From Flammeovirga pectinis (GTDB lineage: Bacteria > Bacteroidota > Bacteroidia > Cytophagales > Flammeovirgaceae), in assembly GCF_003970675.1 (NCBI RefSeq), contig NZ_CP034562.1, forward strand, positions 2,356,001 to 2,420,000: a stretch of DNA of 64,000 nucleotides. Direction: 5' to 3'. Every line of letters starts with the position of its first letter. Positions within the stretch are counted from its first letter, which is position 1. Shown piece by piece: positions 1 to 64,000 of this stretch. The translations under genes and the position numbers were made by a program. The notes beneath the pieces were generated by a model that saw only the letters and a list, made by a program, of their open reading frames with translations, made no database searches and was not told the origin of the DNA.

Positions 1-648
1 AGATTTGGTGGTAGATTAGGCTTTAATTTAGGAGCTTCAGTACCAATGTATTTTCAAAATATGCCCGATAGGTTTAGTTGGAATACAGGCTTTAACCCTT
101 CTTTTGGTTTAGTTGGAGAATACAAATTAAAGAAAGAACGTTCTTCTATTCATTTTGAGTTATTGTATACAAGAAAAGGAAATTCTACTACTGCTCACGT
201 TGTAGATCAAAATTTCTTTATTTCAAATACTTTAGCATCTGTTACTGGAGAAGTGGCTACTAACATTAACCTAAATTATATTGAAATTCCTATTCAATTT
301 AAGACAAATATCAGTAAAAAAGATAACGGTCTTTATGTAGTGGCTGGTTTATATTTTGCCTACATGGTTGATGGAAGTTTTGATGGTACTGTTTTTACTG
401 GTAGCACAATTAAAGATAGTTCAGGAGAATATCAAGTAGGAAAAGATACTCCCTACGATTATAGTAACGACTTAGTAAACTTTGATTGGGGAACGCAATT
501 TGGCATTCAAAAAGAGATAGGAGATCACTTCACAGTTGATACTCAAATTTCTTGGGGCTTTAGTGGAATATTCCCTCAAGGATATGAAATTGTTGATCCA
601 AACCTTTTTAACCTTTATGGTAAAATCGGGATGACTTATAAACTATAA
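1..648 (+). CDS. Outer-membrane beta-barrel protein, 3' part only
   Basis: The reading frame is already open at base 1 and no start is visible, so this is the C-terminal ~215 residues of a longer gene. The first in-frame ATG, at position 46, lies inside the domain. The sequence has alternating hydrophobic/polar strands rich in Gly, Tyr and Phe, with segments such as GLVGEYKLKK, IEIPIQFKT and LYVVAGLYFAYMV, and ends with GKIGMTYKL. This pattern is typical of the small PorT-like/outer-membrane beta-barrel family (PF13568-type) of Bacteroidota, which sits in the outer membrane with no known enzymatic role. The specific function is unknown. It converges on the next gene and shares a bidirectional terminator with it. 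Confidence 0.75.
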   Translation, partial: RFGGRLGFNLGASVPMYFQNMPDRFSWNTGFNPSFGLVGEYKLKKERSSIHFELLYTRKGNSTTAHVVDQNFFISNTLASVTGEVATNINLNYIEIPIQFKTNISKKDNGLYVVAGLYFAYMVDGSFDGTVFTGSTIKDSSGEYQVGKDTPYDYSNDLVNFDWGTQFGIQKEIGDHFTVDTQISWGFSGIFPQGYEIVDPNLFNLYGKIGMTYKL

Positions 649-660
649 AGTTACAAATCA

Positions 661-703
661 AAAAAGGTCTGATAGAGTGCATTACTTTATCAGACCTTTT
701 TTT
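661..703. terminator. Bidirectional terminator between convergent genes
   Basis: The arms at 661-674 and 688-703 pair around GGTCTGATA/TATCAGACC with a 13-base loop. The stem is flanked by A-runs on the left and T-runs on the right, so it can serve both the barrel gene (+) and the MBL/rhodanese gene (-). Confidence 0.85.
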
Positions 704-715
704 GTGAAAATAATT

Positions 716-2125
716 CTACAATGTAGAAGGGCAAACAAATGCTGTTACATCTACACCTGCCTCTTTTATTGCTTTAAAACCACCTTTCACATCAATTATA
801 TGTTCAAAACCTCTTGATTTTAAAATTGAAGATGCAATCATAGATCGGTAACCACCTGCACAATGTATGTAATAAGTAGCCTCCTTGTCTAAATCATTCC
901 ACTCGTCGTTAATCACATCAAGTGGTTTGTTTACAACATTTTTACTATCGATGTGTTCCGAAGCAAATTCTGATGTTTTTCTAGCATCAATTACAGAAAT
1001 AGCTGACGTCAATCTATCTTTAAGTTCTTCTGCAGTAATAGATTCAATACTATCTACTTCTTTACCTGCAGCTGCCCAAGCAGTAATCCCTCCTTCTAAG
1101 AACCCTAAAGTATTATCATAACCAACTCTTGATAAACGAGTAATTACTTCTTCCTCTGCTCCTTCATCTGCGATAATTACTATAGGTTGCTTTAAGTCTA
1201 AAATTAGAGCACCAACCCAAGGAGCAAACCCTCCTTTAACACCAATATTAATAGAGTTTGGAATAAACCCATCTTTAAAAACTTGAGGAGAACGTGTATC
1301 TAACATTAATGCACCTTCCGCATTTACAACCTCTTCGAATAAAGCTGGACTTAACCCGACATTACCTCTCTCTAAAATTGAATCTATATTTTCGTAACCT
1401 TCCTTATTCATTTTTACATTCTGAGGGAAATATTGAGGAGGAGCTGTTAGTCCAGTTGTCACTTCCTTAATAAATTCGTCTCTCTTCATATCTGCTCTTA
1501 ATGCATAATTTGTTGCTTTCTGATTTCCTAAAGTATCTGACGTTTCTTTACTCATGTTTTTCCCACATGCAGAGCCTGCACCATGAGCAGGGTAAACAAT
1601 TACATCGTCTGCTAAAGACATTATCTTATTTCTTAAAGAATCAAATAATAACCCTGCAAGATCTTCTCTAGAAAGGTCTGATTTAACTGCCAAATCTGGT
1701 CTTCCCACATCACCAATAAATAAAGTATCTCCTGAGAATATGGCTACATCTTTCCCTTTTTCATCCGTTACTAAAAAAGTAGAAGACTCCGTAGTATGTC
1801 CTGGTGTATGTAATACTTTAATTTTGATATTTCCTATAGAGAATACCTCACCATCTTCAGCAATATGTGCTTCGTAAGTAGTTTGAGCAGTAGGACCAAA
1901 AACAATTGTAGCTCCTGTTTCTTCTGCTAAAGAAACATGACCTGACACAAAATCTGCATGGAAATGTGTTTCAAAAATATATTTGATTTTAGCACCTTCC
2001 TTTGCTGCTTTATCAAGATAAGGTTTAGTTTCTCTTAATGGATCTACAATTGCAGCTTCCCCATTAGATTCAATATAGTAAGCACCTTGTGCTAAACAAC
2101 CTGTATAAATTTGTTCAATTTTCAT
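716..2125 (-). CDS. Metallo-beta-lactamase-fold persulfide-dioxygenase-like enzyme with two rhodanese domains
   Basis: 469 residues. The N-terminal MBL fold (about 1-230) carries THFHADF (His54, His56, Asp58), TPGHT (His110) and SGDTLF (Asp133). His54, His110 and Asp133 fit the three ligands of the mononuclear iron of ETHE1-type persulfide dioxygenases, and the usual last His of HxHxDH is Phe, as I recall for this subfamily. Two rhodanese modules follow. The first (about 265-355) has Asp320 where the catalytic Cys should be, so it is probably inactive. The second (about 370-460) has HCAGGYRS with Cys422. The predicted role is oxidation or transfer of sulfane sulfur in the cytoplasm. It lies 45 bases downstream of the SulP transporter gene on the same strand, which supports a joint sulfur role. 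The exact substrate (glutathione persulfide or another thiol persulfide) is not shown. Confidence 0.85.
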   Translation of the reverse strand: MKIEQIYTGCLAQGAYYIESNGEAAIVDPLRETKPYLDKAAKEGAKIKYIFETHFHADFVSGHVSLAEETGATIVFGPTAQTTYEAHIAEDGEVFSIGNIKIKVLHTPGHTTESSTFLVTDEKGKDVAIFSGDTLFIGDVGRPDLAVKSDLSREDLAGLLFDSLRNKIMSLADDVIVYPAHGAGSACGKNMSKETSDTLGNQKATNYALRADMKRDEFIKEVTTGLTAPPQYFPQNVKMNKEGYENIDSILERGNVGLSPALFEEVVNAEGALMLDTRSPQVFKDGFIPNSINIGVKGGFAPWVGALILDLKQPIVIIADEGAEEEVITRLSRVGYDNTLGFLEGGITAWAAAGKEVDSIESITAEELKDRLTSAISVIDARKTSEFASEHIDSKNVVNKPLDVINDEWNDLDKEATYYIHCAGGYRSMIASSILKSRGFEHIIDVKGGFKAIKEAGVDVTAFVCPSTL

Positions 2126-2170
2126 AATGTTATATGTTTATGGAATTACCTATTGAGATAATTAAGTATG

Positions 2171-3907
2171 TTATATGTTTCTTTCTTTAAATTCGTTGGA
2201 TTGAATCGCTCGCTCAAAGTTAATTTTTATTTCTTGATCATTTCCTTTCTGATCAAAGAAATCTATTGCAGACTGTACATCTAAGAAGAAATGGTCTTTT
2301 CCTAAATTTTTGATTAATCCTACTTTTGATAAGAAATCTCTTACAGGACCAATCATATCAGAAAAATAAGTCTTCACTCCTTGTTGTTTTAACTCTAAAA
2401 TCACATCTTCTAAACTTGCTAATGCCGTTGAATCTATATTTGATACACTTCCAAAATGCAAAACTAATAGTTTAAGTCCTTTCCCTTTTTGCTTTGCTTC
2501 ATCCATTACCCTATCATAGAAATAGGTGCTATTTGCAAAGTACAACTGAGCATCCTGACGAATTATTAATATATCATCACGTGCTTCTATATCCGTAAAT
2601 CGGTCTTTATTTCTATATTCATTACACCCTTCTAGTTTTTCTAGAACGGCAATATGTGGCGTTGCAGTTCTTCGTATCAACAGTATAATCGACAAAATCA
2701 TTCCTGAAATAATTCCAATCTGAATACCAACAAATAAAGTAAGGAGAAATGTAAAGGCAAGCATATAAAAATCTTCTCGCTTAGTTTTCCATAATAACTT
2801 TGGGTAATCAGTATCAATTAAACCATAAACTGCTACTAAAATTATAGATGCTATTATTGTTTTAGGAAGGAACTTAAAAATAGGCATCAAAAACAATAAA
2901 GCTAAGCCTAAAAGTAAACCACTAATTACATTTGCTAAATTAGTTTTTGCTCCTGCTTGGTTGTTTACTGCAGACCTACTAAAGCCACCTGTGCCATGGA
3001 ATCCACCAAATAATGAACTCACAACATCCCCTAAACCTAAAGCTATAAACTCTTGGTTGTTATCTATTTGGTATTCGCCTTTATGTTTATTCTGTAATGC
3101 TTTACTCACTGAAATAGACTCCATATATCCTATTAAAGAAATGGCAAGGGCAGATGGAAACATGGAAGTAATTAAACCAACGGATAAATCTGGAACTTTA
3201 AAAGAAGGCAACCCACTAGGTATTTCTCCAAGTATGGCAATATTAGGAGAGAAAAAATACACAAAAGCTAAACCCGTTATAACAGCTATTAAAGAGCCAG
3301 GTATTTTTGCACTTATCTTCTTTGTTAGCCTAATGAGGAGAATACCTACAATACCTAAAATTATAGCAATCCAATTAAAATAATTGTATTGTGTTATTGT
3401 CATCCATAAATTTTCTATTGTAGACCCTCCTTGCGCTATTGAAACACCAAATATATTTTTAAGCTGATCTATTCCAATCACAAAAGCTGCTGCAGAAGTA
3501 AAACCACTAATTACAGGTTTACTCATAAAGTTAACGAGAAAACCTAAACGGATAATACCAAATAACAATTGAAGTATACCTATTAAAAAGGTTAATGTTA
3601 ATGCTGCTGATACATAATTTTCTTCTCCAGAAGAAGCTATAGATGATACAGCTGCTGCAATTAACATAGAATCAATGGCTACAGGACCAACAGAAACTTG
3701 TCTTGAAGTACCCAATAAAGCATAGGTAAACTGAGGAATCATTGCTGCATATAAACCATACACAGCAGGCATACCTGCAACGCTTGCATATGCTATACCT
3801 TGGGGTATTAGCATTATCCCCACAGTTAAACCTGCAGATATATCGCTACCTAAATACTTTTTTTTATACTTGAAAAGCCAGGGTGTAATAAAACTCTTCT
3901 TTTGCAT
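2171..3907 (-). CDS. SulP-family anion transporter with C-terminal STAS domain
   Basis: 578 residues, a normal length for SulP/SLC26 permeases. About ten or more hydrophobic segments fill residues 20-430 and begin with the family-typical GLTVGIMLIPQGIAYA and SVGPVAIDSMLIAAA regions. A STAS domain follows (about 445-560), with LVLHFGSVSNIDSTALASLE. The protein sits in the inner membrane and carries sulfate, bicarbonate or another small anion; sequence alone cannot tell which. Because a persulfide dioxygenase/rhodanese gene follows 45 bases downstream, a sulfur oxyanion is a reasonable inference, for example export or exchange of sulfite or sulfate. The gene is preceded by an unusual leader containing a terminator (3980-4108). 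Confidence 0.9.
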   Translation of the reverse strand: MQKKSFITPWLFKYKKKYLGSDISAGLTVGIMLIPQGIAYASVAGMPAVYGLYAAMIPQFTYALLGTSRQVSVGPVAIDSMLIAAAVSSIASSGEENYVSAALTLTFLIGILQLLFGIIRLGFLVNFMSKPVISGFTSAAAFVIGIDQLKNIFGVSIAQGGSTIENLWMTITQYNYFNWIAIILGIVGILLIRLTKKISAKIPGSLIAVITGLAFVYFFSPNIAILGEIPSGLPSFKVPDLSVGLITSMFPSALAISLIGYMESISVSKALQNKHKGEYQIDNNQEFIALGLGDVVSSLFGGFHGTGGFSRSAVNNQAGAKTNLANVISGLLLGLALLFLMPIFKFLPKTIIASIILVAVYGLIDTDYPKLLWKTKREDFYMLAFTFLLTLFVGIQIGIISGMILSIILLIRRTATPHIAVLEKLEGCNEYRNKDRFTDIEARDDILIIRQDAQLYFANSTYFYDRVMDEAKQKGKGLKLLVLHFGSVSNIDSTALASLEDVILELKQQGVKTYFSDMIGPVRDFLSKVGLIKNLGKDHFFLDVQSAIDFFDQKGNDQEIKINFERAIQSNEFKERNI

Positions 3908-3979
3908 TTCTTGAAGTTATTCTAAATTATGCTGCAATTACATCAATTGATTTATAATACAATGTAACAATCATCACAT

Positions 3980-4015
3980 AAAAAAAAGACTACTCCTAAA
4001 TTTTTAAGAGTAGTC
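3980..4015 (-). terminator. Terminator hairpin in the leader of the SulP gene
   Basis: On the minus strand the arms at 4015-4008 and 3995-3988 (GACTACTC/GAGTAGTC) form an 8-bp stem followed directly by eight U. It lies 73 bases upstream of the SulP start, not after any minus-strand gene, so it either attenuates SulP transcription or ends a short leader RNA. Confidence 0.7.
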
Positions 4016-4100
4016 AATATCAAATAATAACTAAATACAATTTCTCTACTTTTCCAATCGCAATAATAATTTCTTTTATCAGATTCTAATTTCAACTTCA

Positions 4101-4108
4101 CAAATCTA
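4101..4108 (-). promoter_or_regulatory. Possible -7 promoter element for the SulP leader
   Basis: The minus strand reads TAGATTTG, an exact TAnnTTTG -7 element of the Bacteroidota housekeeping sigma factor. No TTTG -33 element stands about 20 bases upstream, so the call is tentative. It would start a transcript near 4094 that meets the leader terminator about 80 bases later. Confidence 0.35.
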
Positions 4109-4340
4109 ACTACTAGCCTGATTTTGTTTTAATCCATTCGATTGATAGCAAATAAATAAGGTTAAATGACTGTAAATAAGCCGCGAACTACATTAACTAG
4201 TCATATAACACTATGCAATAGTATAAAACTCACTGACAAAATTACAAATAGCCCCTTTTAAAGCTATTCGCTAGAAATATAGTGTTGTAAATTAATACTA
4301 TAGAAGAAGTATTGAGTATGTCAGTAAATTCCTTTTTTGA

Positions 4341-4369
4341 CAATTTGTCACCTTAATTATGACAAATTG
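4341..4369. promoter_or_regulatory. 10-bp inverted repeat with 9-bp spacer upstream of groES (possible operator)
   Basis: CAATTTGTCA (4341-4350) and TGACAAATTG (4360-4369) are perfect inverted copies separated by 9 bases. Arm length and spacer match the geometry of the CIRCE element bound by HrcA, but the arms do not match the CIRCE sequence TTAGCACTC. It lies 110-138 bases before the groES start and is a good candidate for a heat-shock operator or part of the promoter. Confidence 0.5.
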
Positions 4370-4416
4370 AGTGAGGATTAGAATTGGCACATTTCATGTT
4401 AAATATTCGTAGGTAA

Positions 4417-4430
4417 GATCAAATTTGATC
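4417..4430. promoter_or_regulatory. 14-bp perfect palindrome in the groES leader
   Basis: GATCAAATTTGATC reads identically on both strands and lies 49 bases upstream of the groES ATG. It could be a second operator or part of the promoter. The sequence alone does not say which. Confidence 0.35.
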
Positions 4431-4478
4431 GAACACTTTGTTAAGCATAATTCAAAAAAATAAAAATAGATTATTAAT

Positions 4479-4757
4479 ATGTCACAAGTTAACATTAGAC
4501 CACTAGCAGACAGAGTTCTAATTGAGCCAGCAGCAGCAGAATCACAAACAGCTTCAGGATTATTTATTCCAGACAATGCGAAAGAAAAGCCTCAAAAAGG
4601 TAAAGTAGTAGCAATTGGAACAGGAACAAAAGATGAGCCGTTAACTGTAAAAGTTGGAGACACGGTAATTTATGGTAAATATTCTGGTACTGAACTTAAT
4701 GTTGATGGTACAGATTATTTAATGATGCGTGAGTCTGACATCCTAGCGATTGTCTAA
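4479..4757 (+). CDS. groES: Co-chaperonin GroES (10-kDa chaperonin)
   Basis: 92 residues, the usual GroES length. It starts [17 protein letters not shown], contains the mobile-loop region (about residues 17-33, [18 protein letters not shown]), and ends with the conserved [13 protein letters not shown] tail. Seven copies cap the GroEL chamber in the cytoplasm and assist ATP-dependent folding. groEL follows 62 bases downstream on the same strand, the normal bicistronic arrangement. Upstream lie two palindromic sites that may mediate heat control. No Shine-Dalgarno sequence is seen, and the leader before the ATG is A-rich, as is usual in this phylum. Confidence 0.98.
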
Positions 4758-4774
4758 CACACCAACTGACGTAA

Positions 4775-6457
<1,683 letters not shown>

Positions 6458-6480
6458 GCATCAATGCTATAAAATATATA

Positions 6481-6524
6481 AAAGGATGTCTTTTCACTTT
6501 GGTGATGGAGACATCCTTTTTTTT
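6481..6524. terminator. Terminator after groEL, usable in both directions
   Basis: AAAGGATGTCT (6481-6491) pairs perfectly with AGACATCCTTT (6509-6519) over a 17-base loop. A T-run of eight follows on the plus strand. The gene on the other side (minus) overlaps the T-run with its last codons. Confidence 0.9.
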
Positions 6525-7137
6525 ATGCTGACAAATTTTCTTCTTTATCAGAGATTGCTTTATATAACATCCTGACAAGCCGATGTATATTGTTATCGAT
6601 TTTCTCTAAGTTTTCTTTCATTACATGCAATAAATATTCTTTCTCATCTGGCTGTACTTCAATTGTTTCAAACAATTCAAGCACTCCTAAAGAGGTAGAT
6701 AAATTACCTCTCAAATCATGTGATGTATAATCTAAAGCCTTGTTTAATATATGGTTTTCTTTTTCTATTCTATTGATATATTCTTGCGTCTTAGATTCAT
6801 CAGAATATACACTTACAACTAAGTCATCTTCGAGTTTTTGAACTCTATTCTTTCTGTATAATTTTAAATGGTTATTTACAGTATAGCCTGATAATGGTAA
6901 TTCTTTTGTAGCTCCAGTATGATAAACTTCTTCCAATAAATCTAATAACCCAAAGTTTTTAATATTTGGGAATACCTCATCAATTAGCTTTCCGTTATAA
7001 TTTATACCTACCACGCCATCCATTTCTTGTCCGGCTTTATTATAATACACAAATTCAAATTTATACTCATCAATACGTTTGTATACAGCAATTCCTAAGG
7101 AGGAATTTTTGTAAAAATTTAATAGTTCTTTGTTCAT
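6523..7137 (-). CDS. PAS-like sensor plus histidine-kinase dimerisation (H-box) domain, no ATPase domain
   Basis: 204 residues. Residues 1-110 look like a PAS fold (EFVYYNKAGQEMDGV... and a kinked LPLSGYTVNNHLKLYRK strand region). A linker helix follows, then a two-helix DHp-like segment with SHDLRGNLS, where His140 sits in the position phosphorylated in sensor kinases. The protein ends about 60 residues later with no N, G1 or G2 boxes, so there is no HATPase domain. Stop and start are clean and the downstream DNA does not continue the kinase. It may act as a phosphotransfer or signal-relay partner of another kinase, or be a shortened relic. No membrane segment is seen, so it is probably cytoplasmic. 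The gene stands alone. Confidence 0.65.
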   Translation of the reverse strand: MNKELLNFYKNSSLGIAVYKRIDEYKFEFVYYNKAGQEMDGVVGINYNGKLIDEVFPNIKNFGLLDLLEEVYHTGATKELPLSGYTVNNHLKLYRKNRVQKLEDDLVVSVYSDESKTQEYINRIEKENHILNKALDYTSHDLRGNLSTSLGVLELFETIEVQPDEKEYLLHVMKENLEKIDNNIHRLVRMLYKAISDKEENLSA

Positions 7138-7342
7138 GGGGGATATCTTTCATCATTTACACTTTGGAGAAACAGCTTAATGAATATACAAAATATTATT
7201 CTGCTTATAATATGGTACGTAATGTTATAGACTACATTTACACTATTAACCCACACGATATATAACTATATAAATAAAAGTAATTACTCATTTAAGAAAC
7301 CGTAACTTCTCATAAAAAAAGAATTCATCTACTTTCAATAAA

Positions 7343-8407
7343 TTAACGATTTGATAATGCATCCATAGATAATTTATAAATTTCATATTTCCCTCTTTTA
7401 TCTTCTGGTAGATAGATCTGAGAAGTTGTAAAATAGATTTCTCTATCAATGTTCTTGGCAAACGAATCTGCCCATTTCACTCTTTCATCTTTAATAAGGT
7501 GAACCATTTCATTATCAACAGTCCAAACATTAATCATATTACCTTCTAATCCACCCATCCATAAATTTCCCTTACGGTCAAATAACATCCCATCGGTAGC
7601 AGGAATCGTAGCTACTTTTTCTATTTCGTTTGCTATATCAGCAGAACTGGCATCAGTTTCTAAAAGAATAGCAGTTTTTATACGGTATAATGTATGACTA
7701 GACAATGCTGTATAATACAAATAGTTATTATCTGGAGATAAAGCTATCCCATCTGAAGCAATTTTATTTTCCCACTTTATACCATTACATATCAAATGAT
7801 CATTTTCTGGCTGAACACTTTTGTCTCCGTCAAGAAACCTTTTTGCCTCTCCAGTTGCTAAGTCCAATACAATTATTCCACCTTCTCCAGAATCTGTAAT
7901 AAATGCTTTTTCTCTATTGATATCAATCCTAACATCATTAAAATAAGAGTTTCTGTGGTAAACTGCTTTAGTAAAAGAATAAGATCGAATTAACTGATCA
8001 GTACTTAAATCAAACTCATATAAAACAGGACCACCCTCTAAAACTCCTTTAAATTGAGGGTTATTGGTATCTAATACATACAATCTACTTCTACCATCAC
8101 AAACAACACTTTGTACAGACCTAAATGAGGTTACTCCACCTTCCTTGTTCCACATTTCTGATGGATAAGGTACTATCTCCCCATCTATAATTTCAGCAAC
8201 TGAAGTCGGTACACTATCAGACCACTTTGGGAAATTGACAAAAACCCTATTCTTTTTACTTACTGCTATACCCGTCCACTGATTTGAACTTGATGCTACA
8301 AGTGTGAGTTTCTTATCATCCTGCATATTACTTTGCTCTTTAGGAGAACAAGAAATAACGAATAATGACACTGCTATAAATAAGGTAATATAATTGATTA
8401 GTTTCAT
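7343..8407 (-). CDS. Major-royal-jelly/Yellow-family lipoprotein
   Basis: 354 residues. The N terminus is a lipoprotein signal ending FVISC, with Cys20 as the lipidated residue. The mature part has Yellow-family signatures: QWTGIAVSKKNRVFVNFPKW near the start, SYFNDVRIDINREKAFITDSG in the middle and GIALSPDNNYLYYTALSS, which form a beta-propeller in family members. Bacterial members are exported proteins whose ligands are mostly unknown, some being related to SMP-30-like lactonases. It is monocistronic, between the H-box gene and the outer-membrane receptor gene, with no neighbour that hints at its substrate. Confidence 0.8.
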   Translation of the reverse strand: MKLINYITLFIAVSLFVISCSPKEQSNMQDDKKLTLVASSSNQWTGIAVSKKNRVFVNFPKWSDSVPTSVAEIIDGEIVPYPSEMWNKEGGVTSFRSVQSVVCDGRSRLYVLDTNNPQFKGVLEGGPVLYEFDLSTDQLIRSYSFTKAVYHRNSYFNDVRIDINREKAFITDSGEGGIIVLDLATGEAKRFLDGDKSVQPENDHLICNGIKWENKIASDGIALSPDNNYLYYTALSSHTLYRIKTAILLETDASSADIANEIEKVATIPATDGMLFDRKGNLWMGGLEGNMINVWTVDNEMVHLIKDERVKWADSFAKNIDREIYFTTSQIYLPEDKRGKYEIYKLSMDALSNR

Positions 8408-8489
8408 TAGAGTTCAATATTTTGATTTTGGAACAAAGTAGGTATTTATAAATTTACACAGATATATAGAGAGAATTTACTACTTCATA

Positions 8490-8527
8490 AAAAAACCTTG
8501 ATAAATAATTTAAATCATCTATCAAGG
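8490..8527 (-). terminator. Terminator of the outer-membrane receptor gene
   Basis: CCTTGATA (8496-8503) and TATCAAGG (8520-8527) form an 8-bp stem. On the minus strand it is followed by six U, 13 bases beyond the stop codon of the receptor gene. Confidence 0.8.
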
Positions 8528-8539
8528 CTTCATAAAGTT

Positions 8540-11038
8540 TTATTCCATCATATCAATTCCTCCTCCAGAAGATCCTCCACTACTTTTTCCTTTTCTCTTT
8601 GGCTTTTTACCCGATTTACCAAAACGATAAGAAAAGGTAAGGTAACCAACTCTAGATTCCCAATCGTAGGTCATATCAGAATTAAAACCTATTCCTTCAC
8701 TGTAAACATTAAATTTATAGGTATTAAATACATCTGTAACTCTTGCTTGCAGTGTACCTTTTCCATTAAATAATTTTTGAGAAACCGCAACATCTACACC
8801 TCCCATTGGAGCAATATACCCTTGAGCTGTCGCTCTTTGAGAACTTAATCTACCCGAAACTTGCAGAGAAAGTGTTTTTGTAAGATTTGTTGACGAAGTT
8901 AATTTACCTGTCATTGCCCATGCTTGATTCGATAAATCTAGATCACCAGATGAGCCAGAAATTAATAGATTATAAACATTAGCACTACCAGAAAATTTCC
9001 ACCAATCTGTCATATTATAAGAAGCAATTGCTTCTGCTCCATAACTCTGACTGCTCTCTACGTTATCCCAAGTCATTACCATTACACCGTCTGGTCTAGC
9101 ACTTTGTACTCTCTGCATTGCATCATGCGTATATCTATAATACAAAGAACCTGTTAGCGTTACTTTATCCCAACCATGCTGATATGTCGCTTCTATAGCA
9201 TCAATAAATTCAGGTTTTAGATAAGGGTTACCTTGTCTTAATGATTGAGGATTTGCATAATCTGGAAAAGGGTTTAACATTCTTCCTCTTGGTCTATTCA
9301 CTCTTCTACTATATCCAACAGATAACTCTCTAGCTTCTTGGAATTTATAAGCAATATGAAGTGTTGGATATAAAGCAAAATAGTTATTTTCTACTTTCTG
9401 CTCTTCTGTAACTGCATTATCTTCTAAATGAGAAGTTGTATATGCCTGTTCTGCTCTTAAACCTCCTTGAATACCCCATTTACCAAACTCATGACGGTAC
9501 ATAACATAAAAAGCATGAATCTGTTCTTGGTAATTAAAATTGTTATTTAAAGAATCATCTGGAGTCCAATTACCATTTCCTGCCAAGCTTTCAGAATAAA
9601 AATCTGATTGGATATCTCTTCCTGTAGTTTTCCAACCTGTTTCTAATGTTCCATTTTCTCCTAAAGGCTGAACATAATCTATCTGGCCAAGGTATATTTT
9701 ACTATTTGTTGGGTTCGTGTTTCTTTGTTCTAAAATAGGAGATGTTCCAAGAATACCATTCACATACTCATATTCATTGTAGTTACCATCAGTTGTTCTT
9801 GATCCATCTGAGTATTGTCCAGATACATCAAGAGTTTGCTTAGGGTTTACAAATGTTTTTCTGTAGCCAAAATTATATTCCTGATTTTTATCGTCACTTG
9901 TCGTTTTATTTATTCTGTTGATTCGTTCAATTTGTGAATTATCAGGTAATAAATAATGTATGTCTAAGTTTTCATCTTTCTTTCTCTCTCCTGTATTAAA
10001 AAGAGCAGAAAAGTAGATATTATTATAGTCATTGATATCAAAATCAAAACCAGTTTTTAGCATATGAGATTGTCTATTGTCTTCTCTATGTGTAAACTGT
10101 TGATTGTAATCTGTAAAATCTCCTTGCTCATTAAAATTATTCTGCGTCTGTGTTTTATCAGCATAACGGTCTTGATAACGACCTGAATAATTTGCAAAAA
10201 CATTTACTTTACTAATTCTTGCATTGACACCAACAGATGCGTTGTATTTGTTATTGTTACCCACTGTAACAGATGCATTACCATTAACACCACCTTTTCT
10301 ATCTTTCTTTAATACAATATTAATAATACCGCTTGTTCCTTCTGGATCATATTTAGCAGATGGGTTAGTTATCACTTCAACACGCTCAATTGAACTTGCT
10401 GGAATCTGATCTAAAATATCAGCATCAGATGAGCTAGTTAAGTTAGAAGGTTTACCGTCAATAAAAATAGTAACATTACTACTTCCTCTTAAGCTTAGTG
10501 TACCTTCAGAATCTACATCTATAGAAGGTATATTTTTTAAAGCATCCGTCATAGACCCCCCTACAGTTGTAAGATCTTGCCCTATATTAAATGTCTTTCT
10601 ATCTATACCTATTTCCATTGCATCTCGTTCTGCGGTAACTGTAACCTCATCAAGACTTTTAGCAGATGGTGATAATATTAGATTACCCAAAAATTGTTCT
10701 CTTTTATCAGGCTTAATTGCAAACGGAGGAGAATTATTTTCTTCAAAACCTATAAAAGTAACCTTGGCAAACATTTTACCAGCAGGAACTTCAGTAATTT
10801 TAAATCTACCCTGAGTATCTGTTGATGCACCTGTAATAAAACTAGAATCACGCATTGAATACAATGCAACAGTTACAAACTCTAAGGGTTGTTTTGTATC
10901 TGCGTCGATTACTTTACCTGTTACTGTACCTATTTTTGGTCGTTGTCCTGAAGGTCTTCCTTCTTTACTAGAAGGACGTTGTGCCCAAGTGTTTAATCCG
11001 ATAACAAAAAATAAGAGAAAGATAATTATCTTTTTCAT
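8540..11038 (-). CDS. TonB-dependent-receptor-like outer-membrane protein with carboxypeptidase-regulatory N-domain
   Basis: 832 residues. A signal peptide ends near TWAQ (about residue 19). A CarboxypepD_reg-like domain (about 37-115) contains GTVTGKVIDADTKQPLEFVTV and the strand DTQGRFKITEVPAG. A plug-like domain (about 130-245) contains LKNIPSIDVDSEG and VEVITNPSAKYDPEGTSGIINI. A large outer-membrane barrel of the OMP_b-brl_3 type follows to about residue 800. The tail after the barrel is Lys/Gly/Ser-rich and would be periplasmic or extracellular. This class imports or handles unidentified ligands, and no partner lipoprotein (SusD) is adjacent. It is monocistronic with its own terminator. 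Confidence 0.85.
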   Translation of the reverse strand: MKKIIIFLLFFVIGLNTWAQRPSSKEGRPSGQRPKIGTVTGKVIDADTKQPLEFVTVALYSMRDSSFITGASTDTQGRFKITEVPAGKMFAKVTFIGFEENNSPPFAIKPDKREQFLGNLILSPSAKSLDEVTVTAERDAMEIGIDRKTFNIGQDLTTVGGSMTDALKNIPSIDVDSEGTLSLRGSSNVTIFIDGKPSNLTSSSDADILDQIPASSIERVEVITNPSAKYDPEGTSGIINIVLKKDRKGGVNGNASVTVGNNNKYNASVGVNARISKVNVFANYSGRYQDRYADKTQTQNNFNEQGDFTDYNQQFTHREDNRQSHMLKTGFDFDINDYNNIYFSALFNTGERKKDENLDIHYLLPDNSQIERINRINKTTSDDKNQEYNFGYRKTFVNPKQTLDVSGQYSDGSRTTDGNYNEYEYVNGILGTSPILEQRNTNPTNSKIYLGQIDYVQPLGENGTLETGWKTTGRDIQSDFYSESLAGNGNWTPDDSLNNNFNYQEQIHAFYVMYRHEFGKWGIQGGLRAEQAYTTSHLEDNAVTEEQKVENNYFALYPTLHIAYKFQEARELSVGYSRRVNRPRGRMLNPFPDYANPQSLRQGNPYLKPEFIDAIEATYQHGWDKVTLTGSLYYRYTHDAMQRVQSARPDGVMVMTWDNVESSQSYGAEAIASYNMTDWWKFSGSANVYNLLISGSSGDLDLSNQAWAMTGKLTSSTNLTKTLSLQVSGRLSSQRATAQGYIAPMGGVDVAVSQKLFNGKGTLQARVTDVFNTYKFNVYSEGIGFNSDMTYDWESRVGYLTFSYRFGKSGKKPKRKGKSSGGSSGGGIDMME

Positions 11039-11155
11039 TGATGAATATAAATTGATTAATAAATTAAGTTATTACAAAGGAAGTAGATTAAAATGAATTA
11101 AGTAAATCTATTCAACGAACGTCTAGTATTATTCAACCAAATTAACTATTCATGC

Positions 11156-12286
11156 CTACACAAATAGGTCGCTTGATATTTGATCTGCAAAAAGCTTCCC
11201 TTTTTCTGAAAGAATCAAAAGGTCTCCATTCCAAGTTATCCAACCATTCTTATCCATTTCTTCCAACTCTTTACCTTTTTCTTTACGTATGTCAAAACCA
11301 TAAACATCACGCAGATGATTTAAGTTGCATCCCCAACTCGTTCTCAAAGTAGTTAATAGGTATTCATTTATACCATCTTCTTTAGTGAGGTTTTCAACTT
11401 CGCAAGGCAAAATATTCTTCTCTATTAAAGACTTTGCATATTTTGGATTATTAGACACATTGTATTGTCTTGTTTGTAAACCGTCAAAAGAATGTGCCCC
11501 CGGACCAATTCCTAAATACTGTCTACCCTGCCAATACGCACTATTATGTTGAGAGTAATGACCAGGTTTTGCAAAATTTGAAATTTCGTAATGTTCGTAG
11601 CCTTCCGTTTTTAATGTTTTTACAAGATGTTCAAATTGAATTGCTCCAAACTCATCATCTGCAGGTGTAAACTTCCCTGTTTTTGTCCAATGACCTAGAG
11701 CCGTTTTTGGTTCTACAGTTAAGCAATAGGAAGAAATGTGAGGTACATCTAAATCTATAGCTGTCTGTAAATCTTTATGCCATATCTCATGAGACGTTGC
11801 GGGGATACCATAAATAAGATCTATTGTAATATTATCAAAGCCGTTATCTTGAGCCAATTTCACACATTCTAAACTCTCTTTAGCATTATGGGCTCTATTC
11901 ATTAATTTAAGATGAGGCTCATGAAATGATTGTAAACCTATACTTAATCTATTTACACCTAGTTTCTTTAATTCTTGAAGTTTTTCTTTTGATAGGTCAT
12001 CAGGGTTCGCTTCTAATGTTACTTCAACACTACCAGAACTTATATTATTTTGCTGATAAACTTTATTTAACAGTAATTCTAATTCTTTATATGATAAAAT
12101 TGAAGGAGTTCCTCCACCAAAATAAATTGTTTCTACTGGAGTTTTTAAATACTCTTTCTGTAACTCAAGTTCAAGCGTCATCGCTTTAATCACCTCATTC
12201 TTAGTATTTAAAGAAGTGCTAAAATGAAAATCACAATAGTGACAGGCTTGTTTACAGAAAGGCACATGAAGATAAATTCCACTCAT
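11156..12286 (-). CDS. hemW: Radical-SAM heme chaperone HemW (HemN-like)
   Basis: 376 residues, the normal HemW length. The radical-SAM cysteines are at the N terminus: PFCKQACHYCDF, with Cys11, Cys15 and Cys18 for the 4Fe-4S cluster. It continues with IYFGGGTPS, VTLEANPDDL, GVNRLSIGLQSF and the HemW-type segment YLGIGPGAHSFDG. It lacks the fourth cysteine after the CX3CX2C motif that true coproporphyrinogen dehydrogenase HemN carries (Phe here), which favours the heme-trafficking role of HemW in the cytoplasm. The gene is alone on the minus strand with an unexplained 270-base gap upstream. Confidence 0.92.
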   Translation of the reverse strand: MSGIYLHVPFCKQACHYCDFHFSTSLNTKNEVIKAMTLELELQKEYLKTPVETIYFGGGTPSILSYKELELLLNKVYQQNNISSGSVEVTLEANPDDLSKEKLQELKKLGVNRLSIGLQSFHEPHLKLMNRAHNAKESLECVKLAQDNGFDNITIDLIYGIPATSHEIWHKDLQTAIDLDVPHISSYCLTVEPKTALGHWTKTGKFTPADDEFGAIQFEHLVKTLKTEGYEHYEISNFAKPGHYSQHNSAYWQGRQYLGIGPGAHSFDGLQTRQYNVSNNPKYAKSLIEKNILPCEVENLTKEDGINEYLLTTLRTSWGCNLNHLRDVYGFDIRKEKGKELEEMDKNGWITWNGDLLILSEKGKLFADQISSDLFV

Positions 12287-12342
12287 TTAATATTTTTTTA
12301 AAAAATAATTGACTTTTTTTTGTCCACTAAGATTAATAAATT

Positions 12343-12454
12343 GTCTTTATAATGTAGACTATAAAAGACTTAAAAGAATTTTATATACACACTCTATTCA
12401 TTTGACGATAATGTTGTTTAGAAACACCTATTTATTATAGGTGTTTCTTTTTTT
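12343..12454 (+). ncRNA. Possible small RNA between hemW and yidC
   Basis: Both flanking genes are on the minus strand, yet a plus-strand terminator stands here: GAAACACCTA (12421-12430) pairs perfectly with TAGGTGTTTC (12438-12447) and is followed by seven T. A second hairpin lies upstream (GTCTTTATA at 12343-12351 with TATAAAAGAC at 12360-12369). A terminator with no gene to end suggests a short plus-strand RNA. No convincing promoter was found and the 5' end is a guess. Confidence 0.35.
12421..12454 (+). terminator. Orphan plus-strand terminator
   Basis: A 10-bp perfect stem with a 7-base loop and a T-run on the plus strand only. No plus-strand protein gene lies within 5 kb upstream. Confidence 0.75.
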
Positions 12455-12495
12455 ATAGAGCTATTTCTACTGTAATTTATAATAAAATATACGGA

Positions 12496-12530
12496 AAAAG
12501 GCATTTATCCATAACGGACAAATGCCTTTT
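12496..12530 (-). terminator. Terminator of yidC
   Basis: AAAAGGCATTT (12496-12506) pairs perfectly with AAATGCCTTTT (12520-12530). Read on the minus strand it follows the yidC stop by 28 bases and ends in a short U-run. Confidence 0.75.
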
Positions 12531-12558
12531 CACTATATCTTAAAAACAGAAGAGGTAC

Positions 12559-14367
12559 TTATTTTTTACCACCTTTTTTCTTCTGCTCTATTTGATCTTT
12601 TTGCTTCGCTTTCATTGCATCGTCTAAACGTGCTGCAAATCCACCTGCTTTCTTATTCGCATTTTTCTTTTTGTTCTCGTCCATGATCTGACGGATCTTG
12701 TCTTCGTTGACAAATTTCTTAGACATGATTTGTTGAACAATTGTAATACAGTTAGAAACGAAATAGTAATACGTTAAACCTGCTGCCATACTGTTAAAGA
12801 AGAACAAGAAGAATACCGGAGATAAATAAGAAACATACTTCATCTGTGGGTTCGTTTGAACTTGAGATTGGTTTTGGAAGTAAGTATATCCTACCATAGA
12901 TACTGCCCACAATAATGTAAATAATGATACGTGATCACCATAAGCAGGAATTGTAAATGGTAAATTTAAAACCGAGTCGTATGTAGATAAATCATCTGCC
13001 CATAAAAACGATTGCCCTCTTAGTTGTAAAGCATTCGGGAAGAAGTTATATAATGCAACAAAGAAAGGCATTTGTGCCAACATTGGAATACAACCACTCA
13101 ATGGATTTGCACCTACCTTTCGGTAAAGGCTCATTGTTTCTGATTGTATTTTTACTTGGTCTTCTCCGTATTTCGCTTTTAATTCATCCATTTCAGGCTT
13201 CAGCAAACGCATCTTAGCCATAGATTTATACGAGTTAAAAGTAAGTGGATAAAGTAAAGATTTTACTAATACCACCATAATGAAGATGATTAAACCATAG
13301 TTTAAACCATACCCTTCTAAGAACTCAAATATTGGAATAAATATGTACTTACTTAAAGGAGTAGTCCAAGACCATCCTAAATATACATTATCTTCAAAAC
13401 CTTCTACAACTTGTTCACAAACTCTATAATCGTTTGGTCCAAAGTAGTATCTTAAATTTGCTGCTTCTAAAGTATTGATTGGAATTTGTAAAGTGATGTC
13501 TGCTGTTTTTACAATAGACTCATTATCTTCAACATAATCAATAACTAAATTTGCAGCATTAAATTGCTGATCTGTAATTAAAGCTACATTAAAGAATTTC
13601 TGTTTAGCAGAAACCCATGTTAAAGGAGCAGAAATTGCTTCTTCCTCTTTAGAAGTAGAAGTCATTGACAGGTAATCAAAGTCTCCTTTCTTCGTAAAGT
13701 AATTAATTGTAGTTTTTTGACGAGAAGTTTTCATATCCTTCTCAACAGATTTCATATCATCTTTCCAAATGTATGTAATTGCTTGTCCTTGAATAAATGG
13801 TTTTGCACCCGTAAATTTCAAGTTATAATCTACTACATAGCTATTGTCTTCTAAAGTATAAACTCTTCTTAATAATTCACTTCCGTTTTTATCAGAAGCG
13901 ATCATCTCTACAGTATTACCTGTAACTTGAGTTGTATAATGTAAAGCATTAAGATCAATTGCACCATATTGAGTTGGTATTGTCTCGTTTACCTTGTAAG
14001 AATTTTCATCTACTAGATATAAAGGCTTCTTATCGTATGTCTGATATGTTTTTAACAATACAGATTTAACGTTACCACCTTTAGCGTTAAGCGTTACTTT
14101 AACTTTATCGTTTTCTAAAACAACCTCTTTACTTTCGCCACCCATTAGCGTTCCGAAAACACCATATTTTTGCATTAATACAGAATCTCCTTCGATTACT
14201 GCTTTCGGTTGCGTGATTGCTGTGTTAGTAGATTGTTGTGTATTATCAACTACTTCTGTTGTTTGTGTATTTGTTGTTTCTATCGGCTCATCTGGCTGAA
14301 AGAAAAACATGTACCCAATTAGTAATGCTGATAATAACAAAAATCCTGTTGTCTGATTTTTATCCAT
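12559..14367 (-). CDS. yidC: Membrane protein insertase YidC
   Basis: 602 residues. It has an N-terminal anchor (about 7-24), a Ser/Thr/Gln-rich linker and a large periplasmic beta-sandwich (about 60-340). The Oxa1-like insertase core of five membrane segments (about 345-545) contains YGLIIFIMVVLVKSLLYPLTF, the hydrophilic-groove loop SYKSMAKMRLLKPE and NPLSGCIPMLAQMPFFVALY. The C terminus is very basic (KKKGGKK), which in this family helps ribosome binding. It inserts and folds inner-membrane proteins with or without SecYEG. pyrG lies upstream on the same strand but is separated by a terminator. The minus strand reads TAAATTTG at 14447-14440, a likely -7 element about 75 bases before the ATG. 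Confidence 0.97.
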   Translation of the reverse strand: MDKNQTTGFLLLSALLIGYMFFFQPDEPIETTNTQTTEVVDNTQQSTNTAITQPKAVIEGDSVLMQKYGVFGTLMGGESKEVVLENDKVKVTLNAKGGNVKSVLLKTYQTYDKKPLYLVDENSYKVNETIPTQYGAIDLNALHYTTQVTGNTVEMIASDKNGSELLRRVYTLEDNSYVVDYNLKFTGAKPFIQGQAITYIWKDDMKSVEKDMKTSRQKTTINYFTKKGDFDYLSMTSTSKEEEAISAPLTWVSAKQKFFNVALITDQQFNAANLVIDYVEDNESIVKTADITLQIPINTLEAANLRYYFGPNDYRVCEQVVEGFEDNVYLGWSWTTPLSKYIFIPIFEFLEGYGLNYGLIIFIMVVLVKSLLYPLTFNSYKSMAKMRLLKPEMDELKAKYGEDQVKIQSETMSLYRKVGANPLSGCIPMLAQMPFFVALYNFFPNALQLRGQSFLWADDLSTYDSVLNLPFTIPAYGDHVSLFTLLWAVSMVGYTYFQNQSQVQTNPQMKYVSYLSPVFFLFFFNSMAAGLTYYYFVSNCITIVQQIMSKKFVNEDKIRQIMDENKKKNANKKAGGFAARLDDAMKAKQKDQIEQKKKGGKK

Positions 14368-14439
14368 TTTTATAATTCTTAGTATTTCTTTGATTTTACA
14401 GAATTGACCCTAAAAAGTCAGAATTCGTTAAAATGCTTG

Positions 14440-14447
14440 CAAATTTA
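14440..14447 (-). promoter_or_regulatory. yidC: -7 promoter element upstream of yidC
   Basis: The minus strand reads TAAATTTG (consensus TAnnTTTG). A TTTTTGG that could act as the -33 element lies 23 bases upstream, slightly farther than the usual 19-21. It implies a 5' leader of roughly 65 bases. Confidence 0.4.
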
Positions 14448-14500
14448 CATTATTTCAAGATATATATAACCAAAAAGGTAATAAAATAATGTAAAAAAGA

Positions 14501-14535
14501 AAGCCCTTGCTGTTAGTTACACAAGGGCTTTTTTT
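14501..14535. terminator. Terminator of pyrG
   Basis: AAGCCCTTG (14501-14509) pairs perfectly with CAAGGGCTT (14522-14530), with U-rich sequence on both sides. In context it ends pyrG on the minus strand. Confidence 0.85.
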
Positions 14536-14549
14536 ATATGATAATGTTG

Positions 14550-16208
<1,659 letters not shown>

Positions 16209-16224
16209 TCACATTTTGTTTGGG

Positions 16225-16256
16225 CAAATGTAAAGGAGTAATTATCAATTAGCAAA
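16225..16256 (-). promoter_or_regulatory. pyrG: Bacteroidota-type promoter of pyrG
   Basis: Read on the minus strand, TTTG at 16256-16253 (-33 element), a 20-base spacer and TACATTTG at 16232-16225 (-7 element) match the consensus TTTG-N19-21-TAnnTTTG. Transcription would start near 16219, giving a leader of about 20-25 bases before the ATG. This is the best-formed promoter seen in the window. Confidence 0.65.
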
Positions 16257-16283
16257 TAAACTATGTCAATGCTTGTAACTAGA

Positions 16284-17201
16284 TCAAAAAAGTGACTGTT
16301 GTTCTATCTTTTCTCTAATAATTGGGTAATTAAAATCAGAAATTTGATGTTTCGTAAAATCTTTGCCAATATAATTCCCTAACTCTGGGCAAAGAATATC
16401 TTCTGGTTGATGTCCAAAAAAGTAGACCTCTTGTAAGCCTTGTCTTTTAAAGGAGGCTATTCTTTCTCGCCAATCATTTACTCTTTTAAAATCTGTTTGA
16501 TGTAACTCGTTTCCTACAAATCGAACCATTAAAACAGGAGTTGTTACTCTCATATGTAGTACATCTCTTCTCCCTGCAACATCTGTAATCACTAAGGCAT
16601 ATCCTTTATCCGTAAGAATTTCTGATAATGTATTTAGCATCACTTCATCTGTAAACCAAGAAGGGTGACGTAGCTCTACCCCTAACTTGTAGTTTTTAGG
16701 AAATAGATCAAGAAATTGGAATAAAGCACTTGCTTCTTTTGTAGTGAAATCTGGAGGTAGTTGTACCCAAGAATAGCCCAGATTACCCCCTAAAGCTAAC
16801 ATCTGATCAGTAAATTCTAGAACATCATCTTTACTATTTTTCAGTCTTTTTCTATGACTTACCGATTGTAGAAACTTTGGACTGAATCTGAAATTATCAC
16901 CTACAGTAGACCTCCACTTAATAAGTGTATTTTCTTTAGGGATACCATAATGTGTAGAATTGAGTTCTATGGTATCAAAATGTTGGGCGTAATAATGTAG
17001 AAAAGTGGGTGCTTGTGCTTTATCTGGATATATTTTCCCTTTCCAATCGGCACAAGACCATGCAGGAGCCCCTAACCTAAATGTAAAAGAATTCACAAAA
17101 TTAGGATGATTTCTAAACATCAATTTAGAATATTGATCTTCTCCGGGAAGCGAAAAATCTACCTTAGAAATATCTTTGAGCCGACCAAAATCCATACACA
17201 T
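16284..17201 (-). CDS. DUF72 (YecE-like) family protein
   Basis: 305 residues. It shows the DUF72 hallmarks: FRLGAPAWSCADWKGKIYP near residue 42, HFDTIELNSTHYGIP, FRFSPKFLQSVSH, and GVELRHPSWF in the second half. DUF72 proteins adopt a TIM-barrel fold and have no firmly established reaction. Length and domain coverage are normal. A second Met at residue 3 is an equally possible start. It lies 66 bases downstream of the small exported-protein gene and may be the last gene of a minus-strand run from 19450. No terminator was recognised after it. Confidence 0.85.
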   Translation of the reverse strand: MCMDFGRLKDISKVDFSLPGEDQYSKLMFRNHPNFVNSFTFRLGAPAWSCADWKGKIYPDKAQAPTFLHYYAQHFDTIELNSTHYGIPKENTLIKWRSTVGDNFRFSPKFLQSVSHRKRLKNSKDDVLEFTDQMLALGGNLGYSWVQLPPDFTTKEASALFQFLDLFPKNYKLGVELRHPSWFTDEVMLNTLSEILTDKGYALVITDVAGRRDVLHMRVTTPVLMVRFVGNELHQTDFKRVNDWRERIASFKRQGLQEVYFFGHQPEDILCPELGNYIGKDFTKHQISDFNYPIIREKIEQQSLF

Positions 17202-17267
17202 CTTCTTACTGTTTGATACAAAAGCCTATCTAGTAGGTAAAATCAAAAGCAATATACTTGATTCTAC

Positions 17268-17753
17268 TTACTTCTGTGCTGCTTTAAATTCATCCATAGA
17301 TTTGTAATGGCACTTAGCAAGTAACGCATCAATACGTAATTGTAATTTTGCATCATCTTCAGCATTCTTGCATCTTAAGGCATCAACTAATAATTTCTTT
17401 ATATCTGAAGAATATTTTGAAGCCAAATCTAAAAATGGTAGATCTATTAATTCTTTATAAACTGGAGTATCTCGTCTAGAAAATGATATTTGACGTGCAG
17501 ATTCTAATAGAGCGGCAGTATAAACAGGGTATTCCTGGAGTAATTGAGCTATATAGATGTAATCATCAAAATTTACATTCCCATTTTCTACATAGTATCT
17601 CAACTCAACAAGACTTCCAGAATTAACTTCACTAGTCATCATTATTTGTTGCAATTGTTCTGTTGCATCTTCTTTAGATAAGGGAGTTCCTTGATTTGCT
17701 AAAGACAAGAGAGAAATATTTAGAAACGATAGTATTAAAAGGAGTTTTTTCAT
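17268..17753 (-). CDS. Small exported protein of unknown function
   Basis: 161 residues from the chosen start (ATG at 17753). The frame is open 21 codons further upstream, but the chosen Met begins a clean signal peptide, KKLLLILSFLNISLLSLANQG, with cleavage probably after LSLAN or nearby. The mature part is mostly helical and charged, with two Cys (RCKNAED and KCHYKSMDEF). I do not recognise the family. A minus-strand TACTTTTG (17791-17784), a -7-like element 31 bases upstream of this start, supports the shorter start. Confidence 0.6.
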   Translation of the reverse strand: MKKLLLILSFLNISLLSLANQGTPLSKEDATEQLQQIMMTSEVNSGSLVELRYYVENGNVNFDDYIYIAQLLQEYPVYTAALLESARQISFSRRDTPVYKELIDLPFLDLASKYSSDIKKLLVDALRCKNAEDDAKLQLRIDALLAKCHYKSMDEFKAAQK

Positions 17754-17860
17754 AACTAAAAATGAAATTGTTAAATTCTTCACCAAAAGTAAATAATTTA
17801 ACAAAATGATACTCATCTTTATAGATTACTTTAACAAAGATTAGTTTGTTTACACTCCTT

Positions 17861-18325
17861 TTATAAATATTTAGTTACATCAAAATAAGTAGTCAAATTT
17901 AAATAATCAGTAAATGTATAGAGTAAAGAAGTCCATAAAATGGACGTTGTAAGTACTGAAAAGAACAGTTTTGAAAAAGGTTCTTTTAAACGTACACCAA
18001 TTGCTATAAAAACAGGTATTCCTAAAAGCACTGGTGCTAAAATAGCAGCAGATAAAAACCCATATTTATTCCATAAGACAACTACTTTTTTTAACCGCTT
18101 ATCAAAACCTTTTCGCTTATTATTTTTAAACAATAGCACAATCTTTTGGCCAAGGAAATAAGTAACAACTACAGATAGTAATACTGGTACATTTGTATAA
18201 ACAAGCATCTCTAAAAAAGAAAAACCCACCACACTACATAAAATTGCACCTAAATAAACTTTCCAAATACAAAGCCCAAAAAGGGTCCCTAAAATTAACC
18301 AATATCCTGCAACTGTTGTGATCAT
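17861..18325 (-). CDS. Small integral membrane protein, resembling the COG2426/small multidrug export family
   Basis: 154 residues with about four hydrophobic segments. The central basic loop NNKRKGFDKRLKKVV is followed by WNKYGFLSAAILAPVLLGIPVFIAIG, which resembles the small-multidrug-export (PF06695) or VTT-like pattern of a kinked helix rich in Pro and Gly. Actual transport is unproven for most members. It starts 27 bases after the stop of the NAD-binding/membrane fusion gene, so the two are probably cotranscribed. Confidence 0.5.
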   Translation of the reverse strand: MITTVAGYWLILGTLFGLCIWKVYLGAILCSVVGFSFLEMLVYTNVPVLLSVVVTYFLGQKIVLLFKNNKRKGFDKRLKKVVVLWNKYGFLSAAILAPVLLGIPVFIAIGVRLKEPFSKLFFSVLTTSILWTSLLYTFTDYLNLTTYFDVTKYL

Positions 18326-18352
18326 TTATATGCTTCTGTTAAAAACCAATTA

Positions 18353-19450
18353 TTATATTTTTTTTGCATTCGCTATTAAATTGGTATCAATTAAGAGTAG
18401 AATAAATGCAGATAAAATTGCACCTAACCCAATTCCTTGTAAAAATTGATTACTAAAACCAAACCCCAAAATAGCTCCACCTACTAAAGTAAGAAGTTCT
18501 GTGGTAAGCAATTTATTAAAAGTTTTTATCACTTTACTCACTCTTAATGCTTCTATTAATGGTACGCCTAATTCAAGTTCCTTTTGTAAAGACTTAATAT
18601 GTTGGGGTATTTGAAGTAAAATAACACCTCCAACTATACAAGCTAAAGCAGAGGCTGTCAAAATAGGGAGACTTATTCCTTTAATAAAAACAGAGGAAGA
18701 TAATGAGTAAATAGCACTTTGAAGTACAGTATTAACTCCTCCAAATAAAAACAATGAAAATGAAGTTGATTTTTCTTTACTAAAATACTCGCTCTGACTT
18801 AAAAAAGATACGCTATTAATTTCTGAAGAAGAATAAAAAGTAATACCATGATTATTATTAAATAAATTTTGATGAATAAAAGTTGACATCTCATTAACAT
18901 CAACTGGTGCATATTTTTCGAATTTAGGAGACAAGTTTGATATCAATTGAAAAAACAATTGACTTGCCGATTCCTTTAATCTAAATTCTTCTCTATTTCC
19001 TGCTTTAAGAATTGAGGGTTGATAAAAAACTGTACTCTCAATTCCTACACTTTTAACCAACTCTTGCATCTCTCCTTTTACCCTCAAATAATAATTAGAC
19101 GCTTCTGCATCAGCACCAACAGAACTTATAGTATGAAACTCTTTTATCTGATTCTTTTTCGTCCATTCTGCAATTTGAAAGATAAGGTCTCTATCAATTT
19201 CTTCAAAAGCCTCTATAGATCCTGCTTTTTTCAAAGTAGTACCTAAACAAGTAACAACACTATCAGCTTCTACATTTATAGTCTTTAATTGAGAAAAATC
19301 TGTTAATATATTTTGATCTATTTTATCATTATCATCAAGCTTTTTTCTAGTAAAAGTTATTACCTTTTTAATTTGATCGTCATTAATAAGTTTTTGAAGT
19401 AAAATTTGACCTGTAGCTCCTGTTGCTCCAAAAAGCACAATCGTTTTCAT
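18353..19450 (-). CDS. NAD(P)-binding Rossmann (NmrA/HTATIP2-like) domain fused to a four-helix membrane domain
   Basis: 365 residues from the ATG at 19450. The frame begins 10 codons earlier, but this start places KTIVLFGATGATGQILLQKL directly at the N terminus, as in the family. Residues 1-215 form an atypical short-chain dehydrogenase fold (dinucleotide motif GATGATG, later VVTCLGTTLKKAGS and FHTISSVGAD) like the HTATIP2/YbjT-type oxidoreductases. Residues about 235-365 hold about four hydrophobic helices (FLFGGVNTVLQSAIYSLSSS, LPILTASALACIVGGVILL, LLTLVGGAILGFGF, LGAILSAFILLLIDTNLI). This tail is not part of the usual enzyme, so the protein may be a membrane-bound oxidoreductase. It heads a likely operon with the next membrane protein gene. 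Confidence 0.65.
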   Translation of the reverse strand: MKTIVLFGATGATGQILLQKLINDDQIKKVITFTRKKLDDNDKIDQNILTDFSQLKTINVEADSVVTCLGTTLKKAGSIEAFEEIDRDLIFQIAEWTKKNQIKEFHTISSVGADAEASNYYLRVKGEMQELVKSVGIESTVFYQPSILKAGNREEFRLKESASQLFFQLISNLSPKFEKYAPVDVNEMSTFIHQNLFNNNHGITFYSSSEINSVSFLSQSEYFSKEKSTSFSLFLFGGVNTVLQSAIYSLSSSVFIKGISLPILTASALACIVGGVILLQIPQHIKSLQKELELGVPLIEALRVSKVIKTFNKLLTTELLTLVGGAILGFGFSNQFLQGIGLGAILSAFILLLIDTNLIANAKKI

Positions 19451-19530
19451 GTTATTTATCATTTCTATTTCATTTTTCATAATTCAAAAATGAGGAATTT
19501 CATATACATAAAAATTGACCTATGGTAATA

Positions 19531-19559
19531 AAAAAAGTCCAAGTTTTCACTTGGACTTT
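19531..19559 (-). terminator. Minus-strand terminator downstream of the DUF1349 gene
   Basis: AAAGTCCAAG (19534-19543) pairs with CTTGGACTTT (19550-19559) over a 6-base loop, followed by U-rich sequence on the minus strand. It lies about 210 bases after the stop of the DUF1349 gene, in otherwise featureless DNA. Confidence 0.75.
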
Positions 19560-19772
19560 ATAAGTTTTTTAAAACAAACAGAAATTGAATGTAATAGATT
19601 TCGGGGTTATGTTTTTCATCATAAATAGAGTATCTACTCATGAAATTAATTACTATTACTTACCTAACTGATACAAAGATGTTGGTTGTAACATTCTTAT
19701 AAATTGATGTATGGTAATTTGTTCTTTCAAGTTAATCTAAGCCCGAATTATAATCTATTCAATTTATTTATT

Positions 19773-20339
19773 TCAACTCCCGTTTCTAAAGTTATCAACT
19801 GGAATATCCGACACTTTCAATTCTTCAATAATTCCAATACAGTTATCTCCTTTTGGTGATTGTATACCAAATCCAATTGACACTGATTTGTCCATTTCCA
19901 TTCCAAATGCCCTAACAAACCTCCATTTTATTCCATCAATAGAATAATGCAATCCGAAGAAATTATTTTTCCTGGTTATCCTTAACCAACAATTATTTCC
20001 TTCTAATATTTCTCCATTCGCATCATCAGACCAGTTATTTGTAATAACAGAAACAACATTATATTTCTTATCAACACCTAATTCTACAGCAATTTTCATC
20101 CATTTTCGACCATTCTGACGCACCATTAAAAATGCCGCATCGAAAGGAGCAGAACCTAAGGTTGTTACTTTCCCTTTAATAGTAAAATCCCCCTCTTTAA
20201 ACTGATGGTAAAATGTAGCACTATCCTTTACATATTCTTCATATTTACATATAAAATCTGTGCCTGCATTTGCTTTGAGTTTAAAAAAATTCTCTCCTTT
20301 TAGTAACTCACAAGGATTTAAAGATTCCATGTTTTTCAA
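19773..20339 (-). CDS. DUF1349-family protein (concanavalin-like fold)
   Basis: 188 residues. It has the DUF1349 pattern: GDFTIKGKVTTLGSAPFDAAFLMVRQNGRKWMKIAVE, then NNWSDDANGE, WLRITRKNNFFGLHYSIDGIKWRFVR and VSIGFGIQSPKGD. The fold is a lectin-like beta sandwich also seen in regulation-of-enolase-1-like proteins. It has no signal peptide, so it is probably cytoplasmic. Its reaction, if any, is not known. It lies 64 bases downstream of the diverged shikimate-dehydrogenase-like gene on the same strand, and the two may be cotranscribed. Confidence 0.75.
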   Translation of the reverse strand: MKNMESLNPCELLKGENFFKLKANAGTDFICKYEEYVKDSATFYHQFKEGDFTIKGKVTTLGSAPFDAAFLMVRQNGRKWMKIAVELGVDKKYNVVSVITNNWSDDANGEILEGNNCWLRITRKNNFFGLHYSIDGIKWRFVRAFGMEMDKSVSIGFGIQSPKGDNCIGIIEELKVSDIPVDNFRNGS

Positions 20340-20403
20340 TTTAATTTTGACTCTTTACCTACTCTACCAATAAAATAGTATCAACTTCACTTTATATAAG
20401 TTT

Positions 20404-21258
20404 CTATACATTCCAGTGTTTTTTTATGTCATTTTCTGAAACTTCTAGTTTATTACCCGAGGTATCTAATGCACCATTTATAAAAAGTCTCCATTGCTTA
20501 ATCATTTGAGGTATATACATATCTTTTCCTGGAATAAAATACGTGTCGGTTTTAAGACAATATTGTTCTAGGTAATTTATTTTATTATCTTTTTCAGGCA
20601 TATTATGGTCAAAAACCATTTTAGAACCTTCAAGTATTTCAAGAAACCCAGTAACTTCACTTAATTGATAGGATGACATTGGTGTTGCATTTACTACCAA
20701 ATCAAAGGGACCTGAAAAATCTTTTAACCTAAGCTCTTCCATCTTTTTATTAACTCTACCCTGATTCCTACCTCTCATCGTTACGTTAATTCCCATATTT
20801 TTCAACACATATGAAGCCACTCCCGATACACCTCCATTTCCATAAATAACTGCACTTTTTATTTCCAAACCAGATTCCCCAATATGTTTTCTGACTGCAG
20901 TTTCAAAACCAAATGCATCTGTATTAAAACCGTAGAGTTTTCCATTTCTATTTACTACCGTATTTACGGCTCCTGTATTTTTTGCCAATACTTCTATTTC
21001 GTCAAGGAATGGTATTATTTCTGATTTCAACCCTTGCCCTGTTACAGCGCCTCCTCTAGTTATTGGTGACTTTAATAAATTAGCGTATTCTTTTGCACTA
21101 ATTTTATGTGGGAATGTAAAATAACTCAAATTTGCAGATAATGACTGAAGTGCTTTATTGTGTTTTTCTAAAGATGACTGACTACCAGATGTTGAAAATA
21201 AGAATAAGGTATTCGTATTAAAAGGCAGGTTGAATGATTCTAGATTGTTATTGTTCAT
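20404..21258 (-). CDS. Diverged shikimate/quinate dehydrogenase-like protein
   Basis: 284 residues. The two-domain AroE layout is clear: GAVNTVV (about 97-103), YGFNTDAFGF with Asp114, and an NADP-binding IYGNGGVSGVASYVLKNMG (about 138-156), then VVNATPMSS. Lys78 in GLKSEIIPFLDE aligns with the catalytic lysine of the PFKE motif. However, the N-terminal substrate motif (normally HSxSPxxHN) is degraded to STSGSQSSLEKHN, and the NVTIP stretch before the lysine is AVTGQGL. It is therefore likely a paralog with a changed substrate rather than the housekeeping AroE. A TACTTTTG element on the minus strand (21315-21308) is a possible -7 box. Confidence 0.75.
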   Translation of the reverse strand: MNNNNLESFNLPFNTNTLFLFSTSGSQSSLEKHNKALQSLSANLSYFTFPHKISAKEYANLLKSPITRGGAVTGQGLKSEIIPFLDEIEVLAKNTGAVNTVVNRNGKLYGFNTDAFGFETAVRKHIGESGLEIKSAVIYGNGGVSGVASYVLKNMGINVTMRGRNQGRVNKKMEELRLKDFSGPFDLVVNATPMSSYQLSEVTGFLEILEGSKMVFDHNMPEKDNKINYLEQYCLKTDTYFIPGKDMYIPQMIKQWRLFINGALDTSGNKLEVSENDIKKHWNV

Positions 21259-21307
21259 GATTTTATTTTTTTATTATTTCTTCTAACTATAAACTGTTTA
21301 AGTATTA

Positions 21308-21315
21308 CAAAAGTA
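21308..21315 (-). promoter_or_regulatory. Possible -7 element of the shikimate-dehydrogenase-like gene
   Basis: The minus strand reads TACTTTTG, matching TAnnTTTG, about 50 bases before the start codon. No clear -33 element accompanies it. Confidence 0.3.
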
Positions 21316-21586
21316 TTGAATGAACACCATAGATAATTGTATATTTTAAACACTAAATTAAATTGAACTGATAGAGCTAATTTCTTCCTTTTCCTAAAAG
21401 CTATTTATATACAACACATAAATAGTTTAATGATGAATAACCAATTTACACTTTGAGTTAATTCTAATAATCGAAAACAAGAATACAGCTAAGTACTTGA
21501 TAAACAAATATTAACCTATTATTTAAATTAATCATCCACAAATTTTTTTCTCAACAAATGTACATGAGAAGCTCTTAGCTACTTTT

Positions 21587-21594
21587 TAAATTTG
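21587..21594 (+). promoter_or_regulatory. -7 promoter element for the SRPBCC-like gene
   Basis: TAAATTTG matches TAnnTTTG exactly. A transcript would begin near 21600, only a few bases before the first possible ATG (21605), which favours the ATG at 21626 as the real start. The rest of the 345-base gap upstream (21259-21586) is very AT-rich and holds only a 7-bp inverted repeat, CTATTTA/TAAATAG (21401-21425), that I cannot interpret. Confidence 0.4.
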
Positions 21595-21625
21595 CATCAT
21601 AGTAATGAAAATAAAAAACAAAATT

Positions 21626-22228
21626 ATGCGTAAAAAAACATTTCTTGTAACACAATTTAGTATCGTAGTTTTAACACTGACTTCTTCCCACCTATTACAT
21701 AGCAGTACTAAAAACAATCATAATAATTTAAAGAAAAACACAATGAAAATTGAAAAGCCTACCAGAATATCACATACTTACGAACAAACAATAAATGGAT
21801 CAATTGAAGACATTTTACCTCTTTATTGCCCTGTCCGTGAATTAGAGTGGGTTGAAAAGTGGAATCCTAAAACGGTTTATAGTAATTCTGGGGTAGTTGA
21901 AGAAGACTGCATTTTCATAACGTACCATGATGAAAATGAAGTTGTTTGGATTGTAACAGAGTATAATACTGAGACTGGACATGTAAAGATGTATTATCAT
22001 GAAGCAGGAGTTCAAGTAACAAAATTAGAAATACAGGTTTCTCCTATTACAGAAAACAAAACGAAAGCTGTACTAACTTATAGTAAAACTGCTCTAAGTA
22101 AAAAAGGTAATAATGTTTTGAAAGAATTTACAAAAGAAGAATATGATATCATGATGGACTCTTGGGAAAAAGCTATGAATCATTATTTAAAGACAGGTGA
22201 AATGTTGAAAAATTTACCTAACTTCTAA
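21626..22228 (+). CDS. Exported SRPBCC (START/Bet v1-like) family protein
   Basis: 200 residues from the ATG at 21626. An ATG at 21605 is also open but would sit almost at the predicted transcription start. An N-terminal hydrophobic segment (KTFLVTQFSIVVLTLTSSHLL) looks like a signal peptide or anchor. The rest resembles an SRPBCC ligand-binding domain: YEQTINGSIEDILPLYCPVREL, EWVEKWNPKTVYS, VWIVTEYN, VKMYYHEAG and a long C-terminal helix with DSWEKAMNHYLKTGE. The ligand is unknown. Family assignment rests on overall pattern only. Confidence 0.6.
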   Translation: MRKKTFLVTQFSIVVLTLTSSHLLHSSTKNNHNNLKKNTMKIEKPTRISHTYEQTINGSIEDILPLYCPVRELEWVEKWNPKTVYSNSGVVEEDCIFITYHDENEVVWIVTEYNTETGHVKMYYHEAGVQVTKLEIQVSPITENKTKAVLTYSKTALSKKGNNVLKEFTKEEYDIMMDSWEKAMNHYLKTGEMLKNLPNF

Positions 22229-22294
22229 AGAAATAACGTGCAAAAAAGCAAAACGTATTATTAATTATAATATCGAAAATAAATTACTTAGTAT

Positions 22295-22347
22295 GAAGTT
22301 TCCTCAATTTATTAACTTAGGTTATTAAAATGGGGAAACTTCTTTCT
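22295..22347 (+). terminator. Weak terminator after the SRPBCC-like gene
   Basis: GAAGTTTCC (22295-22303) and GGAAACTTC (22334-22342) pair perfectly, but around a 30-base loop, with only a short T-rich tail. Confidence 0.4.
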
Positions 22348-22381
22348 TAAACAGTAACACTCTACATACATAATTAAATAT

Positions 22382-22774
22382 ATGATACCTATAAAACACC
22401 TACTTTATAGAACCTATAAACTTTTTTTCATTGTTATACTTCCATCGGTATTATCTGCTTGTACCATTGGTGAGCAAGGAGTTTTCTATGCCGAAATAAG
22501 TAAAAAACCAATACTTAGAATTCAGAATAATAAATTAAGGATTGAGGTACATAATTCTAATGTAAATTCTGCTCAGCTAATTTATGAAGTAAATGCGACT
22601 ATAAATCAAGAAGAAAAAGTGATTAACCTTAAAGCAAAACAAGCTATAAATAAAGACTATTTGGAGAATTTTGAAATTGATATTCCACAGTCAATAATCA
22701 AAACTATTAATCTTTGGACTATCAACTGGGTTGATCCAGATGGTACAATAATTACATTAGAAATAGATAAATAA
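22382..22774 (+). CDS. Small lipoprotein of unknown function
   Basis: 130 residues. A hydrophobic N terminus ends in VLSAC, with Cys27 as the likely lipidated residue. The remaining ~100 residues are predicted beta-rich (KPILRIQNNKLRIEVHNSN, AQLIYEVNATINQEEKVINLKAK), ending WTINWVDPDGTIITLEIDK. I do not recognise the family. The next gene starts 4 bases after its stop codon, so the two are almost certainly cotranscribed. Confidence 0.6.
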   Translation: MIPIKHLLYRTYKLFFIVILPSVLSACTIGEQGVFYAEISKKPILRIQNNKLRIEVHNSNVNSAQLIYEVNATINQEEKVINLKAKQAINKDYLENFEIDIPQSIIKTINLWTINWVDPDGTIITLEIDK

Positions 22775-22778
22775 CTTA

Positions 22779-23141
22779 ATGAAAAAGACTCTTAAACGAA
22801 ACGATAGACTTAAATCTGCAAAAATTTGGATGAAAATTTATCCAGGAAAAAACCTTATCAAAGGGTATGCAAATAAATATGCTGTAGATAAAATAACTGC
22901 GATAAAAGAATTAAGAATGATTGGGGTTGAAATATCGAGGGAGTACGAAAAACAACTTGTCAATGCTATAGAGAGAAACAAGCTAAATAAACTATCAAAA
23001 AAAGATACGGAAAATGAATTAAATGCCTTTTCTGAATTTAGTGAAGACGAAAATTATGCAATGGTTATTGGATACACAAGCAACGGAGTACCTTACGGAA
23101 TTACCTTTGACGAATTAAATCAGATAAATAATAAGTCTTAA
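22779..23141 (+). CDS. Conserved hypothetical protein (YPGKN...KGY / GYTSNGVPYGI type)
   Basis: 120 residues with no signal or membrane segment. The N-terminal part KSAKIWMKIYPGKNLIKGYA followed by a helical VDKITAIKELRMIGVEIS, and the C-terminal box AMVIGYTSNGVPYGITFDE, match a short conserved hypothetical family that I recall from Firmicutes and other bacteria, with no assigned function. The C-terminal Gly/Tyr-rich box is its best-conserved part. Here it follows the small lipoprotein gene by 4 bases, which I cannot link functionally. Confidence 0.6.
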   Translation: MKKTLKRNDRLKSAKIWMKIYPGKNLIKGYANKYAVDKITAIKELRMIGVEISREYEKQLVNAIERNKLNKLSKKDTENELNAFSEFSEDENYAMVIGYTSNGVPYGITFDELNQINNKS

Positions 23142-23205
23142 CAAAATGTCTTCAATTATAAGTTAGCTGTCTTTAGAGTAAATCAAAACACTAACAATTA
23201 ATAGT

Positions 23206-24072
23206 ATGAAAATAAGACATTTATCTCTCATCAGTTTATTGAGTTTGTTATTATTTATCTCTTCATGTAAAAAAGATGAAGAAATATCTGTAAGCCATGA
23301 GGTTACACAACTACCTTCTGACGTCACTCAATTATTTAAAGAAAAAGGTAATTTATCTTCAAATAAAGTAATTCTTTATTCCAATGGAGGGCCAGATAAA
23401 GAGTTAGACACAGGTTATTTCGATGATTTACAATTATCAAATTATCATGAAGTCTATGTTCATCAATCTAACACCTTGAACCCTGATGTAATTGGTGCGA
23501 AATTAAACTTAACAGTTGAGCAAGCAATTAGAGAGAATGCTGTTTCTGTAGAGATACTTCAAAAAGTAGCAGAACATTTTAAAAGTGAAGGGAAAGAAGT
23601 CTACATTGTAGGTCATTCATTTGGAGCAATATTGATTCCTGCATTAATTGCTAAGCATAAAAATATTGCAAAAAGATATTTAATAATGGCTGGTCGTCTT
23701 GACTTCCCTGATAAATTATGGCAAGAATTTAACGAAAGACGCGGTTATTATTTTAAAGATGGAGTAACATTAACATCTCAGAATTTCTCACAAGGTGTAT
23801 CTGAAACAGAGAAAAATGAAACGTATGCGAGAATGCGACTACAAGCTGGTTTTGGTAAAAATAGATATACTACTCTTTTAAAAGATAAAGATCTAAGTAA
23901 TGTAATTTATGCTTATGGCCAAAAAGATGAACCTGTAGGACGTTTAACAAAAAATGAAGTAGATTTCTTAACTAGTAAAAATGCTACTGTAATCGAAATT
24001 CCTAACGGAGGTCATGGTTCTATGATAGACCTTCCTTATAGAACTAATTTAACGAGTGAATTACTAAAGTAA
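23206..24072 (+). CDS. Alpha/beta-hydrolase lipoprotein
   Basis: 288 residues. The lipoprotein signal ends LFISSC (Cys21), so the protein is probably anchored in the outer membrane or faces the periplasm. The hydrolase core has VILYSNGGPD (oxyanion strand), the nucleophile elbow VYIVGHSFGA and the His-bearing NGGHGSMIDL near the C terminus. The acid residue is probably in YAYGQKDEPVG. The substrate is unknown. Strands and elbows are in the canonical order for an esterase or peptidase-like member. It ends at a strong terminator facing ileS. Confidence 0.75.
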   Translation: MKIRHLSLISLLSLLLFISSCKKDEEISVSHEVTQLPSDVTQLFKEKGNLSSNKVILYSNGGPDKELDTGYFDDLQLSNYHEVYVHQSNTLNPDVIGAKLNLTVEQAIRENAVSVEILQKVAEHFKSEGKEVYIVGHSFGAILIPALIAKHKNIAKRYLIMAGRLDFPDKLWQEFNERRGYYFKDGVTLTSQNFSQGVSETEKNETYARMRLQAGFGKNRYTTLLKDKDLSNVIYAYGQKDEPVGRLTKNEVDFLTSKNATVIEIPNGGHGSMIDLPYRTNLTSELLK

Positions 24073-24120
24073 TTTCAAAAAAATAGATAAGCGACATAAT
24101 TAAAATGTAGCTTAAAAAAG

Positions 24121-24155
24121 AAAAACGGACAGTACTTTCGCACTGTCCGTTTTTT
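24121..24155. terminator. Bidirectional terminator between the hydrolase gene and ileS
   Basis: A 13-bp perfect stem (24121-24133 with 24142-24154, core ACGGACAGT/ACTGTCCGT) carries an 8-base loop and U-runs in both directions. Confidence 0.9.
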
Positions 24156-24179
24156 ATTTATCACTACTTAAAAAGTAGA

Positions 24180-27100
24180 TTATTTACTTACACTAAGTTT
24201 TACCTCAACACCATCAAGATCAACAACAATTGCATTTGCAACAGTACTCTCTACAGTTAAAGATAAAGCTTGCGTCTCATCACAGATATAAGAACCAAAA
24301 GTAGCTAATGCTGCATTTACTAAATCATTACCTTTTTCGGCAACAATATTAATTTTATCTTGTACTTCAAGTCCTAATTCCTTACGGATATTTTGTACTC
24401 TATTTACAATATCACGAGCAATACCTTCTTTTTTAAGCTCCTCTGTTAGCGTAATATCAAGTGCTACTGTAACACCTTGATCTTTCGCCATAGACCAACC
24501 AGGGATATCATCAGAAGTAATCAATACATCTTCTATTCCTAAAACAACCTCATTACCATCTACATCTAAAGTTGTTCCTTTATTTGTTTCAATAGCTTTG
24601 ATATCGTCTTGAGACATTTGATTAATCTGAGCAGAAATTCCTTTCATCAATTTCCCATATTTCCTACCTAAAGTAGCAAAATTTGGTTTGATGTGTTTCA
24701 TAAACATTCCTTCATTTTCTTCTGTTAAGAATTCTATTTCTTTAATGTTTACTTCTGCTGCAATTACATCTTGGACTGCTTTAATTTGGGCAGTTACTTT
24801 TGCATTTACATCAGGAATTAAGATTCTCTGCAAAGGCTGACGTACTTTCAATCTATCTTTTTTACGGATAGAATGCGTTAGTGACGAAATTACTTGTGCC
24901 AAATGCATTTTCTCTTCTAAATCGATATCAATCAACTCTTCTTTTACTTCTGGGAAAGAAGATAAGTGAACTGACTCAGCAGTATTTTTATTTGTTGCTG
25001 CATTTAAGTCTTGGAACAATCTATCAGAGAAGAATGGTGCGATTGGCGACATTAACTGAGAAATTGTTTCTAAACATGTATACAGTGTTTGATATGCAGA
25101 GATCTTATCTGTTGCGTATTCTCCTTTCCAGAAACGCTTACGGTTTAAACGTACGTACCAGTTCGACATGTCTTCCAATGTGAATGCTTGGATAGCTCTT
25201 GCTGCCTTAGTTGGCTCGTATTCGTTTAAAGCCTCATCTACTTCTTTAATTAAAGTATTTAGACGAGATAAGATCCAACGATCAGATTCTTGGCGTTCTT
25301 CCATTGGAATTTCTGCTTCTGAATAAGTGAAATTATCCAAGTTAGCATACAATGAGAAGAATGAATAAGTATTGTAAAGTGTACCAAAGAACTTACGTCT
25401 TGTCTCCTTTACGCCTTCTATATCAAATTTAAGGTTATCCCAAGGGTTAGCATTTGATATCATGTACCAACGTGTAGCATCTGCACCGTGTTCGTCCATT
25501 GTTTCGAATGGATTAATTACGTTACCTACTCGTTTAGACATTTTTGCTCCTTTTGAATCTAATACTAAACCATTAGAAACAACATTTTTATAAGCAATGC
25601 TATCTTGAGTCATACCTGCAATTGCATGCAAAGTAAAGAACCAACCACGTGTTTGGTCAACACCTTCAGCAATAAAATCTGCAGGGAAAGAACCCTTAAA
25701 GATATCTTTATTCTCGAATGGATAATGCCATTGAGCGTAAGGCATAGCACCAGAATCGAACCAAACGTCGATTAGGTCTAACTCACGTTTCATTGGAACA
25801 CCATTTTTAGATACTAAAATGATATCATCAACATACGGACGGTGCAAGTCAAACGCTTCGGTTAACTCATCGTCTTTTGTGATGTATTTAGGATCTCTTG
25901 GCATTACACCTGCTTTCACAGCTTTCTTTACCTCTTCTCCTAATTCTGCAACAGATCCAATACAGATTTCTTCTGTACCATCTTCTGTTCTCCAAATTGG
26001 TAATGGAGTACCCCAATAACGAGAACGAGAAAGGTTCCAGTCTACTAAGTTCTCTAACCAATTTCCAAAACGTCCTTCACCAGTTGCTTTTGGCTTCCAG
26101 TTAATTGTTTTGTTTAATTCTACTAAACGATCTTTAACCGCTGTAGTACGAATAAACCAAGAGTCTAACGGGTAGTACAATACTGGCTTATCTGTTCTCC
26201 AACAATGCGGATAACTATGGACATATTTAGCGACTAAGAATGCTCTATTTTCTGTCTTCAATTTAATTGCAAGACGAACATCCATAGATTTGTAAGACTT
26301 GTCTGCAGTTACTGCATCATCTTCGTATTCTGCTTTAATGAATTGCTCACCAAACTCACCCATTTCTTTTACAAAACGACCAGTTTTATCCACAAGTGGA
26401 AGTGGCTCACCTTTTTCATCAAAAACTACAACAGGAGCAATTCCTGCAAGATTGGCTACTCTCTGGTCATCTGCACCAAAAGTTGGAGCAATATGCACAA
26501 TACCTGTACCATCTTCAGTAGTAACAAAATCACCAGGTATTACTTCAAAAGCTTTTCCTTCTGGAGTAACATAGGGTAATAACTGCTCATATTTAGCACC
26601 TACTAAATCTTTACCTTTCACCTCTCCTACAACACGAGCAGGAATAAGTTTGGCACCAGCTTCGTAAGCATCAAAATCAGCGTCTAATTGCTTTTTGTTT
26701 ATATAAGCATTTAAACGATTTTTTGCTAAAATTACAGTAACAGGCTCATGCGTATAAGCATTGTACGTTTGCACTTTAACATAATCAATGTTGTTACCTA
26801 CTGCTAAAGCAGCATTGGATGATAACGTCCAAGGAGTAGTTGTCCACGCTAAGAAAAATAAATCGCCATGTACATCAGAAAATAAAGCAGAAGAGTTATC
26901 GTCTTTTACTACTTTAAACTGAGCTGTAATTGTTGTATCCGTTACATCTCTATATGCACCCGGTTGGTTTAATTCGTGAGAACTTAGCCCAGTACCTGCT
27001 GCTGGAGAAAATGGTTGGATAGTATATCCTTTATATATTAAATCCTTTTTGTATAACTCTTTTAAAAGATACCAAACGGATTCCATGTAATTTTTCTCAA

Positions 27101-27551
27101 AAGTGATATAAGGTGTATCTAAATCTACCCAATATCCCATTTGTCTTGTCAATTCATCCCACTGCTCCTTAAATTCCATTACGGTTTTACGGCATGCAGC
27201 ATTGTAATCATCAACAGAAATTTTCTTACCAATATCTTCTTTAGTAATGCCAAGCTCTTTCTCTACTTTCAACTCTACCGGTAAACCGTGAGTATCCCAA
27301 CCTGCTTTACGCTTTACTTCAAATCCTTTTAATGTTTTATATCTATTGAAAAGATCCTTTACTGCGCGGCCCATCACGTGGTGAATACCAGGTGCACCGT
27401 TTGCAGAAGGAGGCCCTTCATAAAACACGAAAGATGGATTTCCTGATCTCGTAGAGACCGACTTGTCGAAGATATTGTTCTCTACCCAATACTCACGAAT
27501 TTCTTTATTCGCTGCTACTAGATCGAGTCCTTTGTATTCCTTAAATCCCAT
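24180..27551 (-). CDS. ileS: Isoleucyl-tRNA synthetase, eukaryote-like long form
   Basis: 1123 residues, longer than the ~940 of common bacterial IleS. The first signature is GIHHVMGRAVKD in place of the bacterial HxGH form, and the second is KMSKRVGN (KMSKS class). An editing domain (CP1) occupies about 190-420, with FFLAWTTTPWTLSSNAALAVG. The anticodon-binding part follows from about 690, and a C-terminal extension runs from about 960. The first signature and length resemble the eukaryotic/IleS2 clade that Bacteroidota share and that is known to be less sensitive to mupirocin; resistance here is only inference. It charges tRNA-Ile. A 16-bp palindrome lies in the leader (27593-27608). Confidence 0.96.
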   Translation of the reverse strand: MGFKEYKGLDLVAANKEIREYWVENNIFDKSVSTRSGNPSFVFYEGPPSANGAPGIHHVMGRAVKDLFNRYKTLKGFEVKRKAGWDTHGLPVELKVEKELGITKEDIGKKISVDDYNAACRKTVMEFKEQWDELTRQMGYWVDLDTPYITFEKNYMESVWYLLKELYKKDLIYKGYTIQPFSPAAGTGLSSHELNQPGAYRDVTDTTITAQFKVVKDDNSSALFSDVHGDLFFLAWTTTPWTLSSNAALAVGNNIDYVKVQTYNAYTHEPVTVILAKNRLNAYINKKQLDADFDAYEAGAKLIPARVVGEVKGKDLVGAKYEQLLPYVTPEGKAFEVIPGDFVTTEDGTGIVHIAPTFGADDQRVANLAGIAPVVVFDEKGEPLPLVDKTGRFVKEMGEFGEQFIKAEYEDDAVTADKSYKSMDVRLAIKLKTENRAFLVAKYVHSYPHCWRTDKPVLYYPLDSWFIRTTAVKDRLVELNKTINWKPKATGEGRFGNWLENLVDWNLSRSRYWGTPLPIWRTEDGTEEICIGSVAELGEEVKKAVKAGVMPRDPKYITKDDELTEAFDLHRPYVDDIILVSKNGVPMKRELDLIDVWFDSGAMPYAQWHYPFENKDIFKGSFPADFIAEGVDQTRGWFFTLHAIAGMTQDSIAYKNVVSNGLVLDSKGAKMSKRVGNVINPFETMDEHGADATRWYMISNANPWDNLKFDIEGVKETRRKFFGTLYNTYSFFSLYANLDNFTYSEAEIPMEERQESDRWILSRLNTLIKEVDEALNEYEPTKAARAIQAFTLEDMSNWYVRLNRKRFWKGEYATDKISAYQTLYTCLETISQLMSPIAPFFSDRLFQDLNAATNKNTAESVHLSSFPEVKEELIDIDLEEKMHLAQVISSLTHSIRKKDRLKVRQPLQRILIPDVNAKVTAQIKAVQDVIAAEVNIKEIEFLTEENEGMFMKHIKPNFATLGRKYGKLMKGISAQINQMSQDDIKAIETNKGTTLDVDGNEVVLGIEDVLITSDDIPGWSMAKDQGVTVALDITLTEELKKEGIARDIVNRVQNIRKELGLEVQDKINIVAEKGNDLVNAALATFGSYICDETQALSLTVESTVANAIVVDLDGVEVKLSVSK

Positions 27552-27592
27552 TGATTATTGAATGAAATTGTCTAATTATTTTCTATTTAGAA

Positions 27593-27608
27593 TATACCCT
27601 AGGGTATA
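27593..27608. promoter_or_regulatory. 16-bp perfect palindrome in the ileS leader
   Basis: TATACCCTAGGGTATA reads identically on both strands and lies 42-57 bases before the ileS ATG. Just upstream on the minus strand GATATTTG (27623-27616) is a one-mismatch -7 element, which would place the palindrome at or just after the transcription start. Confidence 0.4.
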
Positions 27609-27775
27609 GACGACGCAAATATCGCAATTTGTTTCTAAATGAGAAATAGTTAGGGGATGATATTGGGTATTATTTTGAAGTAATTTTATAAGTTCTTTGT
27701 TGTCACGATCGTTTATTATTGGTGCGATCTTTGTGGATTTCCTTTCAAAATCTAATTCAAAAAACTAATAAACCA

Positions 27776-29020
27776 ATGCAACTAACCATTTTATTATTCA
27801 TTACGTTGGCTCTTTTTTCAACAAAGGATGCTTTCTCTCAAGAAGATGAAAATAGATATACTACCCTAAATAAAGAGTATATATCAAAACATACTTTTCA
27901 TTTCAATATTCAGAAAAACAAATTTTATGGTGAAGGAGCTAAATTACTCGAATATAAAATTTCGTTAGCTCAATTTTTAATTTTAGGTGAATATCATGGT
28001 TCTTCTCAAATTTCCAAATTCACAAAAACACTTATTCCTGTTCTAAAAGAAAATACATTTGATGTCGCTGTTTTTGAAATTGGACCTAATTCAGCAAAAA
28101 AAATTAGAGATATCACTAAAGACAGTGAAAATCTCACTAAAGATTTATACAACTTCTACACAAAAAATTATTTCAAAAAAGTAGATGACATTGTTATTCC
28201 ATTTTTAGATAATAAGGAGGATGCTTTATTTTTAGAAGATTTAGCGAAAAACAACTTCAAAATATGGGGGTGTGATCAGGAATATTATACGGCTGTTTTA
28301 TTTCTAGGAGATGAAATTGTTTCTCAAGTTAATTATAGACCTGACTTTGAAAAAATACAAGAAACCTGGTATAAAGCAAAACAAGATATTATAACTTTAT
28401 ACATTAAAGATCAAAATAAAAAAATTAAAATTTTTGAAGAGATAAAATCAAATAAAAACTTTAATAAGTTTTCTAATTTTTTCACCGAAAAGGATACTGT
28501 CGCATTTCAAATTTTAAATGATTTAACCATAAGTTGGGATATTTATACTAATTACCGTAGATCTCATAAAGATCGTGTAATGCTTATTAGAGAGTACTTT
28601 TTAAAACAATACTCTACAAATGAAGTTCGGAAACCAAATTCAAAATATTTTATCAAAATTGGGGGATTACATGCTGGTAAAAAAGCTATTTCTTTGGGTA
28701 ATTATGACATAGGAGCCTTAACTGAAGAACTTGCATTATTAAATGGCACAAAAAGTATCAATATTCATTTTAAACCAGCTTACTCTGATAATAATACCGA
28801 GTATATGAAATACCTTCATTTATTTACTCAGTTTGGTCAAAAAGATCAATGGACAATTATTGACCTAAATTCAATTTCTAAAGATATTCAAAATGGAAAA
28901 ATTTCCTTAATCGGAATAAAACAATATCGAGATATCAAAGAAGAAATAGATAATTACGATTTACTGATTATCCCTCCTAATGACTATAATCCATCACCTA
29001 ATTATGGAACTATGCAATAG
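27776..29020 (+). CDS. Exported erythromycin-esterase/ChaN-like family protein
   Basis: 414 residues from the ATG at 27776. The frame opens 19 codons earlier, but this Met starts a good signal peptide (QLTILLFITLALFSTKDAFSQ). Near residue 70 it has FLILGEYHGSSQISKF, then FDVAVFEIGPNS, IWGCDQEY and, late in the protein, IKIGGLHAGKKA. This ordering of Glu/His motifs resembles the EreA/ChaN-like superfamily. Members include esterases and haem-binding proteins, so the reaction cannot be named. It lies alone, divergent from ileS. Confidence 0.5.
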   Translation: MQLTILLFITLALFSTKDAFSQEDENRYTTLNKEYISKHTFHFNIQKNKFYGEGAKLLEYKISLAQFLILGEYHGSSQISKFTKTLIPVLKENTFDVAVFEIGPNSAKKIRDITKDSENLTKDLYNFYTKNYFKKVDDIVIPFLDNKEDALFLEDLAKNNFKIWGCDQEYYTAVLFLGDEIVSQVNYRPDFEKIQETWYKAKQDIITLYIKDQNKKIKIFEEIKSNKNFNKFSNFFTEKDTVAFQILNDLTISWDIYTNYRRSHKDRVMLIREYFLKQYSTNEVRKPNSKYFIKIGGLHAGKKAISLGNYDIGALTEELALLNGTKSINIHFKPAYSDNNTEYMKYLHLFTQFGQKDQWTIIDLNSISKDIQNGKISLIGIKQYRDIKEEIDNYDLLIIPPNDYNPSPNYGTMQ

Positions 29021-29063
29021 GGATTCATACAAAATTTAATAACTCAATAAGATCAAAATTGAC

Positions 29064-29071
29064 TATATTTG
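29064..29071 (+). promoter_or_regulatory. -7 element before the tandem membrane-protein pair
   Basis: TATATTTG matches TAnnTTTG exactly and ends 22 bases before the ATG of the first gene. It overlaps an inverted pair GATCAAA (29051-29057)/TTTGATC (29068-29074). Confidence 0.4.
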
Positions 29072-29093
29072 ATCAACCAACTTAAACTATAAA

Positions 29094-29681
29094 ATGCCAA
29101 AAACCTCTTCACTAATTGTAAATGATAAACCTGAACTTGCTTTTTACACTTCCAATAAATGCATATATATCCCAATAGATAGAAATGGAATAGATATTTC
29201 ACATAAAAACATTGATGACAAATTAAAAAAACTAAGAAATATCGTTGAAAAAAGTTCGCTTTTATTATTAGGAGTAGAAATGATAAGTGTTAGTTATTTA
29301 TTGTACACCTATGGACTAGATTATTTTAATTTATGGGACGCTCTTGAAACTTCAACTCAAATAGTAGAACTAAGTATTATACCCGGAACATATCTTCTCA
29401 GTAAATACCAACCAAAAAAGTATTCTCGTTTTAATACTTTTCTGAGTATAGACGAACATTATATTTATATAAAATTAGGTCTATACAAAATAGATAAAGT
29501 AGCCCTTTCGTCTATAAAAAACTTTACTATTAAACCCAATAAATATAACATTACTTACTTAAATCTTGAATTACATAATGGCAAGACCACTAAAATAAAA
29601 TGGTTTCAAAGTTTTTTAATTAAAGAGCAACAAGTTGTAATAGATGCTTTTTTAAGAGAATTTCAAAACAGGATCAAATAA
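29094..29681 (+). CDS. Small membrane protein, first of a tandem paralog pair
   Basis: 195 residues. The start KCIYIPIDRNGIDISHKN is followed by a helical region and two hydrophobic segments (about 60-105). The C-terminal ~85 residues are mixed alpha/beta (HYIYIKLGLYKIDKVALSSI, LNLELHNGKTTKIKWF), resembling a PH-like domain on the cytoplasmic side of two membrane helices. The next gene encodes a protein with the same layout, overlapping its stop by one base. I do not recognise a named family. No function is proposed. Confidence 0.6.
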   Translation: MPKTSSLIVNDKPELAFYTSNKCIYIPIDRNGIDISHKNIDDKLKKLRNIVEKSSLLLLGVEMISVSYLLYTYGLDYFNLWDALETSTQIVELSIIPGTYLLSKYQPKKYSRFNTFLSIDEHYIYIKLGLYKIDKVALSSIKNFTIKPNKYNITYLNLELHNGKTTKIKWFQSFLIKEQQVVIDAFLREFQNRIK

Positions 29682-30226
29682 TGCTTATTCCAACACTTCA
29701 AAAGTGCTTGATCGAATCTTCAAAAAAAGAAGTCTACATTCCTGTGGATATTCATGGGCACATCAGTCTAAAAAACAACAAAATTGTAAAGTGGCCACTT
29801 AGAATTATAATTTCTATCCTTGGGATCTTTGAAGCATATCAACTTTCTTCAGGAATATATTCTTTTGGATTAAATGGGGTTGAATTAATAGATATCATTG
29901 GACTATCTACAGCTACTATACCAATAATATTATATCCTACATTCCTATTTAAACCAAAAAAAGCTTGGCCTTTCAAGTTTATCTGCTTTGAAAAAGAACA
30001 CTTCATATTTAATTTCAAATGGAAAACCACCAATATTAGGTACGATAACATTGTAAGGTTTCAATGTTTTACTCATGGTATTAGTGCTTCAAATATTGAA
30101 TTTACTTTAAAGGATGGATCTTCTAAAACTGCTACTTGGTTTCCTACTAATGAAAATAAAACTCAATTAGAAATGAGACTTTCTATTCAAGATGAATTGA
30201 ATAAAAGGATTGATTTAAACAGATAA
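29681..30226 (+). CDS. Small membrane protein, second of a tandem paralog pair
   Basis: 181 residues. Its stop-start junction TAATG overlaps the previous gene, implying translational coupling. It matches the first protein position by position: KEVYIPVDIHGHISLKNNK near the start, two membrane helices (about 40-90), a FKPKKAWPF loop matching YQPKKYSRF, and a C-terminal PH-like part with IEFTLKDGSSKTATWF. Sequence identity looks low, so the duplication is old. The pair may form a heterodimer; this is inference from coupling and shared layout. Confidence 0.6.
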   Translation: MLIPTLQKCLIESSKKEVYIPVDIHGHISLKNNKIVKWPLRIIISILGIFEAYQLSSGIYSFGLNGVELIDIIGLSTATIPIILYPTFLFKPKKAWPFKFICFEKEHFIFNFKWKTTNIRYDNIVRFQCFTHGISASNIEFTLKDGSSKTATWFPTNENKTQLEMRLSIQDELNKRIDLNR

Positions 30227-30275
30227 ATCTATAATTTAGATAGAATTTACTATTTCAATCTCAAATCTACTTTAT

Positions 30276-31343
30276 ATGTTAATAAAAAAGTATTATTCTA
30301 TTAAAGACATGACCTTTTGGACAAGGCATGAAACTTTACTTTTTATTCTTATTGCCAGTATTCCCACTGTAGCCTATGTTATTTTTGCTCAAAAATGGTT
30401 AGTACTACCATGGACTCCAATTGCTCTTGTTGGTACTGCCGTTGCGTTTGTTGTTGGTTTTAGAAACAATGCAGTTTATGACAGGTTATGGGAAGGACGA
30501 AAAATTTGGGGAGGTATAGTTAATTCATCTCGATCATTTTCTATTCTTGTAAGCGATACAGTAACAAATGAATATGCAAATGATAGTAACAAGCTTTCTG
30601 AAGAAGAACTTAAGAAGGAGCGTATTACTATAATTTACAGACACCTTGCTTGGCTCACAGCTTTACGATACGCTATGCGTACTAAAAAACAGTGGGAAAC
30701 TTTTATGGAACATAAAACAAATAGAGAATGGGCAAGTAGAATTAATATTCCTGAGTTTGAAATTGATGAAAAAGAGGCTATTAGTGAATATCTTTCCGAT
30801 GCTGAATTAGCTATTGTAATGAAAGCACCAAATAAATGTACTGTAATTCAAAAATTACAATCTCAACATTTAAGAAAATTAAAAGAAAGAGGATTGATCT
30901 GGGAGTTTTCTTTTTTAGCTCTTGAAGGGCATTTAAAAGATTTAATTGCATTACAGGGTAAAAGTGAAAGGATTAAAAACTTCCCTTATCCTAGGCAATA
31001 TGCTAGTTTAAATGTCTATTTTGTATGGATATTTCTACTCTTATTACCGTTAGGGATTATTCCTGAGTTCGCAAAAATTGGGCAAATTGTAGCAGAAAGT
31101 TTTCCTATAATTGGTAAATACTTTGTATGGTTTTCAATCCCTTTTTCAACTTTGGTATCATGGGTTTTCCATACCATGGAGCGCATTGGAACTGTAGGAG
31201 AAAATCCTTTTGAAGGTTCTGGAAATGATGTCCCAATTTCTACTATTGCAAGAGGTATTGAAATTGATATTAGAACTTGTGTCGAAGAAGACCCTGAAAA
31301 TATTCCGAAACCATTTGAAGTTAGATTAAATATTCAAATGTAA
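30276..31343 (+). CDS. Bestrophin-family channel protein
   Basis: 355 residues. It opens with SIKDMTFWTRHETLLFILIAS and contains the family-typical GTAVAFVVGFRNNAVYDRLWEGRKIWGGIVNSSR (about 55-88, shown in the translation), a cytoplasmic helical section, and a second hydrophobic pair (about 255-300) leading to GTVGENPFEGSGNDVPIS, the conserved acidic/Pro turn of bestrophins. Bacterial bestrophins form pentameric ion channels in the inner membrane; the bacterial homologue KpBest is sodium-selective. The gene is 49 bases after the tandem pair and may share its transcript. It ends at a clear terminator. Confidence 0.88.
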   Translation: MLIKKYYSIKDMTFWTRHETLLFILIASIPTVAYVIFAQKWLVLPWTPIALVGTAVAFVVGFRNNAVYDRLWEGRKIWGGIVNSSRSFSILVSDTVTNEYANDSNKLSEEELKKERITIIYRHLAWLTALRYAMRTKKQWETFMEHKTNREWASRINIPEFEIDEKEAISEYLSDAELAIVMKAPNKCTVIQKLQSQHLRKLKERGLIWEFSFLALEGHLKDLIALQGKSERIKNFPYPRQYASLNVYFVWIFLLLLPLGIIPEFAKIGQIVAESFPIIGKYFVWFSIPFSTLVSWVFHTMERIGTVGENPFEGSGNDVPISTIARGIEIDIRTCVEEDPENIPKPFEVRLNIQM

Positions 31344-31352
31344 ATCAATAAT

Positions 31353-31386
31353 AAAGGAAATAGCTTAACGGTTATTTCCTTTTTTA
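31353..31386 (+). terminator. Terminator after the bestrophin gene
   Basis: AAAGGAAATA (31353-31362) pairs with TATTTCCTTT (31373-31382), followed by more T on the plus strand. Confidence 0.8.
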
Positions 31387-31459
31387 GCTTTTGATAGCTA
31401 CCAAACTACCTATTAACAGAAAAAAGTTGACGAAAGTCACCAAAATTGAATTTATTCTC

Positions 31460-31467
31460 TACTTTTG
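31460..31467 (+). promoter_or_regulatory. -7 element for the following small gene
   Basis: TACTTTTG matches TAnnTTTG exactly and gives a leader of about 45 bases before the ATG at 31519. No -33 element at the usual spacing. A small TGAC-GAAA-GTCA hairpin lies upstream at 31428-31439. Confidence 0.4.
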
Positions 31468-31518
31468 TATTACTAGACATTTTTATCTGTTTAACCACTT
31501 CTCTTCTACTGTGCAACT

Positions 31519-31902
31519 ATGGAATATTCCATTTCAATTACCGAAAAAAGTATTAATTTAATCTTATCAGGTTCACCTTCCTCTCAGAGACTATTAACTG
31601 CTCTAAGTGAAGTATCTTCTGAATTAAAAAAAATATCGATTCCTATTCTTTTTATCAATGGTGAGTTATTAGATAAACCTTTTATTTTACAAGATCGATT
31701 TTACATTTTCACTTGTCTAAAAGAGTTGAATATTGATAAAGCAACTAAAATTGTCATACAATCTAAAGATGACACTGCTAATAGAGATTTATTAGAAATG
31801 ATGGCAAAAAATAGAGGTTGGCTATTAAAACATTTCAACTCAAAAAACCTTGCTGAAAGATTTATTGATAAGATTCACAATCCATCAATTTATATAAAAT
31901 AA
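31519..31902 (+). CDS. Small protein with possible SpoIIAA/STAS-like fold
   Basis: 127 residues, soluble, no Cys motif or signal peptide. Alternating strands and helices (ISIPILFINGELLD, KATKIVIQSKDD) and a C-terminal helix with NSKNLAERFIDKI resemble SpoIIAA-like/STAS proteins by pattern only; no diagnostic motif is present. It is a single gene between terminators. The closing stem at 31903 faces the esterase gene. Confidence 0.45.
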   Translation: MEYSISITEKSINLILSGSPSSQRLLTALSEVSSELKKISIPILFINGELLDKPFILQDRFYIFTCLKELNIDKATKIVIQSKDDTANRDLLEMMAKNRGWLLKHFNSKNLAERFIDKIHNPSIYIK

Positions 31903-31933
31903 AACACCTTAGCTATTTATAAACTAAGGCGTT
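31903..31933 (-). terminator. Terminator of the alpha/beta-hydrolase (esterase) gene
   Basis: AACACCTTAG (31903-31912) and CTAAGGCGTT (31924-31933) pair with one G-U wobble on the minus strand and are followed by a U-rich tail. It also lies at the 3' end of the plus-strand small gene. Confidence 0.65.
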
Positions 31934-31939
31934 CCATAA

Positions 31940-32773
31940 TTATTTTTCTTGATTGACTACCCTATTAACTTCCTTAATCAAAAGTGGCAAAGCAGGGTAA
32001 ACCATTCCATGGTCATAACCATCTAGTTCCATAATTCTAGTATCAGTATGCCCAGCAACTTTCATCATTCTGTACATATACGCATTTTCTTCATACCTAC
32101 CCAATAATTCTAATTCCCTATCTCCAGTAATCAATAATAACGGAGGAGCGTCTTTTCTAACATGAAACAAAGGAGCTAAATCATCTATTATAGGTTGTTT
32201 ACCATCAATCCCCCTTTCTTCTCTTACTGTAAAGTGGGTAATACAATGTCCACTAAAAGGAATTAAACCAGCAATATCATTTGCGTCAATATTGTATTTT
32301 GCTAAATATTTTTTATCCAAACCAACCATACTAGCAAGGTACCCTCCTGCTGAATGTCCTGAAATAAATATTTTATCTGGGTTACCACCGTATTTTTCAA
32401 TATTCTTAAATGTCCAAGCCACAGCAGCAGCAGCATCTTCAATATAAGCAGGTGCTTTTACTTTTGGGTATAATCTATAATTTACCCCAATAACCGCAAC
32501 TCCTTTATTTTTTAGTGCATCTGGAATTTCCTTGTTACCATTTACAAGTCCTCCCCCATGAAACCAAACAATTGTAGGAAAATCTTTTTTATTTTTTGGA
32601 TAGTAGACATCTACAACACAACGCTCATTTATATAAGCATTTGCCTGTCTTGTTACTTCATCATAATAATGTACACTTTCTTCAATATCATACTTTATTT
32701 TATCCTTCTGACAGAATACACTTGTTGATAGAAGTAAGAATAAAGAAGTTAATAATAGGTTATTCATTTTCAT
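31940..32773 (-). CDS. Exported alpha/beta hydrolase of the carboxylesterase/HSL type
   Basis: 277 residues. A signal peptide ends near TSVFCQ (about residue 21). The oxyanion motif is IVWFHGGGLVNG, the nucleophile elbow is ISGHSAGGYLAS, the acid lies in LLITGDRELE, and the His is in DGYDHGMVYPA. This set is typical of BD-FAE/esterase-lipase (HSL, family IV) enzymes, which remove acyl or feruloyl-type esters outside the cytoplasm. The substrate is unknown. It begins 65 bases after aroB on the same strand, but an aroB terminator lies between them. Confidence 0.82.
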   Translation of the reverse strand: MKMNNLLLTSLFLLLSTSVFCQKDKIKYDIEESVHYYDEVTRQANAYINERCVVDVYYPKNKKDFPTIVWFHGGGLVNGNKEIPDALKNKGVAVIGVNYRLYPKVKAPAYIEDAAAAVAWTFKNIEKYGGNPDKIFISGHSAGGYLASMVGLDKKYLAKYNIDANDIAGLIPFSGHCITHFTVREERGIDGKQPIIDDLAPLFHVRKDAPPLLLITGDRELELLGRYEENAYMYRMMKVAGHTDTRIMELDGYDHGMVYPALPLLIKEVNRVVNQEK

Positions 32774-32787
32774 TTCATTTTTTAACT

Positions 32788-32815
32788 AAAAAAGGTGAAA
32801 TCACTTTCACCTTTT
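32788..32815 (-). terminator. Terminator of aroB
   Basis: AAAAGGTGAAA (32790-32800) and TTTCACCTTTT (32805-32815) form an 11-bp stem with a TCAC loop and a U-run on the minus strand. Confidence 0.85.
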
Positions 32816-32838
32816 CAAAATATTTTTCATATCAATGC

Positions 32839-33873
32839 TTAAAGACTCATATAATATTTATATGCTTCTTCAATATCCGACCATTCAATAAATTGATCGT
32901 AAGTACACGTTCCAATACCTGATAGTAACGAGAAACTTAATTTCTTACCCGTATTCTTCTTATCCTGTAAAAGGTAAGCATATAGATGCTCTAAATCAGA
33001 TTCTTTAATTTCTACTTTTCCGTAAACAGAAAGAATATATTCTTGAATCTCTTTTAGTTCGCTTTCTTTTAATCCTGTAAACTTTGTAGATAGATATGCT
33101 TCTGCTATCATTCCTACAGCAATTGCCTCACCATGTAAAAGTTTTCTACCTGGAATATCTAATAGATAACTTTCAATTGCATGGCCAGCTGTGTGTCCAA
33201 AATTCAAGATTTTCCTCATTCCTTTTTCTGTTGGGTCTGAAGTTACAACTCCATCTTTTATATTGATAGAATGAGGAATTATTGTTGCTAAATCTTGCTC
33301 TTTTAAAGGCTTTTTTGATACAGTATTCCAATGTTTTGCATCAGCAATCAAACAATGTTTTATTACTTCTGCAAACCCCGAACGTAATTCATTAGGAGGT
33401 AGTGTATTAATAAATTCCGGATAAATTAGCACCATATCAGGAATATTAAATACACCAATATGATTCTTCAATTTACCAAAATCAATTCCTAATTTACCAC
33501 CAACACTTGCATCTACTTGCGATAACAAAGTTGTAGGCATTTGCCAAAAGTCTATACCACGTTTGTATGTAGAAGCACAGAATCCACCCATATCTCCGAT
33601 TACTCCACCACCTAGATCAAGAACGGCTGCTTTTCTGTCAAAGCCAGCGTTTGTTAGTTCTTGCCAAATATGCTGACAGGTATCTAAAGTTTTATTTTCT
33701 TCTCCACTTACCACCTCAATTAAAATATGTTCTGGTAATAAAGAAGAAACTAGAGGGTAACAATCTCTTTTTGTATTCTCATCAACAATTACAGCTAAGC
33801 TAGTATAGCCTTGTAAGTTTTTAAAAGTTGATGCGTCTAGTTCTGATAAAAAGGATACTTTATTAATACTCAT
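32839..33873 (-). CDS. aroB: 3-dehydroquinate synthase
   Basis: 344 residues. It carries the NAD/substrate motifs AAVLDLGGGVIGDMGGFCAS, FWQMPTTLLSQVDASVGGKLGID, and the zinc-binding set GFAEVIKHC, ILNFGHTAGHAIES and LHGEAIAVGM (Glu and two His). It converts DAHP to 3-dehydroquinate, the second step of the shikimate pathway, in the cytoplasm. The enzyme that makes its substrate (DAHP synthase) is encoded just upstream on the same strand, but a terminator separates the two, so expression may be partly uncoupled. An 8-bp inverted repeat AATGAGTA/TACTCATT (33890-33915) lies just before the start. Confidence 0.95.
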   Translation of the reverse strand: MSINKVSFLSELDASTFKNLQGYTSLAVIVDENTKRDCYPLVSSLLPEHILIEVVSGEENKTLDTCQHIWQELTNAGFDRKAAVLDLGGGVIGDMGGFCASTYKRGIDFWQMPTTLLSQVDASVGGKLGIDFGKLKNHIGVFNIPDMVLIYPEFINTLPPNELRSGFAEVIKHCLIADAKHWNTVSKKPLKEQDLATIIPHSINIKDGVVTSDPTEKGMRKILNFGHTAGHAIESYLLDIPGRKLLHGEAIAVGMIAEAYLSTKFTGLKESELKEIQEYILSVYGKVEIKESDLEHLYAYLLQDKKNTGKKLSFSLLSGIGTCTYDQFIEWSDIEEAYKYYMSL

Positions 33874-33930
33874 GGAAGAAGTAAAAAGTAATGAGTATAT
33901 GTAACACTACTCATTTAGCTTAAAAGAAAA

Positions 33931-33960
33931 AGGTGGTATCACAATTAAGTGGTACCACCT
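33931..33960 (-). terminator. Terminator between the DAHP synthase gene and aroB
   Basis: AGGTGGTATCAC (33931-33942) and GTGGTACCACCT (33949-33960) form a 12-bp stem with one wobble, followed by a U-rich tail on the minus strand. It separates two genes of the same pathway. Confidence 0.8.
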
Positions 33961-33989
33961 CTAATATATTTTGATGTGAGTACCTCAGC

Positions 33990-35084
33990 TTACGCTTTTT
34001 CAGTATTCACAACTGCAGTTTGAAGACGAATAGACTCATCGTGAACCAATTTGAATAATTGTTCCATGAAGTTCTTGCTTAAACCTAATTTAGCAGCTTG
34101 TTCTGGACGGTTTTGGAAGATATCGATCCAACGACCTGCCTGGAATACAGTAAGGTTGTTATCTCTTTTGTAATCTCCAATTTCGTTTACAACTTCCATT
34201 CTTTGCCCTAAAACGTCAACTAATTCGTTATCTAAACGGTCAATTTTTGAACGTAAAGTATCTAATTTAGTATTCACTTCTTCAGCGTCTGTAGAAGATT
34301 TCTTGATTTTCACTTCATTCAAGATTTCAGCTAAACGAGCTGGAGTAACTTGTTGCGAAGCATCAGACCATGCATTATCAGGATCTCTGTGTGTTTCGAT
34401 CATTAAACCATCAAAGTCTAAATCGATTGCTTTCTGAGAAACTGGTAAAATAAGATCTCTTGTACCACCAATATGAGATGGGTCACAGATTAATGGAAGG
34501 TTAGGAATCTCCGTTTTTAACGCGATTGCTAATTTCCACATAGGGATATTTCTATATTTAGTTTTCTCAAAAGATGAGAAACCACGGTGAATACCTGCAA
34601 TTTGACGAATACCAGCACCATAGATACGCTCTATAGCACCTCTCCATAATGCAACATCAGGATTGATAGGGTTCTTGATCATAACAGGAACATCCTTCAC
34701 ACCTTTCAATGCATCAGCAATTTCTTGGATAGTAAATGGGTTAACAGTACTACGCGCTCCAATCCAAAGAACATCTACACCATACTTAAGTGCTAACTCA
34801 ACATGTTGAGCATTAGCTACCTCAGTAGTAATAGGCATATTTAATTCTTTCTTAACGTTGGCAAACCACTTCAAACCTTCTTCACCAATACCTTCGAATG
34901 AACCTGGTCTCGTACGAGGTTTCCAGATACCAGCACGAAGCATAGTGATATCAATTGAATCTTTAATCTGACGGCAAGTCTCCATTAACTGCTCTTCAGA
35001 CTCTGCACTACATGGACCTGCTATAGCTATAGGACCGCCGTTCTTAACGACCGACCAGCTTTCTAATGATTGTATATCTTTCAT
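33990..35084 (-). CDS. Bifunctional DAHP synthase / chorismate mutase
   Basis: 364 residues. Residues about 1-262 are a DAHP synthase of the KDO8P-synthase-like class (IAIAGPCSAESEEQ, MLRAGIWKPRTRPGSFEGIG, WIGARSTVNPF, PLICDPSHIGG, GLMIETHRDPD). Residues about 270-358 are an AroQ-type chorismate mutase (LDTLRSKIDRLDNELVDVLGQRM, IGDYKRDNN). The fusion joins the first step of the shikimate pathway with the branch to phenylalanine and tyrosine; in such fusions the mutase domain often mediates feedback control by prephenate. Bacteroidota commonly have this arrangement. aroB lies downstream. TAATTTTG (35124-35117, minus strand) is a possible -7 box. Confidence 0.94.
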   Translation of the reverse strand: MKDIQSLESWSVVKNGGPIAIAGPCSAESEEQLMETCRQIKDSIDITMLRAGIWKPRTRPGSFEGIGEEGLKWFANVKKELNMPITTEVANAQHVELALKYGVDVLWIGARSTVNPFTIQEIADALKGVKDVPVMIKNPINPDVALWRGAIERIYGAGIRQIAGIHRGFSSFEKTKYRNIPMWKLAIALKTEIPNLPLICDPSHIGGTRDLILPVSQKAIDLDFDGLMIETHRDPDNAWSDASQQVTPARLAEILNEVKIKKSSTDAEEVNTKLDTLRSKIDRLDNELVDVLGQRMEVVNEIGDYKRDNNLTVFQAGRWIDIFQNRPEQAAKLGLSKNFMEQLFKLVHDESIRLQTAVVNTEKA

Positions 35085-35368
35085 ATCAGATTAATTTTCG
35101 ATAGTATAGTAATTCTCAAAATTACAAAAAATAAAATTTAAACCATGAAATCTTGAAATAATTAAACGAATTAACATATATTTTTAATTATTTACAAAAT
35201 TAATGAGTGTTCAAAATAAATTTCACATCACTTAATTACCAATAATATGTTAATTTGTTTGAGTATTGATTGCATAGCATGTAAATAAAAAGGATAATTG
35301 TAATGTAAAAGAGTAGTAGACTTTAAAGTGTATTTATTACCTTTACGTTAAATTACATTATAAGTAGC

Positions 35369-36424
35369 GTGACAAAAGATACAGAAAACACACAATCGCT
35401 TGATAATCAAGAAGAATTACCGAACATCTCTAAGATAGCTGTTATCGGAGGAGGTAGTTGGGCAACTGCATTGGTAAAAATATTATCCGATGGAGGTTCT
35501 TCTACTTTGCATTGGTGGATAAGAAATCAATCTGACATTGATCATATCAAGCAATATCATTCTAACCCACGATATCTTCCTTCTGCAAAAATATCAACAG
35601 ATAAGGTAATTCCCTTTAACAATATAAAAGATGCTATAAAAGGAGCGAATTGTATTCTTTTGGCTGTACCAGCCGCTTTCGTCTTAGATGCTATTAAAGA
35701 CCTCACCCCTGAAGATTTTAAAGATAAATACGTTATTTCTGCAATTAAAGGGTTAATCCCAGACCAACACATTCTTGTAACAGAGCACATTGAAAGAAAT
35801 TTTGGTGTACACCACAAGAAAGTTGCTGTTATTGGCGGACCCTGCCACGCTGAAGAGGTAGCAATGGAAAAGCAAGCGTACCTAACAATTGCTTCTGGAA
35901 GTAAACGTTTTGGAACTGCTCTAGCAGATGCTATGAGTAATAGATATATTAAAACATCCTCTATACGTGATATTTACGGAGTTGAGTATTCTGCAGTAAT
36001 GAAAAACATTGTAGCCATATCTTGTGGAATCGCACATGGATTAGGTTACGGAGATAATTTCCAAGCTGTATTAGTTTCTAATGCAATGCAAGAAGTACAA
36101 TACTTCTTAAAAGCTGCATATCATATTAAAAGAAACCTTCTAGGCACAGCATACCTAGGTGACATGTTGGTGACTTCTTATTCTCAATTTAGTAGAAATA
36201 GAACATTCGGCAACATGATCGGGCATGGTTATTCTGTAAAGGCCGCTCAATTAGAAATGCAAATGGTTGCTGAAGGTTACTATGCTGTTAAAAGCATTTT
36301 TGAAATTGCTAAAAGATTAAATATTGAAAACGACCTCCCTATTACAAGAGCCGTTTATAATATTTTATACGAACGCATTTCTCCAATCATAGAATTTAGA
36401 ATTCTTAAAGAGCAATTAAACTAA
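35369..36424 (+). CDS. gpsA: Glycerol-3-phosphate dehydrogenase [NAD(P)+]
   Basis: 351 residues from a GTG start. It is about 20 residues longer than usual because of a polar N-terminal extension (TKDTENTQSLDNQEELPN). The dinucleotide motif is IAVIGGGSWATAL (about 23-35), the typical GSWGTA having Ala for Gly. Later motifs are CILLAVPAAFV, VISAIKGLIPD, VIGGPCHAEEVA and YSAVMKNIVAISCGIAHGLGYGDN with the catalytic Lys. It supplies sn-glycerol-3-phosphate for phospholipid synthesis. The GTG start is the first in-frame candidate; a start nearer the Rossmann motif cannot be excluded. Own terminator at 36500. Confidence 0.93.
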   Translation: MTKDTENTQSLDNQEELPNISKIAVIGGGSWATALVKILSDGGSSTLHWWIRNQSDIDHIKQYHSNPRYLPSAKISTDKVIPFNNIKDAIKGANCILLAVPAAFVLDAIKDLTPEDFKDKYVISAIKGLIPDQHILVTEHIERNFGVHHKKVAVIGGPCHAEEVAMEKQAYLTIASGSKRFGTALADAMSNRYIKTSSIRDIYGVEYSAVMKNIVAISCGIAHGLGYGDNFQAVLVSNAMQEVQYFLKAAYHIKRNLLGTAYLGDMLVTSYSQFSRNRTFGNMIGHGYSVKAAQLEMQMVAEGYYAVKSIFEIAKRLNIENDLPITRAVYNILYERISPIIEFRILKEQLN

Positions 36425-36499
36425 CTGATATCAATTACGTATTTACTAACATTACTATCTCTTCATTACCAATAAGAAAAAACACCAAATATATATATT

Positions 36500-36527
36500 A
36501 AAGAGGTAGTTTAGGCTACCTCTTTTT
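36500..36527 (+). terminator. Terminator of gpsA
   Basis: AAAGAGGTAG (36500-36509) and CTACCTCTTT (36516-36525) with a T-run. Confidence 0.85.
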
Positions 36528-36568
36528 ACAACCAACCACATACACATAAATTAATTATTTACACTCAC

Positions 36569-37690
36569 ATGCTAACGTCGAAAACACAACCAAAAAATGA
36601 TGTCGATTTTCTGCCTATTAATGGCACAGATCACATAGAATTTTATGTAGGCAATGCTAAACAAGCAGCCTACTTCTATCAAATTGCCTTTGGGTTTAAG
36701 CTCATAGCCTATTCAGGTCCTGAAACAGGCCAGAGAGACCGTTCTAGCTACGTTCTGCAGCAAGACAAACTTAGATTTGTATTTACTACATCATTAGAAG
36801 CTGAATCAGACATTGCTAAACATGTTCAAAAACATGGAGATGGCGTAAAAGTTTTAGCTTTATGGGTAGATGATGCACAGAAATCATTTAATGAAACCGT
36901 TAAGAGAGGTGCTACTGTGGTATCTCACCCTAAATTGGTATCAGATGATCATGGAGAAGTTATTCTAGCTTCGATTCAAACGTACGGTGATACTGTACAT
37001 ACTTTTGTAGAACGCAAGAATTACCATGGTGCTTTTCTACCTAAGTTCAAACCATCACATTCAGAAATGGAAGTAAAATCCGTTGGACTAAAATACGTAG
37101 ATCATTGCGTAGGTAATGTTGAACTAGGTGCTATGGACAAATGGGTAAAATTCTATGAAGATGTCATGGGTTTTAAACTTCTACTTACTTTTGATGATAG
37201 CGATATATCTACCGATTATACCGCCCTTATGTCCAAAGTAGTTTCTAATGGCAACGGATATGTAAAGTTTCCTATTAATGAACCTGCAGATGGAAAAAGA
37301 AAATCACAAATTGAAGAGTATCTTGATTATTACAATGGAGCAGGCGTACAACATATTGCCGTAGCAACAGATGATATCATTTATACAGTAGGTGAATTAA
37401 GAAAAAGGGGAATAGAATTTCTTTATGTTCCTGAAATTTATTACAATGATCTCAAAGAACGAGTAGGTGATATTGACGAAGAAATTGAAGAACTCAGAAA
37501 GCTAAATATTCTAGTTGATAGAGATGAGGAAGGGTATTTACTTCAGATTTTCACTAAACCCGTTGAAGATAGACCAACTTTATTTTTTGAAATAATACAA
37601 CGAAAAGGCGCGAAATCTTTTGGAAAAGGTAATTTCAAAGCACTTTTTGAAGCCATAGAAAGAGAACAAGAACTTAGAGGTAATCTCTAA
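36569..37690 (+). CDS. hppD: 4-hydroxyphenylpyruvate dioxygenase
   Basis: 373 residues in two vicinal-oxygen-chelate halves. The iron ligands can be placed: His179 (KYVDHCVGN), His262 (GVQHIAVATDD) and Glu341 (LFFEIIQRKG). It converts 4-hydroxyphenylpyruvate to homogentisate in tyrosine breakdown, and C-terminal elements GYLLQIFTKP and the Phe-rich tail fit. The next pathway enzymes (homogentisate dioxygenase and so on) are not in the window. It is a single-gene unit between terminators. Confidence 0.95.
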   Translation: MLTSKTQPKNDVDFLPINGTDHIEFYVGNAKQAAYFYQIAFGFKLIAYSGPETGQRDRSSYVLQQDKLRFVFTTSLEAESDIAKHVQKHGDGVKVLALWVDDAQKSFNETVKRGATVVSHPKLVSDDHGEVILASIQTYGDTVHTFVERKNYHGAFLPKFKPSHSEMEVKSVGLKYVDHCVGNVELGAMDKWVKFYEDVMGFKLLLTFDDSDISTDYTALMSKVVSNGNGYVKFPINEPADGKRKSQIEEYLDYYNGAGVQHIAVATDDIIYTVGELRKRGIEFLYVPEIYYNDLKERVGDIDEEIEELRKLNILVDRDEEGYLLQIFTKPVEDRPTLFFEIIQRKGAKSFGKGNFKALFEAIEREQELRGNL

Positions 37691-37703
37691 AAAGAACATA
37701 AAT

Positions 37704-37740
37704 AAAGAGAACTCTTATTTTCATAAGAGTTCTCTTTTTT
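37704..37740. terminator. Bidirectional terminator between hppD and the CotH gene
   Basis: A 15-bp perfect stem (37704-37718 with 37723-37737, core GAGAACTCTTAT) has a 4-base loop. The T-run begins within the CotH stop region. Confidence 0.9.
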
Positions 37741-39234
37741 CTAAATATTGTCTTCTAACCAAGTCATACGTTCATTGAAATATGTTTTCAAGTAACTGAC
37801 TTCTTCTTCATATGTTGAAAATACTTTCGCATTTGGCCAAATCCATTTTCCGATTACATCCCAAGTATTATTATTTTCTTTTTGGGCCCATTTTAAATAA
37901 TCAGCATTTGTATCGATAAAAGCAATTAAATCACTTTGGTTTGATTTATAATATTGTAAACGTTCTCTTACTAAAACCACAAAAGAAGGGTCTTCAAACA
38001 TTCGTTTAATCCATGGGTTATCTTTTACCCAAAAACCTTTAGAATTATCATGCCCGTCATAATTCGCGTTCCCTAATGACAAATCAAAATCCCAAAGAGG
38101 ACCCATTTTTATCTTTTCTCCAGGAATATAATTTAAGAAAATACTTGACCAACTTTTAGCATCTGGATTTCTTAAAATCTCATTAATTAAATACCAATCA
38201 ACAAAAGAATTGATATCTACAAAAGATTTATATCCAGTAGCAGGACTCAAGAAATCGTCTGAAAAAAGTGTCGTTTCAAAATCGTTAATATGATCTTTTA
38301 CTAGATGATATTCATTAGAATTGAAAGTAAGATCAGGCTCTTTGATATTAATGTAAAATTTATCTGTACTAAAATATGTATCATCATCATCGATACGGTC
38401 TAGCTGATCTATTTCCATTAAGAAGCCTGTATCTTTAAGGTCTACCCTATTGCTACTTTCTTCTACCTTCTGACAAATATTATAAGTTCCTACATAGTTA
38501 TTATTGACAAATACCTCTGCGTACTCCCCTGCTGGAGTATAATCAAGACTACTAATTCGCCCCATTTCGAAAGCTAATTTATTTCTGATTAGTGTTTTAT
38601 CAGAATGCTCAGCTAGAAAAATCCACTTCTTATCCTTAGGAAGGTCAAGAATAGATGTTTTATCATCCAATTTTAATTGATAAGGTTTCTTATCATGGAA
38701 GTACCAAGTAGAATTACCTCTTCCTCTAATTTTACCTGTAGTTGTAAAAGAAGGGAAATTAGCACCTCCATATTGCTCTACGGTTACTCGAACATAATCC
38801 TCTTTAGAATCAATCGGAACATTGCCTTCCGTTATAATACTTATAATTGGGATACCAGTAAACACTACAGTTTCTACAGTATACTCGCTACTCTCATAAC
38901 CTTCTGAGTTAACCGTATAGATTAGAGGGCTAGAGAAGTCGTTGACTGTTTGCTCTGAGACTTGAGGAGTACCATTTACAGTAATACTTCCTCCTTCATA
39001 ATCAAATGATGCTGTCAAATTATCTACTTTAGTACCTTTAGGAACTCTTGCAAATATTTGCTTGTCATCAATTTCGTAAGGGACATCAATTACTATGTCT
39101 TCGTTTAAATCCCTTTTCAACTCAAATTTAGTGATTTCTGGTTTTAGAGTTGGTTCTATTTTAGCTTGCTCTTCGTTTTTTGAACATCCTAGAAGTAGAG
39201 AAGTCAAAAGAAGAATAGTTGGTAAGTTTTTCAT
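37741..39234 (-). CDS. CotH-kinase-family lipoprotein
   Basis: 497 residues. The lipobox LLLGC places the lipidated residue at Cys17. An N-terminal Ig-like module (about 28-125) resembles the DUF5018-type domains of Bacteroidota lipoproteins. The CotH domain follows (about 130-480): GKIRGRGNSTWYFHDKKPYQLKL, WIFLAEHSDKTLIRNKLAFEM, VFVNNNYVGTYNICQKVEES, GFLMEIDQ, and MGPLWDFDLSLGN near the metal/ATP site. CotH proteins are atypical kinases that phosphorylate secreted proteins in Bacillus spores; the target here is unknown. It is monocistronic. Confidence 0.88.
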   Translation of the reverse strand: MKNLPTILLLTSLLLGCSKNEEQAKIEPTLKPEITKFELKRDLNEDIVIDVPYEIDDKQIFARVPKGTKVDNLTASFDYEGGSITVNGTPQVSEQTVNDFSSPLIYTVNSEGYESSEYTVETVVFTGIPIISIITEGNVPIDSKEDYVRVTVEQYGGANFPSFTTTGKIRGRGNSTWYFHDKKPYQLKLDDKTSILDLPKDKKWIFLAEHSDKTLIRNKLAFEMGRISSLDYTPAGEYAEVFVNNNYVGTYNICQKVEESSNRVDLKDTGFLMEIDQLDRIDDDDTYFSTDKFYINIKEPDLTFNSNEYHLVKDHINDFETTLFSDDFLSPATGYKSFVDINSFVDWYLINEILRNPDAKSWSSIFLNYIPGEKIKMGPLWDFDLSLGNANYDGHDNSKGFWVKDNPWIKRMFEDPSFVVLVRERLQYYKSNQSDLIAFIDTNADYLKWAQKENNNTWDVIGKWIWPNAKVFSTYEEEVSYLKTYFNERMTWLEDNI

Positions 39235-39350
39235 CTAAGTAAAATTAATAAAGCTCAATATAACAAATAAAGGATAAACCACATTATTTATTTATATAAT
39301 TACAATAATCTAACTATCAAATTATTACATTGATCATATCAAGAAATAAA

Positions 39351-39389
39351 AAAATGCTTATACACATTATTTAAGTGTATAAGCATTTT
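39351..39389 (-). terminator. Terminator of sprA
   Basis: AATGCTTATACAC (39353-39365) and GTGTATAAGCATT (39375-39387) form a long stem with a 9-base loop, and the left flank is A-rich, giving U on the minus strand. It closes the six-gene run. Confidence 0.85.
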
Positions 39390-39412
39390 ATATTATTAGT
39401 AATTGACCGTTC

Positions 39413-42400
39413 TTATTGTGTCAATGCATATTTAAATTGGAAACCAAATGCTGTTGAAGTTCTTCTAAATGCATTTGATACTTTTGGATCGTTAATCGTT
39501 CTATCAAAATAGACTTGTAAATTGGCTCTATTGTTAAGAACATAGCTAATTGTTGGTCTTAATGCAAAATTCATATTACCTGCGGTAACTACATTTTCCT
39601 CATCAATTCTATATTGAGTTGTAACGTTATCTCTAATTGACATTGCTAATCTAAATGTAATATCATTTTTTAAAACTGTTGTACGTCCCTTAGACCTGAA
39701 AGGTAGCTTCATTCCTGCCTTAGTATATCCAATATCAAAAGTAAAATCATTATTTAATTGCTCTGTAACCTGTGCATTTGATAAATTTAATGATAACATT
39801 CTTGCTTTATTGTAATCAAATTTAATCTGTAAATCATTTACTAATTTGATATTAATACCAATCAACGGTCCAAAACGTTCTTCAATATTCACTTGATTAA
39901 TTACATAAACTGGAACAATATTTCCATCTTCTACTCTAGCATCTGGTGCATTATTAATGTCTTTATCAGGACCAATTTCAGTCGCTCCATATAATAAAGA
40001 TGAATTATAACTACCTACAGTATAATTGGATTGATAACCATGCGAAAGCGTGATGGACTTAAAAGTATCTTTTAAACCTTTTACTTTAGATAAACCAGTA
40101 TATCTAATATCCCAATTTGGAATAGGTACAGAAGAAGGGAAGGCTGAAAGACCAACTCCAGTAGCCTCTTTACCAGTATAAGCAGCAATGAAAGCAGGAA
40201 TTAGTACATCTTGATCGTTATCAATATATGCTCCTGTTGGATTTTCAGCATTTAATCTATTCTTAACTACTTCTCTGTTTTCTACAAATTGGTTAAACGT
40301 TTCTGATTGATTATTTGCATCTGGCTTACTAAATGACGTCGGTAAAGAGAAGAAACTAATACCAAATGTACCCGTTCTCTGTGGAGATAATGATTCATAA
40401 TTATTACTAGAACCTTTAAATCTAAATACCTCACTATATGCTTCAGTTTTTGTTGAAGTACTTGATAGAGCAATTTTTAAATCTTTAATCGGCTCTAAAT
40501 TCATTCTAATTCTATATTCTTCTCTTTTTTGTTGTACAAACTGAGAGTTGAGGTACTCACTCGGTGCTAACCATCCATTTTTTGCCGCTTTATATCTTAT
40601 ACTCGGATCTTGGCTACCTAAAATAAATGCTGCTCCTGGAGCATTAAAATCAGTATCAAACCCCATATATGTTGCTGTTGGCATATAACCAGGAAGAATT
40701 GTAGAGTTATTTTCTGAATAAGTAAAATCAATATCTTTTAGCATAGTTACTAAACGAATACCGGCATCACCTGCTTTCTCACCAAACTTCTTATTAGGTT
40801 CTCCCCTATCTTTTAATTCTGCGTTTACAGCTAATAACTCTTGTTCATTGGCTTTTATTTGTTCATCTAGTTTAGCCAATTGAGCATTCTTATTCGGATT
40901 TTCTTCTCCTAATTTCTCTGTTAATGCTTCAATTTCAACATTGTACATTGCAATTTTTTCTTCTAGAGCAGAATAGTCTTTCTCCTTAGCTTTATACTTT
41001 TCGATCTTGGCTCTTACTTTCGTTATTTTGCCCTCAATCTTTTCTTTTTCTTTATTGACTTTATCCTTTTCTGCTGATCTAAGTTCTGATTGCTCTGCTC
41101 TTAACTTCTTCAATTTATCTTTTAGCTTTACTTTTTGATATGCCAATCGAGTATTATCTTTCTTTCTCTTTCCACCTTTTCTAGACCTACTTCTTGATCT
41201 AGAACGTGAACTTGTTCCATTTTCTAAATGATTCACATAACCAATTTTCTTATAAATTGTACTGAAATCAAATTTAGAGTTAAAAGATATTTGTTGATTA
41301 TTTTGAATAACATTACCTAAAGTATCTGAAATACCAAGTGTACCAGCAGTCCACGTAGTACCAGTTGTATATCGAGCATTAGCTCCAATAAAATCTAATG
41401 CAGGAATTTTATTAATAGGAATGTTATAAGTTCCTGAAATTTGTTGATCAAACACTTTCATACGACCCCAGTTAAGCAAATTAGCTGTGATAGAATCTCT
41501 TGCAACATCTGTATCAATGGCACCTTCAGGTTCGTCTACTAAAGCATTAGCACTTGCTGAGTAATCAAATTTTAAACTCTTCGCAAAGTTCCATCCTATA
41601 TTGTACCCTCTATTAAATAGGAAACTCTTTTCATAAGTTGGTAATATTCCATTTGTTGTAAACTCACCTTGATCATCTAATGTTCTTAGTTGAGTATATC
41701 TATATTGACGGTTTAAATCTCCCCGTATAGAATACGAAGTTGGTAAAGGGTTTACATTAAAATCATTTACTAATGCCAACCATTCAGATGAACTTTCTGA
41801 ATCTTTGAAAGGCTCCCATGCTTTTAATGGAGATTGATAAGTATATGCGGCACCTAATTTCCATTGCGTATAATCTTTAGCCTCTGTGTTTTTATCTCTC
41901 ATATGCGAGTCTGAATAAGCACCACTCAAACTAATATTTTCAATATCCCAAGGAAAGCTCTTTGCTTCTGGGTTCATTTTCACCTTAGTCAGGTTTGAAA
42001 TATTAATACTTCTAGATTCTTCTAAAAATCTTACTTGTTCTGCATAATAACTTCCCTCAGAGCTGCTTCCAAAAGAACCTTCAGAAATCGACAAAGGCAC
42101 ATCTGGATCTAATGGATCAAAATAAGGGTTAGATCCTTTCCTATCATAACTCATATAAACAGGAATAGAAAGACCAATTCTATTTAAAAAGATTTTCTCT
42201 AAGTTTACACTAGCAGAGACACCAAACTCAAGGTTATCTTCCATCTGTCTATCTCCAATTTTGTCTTGGATTCCACCAAAACCTACAGTACTATATCTTG
42301 TATTCGCTTTCACATTCATGAAATCAGCTAATGTTGCATCAACAGATGCGTTTGCTGCCCATGCAGAGAATGTGCTATATTCTGTAGCTCTTAACTCATT

Positions 42401-45400
42401 TGCCCATAAACAGAAATCGTAAGGCTGTACATCAGAGGTTTTTAAGTTACGTACACCAATCATGGCTGTTTGTACTGCACTTAAATCTGGATTACCAATA
42501 ACTCTTACCCTATAATTTCGAATATTAGGCTGTACAAGGTTTTCTGGATACATTTTAGTCCTGTCTTTACCTTGTTTATTTCTTTCTGACTTTAATTTAT
42601 AGAGCTCCTCTAAAGCAATATTAATTTCATTTTCTCTAGGCCATATTGCATCTGCATTTGTAGTATAGGCAGGGGTAATATACAGAGGCACTTCTATTTC
42701 ATAGTAGTTATCAACTAAATCAGTACCAACTCTTAAGAATGCATGTAAGTCTTCATCTTTAGCCGTTTCAGATTGTGCATGTAACTCCATTCTTATACGC
42801 TTGTAATTAACAAGGTCTAAACTGAAATTTTTATAGATACCAATTCCATCATCATCTTTTAAATCATCTACACAAACTTGAATTGATTGTTCGTTAATTC
42901 TTCTTGTTACAGTTGATGTAGCATCATAATCTCTTTCAAAACCTGGAGGTAATACATATGGTATTTTTCCTGATTCGTCAGTAATACCATTTTGCTCAAT
43001 ATTTACAGATGATATATTGATTTTAGCAGTAGAAGCTGGTTTTGATTCGTCATCAATATAATTTTCAGCAAACTGTCTCCATTGTGCTCCAACCAATTGA
43101 AAATTTAACATACGCATCACTACAGGTTGTGCCCAATCTGTCATGAATAAACGAATGAATTTAACAGATTTAAAATTATCTATTGTACCAACTTTCGTAT
43201 AATTTGAATCGTCTCTAATAGGGATTCTCACTTGGTACCAAGTCACTAATTCTCTAGTTTCTGGAGCTTCTGAAGTTACTTTATCTACAACAAATTTATT
43301 TTTTTCAATTTGACCTGGACGTAAATCCAATTCATATTCGAAATAAGCATTTAATTCATTTAAAGTATTATCACCATTTAAATCTTCATTGTTTGGATAA
43401 CTAGAGTTTGATGAAGTATATGCAGCTCCACCTGAGTTTTCAGGTGAATTTCTTTCAGTACCATTAAAGCGCTTGTATCGGTCTAAGACCTTTAAATCTT
43501 CCGCATCTGCTTCTCCTCCTAAATAATATTGAAAATCATCACCGGATGGATCTCTTAAGATTGCATCCATTGCCTCTGGAGTTAATACCGATGGCAATCG
43601 ATCAATAAAATGTGTTTTAAAGAAATTAACTTCTTCTTCACTTGTTAAACCATCATAACCAATATCTTGAGCATCTCTAGTTACAGCAGTATTAAAGACG
43701 TTATTTACAAATTGTGTTGTTGGAGCATACCCCCAAACTGATTGGTATAACAAGCTCTTATTTGTAGTCATACCATTCTCAAAGAAATGTCTACCATCAG
43801 GTACTACATCTTCTGATATACTTCCTAAGTCAATAAATACTTTACCACCAGTGGTATTATTTTGCCCTTCAATTACTGCATTTTTACCAGCAATAAATGG
43901 GTCCATCATCCAAAACTCTAAGTATTGAACATTAAGATTATCAAAATCAACATCTGTAGTAATTGCTTTTGTAATTGCCCCAAAATTCTTCTCAGGGTTC
44001 ATCAATTTACCATCAGAATTTAAGTCTGTATTGTAATTATAAGGTCCTTTCTCTGCAGGATAATAGGCTAAATCAAAAGTAACTTCATTGGTATTGATTT
44101 GATTTGCCTGTCTATTTTTAAATACTTCATCATAAGGCACTAAACGAACATAATGATTTTGCATATCCTCGTCTGTAATATTTCCAGGTCTACTCGTGGA
44201 ACCAGAAGTATAATAAAATACATTGTCAATATTATACCATGCCATTAAAGCTCTTCTATCGTTGTATTTTAATGAATCTTGTGATGTTGTAGGAGGGCTT
44301 GTAATTAGGCCTTGATCCTCTAAAATATAATTTGGCGTACTACCATGTGCCCATGAAATTGGGTTTAAACCTAAATCATAAGGAACTTCTGCACCTTCAA
44401 AATCATCTATATAACCGGTACCATCTGTACCAATAAGTTTGGGAGTTCCAGGAATTAATTGAGCAAATTCACCTTTAAATGAAAATGTTGATTTTTCTTT
44501 CGTATCTATACCTGGAATATTATCAACTAACTTTGTCAGGAAACGAGACTCCGTTGTGTAATCTAAAGTAAGACCCCACATTGTGTTATTAACAGGTTCA
44601 CTTCCTACATTCACTCTAGAGATTAATGGTTTTTCTGAAAGGTGTAATAAAGTACCTGAAATAATAAAATCTTCAGAAATATGATATTCTAAATCTACCC
44701 CAGCTAATGTTTTTGTTTGGAAATTAAATAAATCTGCTCTTTCGTAAGTAATTCTAATGTCCTTACCAGAATTTAAAACCCCTTCATCTAATATTGTAAC
44801 ACGTCCAAACTGATAATCAACAGTAAATTGCGCACCTTCTGTAAGTGTTACTCCTCCTGCTGTAATAACTACCGAATTTTCTGCAATATTAATTCCTGGT
44901 AATAAGATCTCATTTGCAGAACCACCTTTATAACTACCTAATAAGAAATATTTATTTTGTTTTGTATTTAATAAGGCGTCTGCTTGCGTTTTTCCATATA
45001 AGTCTTCAAAAACATATTTAGTTGCTAAAGTTGCTTCTGAAGGCTCAAATTTATCTTCAAGAGTTTGTCCAAAAGGTTCTAAAACAGGGAATATAATTCT
45101 GCCATTTTTAGAATCTACTGTTACTCCTTCTATATAATCAAAATTACCATCTTTCTGAAGTTCAAGATTCATGTTTAAACGATCAAGACCTGTAACTTCT
45201 ACTAATGGTACGTTGGCTAAATTTTGTCCTTCTTGTATACTTGGATTATCTACACCAGTATTATCATCTCTATAAATAATACGTAATTGAAAGTCTTCTT
45301 TTTGGATGGAATTTGCTTGTAAAGAATAAATATTCTTCATTAATAAATCCCACATTGGTAGTGATGTATTAATTGTTGAAGGGCTCAACATTTTCATAAA

Positions 45401-46924
45401 CATCACTTCATCTTGAGACAGGTTGGGTAAATCCTCGTTTAATTCACCTACTTTGTAAGACAGTCCGTTAAAAGTATATTCAAATGCGATTGCTAAGATT
45501 TCATCATTTCGGATTGGTGTATTTAACGATACATAACCTAGCTGCTGATTGTATGTGAATTCTGAATCACTCAACTCCCTAGCACTTCTAAGTATCTCAA
45601 AATCAGAACCATTTTCCATATTTAGTGGTGATCCTTCTAGTTCACCTTTTATAGCATCAGAATTTCTATTTAGATTTTTAACTTGAGCATATAATGTGTT
45701 GGCATCATTAGATGCAGCTGGATTGGTGCTACTTGATATCCAAGCAGGGTTGTAAGGCTTTGCTTCTCCAAGGTCCATTAGACCAACTAGATTTCTTTGT
45801 GTTTGTGTATCGTTACTTCTATTTGTTACATACACTTTCATTCTGGTTACTACTACTCCAGAAATAACGTTAGGTGTTGCTTTTAATGCTTCTTCGTATT
45901 TATCCCTAAAGAAATGACCTATAAAGAAATGTCTGTTATTGTCGTAAGTATCTGCTCTAAATTGGAATTCTCTATTTTGTCCACCGTTTTTAATAACAAT
46001 AGTTTCTTGAGAACCACGCTGGCTACTAAAAACACTTGACACATATAAATTTCCGAAGCGAAGTTTAGTATACACGCCAAATAGATTTTGAGCGCCTGTA
46101 ATTAATGAGTTTCTCACATTAAAACTCACATTACCCACTTGAATATCTTGAATTATGTCGTAATCATAAGCTGTATAGCTCATGTTATATTGTTGGTCGA
46201 ACTGAAAAGTACTTTTTGTATCAAAATTGGCAGACATTTCTAATTTGTCTCCAATTTTACCTACCATTCCAAGTCCTACTTGTTGATCAAAATTAAAACC
46301 TCCATTTCTTTGTTGTGTAACAGGTACTTGGGGATTATCAACACGTTGAAATAATAGTCCAAAATCTAACATTGCACTACCGTTCAATTGAAAATCAAGC
46401 GTACTCCCTCCAAACAAGAAATCTGCTACTCTACCTAATTCGATTTCAGGAATTAATCTTCCTCCATCTTTACCTGGTAAAGCATCTCGTCCATCTTGTT
46501 GAATTGATAAATTATCATAATACCCAGACATTTGTTTTTTAAACAAATAATCTCGGTACGCATCATATGGTATATATGATGGTTCACGATAATCAACGTC
46601 TCCATTTAGCGTTTCTTTTATATCATAGGCACTACCCGCAGAGTCAATATTAATATCAACATTAACATCTGGAGTTTTACCTAATAAAGGTGATTTCCGC
46701 TGAGGAGAAGACACAGGGTCTCCAATTCTATCCTTTTCGTAAGGCTTAGAAGGAACAAATTTCGTTGTATCCTGTTCTTCAGTATTTATTTCTTGAGGTT
46801 TCTCTTGCTGAAAAACATCAAGAACTGCACTTTTATGAGTACTACCCATTACCACAGAAGCCTGCAGAATGAAGAGTAAGTTAGTTAGTACAGCGGCAAT
46901 AGTTGCTATATTTAAGCGAAACAA
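39413..46924 (-). CDS. sprA: Cell-surface protein SprA (Sov), outer-membrane translocon of the type IX secretion system
   Basis: 2503 residues, in the normal 2400-2500 range of SprA. It has a signal peptide at 1-27, then SprA_N-type repeats with many aromatic strands. SprA forms the very large 36-strand outer-membrane barrel that exports gliding adhesins and other CTD-bearing cargo; the C-terminal TTLAFGFQ-like end here reads TSTAFGFQFKYALTQ. A stretch at about residues 1890-2045 is not barrel-like: SSRSRSRSRSRKGGKRKKDN followed by a ~110-residue charged coiled coil (KLKKLRAEQSELRSAEKDKV). It is the last gene of a run with ruvA just upstream, an order also found around sov in Porphyromonas. 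It implies type IX secretion and probably gliding. Confidence 0.96.
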   Translation of the reverse strand: MFRLNIATIAAVLTNLLFILQASVVMGSTHKSAVLDVFQQEKPQEINTEEQDTTKFVPSKPYEKDRIGDPVSSPQRKSPLLGKTPDVNVDINIDSAGSAYDIKETLNGDVDYREPSYIPYDAYRDYLFKKQMSGYYDNLSIQQDGRDALPGKDGGRLIPEIELGRVADFLFGGSTLDFQLNGSAMLDFGLLFQRVDNPQVPVTQQRNGGFNFDQQVGLGMVGKIGDKLEMSANFDTKSTFQFDQQYNMSYTAYDYDIIQDIQVGNVSFNVRNSLITGAQNLFGVYTKLRFGNLYVSSVFSSQRGSQETIVIKNGGQNREFQFRADTYDNNRHFFIGHFFRDKYEEALKATPNVISGVVVTRMKVYVTNRSNDTQTQRNLVGLMDLGEAKPYNPAWISSSTNPAASNDANTLYAQVKNLNRNSDAIKGELEGSPLNMENGSDFEILRSARELSDSEFTYNQQLGYVSLNTPIRNDEILAIAFEYTFNGLSYKVGELNEDLPNLSQDEVMFMKMLSPSTINTSLPMWDLLMKNIYSLQANSIQKEDFQLRIIYRDDNTGVDNPSIQEGQNLANVPLVEVTGLDRLNMNLELQKDGNFDYIEGVTVDSKNGRIIFPVLEPFGQTLEDKFEPSEATLATKYVFEDLYGKTQADALLNTKQNKYFLLGSYKGGSANEILLPGINIAENSVVITAGGVTLTEGAQFTVDYQFGRVTILDEGVLNSGKDIRITYERADLFNFQTKTLAGVDLEYHISEDFIISGTLLHLSEKPLISRVNVGSEPVNNTMWGLTLDYTTESRFLTKLVDNIPGIDTKEKSTFSFKGEFAQLIPGTPKLIGTDGTGYIDDFEGAEVPYDLGLNPISWAHGSTPNYILEDQGLITSPPTTSQDSLKYNDRRALMAWYNIDNVFYYTSGSTSRPGNITDEDMQNHYVRLVPYDEVFKNRQANQINTNEVTFDLAYYPAEKGPYNYNTDLNSDGKLMNPEKNFGAITKAITTDVDFDNLNVQYLEFWMMDPFIAGKNAVIEGQNNTTGGKVFIDLGSISEDVVPDGRHFFENGMTTNKSLLYQSVWGYAPTTQFVNNVFNTAVTRDAQDIGYDGLTSEEEVNFFKTHFIDRLPSVLTPEAMDAILRDPSGDDFQYYLGGEADAEDLKVLDRYKRFNGTERNSPENSGGAAYTSSNSSYPNNEDLNGDNTLNELNAYFEYELDLRPGQIEKNKFVVDKVTSEAPETRELVTWYQVRIPIRDDSNYTKVGTIDNFKSVKFIRLFMTDWAQPVVMRMLNFQLVGAQWRQFAENYIDDESKPASTAKINISSVNIEQNGITDESGKIPYVLPPGFERDYDATSTVTRRINEQSIQVCVDDLKDDDGIGIYKNFSLDLVNYKRIRMELHAQSETAKDEDLHAFLRVGTDLVDNYYEIEVPLYITPAYTTNADAIWPRENEINIALEELYKLKSERNKQGKDRTKMYPENLVQPNIRNYRVRVIGNPDLSAVQTAMIGVRNLKTSDVQPYDFCLWANELRATEYSTFSAWAANASVDATLADFMNVKANTRYSTVGFGGIQDKIGDRQMEDNLEFGVSASVNLEKIFLNRIGLSIPVYMSYDRKGSNPYFDPLDPDVPLSISEGSFGSSSEGSYYAEQVRFLEESRSINISNLTKVKMNPEAKSFPWDIENISLSGAYSDSHMRDKNTEAKDYTQWKLGAAYTYQSPLKAWEPFKDSESSSEWLALVNDFNVNPLPTSYSIRGDLNRQYRYTQLRTLDDQGEFTTNGILPTYEKSFLFNRGYNIGWNFAKSLKFDYSASANALVDEPEGAIDTDVARDSITANLLNWGRMKVFDQQISGTYNIPINKIPALDFIGANARYTTGTTWTAGTLGISDTLGNVIQNNQQISFNSKFDFSTIYKKIGYVNHLENGTSSRSRSRSRSRKGGKRKKDNTRLAYQKVKLKDKLKKLRAEQSELRSAEKDKVNKEKEKIEGKITKVRAKIEKYKAKEKDYSALEEKIAMYNVEIEALTEKLGEENPNKNAQLAKLDEQIKANEQELLAVNAELKDRGEPNKKFGEKAGDAGIRLVTMLKDIDFTYSENNSTILPGYMPTATYMGFDTDFNAPGAAFILGSQDPSIRYKAAKNGWLAPSEYLNSQFVQQKREEYRIRMNLEPIKDLKIALSSTSTKTEAYSEVFRFKGSSNNYESLSPQRTGTFGISFFSLPTSFSKPDANNQSETFNQFVENREVVKNRLNAENPTGAYIDNDQDVLIPAFIAAYTGKEATGVGLSAFPSSVPIPNWDIRYTGLSKVKGLKDTFKSITLSHGYQSNYTVGSYNSSLLYGATEIGPDKDINNAPDARVEDGNIVPVYVINQVNIEERFGPLIGINIKLVNDLQIKFDYNKARMLSLNLSNAQVTEQLNNDFTFDIGYTKAGMKLPFRSKGRTTVLKNDITFRLAMSIRDNVTTQYRIDEENVVTAGNMNFALRPTISYVLNNRANLQVYFDRTINDPKVSNAFRRTSTAFGFQFKYALTQ

Positions 46925-46997
46925 AGTGAAGTCAGTATAATGAATGATAGATCAAATGCACAAAATGTGCTTAAAAAGTACTGGTTCTTCCCATAGG

Positions 46998-47600
46998 CTA
47001 ATTTTGCTTTAAAGCTAGTTTTATTAATTTTTCAACAGTTAAATCATTACCATGTTTCTTAGTAATTAATTTAATTGATTTCTGTGCGCCTGCTCTTGTA
47101 AATCCTAATGCAACTAAAGCATCCATAGCTTCTTCTGTAACTGCACTATCTTGAGCCATTGCCGGTGTTGCCGAATGTTGTAATTCTCCAGAGTACTGAA
47201 GTTTTGAAATTTTATCTTTCAATTCAATTACAACTCTTTGAGCCGTTTTTGCACCTACCCCTTTTACACTTTGGACAGTTTTTACATCTTCGTACATAAT
47301 TGCTGAACATATTTCAGACGATGATAGTGAAGATAAAAAAGCCAATCCTGTAGAAGGACCAATTCCAGAAATGCTTATTAATAAAAGAAACAAGCTTCTA
47401 TCGTTTTCAGATATAAATCCAAAAAGTTGTTGTACATCTTCTTTTACATATAAATATGTAAACAAGGTATACTCCTCTCCTTCATTAACACTACTGAAAG
47501 CACTCAGTGGCCAACGAATTTCATACCCTACACCTTGAACATCTAACACGCCAAAAGTGGGGGTTTTCTTCGTTAACTTACCTCTAATATAATAATACAT
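46998..47600 (-). CDS. ruvA: Holliday junction branch-migration protein RuvA
   Basis: 200 residues, full length. It has an N-terminal OB fold (MYYYIRGKLTKKTPTFGVLDVQGVGYEI), two helix-hairpin-helix motifs (LISISGIGPSTGLAFLSS and VKGVGAKTAQRVVIELK) and a C-terminal three-helix RuvB-binding domain (ALVALGFTRAGAQKSI). It binds four-way DNA junctions and loads RuvB. It starts 11 bases after the DUF4837 gene and is followed after 73 bases by sprA. Confidence 0.97.
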   Translation of the reverse strand: MYYYIRGKLTKKTPTFGVLDVQGVGYEIRWPLSAFSSVNEGEEYTLFTYLYVKEDVQQLFGFISENDRSLFLLLISISGIGPSTGLAFLSSLSSSEICSAIMYEDVKTVQSVKGVGAKTAQRVVIELKDKISKLQYSGELQHSATPAMAQDSAVTEEAMDALVALGFTRAGAQKSIKLITKKHGNDLTVEKLIKLALKQN

Positions 47601-47611
47601 ATTTAAATTCT

Positions 47612-48715
47612 TTAATCAATCTCTTTGAAAGTTTTCAATTGTGCTTCCATTTCACGAACTAATTCTCTTTTTTTCATTCCAGGAGCATAAATAAAACCTT
47701 CTACATAATATAAATAGCTTCCAGTTTTGTCTGTAAAAGTATAACTAACAAAAGGTCCACCCATAGAAATATTGTTCGTTTTCCATAGCCCTCTTAACTC
47801 AATAGCTAAACGTCCATCAATTTTCACTTTTTGAACTTCAGGTCTCACTTTATCCTCTGTTACAACAAAAGATTCAGCGTTACTAGGGTCTCCGTACAAA
47901 TACTGCTTTGCTATTTTATCTCTAAACTTTAATATCTCTTCTTCAGAGAATTGTTTCTGATCTGTATATGGTACTTTCACAATAAACACATTATTATCAA
48001 AACTTAGTTCTGGATGACGTAGCCATAAAAAGTTATCATCATTTTCTGCTACTTTATACCCATCTAATAAATGCATGCTCACCTTTAATTCTCTTCTTAA
48101 AAAAGAATCTGTTGATTTGCTATATTCTTTCTTCAATCTTTTTTGAAGATTAATTGTCTCTAAATCATTAAAAGGCTCACTTAAAGCATATTGATTTTCT
48201 GGTTTTGATAAAATCTCTTTTAATTCCGCTTCTGTATTTGCAAATAAAAGCACTACTGTTTGTCCTTGCGCCCAAGCATCTGTTTTAACAAAAAAGAATT
48301 TATCAGATTTTTTTAAACTTTGGATAACACCATCACCAAAAAAAGATCTTAATACTGCAGCTTCACGTCCTTTTTGATCAAAAGTTGTCACAATTAATAC
48401 ATTACGTGCTTGACGTAATATACTGTTAAAACCTGAAGGTCTAACCTGTGTTACTGTAAATTGAGGTTCTTCTTGTGGCAAAACACCTCTAGTTCTTCCT
48501 AATACAGTTCTATATAATTCTCCTCCAACACTTTTATCTGGTAACCATTGAGCAGAATCTATAACTAAAACCATCTCTCCTGCTTTACCTTTAGCTGAAG
48601 GCAAATAAGACTTTTGAAAATCACTATCCGCACCTTCATTATTAGAACATGAGCTTATAAAGGTTAGGGCAAACACTCCCAAAAGGAGCAATAGACTTGA
48701 TGTTATTTTTTTCAT
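47612..48715 (-). CDS. DUF4837 lipoprotein
   Basis: 367 residues from the ATG at 48715. The frame is open 33 codons earlier but would overlap the upstream YheT gene, and this Met starts a proper lipoprotein signal (TSSLLLLLGVFALTFISSC, Cys23). The body matches the Bacteroidota DUF4837 family: KAGEMVLVIDSAQW, LPQEEPQFTVTQVRPSGFN, FDQKGREAAV and a C-terminal WKTNNISMGGPFVSYTF. Function is unknown; the family is restricted to Bacteroidota as far as I know. It lies in the run that ends with ruvA and sprA, 23 bases after the YheT gene. Confidence 0.85.
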   Translation of the reverse strand: MKKITSSLLLLLGVFALTFISSCSNNEGADSDFQKSYLPSAKGKAGEMVLVIDSAQWLPDKSVGGELYRTVLGRTRGVLPQEEPQFTVTQVRPSGFNSILRQARNVLIVTTFDQKGREAAVLRSFFGDGVIQSLKKSDKFFFVKTDAWAQGQTVVLLFANTEAELKEILSKPENQYALSEPFNDLETINLQKRLKKEYSKSTDSFLRRELKVSMHLLDGYKVAENDDNFLWLRHPELSFDNNVFIVKVPYTDQKQFSEEEILKFRDKIAKQYLYGDPSNAESFVVTEDKVRPEVQKVKIDGRLAIELRGLWKTNNISMGGPFVSYTFTDKTGSYLYYVEGFIYAPGMKKRELVREMEAQLKTFKEID

Positions 48716-48738
48716 ATTATGGTATAGTTTATCAAAGT

Positions 48739-49707
48739 TTATAATGATGATTGAGCGTTTAAAAATTCCAGACTTCGAATCTCTGCATAAGTAAATTGTG
48801 AATTTACAATGCAAAAACCAACATGTCCGCCATTTTTCGGCATCTCTAGATAGATATTATCACACGTTTTAACAAATTCTATTGGATAGCTTTTTTCTGT
48901 AAGAAATGGATCATTCTTAGCATTTAAGATCAGAACTGGTTTTTCTATCTTATCCATTCTTCTTTCTACACTAGCATTATAATAGAAATCATGAGCATTT
49001 TTAAACCCGTGTAATGGAGCTGTGTAATTTTCATCAAAGCCTCTAAGTGATTTAATTTGTTCGTTTAATAGAGGCGATGCATCTAATTCGGGTATATATT
49101 TACTTTTTGCAATAACTTTCTTTTTCAGCTTCTTAAAGAATTTTTGATTATAAAAACTTTTAGATTTCTTTTCTAATTCATCACTACTAGAAATTAAATC
49201 AATTGGTGTTGATACGGCTACTGCTCCAATTATCTTTTGAGTTGGAAATTTTTTGGTTCCTAATGCATTCATTGAGATAGCCCCACCCATACTAAATCCA
49301 ACTAAAGCTATTTCTTGATACCCTCTTTCTATTGCTTTATCAACAACTAATTTAAAGTCTTCAACATCCCCGTGGTGGTAAAATCTAGGTAATTTATTTA
49401 GTTCACCACTACAAGATCTACAGTTCCAAGCAAGTGCGTCCCAATTATTATTATTAAATAATTTAGCTATGCCTTTACAATAATGACGGTCTGCTCCACC
49501 TTCTAAACCATGAGAGATTATTACAATTCTTTTATTATTCTGGCAAGACCAATCGAAGTCTAAAAAGTCTTTATCTGGTGTAGTAATTCTTTCTCTTTTA
49601 TACTCAACATCATCAATATTTCTTTGTAATGATGGTAGAATAGTTTGCAGATGACCATTAAAATGCCAAAAAGGCGTTTTTAATTTTATTGATTTTAATA
49701 ATGGCAT
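48739..49707 (-). CDS. YheT-family alpha/beta hydrolase
   Basis: 322 residues. The start region WHFNGHLQTILPSL is diagnostic of the YheT/COG0429 family. The hydrolase core has ISHGLEGGADRHY, the nucleophile elbow LVGFSMGGA (Ser139), ILNAKNDPFL (acid) and NGGHVGFC (His). Members act on unknown esters in the cytoplasm. Its ATG directly follows the stop codon of the DUF1573 gene, so translation is probably coupled. Confidence 0.88.
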   Translation of the reverse strand: MPLLKSIKLKTPFWHFNGHLQTILPSLQRNIDDVEYKRERITTPDKDFLDFDWSCQNNKRIVIISHGLEGGADRHYCKGIAKLFNNNNWDALAWNCRSCSGELNKLPRFYHHGDVEDFKLVVDKAIERGYQEIALVGFSMGGAISMNALGTKKFPTQKIIGAVAVSTPIDLISSSDELEKKSKSFYNQKFFKKLKKKVIAKSKYIPELDASPLLNEQIKSLRGFDENYTAPLHGFKNAHDFYYNASVERRMDKIEKPVLILNAKNDPFLTEKSYPIEFVKTCDNIYLEMPKNGGHVGFCIVNSQFTYAEIRSLEFLNAQSSL

Positions 49708-50451
49708 TTAATCATTTACTACTGTTTGAAGACGAAACATTAGGGTTCTTTCGTCAGTATTTATTTTCAAGTAATGCAATTGATTACCTATATCAGAAAA
49801 GTCAATTTTTAAAGGTAAAGACATGATGTAACCTTTTGGGATCGTTCTTGGTAATTGAATAGTTTCTATTCTCAACCCTTTCATATCAAAAGATTCTATT
49901 ATTAAAGCTTTTTCTCCAAGATTAGAAATATATAATGGTATTGTTCTAAGTTCATTTTCCCTGCCTTTTACCTTCAAGGAATACGCTGATAAAATCGGAA
50001 TAGACTTCTGAGAATCTTTCCAATTAATTGCTACCTCTTCACTTATAGACACCTCTTTCTTAGTATTCGCAATCTCTCCTTCTAAAGTAACAGTGTATTG
50101 TGGTATTTTAGAGTCTGTTAGTACGATTATACTTCTGTAAAAAGGCGTTTCCCCTATTGTAGGCTTAAAGTTTACTGATAAGATAGCTTCTTCTCCTACT
50201 GCTAATGCGTTAGAAGAAAATTTAGCAGACGAACAACCACAGTCAGTACTTACTCTAAGTAACTTCAGTGTATCCGTACCAATATTTTTAATTGGAATTG
50301 ATATTTTATATTCAATAGAAGCGTCAACTTTTCCTAGTTGTATGGCTTGTTGTGCAAATTTCAATACTCCATTTCCTGCAATAAGTGGAGAAGTAAGAAA
50401 AGTAAAATAAATAATGAATAAACAGTTAATAAAATATTTTTCTTTCGACAC
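49708..50451 (-). CDS. Exported DUF1573-family protein
   Basis: 247 residues. It has a signal peptide (FINCLFIIYFTFLTSPLIAG). The first half is a DUF1573 Ig-like domain: LKFAQQAIQLGKVDASIEYKISIPIKNIG, with the characteristic VSTDCGCSSAKFS and VNFKPTIGETPFYRSIIV. A second similar beta domain follows (about 140-245). The family is abundant in Bacteroidota and exported, with no defined reaction. Its first 26 bases overlap the end of the exonuclease gene, and its stop abuts the YheT start, so the genes form a tight operon. Confidence 0.85.
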   Translation of the reverse strand: MSKEKYFINCLFIIYFTFLTSPLIAGNGVLKFAQQAIQLGKVDASIEYKISIPIKNIGTDTLKLLRVSTDCGCSSAKFSSNALAVGEEAILSVNFKPTIGETPFYRSIIVLTDSKIPQYTVTLEGEIANTKKEVSISEEVAINWKDSQKSIPILSAYSLKVKGRENELRTIPLYISNLGEKALIIESFDMKGLRIETIQLPRTIPKGYIMSLPLKIDFSDIGNQLHYLKINTDERTLMFRLQTVVND

Positions 50452-51802
50452 CTTTCTTTTTTCTTAAAATGCCACGTATAATTTTATTTACATCAGCATT
50501 ATCATTGTACTTTTTGATTACACTTTTCATTTCTTCTGTAGAGTACTCTTCATTGATATCGATATAACCGAAACCTCTATAAATACCCCTTGCTATCTGA
50601 ACAACGGCTTTTTCTTTTTCGTTTCTACCTTTATCAATAATAAACATATTTGGTACGCCGTAACTAAAACGCATTGCTGCAGTTTTTGCTCTTTCGTTAT
50701 ATTGTTCTGGAGTTTCTTCTCCAATACAAGCACCATTACATGTTTTTAATTGATATCTAAAACATGCCTTTGAACTATTATCGATACCACAAAGTTTCTG
50801 ACAAAGAGCATTTTTATCTACCATTCTATCTAGAATCTTCTCAGCTTCTTTTCTTGAGAATGTTGTTGTTATCGGGTAATCTCCGTCTGCTAAAGGTGCT
50901 ATTTTAAACGTATAATAGCCTTCATCATTAGTACTTTGATATATACCAAAATAAGTTTTTGTTCTTCTTTGTGCTCTATTGTACTTAGGAAGGTGTTTCT
51001 TGATTTCGTCTGACTCTTGTAATAACGCTACAAGTTCACTACCCGTTACTTCATAAGTTACATCTCTTACTTCATCAGCCATTTTAATAGCCCTTGGAGT
51101 TGTCTTATTAGAAAGATGTTGAAGTATTCTTTTTCTTATATTTTTACTTTTACCAATATAAATCAGGTCTTTATCTTCATTATAAAGATAATACACTCCT
51201 GTTTCTTCTGGTAAAGCATCTATTTGTTCTCTTGATAATTGATAATGCTTTTTACTACTGTAAACATCATAATCAGTCATTTCTTCAATTATTTCTTCTG
51301 CATTATCCTGCTTCAATAATAACTGAAATAGTTTTGCTGTTGCCTCAGTATCACCTATGGCTCTATGTCGCTTGTTATGCGGAATACCTATTTCATCACA
51401 AAGTTTACCTAAACTATATGATTTCATATCAGGAATTAACCTTCTTGACAATTCAACTGTGCAAATCGAATTACGTCTGTACTTAAATCCTAATTCAGCA
51501 AATTCATCTTTCACAAAATTATAGTCGAAGTCGGCGTTATGTGCCACAAAAACACATCCTTTTGTCACTTCCACGATATCTTTTGCAATCTCAAAGAATT
51601 TAGGTGCATTTTTAACCATAGAATTTCTTATTCCAGTTAAACCTGCAATAAAAGGTGGTATACCCATTTCCGGGTTCACAAAAGATTCGTATCGATTTAC
51701 CTCAATACCATCTTCTAATACTATAATTGCAACCTCTATAATTTTTCCGCCTTGAGCTACCGAACCTCCTGTAGTTTCAAGATCTATAACAGCATACTTC
51801 AT
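50426..51802 (-). CDS. DEDD exonuclease fused to UvrC-like GIY-YIG nuclease with iron-sulfur cysteines
   Basis: 458 residues. Residues 1-165 are a DnaQ-type 3'-5' exonuclease (AVIDLETTGG with Asp7 and Glu9; FVAHNADFDY; HRAIGDTEAT). Residues about 195-280 are a GIY-YIG nuclease (ETGVYYLYNEDKDLIYIGKSKNIRKRI). After that a cysteine set, C-GIDNSSKA-C-FRYQLKT-C-NGA-C, matches the four cysteines that hold the iron-sulfur cluster in UvrC. The C-terminal UvrC nuclease half is absent. This resembles the exonuclease/Cho-like family proposed to act in DNA repair. It is the first gene of the run leading to sprA. A TAGCTTTG element sits only 8 bases before the ATG. Confidence 0.88.
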   Translation of the reverse strand: MKYAVIDLETTGGSVAQGGKIIEVAIIVLEDGIEVNRYESFVNPEMGIPPFIAGLTGIRNSMVKNAPKFFEIAKDIVEVTKGCVFVAHNADFDYNFVKDEFAELGFKYRRNSICTVELSRRLIPDMKSYSLGKLCDEIGIPHNKRHRAIGDTEATAKLFQLLLKQDNAEEIIEEMTDYDVYSSKKHYQLSREQIDALPEETGVYYLYNEDKDLIYIGKSKNIRKRILQHLSNKTTPRAIKMADEVRDVTYEVTGSELVALLQESDEIKKHLPKYNRAQRRTKTYFGIYQSTNDEGYYTFKIAPLADGDYPITTTFSRKEAEKILDRMVDKNALCQKLCGIDNSSKACFRYQLKTCNGACIGEETPEQYNERAKTAAMRFSYGVPNMFIIDKGRNEKEKAVVQIARGIYRGFGYIDINEEYSTEEMKSVIKKYNDNADVNKIIRGILRKKKGVERKIFY

Positions 51803-51809
51803 AAGGAGG

Positions 51810-51817
51810 CAAAGCTA
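51810..51817 (-). promoter_or_regulatory. -7 element directly before the exonuclease gene
   Basis: The minus strand reads TAGCTTTG, an exact TAnnTTTG match, ending 7 bases before the ATG. Transcription would start almost at the start codon, which would make the mRNA of this operon leaderless or nearly so. Confidence 0.35.
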
Positions 51818-51848
51818 ATAAAAAAAGCATTCTTTTTAGGAATGCTTT
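51818..51848 (-). terminator. Terminator of the EEP-family gene
   Basis: AAAGCATTC (51824-51832) and GAATGCTTT (51840-51848) pair perfectly with a 7-base loop and are followed by U on the minus strand. Confidence 0.8.
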
Positions 51849-51854
51849 TAGGTA

Positions 51855-52853
51855 TTATTTTATTTTTTTTAATCTTAATTTGGTATAAACGGGAAAGTGA
51901 TCTGAGACTTGTCCAAATTCTTCTAACACATCCCATTCAACAACCTCAAAATGAGCAGTAGAAAAGAAGATAAAATCCAATTGCTCAATTGCCTTATCTG
52001 TAGGGTACGTTAACGTAGATGCCTTTGCTAGATTTTCTTTTTTACACATTGCTCCAATTCTATCATCCTCATAAAATTTCAAAACACCTGCATTATCATA
52101 CCTAGGATCACTATTAAAATCACCAACCATTACAACTGGCATTTTTTCAGAAATTCTCAAAAACCAATCTTTCAGAAATTCTATTTGTTTTACTCTTGTG
52201 TTGTGATCAAATGCTTCTGTATGAACATTAAAAAACATTACTTCTTGCTCTCCTACTTTAATTTTGATTCTTTCAGCCAACCGATCTAGATACATAGAAG
52301 AGTAATAATAAGGTTGACTTCTCACTCTTGATAATTCTACTCTTTCGTGCTCTTCAATTGGATAATTTGATAAAACAGCTTGACCACTTAACATCTTACC
52401 AAAATGTACTGTAGGAGGAAAATAAGGAAAAGGTACATATTTTTTATCCCAGTTTACAGACATTGCACCACTTCTAAAATCAAGTGCATTTCCGATTACA
52501 TCAAATTGATCAACTTTATACGACCTACTTCCTCCAAAATCTATTTCTTGAAGAGCTAAGAGGTCTACTTTATATTTTTTAAAATGAGAGAGAACATCTG
52601 TCATATTCTTCTGATAAAACTCTTTTGTAGGTCTTACAGAAGTATTATTAGTCATACCAGATAGATATCCAATATTATAGGATATTATTGATAACGTAGA
52701 ATCTGAAACAGCTTTTTGATCTATTCTAAAATTTCTTATTTGTGCATAGTCATTTTTGTCCCAATTTGGTGACTTTGCCCAGAAAAAGAACAGTACAATT
52801 AAGCCAATGATAATAAAGGTAGCTAACAGCACTTTTCGTATAATTTGTTTCAT
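51855..52853 (-). CDS. Membrane-anchored endonuclease/exonuclease/phosphatase-family protein
   Basis: 332 residues. An N-terminal hydrophobic anchor (LLATFIIIGLIVLFFFWA) is followed by the EEP fold: IISYNIGYL, LLALQEIDFGGS (catalytic Glu), VMVGDFNSDPRYD, TYPTDKAIEQLDFIFF and GQVSDHFPVYTKL (Asp-His). Members cleave phosphodiesters in DNA, RNA, sphingolipids or inositides; the anchor suggests it acts at the periplasmic face of the inner membrane, where a lipid or nucleotide substrate is more likely than DNA. Single-gene unit. Confidence 0.85.
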   Translation of the reverse strand: MKQIIRKVLLATFIIIGLIVLFFFWAKSPNWDKNDYAQIRNFRIDQKAVSDSTLSIISYNIGYLSGMTNNTSVRPTKEFYQKNMTDVLSHFKKYKVDLLALQEIDFGGSRSYKVDQFDVIGNALDFRSGAMSVNWDKKYVPFPYFPPTVHFGKMLSGQAVLSNYPIEEHERVELSRVRSQPYYYSSMYLDRLAERIKIKVGEQEVMFFNVHTEAFDHNTRVKQIEFLKDWFLRISEKMPVVMVGDFNSDPRYDNAGVLKFYEDDRIGAMCKKENLAKASTLTYPTDKAIEQLDFIFFSTAHFEVVEWDVLEEFGQVSDHFPVYTKLRLKKIK

Positions 52854-53035
52854 AATAATTTATAAAAAAGATACTCAATAATTATGGTTTTTCTTATCAA
52901 AAAAGGTTGATTGTTTATTTAATGCGAGTAATATCTCATTTTTTTTACTTAGAATATGCTTTTTACAAATAAAGAATTTATTTTACATCATTATATTTTT
53001 TAAATACTGAATACATCCTTTTTTTATAACGTGTG

Positions 53036-53515
53036 ATGGCTACAAATAACAGTGTCCTCTTTGTTTGCTTAGGCAATATTTGTCGATCTCCATTGGCAGA
53101 TGGTCTTATGATTCATGAAGTAAATAAAAGAGGAATTGCAGCTCAATTTAAAATCGATTCAGCAGGCACTTACGCAGGACATGCGGGAGAAAAAGCAGAT
53201 AAAAGAATGCGAAAAACAGCAGCAAATCACGGCGTAGAACTAAAGTCAATTGCTCGTCAATTTATAGTTGATGATTTTGACAAGTTTGAGCATATCGTTG
53301 TAATGGATGATAGTAATTTAAACAACGTTTTAAATTTAACTAGAAATGATTCTGACAGAAATAAAGTAATTAAATTAAGGTCATTTGATAACCAAAAGAG
53401 TGGCAAAGATGTAGACGATCCATATTATGGTGGCATCGCTGGATTTGATAATTGCTACAATGTTGTTTCAGAAAGCATAGTGAATTTTTTAAACAAACTA
53501 CTCGAACAAGATTAA
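53036..53515 (+). CDS. Low-molecular-weight protein-tyrosine phosphatase
   Basis: 159 residues from the ATG at 53036. A GTG one codon earlier is also open. The active-site loop is VCLGNICRS (CX5R: Cys11 to Arg17) near the N terminus. The general-acid Asp lies in DVDDPYYGG. It removes phosphate from tyrosine in proteins or small arylphosphates. The amidase gene begins 17 bases after its stop, a likely two-gene operon, though a functional link is not established. It resembles the Wzb/Etp phosphatases in size, but no capsule genes are near. Confidence 0.92.
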   Translation: MATNNSVLFVCLGNICRSPLADGLMIHEVNKRGIAAQFKIDSAGTYAGHAGEKADKRMRKTAANHGVELKSIARQFIVDDFDKFEHIVVMDDSNLNNVLNLTRNDSDRNKVIKLRSFDNQKSGKDVDDPYYGGIAGFDNCYNVVSESIVNFLNKLLEQD

Positions 53516-53532
53516 GTACCCCCATTAATTAA

Positions 53533-54450
53533 ATGAAAAAAATAGTACACATAACTTCAATAATACTTTTACTATTTATAATTACAGCATCCTTTGTGGA
53601 GGCCCAAAATCATAAAAAAAAGTTTATTGTTGTAATTGATCCTGGACATGGAGGCAAAGACCCAGGGAAACCAAGAGGGGTTGATAAACACAACCATGAA
53701 AAAGATCTTAACCTAATTATTGCACAACACCTAGGTAAACAGATACGAGATAATATGATTGATGTTCAAGTTTATTACACTAGAACATCTGATGTATACG
53801 TTACTTTAGACGATAGAGTAAAGTTTGCTGAAATTGCAGAGGCTGATTACTTTATTAGTGTACATAGTAATTCTAATCCAAACAAATGGATTATTGGTTC
53901 TAAAATTCATATTGACACAAATTCAGATTATGTTGGTAGGGCTTTAGCAAGTAATATCTTAGATACTATAGAACGTACTACCCCTTTAAAATCAAGAGGT
54001 ATAATGAATAAGGAAGATAGAGGTTATAACTTATATGTACTTAAACATTCAACTATGCCATCTATTTTAATTGAATGTGGTTTTCTTTCTAATAAGTATG
54101 AAAGCCTATATTTAAATTCTAAAAAAGGGCAATCTGAAATTGCAGAAGCAATATACAAAGGGTTTAATTCTTTCCACCGTAGTATATATACACCTTCATC
54201 AATAGAGAAAGACGCTTACAGTATTCAGATTCTTGCTACAAACAAAAAAGTTTCGAATACAAACCCTCAGTTTAAGAAATTAGCCAATGTCGGGCTATCA
54301 ATTCAAGAACATCATTTTATTAGAAATAATAAATCTGTTTATAAATATACTGTCGGGAGTGAAAATTCTTCTAATTCCGCTCAGCATTTAAAGAAACGAA
54401 TTAGACTACTTGGGTTTAAAGATGCATTCGTTGTATCTATCAAGAAGTAG
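53533..54450 (+). CDS. N-acetylmuramoyl-L-alanine amidase with C-terminal SPOR-like domain
   Basis: 305 residues. It has a signal peptide (HITSIILLLFIITASFVEAQN). The Amidase_3 domain (about 32-215) has VIDPGHGGKDPG with the first zinc His, a central Glu region in KDLNLIIAQHLG, ADYFISVHSNSNPN with a second His, and LIECGFLSNKYE with the catalytic Glu. Residues about 225-305 (YSIQILATNK... FKDAFVVSIKK) look like a SPOR peptidoglycan-binding fold. It cleaves peptides from glycan strands during cell separation. It shares an operon with the phosphatase gene. Confidence 0.92.
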   Translation: MKKIVHITSIILLLFIITASFVEAQNHKKKFIVVIDPGHGGKDPGKPRGVDKHNHEKDLNLIIAQHLGKQIRDNMIDVQVYYTRTSDVYVTLDDRVKFAEIAEADYFISVHSNSNPNKWIIGSKIHIDTNSDYVGRALASNILDTIERTTPLKSRGIMNKEDRGYNLYVLKHSTMPSILIECGFLSNKYESLYLNSKKGQSEIAEAIYKGFNSFHRSIYTPSSIEKDAYSIQILATNKKVSNTNPQFKKLANVGLSIQEHHFIRNNKSVYKYTVGSENSSNSAQHLKKRIRLLGFKDAFVVSIKK

Positions 54451-54478
54451 TAAATACTGACATAAATCAAATTATTTT

Positions 54479-54508
54479 AAGGAGAGATTGTAAAATCTCT
54501 CCTTTTTA
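54479..54508 (+). terminator. Terminator of the amidase gene
   Basis: AAGGAGAGATT (54479-54489) and AATCTCTCCTT (54494-54504) pair perfectly around a 4-base loop with a T-run. Confidence 0.88.
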
Positions 54509-54566
54509 TTTGCACTTTACATTCAGAAAAAATATAATTGTACTTTAAACGTATAAAAAACAAAAA

Positions 54567-54650
54567 ATGTCAAACTCAAATAACACATATACTCTATATG
54601 TTTTGATAGATCAGTTCTTTGATCCTTCTCAGTTATTGGCATTCTCATAA
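54567..54650 (+). CDS. Possible 27-residue leader peptide before arginase
   Basis: An ATG at 54567 opens a 27-codon frame ending TAA at 54650, with the translation MSNSNNTYTLYVLIDQFFDP followed by SQLLAFS. No run of one regulatory codon is seen. It is followed 30 bases later by a terminator-like hairpin (54681-54704) and then arginase at 54797. The gap 54451-54796 holds nothing else but the amidase terminator. Coding is not proven; the layout is the reason to list it. Confidence 0.25.
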   Translation: MSNSNNTYTLYVLIDQFFDPSQLLAFS

Positions 54651-54680
54651 TCTGCACACATCTTTCTTGGCCTTAAAATC

Positions 54681-54704
54681 GACTTTACATATAAAGTCAT
54701 TTTT
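54681..54704 (+). terminator. Terminator-like hairpin in the arginase leader (possible attenuator)
   Basis: GACTTTA (54681-54687) pairs with TAAAGTC (54692-54698) over a 4-base loop, followed by ATTTTTA. It lies about 95 bases before the arginase ATG, with no gene to end other than the 27-codon frame upstream. Confidence 0.4.
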
Positions 54705-54796
54705 ACTTACGCCCTATTAATTAATACTAATTATTTAGGAGCACACTCGCGTACACACTTACCACATACACATACCATATTTAACTACCAATTTAC

Positions 54797-55762
54797 ATGA
54801 ATGATATTAAGGTTTTAACAGTTCGATCTGAAATTGCAGCAGGAACTAGAGGAGCAGGAATGGGCATAGATGCATTAATTGTAGCTAGCTTAGGGCAGCA
54901 ATCTACTTTTTTTAATGAGAATACAATTCAAAATATTGACGATGTAAATAACATCCTTTTTAAAAACAACAATTTCCCTAATGCAAAACACATTGATGGG
55001 GTTTTAACTATGCTAAAAAGAGTAAGTAACAATACTTACGACACTCTTGCAAGTGGACAAACTCCTATTGTACTCGCTGGAGATCACTCCACAGCAGCAG
55101 GTACTATTTCTGGCATTAAACAAGCTTACCCAAACCAACGTCTTGGTGTAATATGGATAGATGCACATGCTGATTTCCACTCACCTTATACTACTCCTTC
55201 TGGAAATATGCATGGAATGCCTCTTTCTATGGTTACTTATGTTGATAATACTGAAGAAGGTGTAAACTCTCCTAGCTTAGAAACAGTTGAGTATTGGGAG
55301 GAAATAAAACAGGTAGGAACAAAAGAAGCGAAAGTTAGACCAGAAGATATTGTCTTTATTGGAGTTCGTGATACAGAAGGTCCTGAAGATGTCATTCTTG
55401 ACAAATTTGGAATTAGAAATATTTCTGTTGATGAAGTCCGTAAAAACGGCCCTGAGGTTATGGCTAATGATGCATTAAATATCTTAAAAGAATGTGATAT
55501 GATTTACATTTCTTTTGATGTAGACAGTATGGATCCTACTATTAGCAAAGGAACAGGGACACCCGTTGCTAATGGACTTACTGTTGAGGAAGCTCTAGCA
55601 ATTAATAAAACTTTAGTTGTTGACGAAAAAGTTGTTTGTTGGGAAATGGTAGAGGTTAACCCTACTTTAGATCAAAATAATATTATGGCCAATAATGCTT
55701 TTAAAATCTTAAACGAGACAGTAAAGTCATTAAAAGGTAAATCTATTTCATTGGTTGGATAA
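54797..55762 (+). CDS. Arginase (ureohydrolase family)
   Basis: 321 residues. All six manganese ligands can be placed: His97 in AGDHS, Asp122, His124 and Asp126 in IDAHADFHSP, and Asp241 and Asp243 in SFDVDSMDP. The HGMPLS stretch and EVNPTLDQNN also fit. Arginase gives ornithine and urea; agmatinase or formiminoglutamase are alternatives, but the GMGIDAL and SKGTGTPVANGLT segments favour arginase. It is cytoplasmic. It ends at a strong terminator and may be controlled by its leader. Confidence 0.87.
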   Translation: MNDIKVLTVRSEIAAGTRGAGMGIDALIVASLGQQSTFFNENTIQNIDDVNNILFKNNNFPNAKHIDGVLTMLKRVSNNTYDTLASGQTPIVLAGDHSTAAGTISGIKQAYPNQRLGVIWIDAHADFHSPYTTPSGNMHGMPLSMVTYVDNTEEGVNSPSLETVEYWEEIKQVGTKEAKVRPEDIVFIGVRDTEGPEDVILDKFGIRNISVDEVRKNGPEVMANDALNILKECDMIYISFDVDSMDPTISKGTGTPVANGLTVEEALAINKTLVVDEKVVCWEMVEVNPTLDQNNIMANNAFKILNETVKSLKGKSISLVG

Positions 55763-55778
55763 TAAATTTACGGCATTC

Positions 55779-55814
55779 AAAAAAGGCTTCCTTTCTAGAA
55801 AGGAAGCCTTTTTT
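55779..55814. terminator. Bidirectional terminator (perfect 36-bp palindrome)
   Basis: Positions 55779-55796 and 55797-55814 are perfect reverse complements (core GGCTTCC/GGAAGCC) with U-runs at both ends. It terminates arginase (+) and the repeat-protein gene (-). Confidence 0.92.
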
Positions 55815-55830
55815 GTATATGAATTTTTAA

Positions 55831-58800
55831 TTATTTGTTACCGTCATATAATGTAGTTTCAGCAAATTTAAAATCCGATTCGTTTTGAGAGTTATCTTTA
55901 AATTTAATAAACACTCGTTTTAAACCAGGACCGGCTTCTAAACTCCAACTAAACTGCTCTGAATAAGGTCTCCAAATAGCTCCTACAAAAGATTGCTTAT
56001 TTGAAACCATCATATAAGTTGCCTCTCTTGCTTTAGTTGTTACAGTGACTGTAGGCGAGTCAACGGCTGTTTTCCCTCCTTCAATCTTAACAAACTGAGG
56101 AATTGGAGGTGTAGTATCTAAAGTGATTGTACCTGTAGTAATCATAGATTCGTTTCCTGCTTCATCTCTAAATTTCACATAAACAAACTTCTCTCCATCA
56201 CTACTATGCTTAATAATCCAATCTTTTGATGTAGAATACGGCTCCCAATCAACACGTTGCTTGAAGTACCTATCGTTCGTAACCTTCATTTCCTTAGCAC
56301 CTTCAGCAAAAATTTCTAACTGAACTCTACCCGTTTTGTCATTCGTAAATTTCTCGCCATTGTTAACAATAAGTTTTTCGTTAACTGGTTCTTGTCTATC
56401 AAGGATAATACTTGATGAAACTGCTGATGTTACGTTTTCTGCATCATCTTTAAACTTAGCATAAACAGTTTTTTCGCCATCTTCTGCTGCATCTAAATAA
56501 TGGTCATAAATATAGAATTTGAATTTCTGCCATTCAGCACCATCAAAACCTTTATTATTAGATATCATCATTTTTGTTGCTCCACGTGCACTCAATTTCA
56601 ATCTTACACGAGCATCAAAATCTGTACAATATTTTTCACCTTGACCAATCAAAATACTACCTTCTCTTGGCGCATCTGTATCAACACCTACTGAAGCATA
56701 TGACGGTCTTGAAATATTCCCCACTTCATCTTTAAAAATGACGTAAACAAATTTCACACCATCTCCAGAAGGGAATTTCCATTTTTTAGTAGTTGTATAT
56801 TGTTCCCATTCTGCTCCTTTAAAATCAGATCTTGATGAAAGTCGCATAGTTGAAGCTCCTTTAGCGGCAATAGTTAAATTAACTTCTTCTAAGTTAACCA
56901 GCTTGTCTTTTGCTTCGTCAATTTCTACAGTACCTTCAACTGGAGGTGTTCTATCAAGCGTTACATTTACAGAATATGTATCCGTTACATTTCCTGCTTC
57001 ATCCATAAATCTTGTATAAATTTCTTTCACACCATCTTGACCTGGGAGTCTCCAAGGAATATTATATTCTGAGTAACCAATCCATCTTATTTTTTCAAAA
57101 TTTGGATGATTACTAATTTGCATTTTAACAGCATCTTCAGCATTTACTCTTAATAGAGCAATTGCATCTGGATGATTAACAACTCCTTCCTTATGATTTT
57201 TAACAATGATAGTACAATTAAAAGGAGGCTTAGTATCCAACATTATATTGTCAGAAACTGGATCAGAAACGTTTCCTGCCAAATCACTATATCTAGCAAA
57301 AACTGTTTTCACTCCATCATTACCTGCCAATTTCCATTTGCGTACTACTTTATAAGGCTCCCACTTTGCATCCATAAATGTAGGATCATTACTAATCTGC
57401 ATAAAATCTGCTTTCCTTGCAAATAGTTTAAGTGTTGCAAAATGTTCTTTATCAATTGAAAATTCTTTATTATTATCAATTGTAACTTTACCTCCAACAG
57501 GTGCTTCAGTATCAATTACAACGCGATCAAAAGCTACTTCTGAAATATTTTTAGCTCTATCCATAAACTTAATGTAGACTGTTCGCACACCATCTTGCCC
57601 GGCGTTTAACTCCCATTTAGTTACAGATTCTTTATAAACCATCCATCTCGCTCCAAAAAATGTTTGCTGATTAGCAATCATCATAAAACGAGCATCATCA
57701 GCGTTAACCTTAAGATCAACAATACGCTTATCATCTTTTAATAACTTAACATTATTTGCTGTATCCTGTACAATTCCTTCTGCCACAATATCTAATTTAG
57801 GATTTTGTGGAGGAGTTGCATCTAACATCACAAATGATGTAAAAACCTCTGATTCGTTCTTCGCTCTATCTCTAAACTTTACATAAACTGTTTTTTTACC
57901 ATCTCCAATTGGAAAGTTCCAAACTGGAAGAACTGGTGAATAAGGAATCCAATCAGCATCACTAAAATTTTCATTATTAGAAACTTTCATTTCTGTTGCT
58001 CCTTGAATAATTAATTGCAGTTTATGACGTGCATGATTATCAATAAATTTACGTCCATCATCAATAATAATTCTCCCAAATCTTGGAGGAACTCTATCTA
58101 CAATAGCCCTTGCAGATACAATTGAAGAGTAGTTACCTACTTCATCTCTAAATCTAGCATAAATTACTTTTTCGCCATCACCTCTAGATAAAGTCCAGGG
58201 CACTTCTTCAGCATAATCTATCCAGCCATCACCACCTCTAATTTGAATATGAGACGCTCCTTCTGCATAGAAGTGTAAAGTAACAACAGAGTCTTTTAAA
58301 TACTTTTCTCCATTATTAATTTTCATTTTCCCCGCAGATGGCGGAGTAATATCTATAGTAATTGTTGAGCTTATAATTTCAGATTCATTTCCTGCAGCAT
58401 CTTTAAACTGAGCAAATATCTCTTTCGTACCGTCTAAACCAATTAATTTATATTTATCTATTTTTTGATTATAAGGAATCCATTCTTTACCATAAAAATC
58501 TGGACGGTTAGCAATTCTCATGTACTGTGCTTCATCAGCTGACAAGAAAAGAGTGACCATTCTAGATTTATTATTTGTAAATGGCAATCCCCCATTTATC
58601 AATAATTCAGGGTTTTGAGGAGGAGTTCTATCCAGTTCAATCATAATTGACGAAACTTCTGAAACATTTCCTGAAGTTTCATCTTTAAAAACAGCGTAAA
58701 TTGTTTTCAAACCATCACCTTCACCTCTTCTGATGATAGGATAATTTGATTTTTCCCAATTCACACGTTCCCAAACTACACCTCTAAAACTTTCATCCCT

Positions 58801-58995
58801 ACTGACCTTCATATGTGTCACATCGGATGAATATTTTATTTTTAATTGTACTCTACCCTCAGGGTTATTGGTTACCTCTAATCCTCCTTCAACTGATATT
58901 GAGCCTGATACAACAGATTGCGACCACCCAAATTGGGCGAAAAATAAAAGAAGAAAACTAAGTAAAAAAATCTTCATAGAAGTTCTATTAAGCAT
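55831..58995 (-). CDS. Exported protein of eleven ~90-residue beta-rich repeats
   Basis: 1054 residues. A signal peptide (about 1-27, ending FGWSQS) precedes eleven repeats that fill nearly the whole protein. Each runs from a D-x-T/A-P-P start through a short loop (INNGEKF-like), a strand with A-x-x-M-x-I-S-N-x-x-x-F, an aromatic W-x-P/E-Y element, DG-x-K-x-V-Y, and KF-D-x-AGN-S-E at the end, as in repeats near residues 115, 205 and 290. Repeats differ clearly, so the array is old. The fold is probably Ig-like, as in large bacterial surface proteins. It has no type IX CTD sorting signal that I can recognise, so its final location (periplasm or outer surface) is uncertain. A Met at residue 7 (58977) is an alternative start. 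Confidence 0.7.
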   Translation of the reverse strand: MLNRTSMKIFLLSFLLLFFAQFGWSQSVVSGSISVEGGLEVTNNPEGRVQLKIKYSSDVTHMKVSRDESFRGVVWERVNWEKSNYPIIRRGEGDGLKTIYAVFKDETSGNVSEVSSIMIELDRTPPQNPELLINGGLPFTNNKSRMVTLFLSADEAQYMRIANRPDFYGKEWIPYNQKIDKYKLIGLDGTKEIFAQFKDAAGNESEIISSTITIDITPPSAGKMKINNGEKYLKDSVVTLHFYAEGASHIQIRGGDGWIDYAEEVPWTLSRGDGEKVIYARFRDEVGNYSSIVSARAIVDRVPPRFGRIIIDDGRKFIDNHARHKLQLIIQGATEMKVSNNENFSDADWIPYSPVLPVWNFPIGDGKKTVYVKFRDRAKNESEVFTSFVMLDATPPQNPKLDIVAEGIVQDTANNVKLLKDDKRIVDLKVNADDARFMMIANQQTFFGARWMVYKESVTKWELNAGQDGVRTVYIKFMDRAKNISEVAFDRVVIDTEAPVGGKVTIDNNKEFSIDKEHFATLKLFARKADFMQISNDPTFMDAKWEPYKVVRKWKLAGNDGVKTVFARYSDLAGNVSDPVSDNIMLDTKPPFNCTIIVKNHKEGVVNHPDAIALLRVNAEDAVKMQISNHPNFEKIRWIGYSEYNIPWRLPGQDGVKEIYTRFMDEAGNVTDTYSVNVTLDRTPPVEGTVEIDEAKDKLVNLEEVNLTIAAKGASTMRLSSRSDFKGAEWEQYTTTKKWKFPSGDGVKFVYVIFKDEVGNISRPSYASVGVDTDAPREGSILIGQGEKYCTDFDARVRLKLSARGATKMMISNNKGFDGAEWQKFKFYIYDHYLDAAEDGEKTVYAKFKDDAENVTSAVSSSIILDRQEPVNEKLIVNNGEKFTNDKTGRVQLEIFAEGAKEMKVTNDRYFKQRVDWEPYSTSKDWIIKHSSDGEKFVYVKFRDEAGNESMITTGTITLDTTPPIPQFVKIEGGKTAVDSPTVTVTTKAREATYMMVSNKQSFVGAIWRPYSEQFSWSLEAGPGLKRVFIKFKDNSQNESDFKFAETTLYDGNK
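56110..58920 (-). repeat. Array of about eleven protein-level tandem repeats (~270 bp each)
   Basis: Repeats are seen in translation rather than as identical DNA. Boundaries are marked by DRTPP, DITPP, DRVPP, DATPP, DTEAP, DTKPP, DRTPP, DTDAP, DRQEP and DTTPP in order along the protein. Spacing is about 80-105 residues. Confidence 0.75.
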
Positions 58996-59246
58996 TTATA
59001 TGCTAAGCTAAATATATCGATAGCACTATTTATATATACTTTAACGACTATATTTAAGTAATATTGAGTCATTGGTATTAGATTAATCAAATTACATACC
59101 AAGTATAAAAATCGACCTCTCTTTTTGTCATTTGATATTTATTAATTAGAAATCATATTTTGAAGTGTCATAAAAACAACAATATTTAAAAAATTAAATG
59201 TAATTTTAAGAGTAAAATCATTATTATCTAAAAAAGACGTTTTAAC

Positions 59247-61436
59247 ATGGCAAGACAACGCTTTGATGCACTTAAACTTGTAGAACTAAGGCAACCAATT
59301 ACAATTAAAGCTCCTAGTCAAAAAGTATCAGATTATTTTGGGATTAATACATTTGGATTGGCAATTATGAAAGAACAGTTATCTTCTGATATTTATCGAA
59401 GATTACAGAATGCTATTCATAGAGGTGAGCAAATTGATGAGAATGTTGCTGATGCAGTAGCTACATCGCTTAAAGCGTGGGCTATATCTAAAGGAGTTAC
59501 TCATTATACACATTGGTTTCAACCTTTAACAGGTTCTACAGCAGAAAAGCATGATGCCTTTTTTGAGCTTAATTCAGAAGGCATGGCCATTGAACGCTTT
59601 AAAGGTAGTGCACTTGTTCGTCAAGAACCAGATGCTTCTTCTTTCCCGAGTGGAGGTTTAAGGCAAACGTTTGAAGCAAGAGGCTATACTGCTTGGGACC
59701 CAACATCTCCTGCATTTATTATTGAAAGCGGTACTGGTAAAACATTATGTGTACCAACTGTATTTGTTTCTTATACTGGAGAATCTCTAGATAATAAAGC
59801 CCCTTTATTAAAAGCATTAGAACGTATTGATAAAGCTGCAACATCAGTTTGTCAGATTTTTGATAGAAGTATTGAAAAAGTACAAGCTTCTTTAGGCTGT
59901 GAACAAGAATTTTTCTTAATAGATAGAGCATTAGCAGATGCTCGTCCTGATATTTTACTTACAGGTAAAACGCTATTTGGTAGAATACCTCCAAAAGGTC
60001 AACAATTAGATGATCATTATTTTGGTTCAATTCCCTCTCGTGTAACTCGTTTTTTACAAGAGCTAGAAATTGAGGCTTACAAACTTGGTATTCCTGTAAA
60101 AACAAGACATAACGAGGTTGCTCCAAGTCAGTTTGAGGTTGCTCCTATTTTCGAAGAAGTAAACGTAGCAAATGATCATAATCAATTGCTAATGGACTTA
60201 ATGAAAAAGGTATCTTCAAGACATAACTTCAGAATTCTCTTTCACGAGAAACCGTTTGAAGGAATGAATGGCAGTGGTAAGCACAATAACTGGTCATTAA
60301 TTACAGATAAAGGAAAGAACCTTCTTCAACCAAGTACAAAAGCAAAAGAGAACCTTATCTTCATTACTTTTTTTATAAATATATTAAAAGCCGTTTACGA
60401 TTATTCTGATCTTTTAAGAGCTTCTATTGCTTCTGAAAGTAATGATTACCGTTTGGGATCTAATGAGGCTCCTCCAAATATTATGTCTGCTTTTATTGGC
60501 ACTCAATTATTTGATATTCTTACAGAATTAGAGAATAATGGAGATATTCAAGTAAAAAAAGGAGACAATATCTACATGAAACTTGGTATTAATAAAATAC
60601 CACCTATTCTTTTAGATAATACTGATAGAAATCGAACGTCGCCATTTGCATTCACTGGGAACAAATTTGAATTTAGGGCTGTAGGTTCTAATGCAAACAG
60701 TGCAAGAGCAATGACTGTTTTAAATACAGCCGTTGCCAATCAATTAGAACTTTTCAAAAAAGAAGTTGATAAACTAATTGAACAAGATGAAAAGAAAGAA
60801 GTTGCAATAATTGATATACTAAGATCATATATTCCTTCTGTAAAGAAAGTTGTCTTTGAAGGCAATGGATATGGACCTGAATGGATAAAAGAAGCAAAGA
60901 GAAGAGGTTTATCTAACTTTACTGACACTCCTAGAGCTTTAGCAATATTAAAGAAACCAAGTACAGGTAGATTATTTAAGCGTATGCGTATTATGACGCA
61001 AGCAGAAGTTGATGCTCGCCATGAAATACGTTTAGAAAATTACACTATGAAGATGCAAATTGAATCTCGTGTAATGGCAGACCTTGCGTTAAATCATATT
61101 GCTCCAACTGCGTTGCGTTATCAATCTATTTTGATTGAAAATGTAAAAGGCATGAAGGACATTGGGTTGGGTGATGAAACGGAAGAAACAATGATCACCA
61201 TTAAAAAGCTTGCAAAGCACCTCAATCAAGTTAAACGTTTAGCGAACGAGATGACGCAAGAACGTAAACGTATTAATACTATTGAGGATGTTGAAGAAAA
61301 AGCTATTGCTTATTGTGATGATATCAAAAAGAAATATTTTGAAGATTTAAGATGGCATGTAGATAAATTAGAAACAATGGTTGACGATGAAATGTGGCCA
61401 TTGCCTAAATATAGAGAGTTGCTTTTCCTTCGTTAG
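59247..61436 (+). CDS. glnN: Glutamine synthetase type III
   Basis: 729 residues, the GSIII length, well above GSI (about 470). The GSIII start (ARQRFDALKLVELRQPITIK) is followed by motifs of the catalytic domain: CEQEFFLIDRALADARPD, KTRHNEVAPSQFEVAPIFEE, HEKPFEGMNGSGKHNNWSL and NRTSPFAFTGNKFEFRAVGSN. The C-terminal extension, specific to this class, ends DDEMWPLPKYRELLFLR. It makes glutamine from glutamate, ammonium and ATP. It has a 250-base AT-rich region upstream in which no promoter was clear. Confidence 0.96.
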   Translation: MARQRFDALKLVELRQPITIKAPSQKVSDYFGINTFGLAIMKEQLSSDIYRRLQNAIHRGEQIDENVADAVATSLKAWAISKGVTHYTHWFQPLTGSTAEKHDAFFELNSEGMAIERFKGSALVRQEPDASSFPSGGLRQTFEARGYTAWDPTSPAFIIESGTGKTLCVPTVFVSYTGESLDNKAPLLKALERIDKAATSVCQIFDRSIEKVQASLGCEQEFFLIDRALADARPDILLTGKTLFGRIPPKGQQLDDHYFGSIPSRVTRFLQELEIEAYKLGIPVKTRHNEVAPSQFEVAPIFEEVNVANDHNQLLMDLMKKVSSRHNFRILFHEKPFEGMNGSGKHNNWSLITDKGKNLLQPSTKAKENLIFITFFINILKAVYDYSDLLRASIASESNDYRLGSNEAPPNIMSAFIGTQLFDILTELENNGDIQVKKGDNIYMKLGINKIPPILLDNTDRNRTSPFAFTGNKFEFRAVGSNANSARAMTVLNTAVANQLELFKKEVDKLIEQDEKKEVAIIDILRSYIPSVKKVVFEGNGYGPEWIKEAKRRGLSNFTDTPRALAILKKPSTGRLFKRMRIMTQAEVDARHEIRLENYTMKMQIESRVMADLALNHIAPTALRYQSILIENVKGMKDIGLGDETEETMITIKKLAKHLNQVKRLANEMTQERKRINTIEDVEEKAIAYCDDIKKKYFEDLRWHVDKLETMVDDEMWPLPKYRELLFLR

Positions 61437-61474
61437 GAATTGATGCTATCATTTAAATTACTTTTCAAAGTAAA

Positions 61475-61515
61475 AATAATAGGGTTGAATTTATTACAAA
61501 TTCAACCCTATTATT
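61475..61515. terminator. Bidirectional terminator between glnN and the YhhN-family gene
   Basis: AATAATAGGGTTGAAT (61475-61490) pairs perfectly with 61500-61515 over a 9-base loop. It ends glnN and, on the minus strand, the YhhN-family gene. Confidence 0.88.
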
Positions 61516-61556
61516 TTAAATATCTTATTCTCAAATCGAGTCTATAAAATAATCAA

Positions 61557-62273
61557 TTATACATTTTCTGCTCCTTCACAAAGCATGCCTCTACTTATAA
61601 AAAATTGAGCTACGATATATGTAGCCATTATATAGACTTCTGGAATTTCAAAACCCTGAAAATTCTTAAGGCCTATCATCAAATCAGAGCATATAAATAA
61701 TAGTGCTCCAATCATAGTCATAAATCCCCATCTATCTTTTCTATTCATCCAACGTATTAAAGCAAACGAGAACATCGTTACTAAAATAACACTATAAACA
61801 AGTATAGGAGCAAACATAATAGAGCTCTTTAGAGCTACTAAATATCCGATATAACCTCCTATTATAGATAATGGAAAAGTTATAAATAAAGTAAGTTTGT
61901 AATTATCCTTTACAGAAGAAAAGAATAATGCAGTGATATACATTTGATGACAAACAAGAAAACATGCTAAACCTAATAACATGATTACTTCATCATCTAA
62001 AAACATCATATATAAATCTCCTAACCAAGCAAAGAAAAAGCCTATCATCATACATTTGTAGATTATAGAATTTTCTGATTTTTGTTGCCAAGTAGTCGAA
62101 AAATATATTGATATAAATGGCATTATTAGAGGTTTTGAGTACAAAACAACATAATAATCTTCAAAATAATTACCTAATAAATTAACTGTAATCACTACCA
62201 AAAAAATACTCCAAAAAACCTTTTTCTGACTTTTATCCAAAGGCTCTTTTACTGCTTTATTTTCTAACGTCAT
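61557..62273 (-). CDS. YhhN/TMEM86-family integral membrane protein (lysoplasmalogenase-like)
   Basis: 238 residues with about eight hydrophobic segments. The family-defining AWLGDLYMMF (about 80-89) with its conserved Asp, followed by LGLACFLVCHQMYITALFF and a LLFICSDLMIGLKNF segment with a second Asp, matches the YhhN family. Animal TMEM86 members hydrolyse lysoplasmalogens; bacterial function is less settled. The gene starts 10 bases after the RND adaptor gene and is surely in its operon. Confidence 0.85.
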   Translation of the reverse strand: MTLENKAVKEPLDKSQKKVFWSIFLVVITVNLLGNYFEDYYVVLYSKPLIMPFISIYFSTTWQQKSENSIIYKCMMIGFFFAWLGDLYMMFLDDEVIMLLGLACFLVCHQMYITALFFSSVKDNYKLTLFITFPLSIIGGYIGYLVALKSSIMFAPILVYSVILVTMFSFALIRWMNRKDRWGFMTMIGALLFICSDLMIGLKNFQGFEIPEVYIMATYIVAQFFISRGMLCEGAENV

Positions 62274-62283
62274 AAATATTTAA

Positions 62284-63657
62284 TTACTCCCAAGGTTTCT
62301 TATTTGCCTCTTCACTATTCATTTCTTCTACTAGATCACCTTCTGAAAGCGTTTCAGATATCACACGGAAAGGACCTTTAACAATCACTTCTCCATCTTC
62401 TACCCCTTCTAATATTTCAATACTTTCAAAGTCAGAAACACCTGTTTTTACTTTTCTTGATGAAACCATTTTTGTCTCATCATTATATACAAACACTACC
62501 TCAACTAACTCATTATCTTTAGCTGATTTTTTAGATTTCAATGCATTTTCATTATCATCGTCTTCTTCAGTTTCCTTTTCTAATTCAAACCTTTTTCGTG
62601 TAGTTACTGCCGTTAAAGGTACAATTAAGATATCTTTTTTAGTTTGAGTAATTACATCTACAGATGCTGTCATTCCAGGTCTGAAAGGAGATTCCTGTCC
62701 CTTTTGTTCCGCATTCATACTACTATATGAAGAAGCTAGAATTTTAATTTTCACTTCAAACTCAGTAACTACATCAGAACTTGTTGTTTCATTTGCTGAA
62801 TTTGCAATTGCCGTCACAATTCCCTTAAATTTTAGATCTCTATAAGAATAGGCATCAACATCAATTACAGCAGTATCACCAATGTGAACGCGTATAATAT
62901 CATTTTCATTTACATCAACACGAGTCTCCATTTCTGCAAGATTGGCAATACGCATCATTTCTGTAGCAGACATTTGTCTAGCACCTACAATCATCTCTCC
63001 TTTCTCAACAGAAAGTTTTGATACAATACCAGACATTGGAGCAAATATCTTTGTTAATTGTAAACTTTCTTTAGCATCGTCTACTTGTGCTTGAGCACTT
63101 TTTACAGTAAACTGAGATGCTCTCACATTCTCTTGTGCAGAAGTTAAATTTGCCTTTGCAATATCAAAATCAGCTTCACTATTTTCATAATCTTGATCTG
63201 ATATTACTTTATCTTCCCAAAGATTTTTATTTCTTTCAAAAGTTAATTTTGCTTGTCTCAATCTAGCCTCGTTCTGTGCAGCATCTGCTCTAGAACGTGC
63301 CAATTGTGCTTTTTGTGCATTTAAAGATGCTCTTGCCTGATCTAAAGCAGACTGAAAGTTATCTGGACGAATTTGAGCAAGAAGTTGCTTTTCATTTACA
63401 GAGTCTCCCTCTTGAACATAAAGTTCTCTAATTTCACCAGAAACTTCTGAAGATAGGTTCACTTCATTAATAGGTTGTACTTTTCCTGAAGCGCCCACCT
63501 TTTCGGTAATGGTACCATAAGTAACTGCTTCTAATTCTACTTTAGTGGCTTTTTCATTACTTTTATTATAAAAATAACCCCCAGCTCCAATTGCCACTAC
63601 AATAACAGCAAGCAGTATATAAATTTTTATATTAGATCCTTTCTTTTTCTTAGCCAT
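62284..63657 (-). CDS. HlyD/MacA-type periplasmic adaptor subunit of an efflux pump
   Basis: 457 residues. An N-terminal membrane anchor (IYILLAVIVVAIGAGGYFY) is followed by a lipoyl-like half (VGASGKVQPINEVNLSSEVSGEI), a long coiled-coil hairpin (about 100-190, DQARASLNAQKAQLARSRADAAQNEARL region) and the second lipoyl half (IFAPMSGIVSKLSVEKGEM), then beta-barrel and membrane-proximal parts. An acidic/Lys insert (ETEEDDDNENALKSKKSAK) lies near residue 365. It bridges an inner-membrane pump to the outer membrane. Its usual partner (MacB-like or RND pump) is not downstream; a YhhN gene is. The pump may lie outside the window, upstream or elsewhere. Confidence 0.9.
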   Translation of the reverse strand: MAKKKKGSNIKIYILLAVIVVAIGAGGYFYNKSNEKATKVELEAVTYGTITEKVGASGKVQPINEVNLSSEVSGEIRELYVQEGDSVNEKQLLAQIRPDNFQSALDQARASLNAQKAQLARSRADAAQNEARLRQAKLTFERNKNLWEDKVISDQDYENSEADFDIAKANLTSAQENVRASQFTVKSAQAQVDDAKESLQLTKIFAPMSGIVSKLSVEKGEMIVGARQMSATEMMRIANLAEMETRVDVNENDIIRVHIGDTAVIDVDAYSYRDLKFKGIVTAIANSANETTSSDVVTEFEVKIKILASSYSSMNAEQKGQESPFRPGMTASVDVITQTKKDILIVPLTAVTTRKRFELEKETEEDDDNENALKSKKSAKDNELVEVVFVYNDETKMVSSRKVKTGVSDFESIEILEGVEDGEVIVKGPFRVISETLSEGDLVEEMNSEEANKKPWE

Positions 63658-63780
63658 AGCTTACAATGCGTAATTTTTTTCGATGAAATTTGCTGTAATA
63701 GTTGAATTTTATAATTATAAGGTAAAATAATAGAATACTTTTAAAAGTACTACGTTATATCTATATAACTTTATGATATA

Positions 63781-64000
63781 ATGGCAATTTATAATACCTT
63801 ATTCGATTTGATGCTGAATAAATGGATTCAGTTTAATAATAAAGATCTTCCTACAGGAAAAATTCTTTCAATAACAACTGCATGGATAGATTACTTAAAT
63901 ACCTATCAATTATCAGTTAGAATTGAAGACATAAACAAAGAAACACATAATATTAGAATCAATTTAGAAAATGATTCAGAAGATTACTATATAAAACTAT
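63781..64000 (+). CDS. Unrecognised protein, 5' part only
   Basis: An ATG at 63781 opens a frame that stays open to the last base (73 codons). The translation begins MAIYNTLFDLMLNKWIQFNN and is helical and polar, without a signal peptide. I do not recognise the family from this part. It is divergent from the adaptor gene; TAACTTTA (63767-63774) is a near-match to a -7 element just before it. The true start could differ. Confidence 0.55.
   Translation, partial: MAIYNTLFDLMLNKWIQFNNKDLPTGKILSITTAWIDYLNTYQLSVRIEDINKETHNIRINLENDSEDYYIKL

Follow-up and report, generated by a model that had tools for sequence, protein, structure and literature searches.

An orphan terminator beside a SulP gene of Flammeovirga pectinis: probable end of a separate small RNA, next to a predicted Crp/Fnr-type sulfur operator

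The intrinsic terminator that lies between groES and a SulP transporter gene in Flammeovirga pectinis most plausibly ends an independent non-coding RNA of about 115 nt on the minus strand and would not attenuate SulP, which is predicted to be transcribed from a separate promoter past the T-run; we put the probability of this reading at roughly 58%. A sequence-only reading of the locus had proposed an attenuator, a riboswitch or a stand-alone leader RNA. The first two are now disfavoured, and the stand-alone RNA fits best, as a separate transcript rather than as a leader. The window (the whole stretch of 64,000 nt that was analysed) was compared with a set of nine species genomes of Flammeovirga, in which G000 is the window genome and G003 a sister species, and with a wider family set of 18 genomes. 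The terminator, the dyad that follows it and its conservation, the spacing and the operator common to other genes are all read directly from the DNA.

The terminator is sited in the 571-nt gap between groES (plus strand, 4479) and SulP (minus strand, start at 3907). The genes around it, and the element before groES, are as follows.

716 to 2125, minus strand: metallo-beta-lactamase-fold / double rhodanese protein (PF00753, PF00581 twice)
2171 to 3907, minus strand: SulP-family permease with STAS domain (TIGR00815, PF00916, PF01740)
4384 to 4399, plus strand: sigma-54-type -24/-12 element of groES, TTGGCACATTTCATGT, a pattern match kept in relatives
4479 to 4757, plus strand: groES (PF00166), divergent from the candidate RNA

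The SulP gene scores 475.5 bits against TIGR00815 (cut-off 380.45). The gene at 716-2125 adjoins it on the same strand, 3' of SulP, and its product is probably a persulfide dioxygenase-sulfurtransferase, the NCBIfam Blh model matching it only far below cut-off. The sigma-54-type element before groES is the one match in the window, against 0.04 expected, and its TTGGCAC is present in all eight aligned Flammeovirga loci. Just upstream of it, at about 4340-4380 (plus strand), are TGTCA/TGACA inverted repeats that are possibly activator sites.

The terminator itself has two parts.

3988 to 4015, minus strand: intrinsic terminator stem-loop (12 bp, loop of four, -14.5 kcal/mol), identical in G003
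3980 to 3987, minus strand: terminator T-run of eight T, the last of which abuts the SulP operator

The terminator at 4015-3980 (minus strand) is real, with a GC-containing stem and then a T-run. The sequence-only reading had described a hairpin of 8 bp, and the true stem of 12 bp is stronger than that description. The eight-T run at 3987-3980 and the distance of 73 nt from its end to the SulP ATG (3907) had been given correctly, as had the lack of a minus-strand gene upstream, which holds over a stretch exceeding 2 kb; the closest gene is groES (plus strand), 464 nt away. Fourteen of the 16 intergenic terminator-like hairpins in the window lie no more than 215 nt after a same-strand gene; the two exceptions are the 4015-3988 terminator and the plus-strand reading of a two-way hairpin at 14501-14530. 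No other strong terminator in the window lacks a same-strand gene behind it, and the orphan placement of the one at 4015-3980 is more than chance. Elsewhere, at 19535-19558 (minus strand), a strong terminator lies 215 nt past the previous same-strand gene, with a gene start 55 nt further on, and could belong to another leader or small RNA.

The transcript that we propose would be a short non-coding RNA running from a promoter near 4108-4101 to 3980, between the divergent groES and SulP.

3980 to 4101, minus strand: candidate stand-alone RNA of about 115-120 nt, with a predicted 5' end and an unstructured body, conserved in G003
4101 to 4108, minus strand: TAGATTTG, which agrees with the -7 consensus TAnnTTTG and may be the promoter of the RNA; a chance-level motif, conserved in G003
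4137 to 4194, minus strand: a further box, upstream of the RNA, conserved in G003 (identity at 56 of 58 nt, as read from the alignment)

The candidate has its own terminator and no same-strand gene upstream, and no open reading frame of the region is common to G000 and G003, leaving it without coding potential. A small protein was considered and rejected, the sole long frame having an in-frame stop in G003. No significant secondary structure was found in the RNA beyond the terminator (z = +1.05 for the fold of the body, with 169 of 200 shuffles as good). The promoter-like element that had been claimed at 4108-4101 is present as TAGATTTG, but it is weaker than claimed, its motif occurring at chance frequency: the window has 93 copies of TANNTTTG, where shuffled sequence leads one to expect 100.7. 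Since TANNTTTG is no commoner than in shuffles, the promoter element alone is no evidence. A TTG at -33, at normal spacing from TAGATTTG, was not found by eye.

Conservation has to be read with similar care. Between G000 and G003, positions 3988-4110 are identical at 121 of 123 nt; at 4-fold sites the same two genomes are 49% identical in SulP and 65% over all genes of the window. This identity lies in the top 5% of non-coding windows: of 2796 such overlapping windows of 123 nt, 135, its own counted, are conserved as well as this, and 5 of 19 intergenic regions hold a 123-nt window that matches it. Because the non-coding DNA of the pair is well conserved generally, the conservation of the RNA supports function without proving it, and the view that 98% identity is extraordinary was cut back after this calibration over the window against G003. 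Two long intergenic regions, 35085-35556 and 58996-59246, are about 96% identical to G003, a conservation matching that of the RNA region, and may hold control elements or RNAs of their own.

Over its full length the RNA finds a match in two of the 18 family genomes and in none of the 16 others. G002 and G006 have only short matches, inside long open reading frames, and the weak blastn matches elsewhere are short AT-rich stretches that we judged to be chance; in five of six such loci inspected, an open reading frame lies over the match or at it, L050 being the exception. Given that conservation is high yet not unique for this genome pair, and that TAGATTTG occurs at chance frequency, a stand-alone RNA of some 115 nt (4101 to 3980) is unproven, but it is the best reading of the region, at somewhat better than even odds. 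We infer the production of this RNA, its 5' end and any trans-acting role that it may have.

The conserved block begins sharply at about 4115, beside the -7-like box and past a diverged stretch that separates it from the box at 4137-4194, itself a possible control element or alternative promoter. This boundary bears on the suggestion that the terminator serves antisense transcription begun inside groESL. The minus strand upstream of the terminator is indeed antisense to groES, but a block that starts so abruptly by a -7-like box, after diverged sequence, argues against such an origin, which we consider very improbable.

A more serious rival, although in our view still an unlikely one, is that the terminator serves no functional RNA. 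It might be a relic, left from a lost secretion-tag (T9SS-type) gene of the kind sited between groES and SulP in relatives, or an insulator, kept only against stray transcription entering the SulP promoter. Five of the nine SulP loci have a hairpin and T-run directly against the operator, and in three of these genomes (G001, G002 and G007) it is a hairpin of similar strength that ends a gene of 1.4-1.6 thousand residues on the SulP strand, as the relic form would have it.

L095, 1980 to 6755: large gene of this group
L096, 1958 to 6712: large gene of this group
L097, 118 to 4392: large gene of this group

Beyond the large gene lies groES in G001 and G007, the contig of G002 ending first, and the secretion-tag C-terminus is below cut-off in G002, the one copy scanned. 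The gene stands between groES and SulP in two genomes and upstream of SulP in a third, is absent in six, and appears to have been gained or lost repeatedly. However, when the 100 nt before the window's hairpin were compared with the 3' end of the large gene, as protein and as DNA, no significant similarity emerged, and these 100 nt are 98% conserved in the species pair from which the gene is missing; the stem sequences also differ. A coding relic was rejected on the same region, the best BLOSUM score being equalled by at least 55 of 500 shuffles.

The orphan form of the hairpin is confined to G000 and G003 among the nine genomes. In G004, G005, G006 and G008, where the gene upstream is groES, the operator has no comparable hairpin against it, the nearest candidate in the four being a hairpin of -8.1 kcal/mol in G008, about 80 nt before it. 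The hairpin is identical in G003; it is not kept generally before orthologous SulP genes, an abutting hairpin being absent at four of nine loci and belonging to another gene in three of the other five. In G008 (L010) the 500 nt before SulP are an intergenic region with many short repeated motifs, GGAACTAAGGAACTAAGG and TAACTAATAACTAATAG.

The same loci weigh on the attenuator or riboswitch leader, in which transcription from TAGATTTG would be stopped or let through by a sulfur signal. The layout invites this reading, with a promoter-like box, 80 nt, a terminator and a gene, all kept in G003. Against it, a conserved operator and promoter belonging to SulP itself are predicted past the terminator in all nine genomes, and at four of nine SulP loci the operator has no abutting hairpin. 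A check of the leader against Rfam 15 gave no match at gathering score in the whole window, the sub-threshold matches being snoRNA and microRNA families far below cut-off, and the leader body shows no significant folding. The antiterminator that had been suggested exists in so far as AAAAGTAG (4053-4046) pairs at 7 of 8 positions with CTACTCTT (4013-4006), but it is too weak to compete: its duplex has -4.9 kcal/mol where the terminator has -14.5, and imposing the pairing on the fold gives -11.0 against -21.7. We therefore regard a switch of this kind as highly unlikely.

Transcription of SulP only through the terminator is likewise disfavoured, a conserved dyad and a -7-like box lying between the terminator and the ATG.

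3963 to 3979, minus strand: Crp/Fnr-like dyad ATGTGATGATTGTTACA, predicted operator of SulP, in 9/9 genomes
3935 to 3942, minus strand: TGTAATTG, -7-like element of the SulP promoter, 4/6 consensus, 21 nt after the dyad

The dyad at 3979-3963, which is absent from the sequence-only reading, abuts the T-run. Only the dyad, TTATGTGANNNNTGTTACA, is common to the aligned SulP upstream regions of all nine genomes, its inner half-site ending 49-56 nt before the SulP ATG. Its core ATGTGAYNNNTGTTACA precedes SulP in all nine, with a -7-like box 21-22 nt on; in total the nine genomes hold 25 matches to ATGTGAYNNNTGTTACA, nine of them at SulP, against three for the reversed control. The SulP -7 box matches at 5/6 positions with a spacing of 22 nt in five genomes, at 4/6 with 21 nt in three (the window included), and at just 3/6 in G004. 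A simple pattern did not find the dyad before seven SulP homologues of other genera (L159-L165), where a YeeE-like or Crp-type gene is often directly upstream, nor before six of nine SulP paralogue loci of the genus (L011, L012 and L016-L019, with L013-L015 left out).

Because a conserved dyad and a -7-like box follow the T-run, a Crp/Fnr-type promoter past the terminator is the most likely origin of SulP transcripts. Its layout, with the dyad some 42 nt ahead of the presumed start, is that of class II Crp/Fnr-activated promoters. Under our preferred reading of a separate RNA, SulP and the following rhodanese gene would be transcribed from their own promoter, one that begins right after the T-run. 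An activator of Crp/Fnr type would bind the dyad at 3979-3963, in the class II position, and would there replace the -33 element; the terminator would also keep upstream transcription out of the SulP promoter.

The operator recurs at other sulfur genes (L119, L125, L134, L141, L142 and others carry ATGTGAYNNNTGTTACA with TANNTTTG). Requiring TANNTTTG 18-24 nt after ATGTGAYNNNTGTTACA gave 21 matches in the genus, 20 of them at exactly 22 nt, and the one with another spacing lies inside a long open reading frame. Counting dyad-only matches together with matches to dyad and -7 box, the operator precedes a CoA-disulfide-reductase-like gene (388.9 bits, below the NCBIfam cut-off of 578.8) in 9/9 genomes, with the dyad read in reverse in three of them; in 8/9 (not G000) it also stands before a single-domain rhodanese gene, and a looser site precedes nrfHA in G000 and G003. 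The rhodanese (Pfam) and NrfH (NCBIfam) assignments pass their cut-offs. Further operator matches stand at L116, L117, L129, L136, L148 and L150, of which L117 (= L151), inside a long open reading frame, is probably chance. The guess of a sulfur signal holds in part, in altered form: the operator past the terminator is common to other sulfur-handling genes.

As to what might bind there, G000 has six Crp-type proteins over the Pfam cut-off. One of 209 aa (G000:C1:2062725-2063351), present as one copy in 9/9 Flammeovirga genomes, is the best G000 match (38% and 44% identity) of Crp-type genes near SulP in G017 and G013; that of G017 is directly upstream of SulP, while that of G013 is clustered with YeeE-like genes (a name assigned by eye, from sequence), SulP and a rhodanese gene. 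In other genera of the family, Crp-type genes adjoin clusters of SulP, rhodanese and YeeE-like genes at these loci.

L166, 6575 to 7219: Crp-type gene
L168, 5815 to 6435: Crp-type gene
L157, 1054 to 1680: Crp-type gene

Their Flammeovirga relative lies elsewhere in the genome, not beside the cluster, and by the gene neighbourhood in G017 and G013 the 209-aa protein is a candidate for binding the SulP dyad. A fuller proposal, tentative and short of even odds, is that this Crp/Fnr protein is a sulfane-sulfur/sulfide sensor of Bacteroidota, activating SulP with the rhodanese-type dioxygenase, the CoA-disulfide/persulfide-reductase-like enzyme and the rhodanese through class II sites that keep a distance of exactly 22 nt to the -7 box, and that a two-species clade gained a small RNA beside the SulP operator, its terminator T-run shared with the operator edge.

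The consequence of these results is that a tempting riboswitch call is removed and replaced by a testable promoter map. The sulfur operator behind the terminator is the more useful result, with one motif tying SulP to other sulfur genes in the genus and a candidate regulator to go with it. The small RNA, if real, would give a phylum in which few are known a further, clade-specific one; neither it nor the operator would overturn known biology. Our literature search, outside which most subscription papers fell, returned a single, unrelated paper for Flammeovirga small RNA, and no title or abstract opening that it found names a Crp/Fnr sulfane-sulfur or persulfide-dioxygenase regulon in Bacteroidota.

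The promoter type proposed here is like class II Crp/Fnr promoters in that a dyad of TGTGA type stands in for the upstream box, some 42 nt ahead of the presumed start; it differs in its Bacteroidota -7 element TAnnTTTG and the fixed 22 nt. Work on Flavobacterium psychrophilum gives TAnnTTTG as the main -7 box and counts 45 independent non-antisense RNAs, with strong structure predicted for just 18 of the 45 (PMC9723704). Like those RNAs, our candidate is a short intergenic unit with a putative TAnnTTTG box and no coding potential; unlike them, it is predicted and found in two species, whereas they were seen in RNA data and some are genus-wide (PMC9723704). Sigma-54 control is described in two reports, for groESL in F. 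psychrophilum (PMC9723704) and for groES in Bacteroidota (PMC12316311), and groES here, with its upstream -24/-12 element, is as expected for the phylum. Finally, the BigR-controlled yeeE-yedE-pdo2 operon and the FisR persulfide systems of Acinetobacter, as outlined in PMC7315123, likewise place persulfide-handling genes under a dedicated regulator, here a candidate one; BigR is a repressor and FisR a sigma-54 activator, whereas the predicted operator of SulP is of Crp/Fnr type.
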